A stretch of DNA of 10,417 bases from Mycobacterium sp. (GTDB taxonomy: Bacteria; Actinomycetota; Actinomycetes; Mycobacteriales; Mycobacteriaceae), in the NCBI GenBank assembly GCA_025965815.1, contig JAOPWF010000322.1, forward strand, positions 1 through 10,417, given 5' to 3'. This document shows, in pieces, positions 1-10,417 of the stretch. A model generated the notes under the pieces. The model ran no database searches. It was given only the letters and a program-made list of their open reading frames with translations, and was not told the origin of the DNA. Made by a program: the position numbers and the translations under genes. The number at the start of each line of letters is the position of its first letter. The stretch's first letter is position 1.

Positions 1-74
1 GGACCCACTGGCGGGGCACCTGAACGGAGCGAACCTGAGCAGCACCCGAACCCCTGCCGGACACGCCCCAGGGG
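1..74. other. Left edge, no supported gene
   Basis: No start codon with a ribosome binding site and no recognisable protein segment is seen. Plus-strand frame 2 is open from the window edge to a TGA at 149-151, but it crosses the three direct repeats and reads the same repeat in different frames. It is therefore unlikely to be a real C-terminus, although a gene tail entering from the left cannot be excluded. Confidence 0.3.
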
Positions 75-145
75 TGGGGAATTACGTGACGGCGGGTGGG
101 GAATTACGTGACGGACAACCCCTCAAACCTGGGGAATTACGTGAC
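75..145. repeat. Three 16-bp direct repeats at the IS remnant end
   Basis: The sequence TGGGGAATTACGTGAC occurs exactly three times, at 75-90, 97-112 and 130-145. The start-to-start distances are 22 and 33 bp, close to two and three turns of B-DNA, so all three copies would face the same side of the helix. On the minus strand the copies read GTCACGTAATTCCCCA, and the TAA inside the rightmost copy is the stop codon of the truncated transposase ORF. They may be transposase-binding sites at the end of an IS481-type element, or the ends of several nested element copies. Which of these is right cannot be settled from the window. Confidence 0.75.
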
Positions 146-430
146 CGCTGACACCAAATGCCAGGCGATGGTGTGGGGTCCGGCGTCGAGGCCCGCGGTG
201 CGCAACTTGTTGCGGAGCTCGACGATCAGATCGATGGCGGTCTGCGGTAGTCGGGTCGGGCTGGTGTGCGGCCGACGCGACCGTGGCTCGAACGCAGCCT
301 CGCCCTCAGCCCGGTAGCGGGCTACGAGGCGGCTGATCCAGCCCTGCGAGACGCCGTACTCGCGGGCGACCGCCGACTGGCTCCGGCCTTCAACGACAAC
401 AGCGGTGATCACTAAGCGGGCTTTCGACAT
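137..430 (-). pseudogene. IS481-type transposase, N-terminal remnant
   Basis: This 97-residue ORF is the N-terminal DNA-binding part of an IS481-family transposase. Residues 1-40 (MSKARLVITAVVVEGRSQSA, then VAREYGVSQGWISRLVARYR) form the typical helix-turn-helix. They are followed by the basic FEPRSRRPHTSPTRLP linker and the start of the second helical domain (LIVELRNKLRTAGLDAGPHT). Family resemblance ends at IAWHL near residue 91. The next codons encode VSAVT and run into a TAA supplied by the terminal direct repeat. Full-length members have more than 300 residues with a DDE catalytic domain, all of which is absent. The simplest reading is an internal deletion joining codon 91 to the element end at about position 157. 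It cannot transpose by itself. It might still bind DNA, but nothing here shows that it is expressed. Confidence 0.85.
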
Positions 431-594
431 CCGCCGAAACTGGCCGACTCAGGCTATTCCGATGACTTGCGACACCCCAGTCGCATGTCCTGGATCACCA
501 CACTGTCCCCGCTACCAGGCAAAACGGCCCCCGGAGAACTCTCCGGGGGCCGGTTTCATGCCACTTGTGAACGGATTTGTGAATGTGAGCGTTG
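431..594. other. Intergenic region with terminator and TTGTGAA repeats
   Basis: This region is upstream of the transposase remnant and downstream of the integrase. It contains a small inverted repeat GCGAC-ACCCCA-GTCGC at 469-484, possibly part of the outer IS end, then the terminator described separately. No tRNA-like T-loop, cloverleaf or CCA end was found that would mark an integration site. Confidence 0.4.
522..556. terminator. Strong hairpin, probable bidirectional terminator
   Basis: A 12-bp perfect stem, GGCCCCCGGAGA at 526-537 and TCTCCGGGGGCC at 540-551, closes a two-base loop. It extends by a C-G pair at 525/552. An A-run on the left (521-524) and TTT on the right (554-556) give a short U-tract in either direction. 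It lies 38 bp beyond the integrase stop, so it would end minus-strand transcription from the excisionase/integrase genes. It could equally be an older host terminator. Confidence 0.75.
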
Positions 595-610
595 CTAACG
601 ATCTTGTGAA
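565..610. repeat. Three TTGTGAA heptamers at the integrase 3' end
   Basis: TTGTGAA occurs at 565-571, 577-583 and 604-610; the last copy lies inside the end of the integrase gene. Tyrosine integrases of integrated elements often have short repeated arm-binding sites next to their gene, so these are candidates. The motif is short and chance repetition is possible. Confidence 0.3.
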
Positions 611-1338
611 TCGCCATCCCAGGCGGATCCAAGGAGGAACGATGCCGCCTGCTCCGCCGCCTCGCGATCGTCGTTCTTGAGCACGTGGGCATAGGTCTGC
701 AGGAAGAATCCGACGTTGGCATGCCCGATGCGGTCGCTCACGACCTTTGGGCTCACGCCCGCCTTGAGCGCGCCTGTCGCATATGAATCTCGAAGGTCAT
801 GAAAGGTGATCCGCGATAGCCCCGCGGCCGCAGCAAGGCGCTCAAAGCGCTTCCTGATGGTGTCGGGGTGAGGTGGACGACCGTCCGGAAACGTGAACAC
901 GTAATCCCCGGGATGGTAATCGGTGCCGTAGAACTCGCGTTCCCGATCTTGAACCTTCCGCCAGTTCGGCAGGGCAGCGATCGTCGCGCGGTCGATGGCG
1001 ATCGTCTGGTCGGCGTTTTCAGTCTTGCCTCCCGCTTTATCGTGCGCACGTCCACCCACGACCACGCGGTTGTCGTGCACCGTGATTTCGCCGGCGTCCA
1101 AGTCGACGGAGTCCCATCGAAGTCCGCATACCTGGCCTCGGCGGATGCCGGTCGTGAGTTCCAGCAGGAACAGGGCGGCGAATCGATCGCGGCGGACCGA
1201 GGCGAGGAAAGTTCGGATCTCCTCGGTGCTCCACACCTGCCGACGAGTGCGAGCGCGCTTGGGCGGTTTGACGTGACTCGCAGGGTTGTCGTTGATGTAC
1301 TTCCAGGCGACGGCGTCGACCAAGGCGCGGTGAATCAT
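595..1338 (-). CDS. Integrase C-terminal catalytic fragment
   Basis: This 247-residue fragment carries the whole tyrosine recombinase catalytic domain. Visible active-site residues are R66 (TTGIRRGQVCGLRW), the probable beta-hairpin lysine K105 (GKTENADQTI), H180 and R183 (ITFHDLRDSYA), H206 (RIGHANVGFF) and the nucleophile Y216 (LQTYAHVLK), so the catalytic set is complete. Its ATG lies inside the overlap with the N-terminal fragment and is not a natural gene start: codons before it in the same frame still read as integrase (APKSVRNIHA). If made alone it would lack the arm-binding domain and most of the core-binding domain, so autonomous integration is unlikely. The ORF ends at the TAG at 595-597. 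Confidence 0.75.
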   Translation of the reverse strand: MIHRALVDAVAWKYINDNPASHVKPPKRARTRRQVWSTEEIRTFLASVRRDRFAALFLLELTTGIRRGQVCGLRWDSVDLDAGEITVHDNRVVVGGRAHDKAGGKTENADQTIAIDRATIAALPNWRKVQDREREFYGTDYHPGDYVFTFPDGRPPHPDTIRKRFERLAAAAGLSRITFHDLRDSYATGALKAGVSPKVVSDRIGHANVGFFLQTYAHVLKNDDREAAEQAASFLLGSAWDGDSQDR

Positions 1339-1922
1339 CGCGTGGATGTTCCGAACAGACTTGGGGGCCAGGCCGGCGGGATCGGCTTGGGAACAATGCC
1401 GGCGTTGAAACGTCGAACGGCAGCGCGCGCCGCGTGAATCGTGGTGTCACACGCAGCGGCGAACTGACGGGGCGTCGGACTTGCCCCTCGCGCCTCCTGC
1501 TCCGACCAGAAGGCGTAAATCGCGCCGTTGCGGTCCCGTTTGACTCTGCCCTCCGCGAGCAGCGTTCCGTACAGCTTCAGCAGTTGAGGCTCATTGAGCC
1601 GCTGAAGCCGTTCTTCGCCAATGCGGGGCAACACATAGGCATGCGCATAGTCCCTCCAGTTCTGCCAGGTCGTGGCGTCAACCGTCGGCTCGATCGCGGC
1701 AAGCCACTCGTCGAAGAACTGAGCGACGGTACGGGTCGAGGACCTGACCACCCTGCCGCGGTCGGCGTCGCGCATCGCCTCACGGCAGGCCTTCCAGGCC
1801 TCCTTCTCGGTGGGGAATCCACCCTTCGAAATCGACGGGTTCTGACCCGTCGCTGAGTCCTTCTCCGGGGCGAGGAACCGATAGGTCCACGTCCTGCCCC
1901 GCTGATACACCGAGCCTTTCAC
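1335..1922 (-). CDS. Integrase N-terminal DNA-binding fragment
   Basis: This 195-residue fragment starts with GTG at 1920-1922, overlapping the excisionase stop (GTGA), so the two are translationally coupled. Residues 1-60 (KGSVYQRGRTWTYRF, then GGFPTEKEAWKACREAM) look like the AP2-like arm-binding domain of integrases. Residues 64-135 (TVAQFFDEWLAAIEPTVDA, then QRLNEPQLLKLYGTLLAEGR) are the SAM-like core-binding domain. Residues 136-175 (FWSEQEARGASPTPRQFAAA, then CDTTIHAARAAVRRF) form an extra helical insert of a kind I recall from actinobacterial integrases. The last 12 residues are out of frame. A free arm-binding fragment could in principle still occupy attachment-site DNA, but no evidence here shows it. 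Confidence 0.75.
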   Translation of the reverse strand: MKGSVYQRGRTWTYRFLAPEKDSATGQNPSISKGGFPTEKEAWKACREAMRDADRGRVVRSSTRTVAQFFDEWLAAIEPTVDATTWQNWRDYAHAYVLPRIGEERLQRLNEPQLLKLYGTLLAEGRVKRDRNGAIYAFWSEQEARGASPTPRQFAAACDTTIHAARAAVRRFNAGIVPKPIPPAWPPSLFGTSTR

Positions 1923-2104
1923 GATGCCAGCTCACGAAGCCCGGCTGTCACCACGTAGACGCGCCCGCCCAGCCGGCGCACGGGGAGTTCGCCTGAGGCC
2001 ACCAGACGGTAGGCCGCCGCCCGGCTGATCCCCAGGAGCTGGGCCGCGCGAGGCACGGCGAGCAGAAGGGTCAGGTCGTTGAACACCTTGTCTTCCAATT
2101 TCAT
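1919..2104 (-). CDS. Excisionase-type helix-turn-helix protein
   Basis: This 61-residue protein contains one MerR-like winged helix-turn-helix of the excisionase (HTH_17) type. The segment LAVPRAAQLLGISRAAAYRL (residues 15-34) is the recognition unit, and VASGELPVRRLGGRVYVVTA (residues 35-54) is the wing with its usual basic residues. Such proteins bend DNA at attachment sites, bias the integrase towards excision and may repress their own promoter. The ATG at 2102-2104 is preceded on the minus strand by a GAGGGTGG ribosome-binding region. The gene ends in a GTGA overlap with the integrase, the standard xis-int order. It appears intact although the integrase behind it is broken. A purely regulatory role is the main alternative. 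Confidence 0.8.
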   Translation of the reverse strand: MKLEDKVFNDLTLLLAVPRAAQLLGISRAAAYRLVASGELPVRRLGGRVYVVTAGLRELAS

Positions 2105-2328
2105 TCACCACCCTCAGAGGAGTCATGTCGGATACGGCTTGTCCGAGATGCTGCACCCGCTGTGTGAGGTTGTCGCCCAATCAGCTTCGCGCCGCGGGCG
2201 ATTAGTCGCCTTGGTGTGTCATCAGGCTCCCAACATCACTGTAATTCTCCGCGGCGACACCTTTGTGCAGAATTTTGGCGCGACGCCTCACGGCGTTACT
2301 CGGCTATACCGTTCCCTGGAGGGCGGTG

Positions 2329-2433
2329 GTGAGCATCATGACCGATTCCCGAAAAGCTGACGTTGCCTCGCTCCTACCGTTGGAAGTCGGAAGGCGAGCC
2401 AGCGACTCGTCGCAGTGCGGCGACGTTGGCTGA
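2329..2433 (+). CDS. Possible 34-codon leader ORF
   Basis: GTG at 2329-2331 opens a frame of 34 codons ending at the TGA at 2431-2433, with an in-frame ATG at 2338. A good GGAGGG ribosome binding site at 2318-2323 is five bases before the GTG. The product begins VSIMTDSRKADVASLLPLEV and has no recognisable domain. It sits just after the TATACC box and 75 bp before gene A, so if real it could be a leader peptide of the operon. The evidence is only the ribosome binding site and position; chance is quite possible. Confidence 0.2.
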   Translation: MSIMTDSRKADVASLLPLEVGRRASDSSQCGDVG

Positions 2434-2493
2434 TTGCTCGAAATGTCGTGTGACCGCTCCTAATTTGCGGAACAATCACTACGTGCACCAGTT

Positions 2494-2502
2494 GGGAGGG
2501 GG
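2494..2502 (+). promoter_or_regulatory. Ribosome binding site of gene A
   Basis: GGGAGGGGG lies six bases before the ATG at 2509-2511 and supports this start for gene A. Confidence 0.7.
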
Positions 2503-2508
2503 ATCCCG

Positions 2509-3603
2509 ATGAGTATCGGGACTCTGGTCGCCGTCGCGGAGTCGACCGATCGGGTCTTGGCGGCCGGACGCAGATTGCAGGACGGGCGGGCAGACCCCGA
2601 CCGCGTCAGCTTCGCCACCGACCTTCTTGCCGACCGACTCGAGCAGAGTCTGGCCATCTTCGGAGCAGTGGGCACCCAGGGCTTCGATTCCGTGGGTGAG
2701 CAAGAAGCCGATTCGCCCGAGGACGAGCTCATCGTCGCCGCCAGCCAGTTGAGCATGGCCGGCGTGGCGCTGGCCGCTGACTCCCTTGACGGTGCGCTGG
2801 ACGTCGACCTGGACGCGGCGCTCGGTGATCTCGTCACCACCAACAACGCCGTGCAGCGGTTGGTGGCGCCGGCGGCCGGGCAGCGTTTCGATTCGGCGCG
2901 AGCCGCTTCGGTCGATCTGGCAGCCGCCATCAAAGGTCTTCGGGCCGCGACGGAAACGACCGTCGAGAACATCGCGACGATAGGCGCCAAGCTCTGCGAG
3001 CGGGTGCTGAAGTCGCTACCCGAAATGATCCCCTTCATCCAGAGCACCTGGGACACGATCAAGGCCACATTGAATCTAGAGGGGCTGGGAGACCAGCTTG
3101 GCCGGCTGGCCAAGCTGGCGCTCCGATTGATGGTCGCTGCACTCGACCGGCTCGCGAACCTCATCCCGTCGACTTTCATCCCCGCGGTCAGGGACCGCGT
3201 ACAGGCGCTCCTCACCCGACTCGACGAACAGCAGCCCGCCGTTGCGGTGTTCGGCACGGTGCTCGATATAGACGGCATCAACCGTGGTGTGAGTGCCCGA
3301 TTGAGCCGGGTCGGACTCGACAAGGCCAAACTCGACAAAGCGACAGGTTCCCTAGGTGCCCTGTCCGAGCAGTACGGCAGGTACATGGCCGCCGCGTCCA
3401 GGATGGCCAACGCGCTCAACCTGCTACATAAGTCCAGTGGTCTGCTGAGCACGTTCGCTCCCCAGATTCCCGCAGTCACTGCGGGCGCACATGCGGTGCT
3501 CCTCGTTGCCGTCGTCGCGATCAGTCTTGATTTCCTGGACACCGGCACCACGGTAGGCATCGTGCGGGGTGTGCGAATCACCATCGCGGACGCCACCGAA
3601 TGA
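2509..3603 (+). CDS. Gene A: helical protein with one C-terminal membrane segment
   Basis: I do not recognise this 364-residue protein as a member of a named family. It appears almost entirely alpha-helical, with amphipathic stretches at residues 5-55, 75-120, 128-165 and 190-245. The segment LGRLAKLALRLMVAALDRLA (198-217) is especially amphipathic and leads into NLIPSTFIPAVRDR. A single uninterrupted hydrophobic run, HAVLLVAVVAISLDFL (328-343), is a probable membrane helix close to the C-terminus, followed by a 20-residue tail. There is no signal peptide and no catalytic motif I can identify. It is the first gene of the A-D operon and overlaps gene B by ATGA. Its place beside a protease and a TPR scaffold suggests a membrane-acting effector or a protease substrate, but that is inferred from context alone. 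A membrane anchor for the complex is the main alternative. Confidence 0.8.
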   Translation: MSIGTLVAVAESTDRVLAAGRRLQDGRADPDRVSFATDLLADRLEQSLAIFGAVGTQGFDSVGEQEADSPEDELIVAASQLSMAGVALAADSLDGALDVDLDAALGDLVTTNNAVQRLVAPAAGQRFDSARAASVDLAAAIKGLRAATETTVENIATIGAKLCERVLKSLPEMIPFIQSTWDTIKATLNLEGLGDQLGRLAKLALRLMVAALDRLANLIPSTFIPAVRDRVQALLTRLDEQQPAVAVFGTVLDIDGINRGVSARLSRVGLDKAKLDKATGSLGALSEQYGRYMAAASRMANALNLLHKSSGLLSTFAPQIPAVTAGAHAVLLVAVVAISLDFLDTGTTVGIVRGVRITIADATE

Positions 3604-4745
3604 CTCGCGTCGCGGCGACCCCCGACGCCGTATTCCGGGCCCGCAAGGATCAGGAGCTGGCGAACCTGCGCAGTTTGTTGTCGGGGTTGAACATCGCGCC
3701 TGAGGAGGCAACGCAAGAGATAAAGGACCGATTCGAACAGCAGATCGCCAACTGCGTCAGACAGATTGACCGCGAAGCCATGGACACCACCACACTGCGC
3801 GAGATTCTTGATTCCAAGATCCGCCCGGTCGTCACCGAGGTGCAGGACTATTTGTACGCGGTGCTGTATCGCCAGGCCGGCCTGGACAACGGTGTCGGCG
3901 CCGTCGCGCACTGGATGTTGAACGACATCGCTCGTCGCGCTGGGGTGGAAAGGCGGGTGTTGCTTTCGATCGGTGAGGCCGAGCTCATCGAGCACACGTT
4001 CAGCATGATTCGAATGCGCCATCAGGACGCATCCGTGTGGCGACTACCGATTCTGGTGCACGAGCTCGGCCACCACGTCGCCCGCAACCTGCGCGACGTC
4101 AATCCGAACGCCTTCGCCATGTTGCCGGTCAAAACGTATTTGGAAGATGCGCGCGACGCCCGGGAGCACCGGCACCTCCACGAACTGTTCGCCGACGTCT
4201 TCGCGACGTACGTGCTGGGAGCTGCTTACCCGACCTGCGTGATCATCCAGCAGGCGCGACCGGACCAGGGTTTTCATGACCACGACCAAACGCACCCCTC
4301 CTGGCCGGCCAGGGTGCACATCATGCTCGGCGCGCTGCGCGCGATGAGCGCGATCGATCCCAAGGACGTCACGGCCGGGGCTTTCGCACAGATGGCCGAC
4401 CTGAATGTCGAACCGTTGTGGTCGGCGCTGACCGCCGAGTCTGCCGGCTCTGCCGACCCACCGACCCAACCCGAGCTGCGGGCACTGCCCGAGCGCGCGG
4501 CGGAGCTCGTCGACCTCCTGGTAAGGCATGCACCGGCGCGGCTGCGATTCCGGTTCGGACGCGCGTATGACCTTTCACGGGACCTGACTTCGCGAGACGA
4601 CCCAGCGCTACCGGAAGGGGCGACGATCACCCAGGTGCTAGACGCTGCCTGGCGATGGCGGGCGAACAACCTCTCCGCCAACGACAACGACCTCACCATC
4701 GTGAGCCGCAATGCGCTGCGCTGGTGCGAGGCCAGCACCCACTGA
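3600..4745 (+). CDS. Gene B: predicted zinc metalloprotease (HELGH)
   Basis: The 381-residue product has the hallmarks of a gluzincin-type metallopeptidase. ILVHELGHHV supplies zinc ligands H154 and H158 and the catalytic base E155. About 40 residues on, HELFADVFATYVLG supplies a probable third ligand E195 and the conserved D199. THPSWPARVHIM (H232, P233, R238) matches the HP...R segment seen after the active site in M48-like peptidases. Residues 15-70 are a helical, probably coiled region. Residues 75-110 (from RPVVTEVQDYLYAVLY) and the C-terminal part near LDAAWRWR (347-354) recur in gene C. No membrane helix or signal peptide is seen, unlike classical membrane M48 proteases, so it is probably cytosolic. 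The ATG overlaps the stop of gene A (ATGA), showing tight coupling. The substrate is unknown; products of A, C or D are candidates. The metalloprotease call is strong, the exact family uncertain. Confidence 0.88.
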   Translation: MTRVAATPDAVFRARKDQELANLRSLLSGLNIAPEEATQEIKDRFEQQIANCVRQIDREAMDTTTLREILDSKIRPVVTEVQDYLYAVLYRQAGLDNGVGAVAHWMLNDIARRAGVERRVLLSIGEAELIEHTFSMIRMRHQDASVWRLPILVHELGHHVARNLRDVNPNAFAMLPVKTYLEDARDAREHRHLHELFADVFATYVLGAAYPTCVIIQQARPDQGFHDHDQTHPSWPARVHIMLGALRAMSAIDPKDVTAGAFAQMADLNVEPLWSALTAESAGSADPPTQPELRALPERAAELVDLLVRHAPARLRFRFGRAYDLSRDLTSRDDPALPEGATITQVLDAAWRWRANNLSANDNDLTIVSRNALRWCEASTH

Positions 4746-4750
4746 GGAGG
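4744..4750 (+). promoter_or_regulatory. Ribosome binding site deciding the start of gene C
   Basis: GAGGAGG begins within the stop codon of gene B and lies three bases before the ATG at 4754-4756. It supports this start over an in-frame ATG at 4655 that lies inside gene B and would add 33 low-complexity residues. Confidence 0.7.
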
Positions 4751-4753
4751 ACG

Positions 4754-6145
4754 ATGGCCAGGGATGAGTTGCTGATCATCCGCCTCGAGGAGTTGAAAGA
4801 AGACGTCGCGCTGGTTGGCAAAATGCTGAGCAGAGCGACGACGAGGGGCGACCAGCTGACCACGGTGAGCGAGGTGGTCAAACTGGGCGGTGACGGCACC
4901 ATCGGCCAGTCGTTGGCGAGTGCACGGTCCAAGGTCGACCTGCTGATCAGCGACCTCAGCAGCGACGACGAGGTCACGCACCGGCTGGATGAGCTCCAAA
5001 AGGATCTCAGCGAGGCATACAACCGACTGGGGACTGCGGCCGGGGCCGCGGCGGTCGTCGGAGAACGCATGCGAGACCTCGACAGCATCATGCAGTCAGA
5101 ACACCAGAAGATCGAGGACAGCCTGTTCTACAGCCTCGACATGATCACCAAAATCCAAGCCGTCATCAACACGCTCGACTCGGACATAGATCAAGTGGCC
5201 GCCTGGAACAAGTTCGACAAACTCATCGACGAGTGCGAGCCGTTGTTCACCGACTACGTGGATTTTCTCAGCGGTGTCGCGCTGCGCGACTATCGGCTCG
5301 ACGATGGCGTGGCAACCCTCGCCGATCGAGTATTCAAGGAACTCGTCGTCGGCGGTCTCGCCGTGCCGGCCCGCCACGGCGATTTGCCAACCAAACTGGC
5401 CAGTCTGGCGAAATTTCAATTTCCCGAATGGACCGTGTGGGATGTTCCGCTCGCCGGCTACCACGCCGGACTGTCCCGGAGCAGCAGCATCGGAGAGTCG
5501 ATCATCGACGACTTTCGCGCCAACCATCCCACGACGTTCCCATCGGCAGCGTTCGCCAAGCAAATGTTCGCCGAAGTGTACGCAACCTGCATGGTCGGCC
5601 TGGCCTATGGCTACGCCGCCCTCCTTCTGCATCTACACCCCCGCAAAACCCGGCGGACCGAGGACAGCCCATCCGCGGCCGATCGCGCCACGGTCATCCT
5701 GGCCACACTGGACTCCTACAGTCGCGACGACCCCGCGTTCGGTGCACACGTCAAGCGGCTGAGCGACTGGTGGTCCGTTGCGGCCGGTGGCGCGACCGTG
5801 TCCGAAGACGACGTCGTATTGTTCACCGACTTCGCATCGCGCGTGGTGTCGGACCGGCTCGCGAAGGGCACACGGCCAGCCCCCTACGACCCCGCTCGGT
5901 GGCATGGCGCAACCGACGGCGTGACAACCAAGGCTCACGTCGATCCTGGACGACGACATGCGCTGGTGCGAGACCAGCTGAATGCCATCTGGCACCTTCG
6001 GTTGACCGATCCCGCGACCGTGGCCGGTCTCACCGCAGACGACCTGGCCTCCACCGTTCGGCATGGCCGATCGGCCGGCCCGGCGGCCACCCACACCCTG
6101 CAACGGCAGGCCCGACCTACGGAGGCAGGCGGCTTCGGTGGCTAG
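4754..6145 (+). CDS. Gene C: inactive metalloprotease paralogue with helical N-terminus
   Basis: The product has 463 residues. Residues 1-160 are long helices, probably coiled coil (IIRLEELKEDVALVGKMLSR, then THRLDELQKDLSEAYNRL). The remainder aligns with gene B. EPLFTDYVDFLSGVALR (162-178) matches RPVVTEVQDYLYAVLYR of B; VWDVPLAGYHAGL (228-240) matches VWRLPILVHELGH; KQMFAEVYATCMVGLAY (269-285) matches HELFADVFATYVLGAAY; and SPSAADRATVILATL (305-319) matches HPSWPARVHIMLGAL. In these alignments H154, E155, H158 and E195 of B become Y236, H237, L240 and Q270, so no zinc site or catalytic base remains. It is a pseudoprotease, plausibly a regulatory or structural partner of B. The hydrophobic stretch at 275-294 corresponds to the active-site helix of B and is probably not a membrane span. 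Its stop overlaps the start of gene D by 8 bp. Confidence 0.85.
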   Translation: MARDELLIIRLEELKEDVALVGKMLSRATTRGDQLTTVSEVVKLGGDGTIGQSLASARSKVDLLISDLSSDDEVTHRLDELQKDLSEAYNRLGTAAGAAAVVGERMRDLDSIMQSEHQKIEDSLFYSLDMITKIQAVINTLDSDIDQVAAWNKFDKLIDECEPLFTDYVDFLSGVALRDYRLDDGVATLADRVFKELVVGGLAVPARHGDLPTKLASLAKFQFPEWTVWDVPLAGYHAGLSRSSSIGESIIDDFRANHPTTFPSAAFAKQMFAEVYATCMVGLAYGYAALLLHLHPRKTRRTEDSPSAADRATVILATLDSYSRDDPAFGAHVKRLSDWWSVAAGGATVSEDDVVLFTDFASRVVSDRLAKGTRPAPYDPARWHGATDGVTTKAHVDPGRRHALVRDQLNAIWHLRLTDPATVAGLTADDLASTVRHGRSAGPAATHTLQRQARPTEAGGFGG

Positions 6146-9100
6146 CAGCGGACACGACGGGAAATCACACATCGAGCTCGCGATCGGTGACAAGGGCCGA
6201 CCGGTGGACAAGATTGCCTCGGTGCGCAACTCAGCCAACGAATCTCCGCTGGCGCGGCTGCGCAGACGCCTGGAAAAGGCCCGCCGGGCGCATCGCGCTG
6301 GCGACCTGGCGAAGGCGTTTGAACTTGCCCGCAAGGTGATCGAGGCTGCGGACGAGCTTGCGCCCCGCCCAGAAGCGGTCGCCATCGGCGGCTCGGCGCA
6401 TGTGTTGATCGGCCATGTCGCCGACGCCGCGGGCGACCCCGATGGCGCCGAGGCGGCATTCAGCACTGCAATCGGTCTGCTTCAGGACGCGAACGACGTC
6501 GTGTGGATGAGTGGCGACCATGTGGCAGATCTCGGCGTCGCCATGGTGATGACCGGCGCGCCCAATGGCGGCGCCCCGTTGCGACAAGCCATCAAGCTAG
6601 GCAACGACACGGCCCTTGTACGGCGGTTCCTGGGGCTCTACCTGCTCGGCGACGGTCAGCTCACCGAAGCAGAAAACCTGCTGAGGGACGTCGTGCAGCG
6701 TGAGCCGGGCGATTGGCGCGCCTGGCGTGGACTCGCCATGATCGCCGAGAACACTGCCCCTGCCGATGATGCCGCGACGCTCTGGTTGACCGTCGCGGAG
6801 AAGATCAAGGATGCCGGCCGGGTCGAAGACGCGCTGGTGGCCTACCTCGCCGCCGACCGACTGTCACCCTCTCTCGACGCCAAGCGCGGCGCGGCCAATT
6901 CCCTGTCGCGACTTGGCCGTTTCGCCGAGGCGGAAGAGATAGCAACCAAGGTCCTGGCGGTCGACCCGGACGACTATCAGATAAGGGTGGTGCGCGTCGA
7001 GGCGCTCCTTGGAATGGACCGCTTTGCCGACGCCGCGACCAGTGCGCGCGAGTTGGCCCAGATCGATCGCTCCGACCCCGTAGCGCACGCCTACCTGGGC
7101 ATGGCGATGGGGGGGCTCGGCCAGCACGACGAGGCACTGGCCGCACTCCGGGCTGCCCAGCAGCTTCTGCCCGAAAGTGCGCCTATCCAAGCACTTCTGG
7201 CCAACGCCTTGGCTGCGACGGGTCAGACCGACGAGGCGATGCGCGTGCTCGCCGAGGGAATCGAGCAGAACCCCGATGACCTGGACCTGCGACTGGCCCG
7301 CGCCGAACTGGCCGCCGCCGCAGCTGATTTCGAGGCGGCGGCAGCCGACGTGGCCGCGATTGAGGCCCTCGAACCGTCCCGAGCGCCTTGGCTTTGGTTG
7401 GGCCAGAGAATGGCGGTGCGCGGGGATCTTCAGCGCGCGCTCGATGCGGTTGACCGAGCACTCGCCGCCCTGCCCAATGACGCATACGCGCTTGGCCTCC
7501 GCGGAGCGATTCTGACCCACCTCGGCCGGATCGCCGAGGGCATCACATCGCTGCGCGAGAGTGTGGAGCGAGAGCCGAACGCACTCGCTCTCAACAGTCT
7601 CGTCGTCGCGCTGATGCGCCCGGGAGCTGAAAGGAACGTCCAGCAGGCGGAGGAGTTCGCCCGCCAGCTGGTCGATCTGGAGCCGGATGATGTCGACAGC
7701 GCGGTCGCGCTCACTCAAGTCCTGCTCGCTAGCGACCGCGCCGCTGAGGCAATCGATGTGATCGAGGCCGCCGCCCACCGGTGCCCTCCGGACCGCGACT
7801 TGGAATACCAGCGGGCTCGGGCGCTGCTCTTGCTTGACCGGCCACAGGACGCCATCGAGGTACTCGACGCGGCCGCCAACCGATTCGGGCCAGGCGGCGG
7901 CTTGGAGGATCTCAGGGCACGGGGGCTCGTCGCCCTGGGCAGGCTGCCGGAAGCGGTCGCCGCCGCCGAGCGCGCCGCCGCCGAGCAGCCAGACAACGCC
8001 AGCGTGCACGCCCATCTCGGCCAGTTACACCGCGACCTTGCCTTGGTCGACGACCATGTCGACGACCAGCACATGTCGGCTGCCGTTGCGGCGCTTACGC
8101 GAGCGATCGAACTCGATCCGGACGATGTCGACTCCACAACCCTGCTGGGCCAGCTGCACGGCGAACGAGATGAACTGGATGACGCCGAACGGCTGCTTAG
8201 CAAGGCCAGATGGCTGCGGGAGGTGTCCGGCGCCGACGTGGACGCCTTCGCACTCGCCGATCTGGGCCGCATTTGGCATCTCAAGGGTGACCACGAGGCC
8301 GCGCTCGAGGCGGTCGACGAGGCCATTCGACTCGACGACAGGTCCGGCAATGCCCTGCTGACCAAGGGCGAGGCGCTCTACGCACTCGACAGGTATGCCG
8401 AGTCGGTCGAAGCTCTGCAGCAAGCGCTACTCAGGAAGCAAGGGCAACTCACGAAAAAGGACGAGGCCTACCGGTTATCGAGGCTGGGCGAGTCATACCG
8501 GATGCTCGACGAGCTCGGCAAAGCCGACGCCGCCCTAACTGAGGCGCTGGAACTCGCGCCCGGCGACGCGTATGCGCTGGCCAGCCGCGGCGCCGTCCGC
8601 TACACGCTCGGCGACGTCGAATCGGCCGAGACAGACCTTCGGGCGGCGCTCACCGAGGCGCCGAGTTATCAGTTCGCGCTGGAACGCTATCTTCTAGTGC
8701 AATTGGACCTTGGCCGGGTGGATAACGCCCTTGCGGCGTGGCGGAAAGCGATCGCGGTCGCGCCGGAGGATGTCGAATTCCAAATCGGGTACGCGGACAC
8801 GCTGCGGCTGGCGGGTCAGCTAAGTGACGGCCTTCCGGTCATCGAGCAGGTGCTTCGAGACCAGCCTACGCACGTGATGGCCTTGCGAGTCTTCGGGCGC
8901 ATGTTGCTCGAGCTCGGTCGAATCGACGAGGCCGCAGCGCAATTCGAGCGGGCGCTGGCCGCAGACCCAGATTCGGCGGACGCGGCCATCGATCTTGCCA
9001 AGGCGCTGGACAACCAGGGCAGACCGTGGAGCGCCCTCAAGACGATTCGGGCTGCCCTCGACCGGAACCCGACCGGGCAGCTGCTCGTTGACCACGGCTG

Positions 9101-9776
9101 GAGGCTGGCGAAGCTGGCAGCTTGGCCCGACGCGATCGCCTCCGCGCGGCAGGCGCGGGAGCTCGACCCCGGCAGCCCAGCGTCCTACCAGCTCCTCAGC
9201 TGGGTGCTGCCGATAATCGGAGATCGCGAGGAGTGCGTGGAGGCCGCCGCCGAGGCCTTGCGACTCAGCCCAGAGAACAGCTGGAACCACAAGCAACTAG
9301 GCAACACGCTTTGGTGGGTTGGCCGAACGGCCGAGGCGATGCGGGAATACACCTGGGTGGCCGAGCGGGCCGATCTCATTGCGGACGACGACGCGCAGGG
9401 GCTACACCTTCTCGGGTGGTCGCTTATGTGTCTAGGCGAGCACGCGCGAGCGGCGGGCTGCCTGTCCAAGGCCGTCGCACTTGGCTTCGACGAGCTGTCC
9501 GCCCTGTTCGACCTCGGAGTGAACTCGCTGGCCGCTGGTCAGATGGCGGAGGCGCTCGGCACGTTTGCCGAAGCCCTATCCCTCGTTGACCGCGACCTGT
9601 CCGGACAGAGTGCCTCTCCCGAGCGGGCGCTGGCCCACCGTGGTTCGATTGCGGTCGCCATCTACGACCTGCAAAGCTCGGTCGCAGGAGACCGGCTGCC
9701 GGCGTCGGACGAGGTTGACGGGCTGGTTGCCCAGCTCACCGAGCGGCTAGGCCGTTTGTCCCTGCCGGCCGAGTAG
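6138..9776 (+). CDS. Gene D: giant tetratricopeptide-repeat protein
   Basis: The 1212-residue product is almost entirely tandem tetratricopeptide repeats, roughly thirty by eye, starting near residue 50. Typical units are AHAYLGMAMGGLGQHDEALA, YRLSRLGESYRMLDELGKAD and FGRMLLELGRIDEAAAQFER, each with the small residues at TPR positions 8, 20 and 27 and a proline near 32 (LDPDD, LAPGD, EAPSY). Residues 1-40 are polar and may be disordered. No catalytic domain, membrane helix or NTPase motif was found, so it should form a long solenoid for protein binding. The chosen start is GTG at 6138, with GGAGG at 6121-6125, overlapping gene C by 8 bp. An in-frame ATG at 6063 would overlap C by 83 bp with proline/arginine-rich residues; GTG at 6204 and 6222 are other options. 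In context it is a likely scaffold or sensor for the B/C pair. Confidence 0.9.
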   Translation: MASSGHDGKSHIELAIGDKGRPVDKIASVRNSANESPLARLRRRLEKARRAHRAGDLAKAFELARKVIEAADELAPRPEAVAIGGSAHVLIGHVADAAGDPDGAEAAFSTAIGLLQDANDVVWMSGDHVADLGVAMVMTGAPNGGAPLRQAIKLGNDTALVRRFLGLYLLGDGQLTEAENLLRDVVQREPGDWRAWRGLAMIAENTAPADDAATLWLTVAEKIKDAGRVEDALVAYLAADRLSPSLDAKRGAANSLSRLGRFAEAEEIATKVLAVDPDDYQIRVVRVEALLGMDRFADAATSARELAQIDRSDPVAHAYLGMAMGGLGQHDEALAALRAAQQLLPESAPIQALLANALAATGQTDEAMRVLAEGIEQNPDDLDLRLARAELAAAAADFEAAAADVAAIEALEPSRAPWLWLGQRMAVRGDLQRALDAVDRALAALPNDAYALGLRGAILTHLGRIAEGITSLRESVEREPNALALNSLVVALMRPGAERNVQQAEEFARQLVDLEPDDVDSAVALTQVLLASDRAAEAIDVIEAAAHRCPPDRDLEYQRARALLLLDRPQDAIEVLDAAANRFGPGGGLEDLRARGLVALGRLPEAVAAAERAAAEQPDNASVHAHLGQLHRDLALVDDHVDDQHMSAAVAALTRAIELDPDDVDSTTLLGQLHGERDELDDAERLLSKARWLREVSGADVDAFALADLGRIWHLKGDHEAALEAVDEAIRLDDRSGNALLTKGEALYALDRYAESVEALQQALLRKQGQLTKKDEAYRLSRLGESYRMLDELGKADAALTEALELAPGDAYALASRGAVRYTLGDVESAETDLRAALTEAPSYQFALERYLLVQLDLGRVDNALAAWRKAIAVAPEDVEFQIGYADTLRLAGQLSDGLPVIEQVLRDQPTHVMALRVFGRMLLELGRIDEAAAQFERALAADPDSADAAIDLAKALDNQGRPWSALKTIRAALDRNPTGQLLVDHGWRLAKLAAWPDAIASARQARELDPGSPASYQLLSWVLPIIGDREECVEAAAEALRLSPENSWNHKQLGNTLWWVGRTAEAMREYTWVAERADLIADDDAQGLHLLGWSLMCLGEHARAAGCLSKAVALGFDELSALFDLGVNSLAAGQMAEALGTFAEALSLVDRDLSGQSASPERALAHRGSIAVAIYDLQSSVAGDRLPASDEVDGLVAQLTERLGRLSLPAE

Positions 9777-10113
9777 CCCCGTCGGGCCCTGGACTACCGG
9801 TCGGTGAAGTCGGCCAGCGACGTTGGCAGATCGGTGGGATGGGTGTTCACGACCAGGACGCGTCGGCGGAGCCAGTGCCTTGGCGGATGCGAAGAAGGCG
9901 GCGGACGCCGAGGGGACTACCTCTTTCGATACTGGGCCGTCGGATGCGGCTCCAACCTCTTGAACTGCGAATTTCTGTCACTGCCAACGCAGTCAACCGT
10001 CGCAAACGCCCAAGTCGACTCGTTCGCATCGAGTAGGTCAGGGCTCACCATGCAGCCTGTTTTAGGCGTAGAGCGCGACCTCTGGACATGCACGGGTAGG
10101 TGTCGGCACGGCG
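9777..10113. other. Intergenic stretch, no intact gene
   Basis: This is a 337-bp gap between two convergent genes. No strong terminator is seen; a short GCCC-CGTC-GGGC hairpin at 9776-9787 right after gene D is weak. The element's right junction with the chromosome may lie here. I looked for a copy of the sequence around 540-610 that would mark the second attachment site and found no convincing match. The possible gene remnant at its left side is listed separately. Confidence 0.4.
9794..9919 (-). pseudogene. Possible C-terminal remnant of an unknown gene
   Basis: Between two minus-strand TAG codons (9917-9919 and 9794-9796) a 40-codon frame ends in RVLVVNTHPTDLPTSLADF followed by TDR and stop. 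Most of the last 22 codons end in G or C with ordinary choices for a high-GC actinobacterium, and the alternation of hydrophobic and polar residues looks like real protein. There is no start codon or ribosome binding site, and the upstream frame (PRRPPPSSHPPRHW) looks out of phase. It may therefore be a decayed gene tail, perhaps cut by insertion of the element. I cannot name the family. Confidence 0.25.
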
Positions 10114-10416
10114 CTAGCCGCGATACCGGTCGACGAGTGCGGAGTATTCGTCAAGCACTCGAAGCGATTCGGCGAGCGGCAGGGTGGGCAACAGAAGCGC
10201 TAGCGCTAGCTGGCCGAAACCGAGGTCTTCGGCGGCGCGCCAGTAGTCAGGTTTATTGGGCGTGCCGAACATCGCCAGCGGTACATCGCGTCCGGCGCCG
10301 TCTCGCATCTGGTCGATGCGTTTGGTCAGTGCCTCGACGGGCAGAGGGTTGGATATCCAACCCGCGTCATGGCGGATCACTCGTTTGACGGTGGCATCGG
10401 AGTCGCCGCCGATGTA
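10114..10416 (-). CDS. Luciferase-like (F420-type) oxidoreductase, C-terminal part
   Basis: The minus-strand frame is open from the window edge to the TAG at 10114-10116 and gives about 100 residues. YIGGDSDATVKRVIRHDAGW, then the segment beginning ISNPLPVEALTKRIDQM, and FGTPNKPDYWRAAEDLGFGQ followed by LALALLLPTLPLAESLRVLD, are the C-terminal signature of bacterial luciferase-like monooxygenases, including many F420-dependent enzymes. The flavin or deazaflavin site itself lies mostly in the missing N-terminal part, so the cofactor and substrate are not determined. The gene is cut by the window edge; the first in-frame GTG (10378-10380) is internal, not a start. It is convergent with gene D and is probably host chromosome flanking the element. 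Confidence 0.8.
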   Translation of the reverse strand, partial: YIGGDSDATVKRVIRHDAGWISNPLPVEALTKRIDQMRDGAGRDVPLAMFGTPNKPDYWRAAEDLGFGQLALALLLPTLPLAESLRVLDEYSALVDRYRG

Positions 10417-10417
10417 G

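Follow-up and report, generated by a model that had tools for sequence, protein, structure and literature searches.

The window (the whole 10,417-nucleotide stretch that we analysed) comes from a mycobacterium-like bacterium. It carries four adjoining plus-strand genes with tight junctions, A, B, C and D, which span 2509–9776 and lie between minus-strand integrase and xis-like genes on one side and an attachment site on the other:

595..1338, minus strand: catalytic piece of the integrase, in a different frame from the N-terminal piece; locus L001 agrees without gaps here
1335..1922, minus strand: N-terminal piece of the integrase (arm-binding and SAM-like domains)
1919..2104, minus strand: xis-like HTH_17 protein
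2509..3603, plus strand: gene A, 364 aa, helical, with a single hydrophobic segment near the C terminus
3600..4745, plus strand: gene B, 381 aa, putative zinc peptidase with M48-type motifs
4754..6145, plus strand: gene C, 463 aa, paralogue of B with an extended N-terminal part, predicted to be catalytically inactive
6138..9776, plus strand: gene D, GTG start, 1212 aa, TPR protein
9956..10015, no strand assigned: element-side attachment flank, from comparison with sibling loci
10016..10043, plus strand: attachment core, whose 28 bases all match the anticodon arm of the genus's tRNA-Ala(CGC)

Gene order and junctions are as the sequence-only reading had described them. The start of B overlaps the end of A by ATGA, an 8-base gap with a Shine-Dalgarno-like sequence (GGAGGACG) separates B from C, and C and D overlap by 8 bases; an alternative, longer ATG start for D lies at 6063. 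We regard the operon as more than a chance arrangement because it is conserved, and not on the ground of its open reading frames alone. Scans of 2000–10417 gave no promoter and three terminator-like sites against 4.2 expected, and no Rfam family was matched at gathering thresholds over the whole window.

B has the motifs of a zinc peptidase. Its H154-E-L-G-H158 stretch is an HExxH motif kept in all 25 aligned homologues (of 27 matches), and H154, E155, H158, E195, D199, H232, P233 and R238 are invariant in this alignment. The BepA paper (PMC7950410) gives HExxH, a Glu and an HPx4R plug as the motifs of M48 peptidases. The Glu that follows HExxH in B is E195 (25/25), a candidate third zinc ligand by comparison with E201 of BepA, and the plug motif is H232-P-x4-R238; in 25/25 homologues it falls 30–140 residues past HExxH and fits the pattern described in that paper. 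The earlier call of an HELGH metalloprotease is thus upheld at the level of conserved residues. Pfam-A returned no PF01435 (M48) match to B at E up to 1, and PF01435 matched two of the 25 homologues weakly (best E 0.67). A PDB sequence search reached E 0.2 at best, and Foldseek against viral models found nothing at E up to 0.001. Among the matches to B, zinc peptidases rank below designed helical repeats, and we did not count them as proof. By eye, B has no apparent signal peptide.

C is paralogous to B (profile-profile E 7.9e-19 across 264 columns). In the 7 aligned C homologues the HELGH of B is replaced by YHAGL (YHAGM in one row), and HExxH, the Glu and the plug His are gone from all of them, while the P and R of the plug are retained in all. 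Judged by these residues, C is a conserved pseudoprotease, homologous to an active-type enzyme without its catalytic residues, and its description as an inactive paralogue of B stands. Two weak Pfam rows, T4SS (0.002) and SctB2 (0.043), might have suggested a secretion component; we rejected this, as both rows map to the helical region at the N terminus and score under the curated cut-offs.

D is the TPR protein of 1212 residues that had been proposed: 12 TPR_2 and 14 TPR_16 stretches pass individually, with a best TPR E of 4.5e-61. A likewise matches its description as a helical protein with one membrane segment. Residues 322–340 are strongly hydrophobic (mean Kyte-Doolittle 2.24), a segment lies at the corresponding position in 9 of 9 aligned proteins, and a conserved short tail follows it; A is probably tail-anchored. 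What found no support is the idea that A is cleaved or released to damage the membrane. A matches nothing in Pfam, PADLOC or PHROGs and one NCBIfam model below its cut-off, and its predicted model (pLDDT 37) is too poor for fold comparison, with gasdermins or otherwise, so we claim no fold for it. We found nothing that bears on pore or cleavage, and rejected a pore, considered on the ground of resemblance, for want of evidence.

The unit probably sits on an integrative element. As had been read, int/xis genes lie directly beside the operon (595–2104, minus strand), with the tyrosine integrase split over two overlapping frames. To this we add an attachment core that repeats the tRNA-Ala(CGC) anticodon arm without a mismatch and is preceded by a flank of the element type. 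Compared with its element-side counterparts, this flank (9956..10015) is identical at 27–41 of 60 bases for 13 sibling loci; for two further loci the counts are 18 and 21 of 60. The element has an integrase in two frames, an excisionase and an attachment core at a single end. Neither a second end nor a restored tRNA gene was found in the window, from which attL and the tRNA 3' half are missing; the other end may lie outside, because the contig, all of which is in the window, belongs to an assembly that is 81% complete.

Relatives of B are patchily distributed across the genome draws. The B profile found the source genome and one partial match (G633), and a first look, which passes few candidates, did not find the unit in any of the 395 further genomes drawn for the genus. 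These absences are soft, since few candidates were scored per genome and C of the source genome was reported in one of four draws; there the B profile matched C at E 7.0e-11, and C went unreported in the other three draws made with that profile. Plasmid and phage records searched with B yielded no confirmed relative, nor did viral contigs searched with profiles of A, B and C. Whether the genes stay together received a mixed answer for A, B and C. Some of their matches elsewhere fall on equal-sized contigs, which supports linkage indirectly, but 20 of the 26 non-self B matches, including all 18 at ≤43% identity, have no A or C match on an equal-sized contig. Either sensitivity is low in such cases, or B may also work without A and C.

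We consider the unit accessory and not housekeeping, because the first look with its few candidates did not find it in the 395 drawn genomes and because it lies beside int/xis and the attachment core. This bears on an unlikely alternative, membrane-protein quality control in the manner of BepA/HtpX, where B, guided by TPRs, would trim or degrade membrane proteins, A serving as the anchor and C as a holdase. The HExxH, conserved Glu and HPx4R plug of B, together with a TPR partner, do recall E. coli BepA, whose TPR cavity is required for function (PMC7950410), and the hydrophobic segment of A would suit such a role. However, BepA is described there as a periplasmic, single-chain protein. In the window the TPRs are on a separate 1212-aa protein, a dead paralogue is encoded next door, and B has an extra helical N-terminal part and lacks the Pfam M48 match.

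All seven B matches with a named organism are from actinomycetes (Mycolicibacterium, Pseudonocardia, Mycobacteriales, Amycolatopsis, Asanoa), several of which have complex life cycles. This, with the split integrase, speaks for developmental or stress-signalling proteolysis near an old integrase, A being a membrane-held regulator released by B. The patchy distribution argues against that reading, as does the lack of any DNA-binding or sigma-factor match for A, and we rate it the least likely of the alternatives considered here.

Two lines of context point towards conflict. First, distant B relatives lie downstream of CHAT and NTPase-type genes in two of four readable genomes (G633 and G626), and the NTPase-type gene has weak TPR-type matches in both. 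Second, elements at the same tRNA carry defence genes: one sibling region encodes a reverse transcriptase of the DRT kind together with a helicase of restriction type, another a HEC-01 pair. (Family scans covered 20 selected ORFs, all from L040–L043, L050 and L051; L044–L048 were seen as raw reading frames only, and L049 and L052–L055 as core positions and tRNA scans only.)

An addiction or toxin-antitoxin-like module that retains the element, with B or A toxic and C and D restraining it, would agree with the element linkage, the overlapping genes, and two genes of sibling elements, one of HipA type (L050) and one with a nucleotidyltransferase domain (L040). Yet A, B and C match no family of toxins or antitoxins above cut-off, and addiction modules seldom comprise four genes and a scaffold of 1212 aa. 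We find it just as improbable as quality control. Less probable again is a satellite function, in which the unit would act on a helper phage, for example by cleaving a capsid or packaging protein, in favour of element spread. Phage head genes do occur in siblings at this tRNA (major head in L041; terminase, portal and major head in L042), and PMC10654092 describes PICIs of Mycobacterium that carry tyrosine integrases and use tRNA genes as insertion sites, a likeness that extends here to the xis-like gene and the core in tRNA-Ala(CGC). Against this, no structural or packaging gene was recognised in the window, where a scan of A–C gave no PHROGs match, capsid and packaging matches included. The window also differs from such elements in lacking attL and the tRNA 3' half.

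The combination had not been recognised as a described system, and it proved to be none that we could find: a PADLOC 2023 scan gave no listed anti-phage defence system, and a literature search found no such system. Like CHAT/caspase-TPR systems it joins a protease to a TPR protein, but A–D have no CHAT, caspase or NTPase domain among the matches listed (best 25 of 33 for D). NTP-dependent conflict systems are reported to include metallopeptidases, dead peptidases and TPRs (PMC7159879, PMC8195603), but among the same matches (best 25 of 33 for D) there is no MoxR, vWA or STAND domain. B also shares its HExxH...HPx4R pattern with the E. coli T4 exclusion protease Lit (U49), as noted in PMC7950410; a phage capsid peptide activates Lit, which cleaves EF-Tu (PMC9712102). 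Pfam-A gives B no family at E up to 1, and thus no sequence relation to Lit/U49. The U49 model was presumably in the library used. To our knowledge, Lit needs neither a paralogue nor a TPR scaffold for its action.

Taken together, the four genes resemble a proteolytic switch that has not been described and may serve defence; our reading is a plug-gated protease under TPR control on a mobile element, with a probable role in conflict. Building on the observed gene order, motifs, paralogy and attachment core with its element-type flank, we infer that A, B, C and D would act together as a single unit of regulated proteolysis, borne by an integrative element that targets tRNA-Ala(CGC), and give this best explanation a probability of about 0.45. 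B would be a zinc protease of the cytosol, built like M48 enzymes, and its HPx4R plug would keep the active site shut. C, the conserved dead copy, would bind B or its substrate and help to gate B; D, a TPR solenoid, would be a platform for sensing a trigger and for delivering B/C to the target. A, tail-anchored and helical, would hold the unit at the inner membrane and is the best candidate for its first substrate. As to purpose, conflict with phages or rival elements seems most likely. Of the earlier protease/TPR conflict reading, the active/inactive pair, the TPR protein, the mobile location and the conflict-type context are retained, without A as membrane-damaging effector.

A bolder version, which we think less likely, is an undescribed immune module of mycobacterial integrative elements. 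D would sense a phage protein, B, held by its plug and dead twin, would open and cleave the tail-anchored membrane protein or a host target, and infection would stop; the same protease lineage would also have been recruited into actinomycete CHAT-NTPase systems. Most of the protease-based immunity known from bacteria relies on cysteine or serine proteases. If true, the pairing of a plug-motif metalloprotease with a conserved inactive twin and a giant TPR protein of its own would represent another means of restraining a protease and opening it when needed. Small elements at tRNA-Ala(CGC) are, moreover, a defined place in mycobacterial genomes to seek further systems, and 10 fetched regions of the genus show direct repeats of the core with one intact tRNA.

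Genes A-D are a real four-gene unit. We reproduced both the arrangement and the junctions (ATGA, 8-base gap, 8-base overlap) that the sequence-only reading had given:

2509-3603, plus strand: gene A, predicted helical protein with a hydrophobic segment; ATGA overlap with B
3600-4745, plus strand: gene B, zinc peptidase; 8-base gap before C
4754-6145, plus strand: gene C, inactive paralogue of B; 8-base overlap with D
6138-9776, plus strand: gene D, 1212-residue TPR protein, last of the four on this strand

The source assembly is fragmentary (81% complete), and the window is one entire contig of 10,417 bases. A locus from an Actinomycetota metagenome assembly (L001) matches window positions 337-8735 with 3 mismatches and no gaps, and holds part of D. 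Judging from relatives such as a 60% identical B homologue in Mycolicibacterium wolinskyi, the host is probably mycobacterium-like. We recognised no description of the gene set in the open literature searched, a scope that excludes most subscription papers; as far as these searches go, the unit is undescribed.

That B is an M48-like protease with a conserved dead twin, C, is well supported. The two align in profile-profile comparison over 264 columns (E 7.9e-19). In all seven aligned C homologues (an eighth match, P0035, was omitted as a 324-residue fragment) YHAGL or YHAGM stands in place of HELGH, Q, K or R in place of the Glu of ELFAD, and S, G, N, C or D in place of the His of the HPx4R plug, whose P and R are kept. 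That the altered site is conserved speaks for a dead enzyme kept by selection, not a gene in decay. Protein A is predicted to be helical, at very low confidence; its single hydrophobic segment lies near the C terminus, in the same position in 9 of 9 aligned proteins, and is followed by a conserved tail. The earlier proposal that A damages membranes is unsupported. D is a TPR protein: its matches are distributed along a large part of the chain, those listed extending from around residue 170 to 1144.

How might these proteins work together? By our reading of the sequences, B, C and D have no apparent signal peptide and are therefore taken as cytosolic, and A would be tethered to the membrane through its tail. 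Excerpts of PMC7950410 describe the peptidase BepA as requiring plug movement for activity and its TPR cavity for function. Transferred by analogy to A-D, this would give D the recognition role; C would either dock on B or have a substrate in common with it, and A would serve as anchor or substrate. The same excerpts give the peptidase Lit the motif pattern of BepA-type plug peptidases, HExxH...HPx4R, which B also fits, and an extract of PMC9712102 describes Lit as a protease triggered by phage; such an enzyme can thus serve phage exclusion. For A-D, a conflict function is the likeliest reading.

Linkage of A, B and C in other genomes was gauged by a proxy, equal length of the longest contig per protein cluster, as the protein search does not give neighbouring genes; D is linked to them in the window and, in part, in L001. 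One length (8868) is common to A, B and C; B and C share 8822, 61917 and 7388792, the last from Mycolicibacterium wolinskyi, whose B homologue is 60% identical to B; A and B share 3716 and 4818; A and C share 9140 and 8344. By this measure most non-self matches of A (5/8) and C (6/7) have a length in common with another member, whereas only 6 of 26 non-self B matches share one with A or C. The other 20 include all 18 at ≤43% identity. The partners of these distant homologues may be too divergent for the searches, or there may be none.

B is rare in our samples. In three samples, from the phylum (396 genomes), the family (301) and the genus (396), its profile matched a single genome, the window's own. 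Of 394 class genomes it matched 2, the window's own among them. These four samples overlap, and absence is soft because few candidates were scored per genome; C of the own genome was reported in just one of the four samplings.

The second class match, a partial one (residues 152-212, E 3.7e-4), is in genome G633. This peptidase has HEVGH, GEVFAD and a plug-like P-x4-R lacking the His, and lies directly 3' of a CHAT-domain gene (E 1.4e-22) and an NNH1-match gene (1.4e-9) that also has sub-cutoff AAA and ANAPC3 (TPR-like) matches. As a query against 197 class genomes it retrieved proteins in G442 and G540; the G442 protein in turn matched 4 of 35 genomes of its family, G442 itself counted. G626 repeats the order, with a CHAT gene (7.2e-18), a gene matching NACHT and TPR families below cut-off, and a peptidase. 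The two runs of CHAT, NTPase-type and divergent HExxH-peptidase genes are:

G633 (locus L007), 2636-10577
G626 (locus L017), 382-10020

B-type peptidases thus stand behind CHAT and NTPase-type genes in two of the four relatives with a readable neighbourhood (the contig of G540 is too short to count). The trio may itself form a separate conflict system. In G442 and G682 the relatives, which retain HExxH and HPx4R, have different gene neighbours. The first (L010, 4684-9029) has HEVSH and HPVPYLR and adjoins two more genes, one with a PUD-domain match; the second (L016, 5589-14535) lies inside a multigene run whose last gene is NlpC/P60-type.

The right flank of the operon matched 123 of 128 genus genomes. 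Two main types stand out among the matches listed: some hit a luciferase-like oxidoreductase gene, from around position 10110 onward, and others end in the 28-mer 10016-10043. This 28-mer is an exact copy of the tRNA-Ala(CGC) anticodon arm and has a single occurrence in the window, as in the window's own genome; ARAGORN placed it inside tRNA-Ala(CGC) at 7 of the first 10 sites. It is an attachment core common to small integrative elements of the genus. We fetched 16 regions with candidate second copies and counted cores at up to 4 mismatches: eleven have two, four have one and one has none. Each two-core region has one intact tRNA-Ala(CGC), and in 10 of the 11 the cores form direct repeats with a spacing of 2.8-11.6 kb; in the remaining one, L044 (G1119), they lie at 930 and 8098 in opposite orientation.

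The 60 bases left of the window core are identical to element-side copies at 27-41 positions in 13 loci (18 and 21 in L043 and L048), but to the tRNA side at only 10-16 in 11 loci. Positions 9956-10043 thus look like an element end; the sequence after the core is non-tRNA. In the window we found neither the other end nor tRNA halves. A tyrosine integrase (595-1922, minus strand) is split over two overlapping frames, and L001 matches the window ungapped there. Its catalytic piece distantly matches 6 of the 16 regions (L040-L043, L051 and L055; 24-28% identity, E 9e-6 to 3e-18).

Family scans of 20 chosen ORFs from six of these regions gave the following cargo:

L050 (G1024): reverse transcriptase RT_UG32 (DRT; E 1.9e-236), 1205-residue Mrr/ResIII helicase, HipA
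L051 (G1034): HEC-01A (1.5e-83) and HEC-01B (9e-25; its DUF4276 match slightly below cut-off)
L040: nucleotidyltransferase domain
L043: AAA_25 and an ORC-like match
L041 (G1103): major head protein; satellite-like, same tRNA
L042 (G1106): terminase, portal and major head protein; satellite-like, same tRNA

The cargo of L050, which has no match to the window integrase, and of L051 lies between repeats of the core. The tRNA-Ala(CGC) site thus carries defence genes among other things, as seen in selected ORFs. The head, terminase and portal genes of L041 and L042 fit the satellites that excerpts of PMC10654092 report at Mycobacterium tRNA genes. By eye, the reading frames of L044-L048 look metabolic or decayed.

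An IS481-type transposase remnant occupies 137-430; within 1-430, alongside this remnant, a repeat containing GGGGAATTACGTGAC occurs three times at 72-147. Just beyond the integrase end is a strong, terminator-like inverted repeat (521-556; 17-base arms, 94%). On the right, a cut-off gene (10114-10416, minus strand) encodes a luciferase-like F420-type oxidoreductase, whose best match in G1038 is separated from the tRNA-Ala core by about 4.3 Mb.
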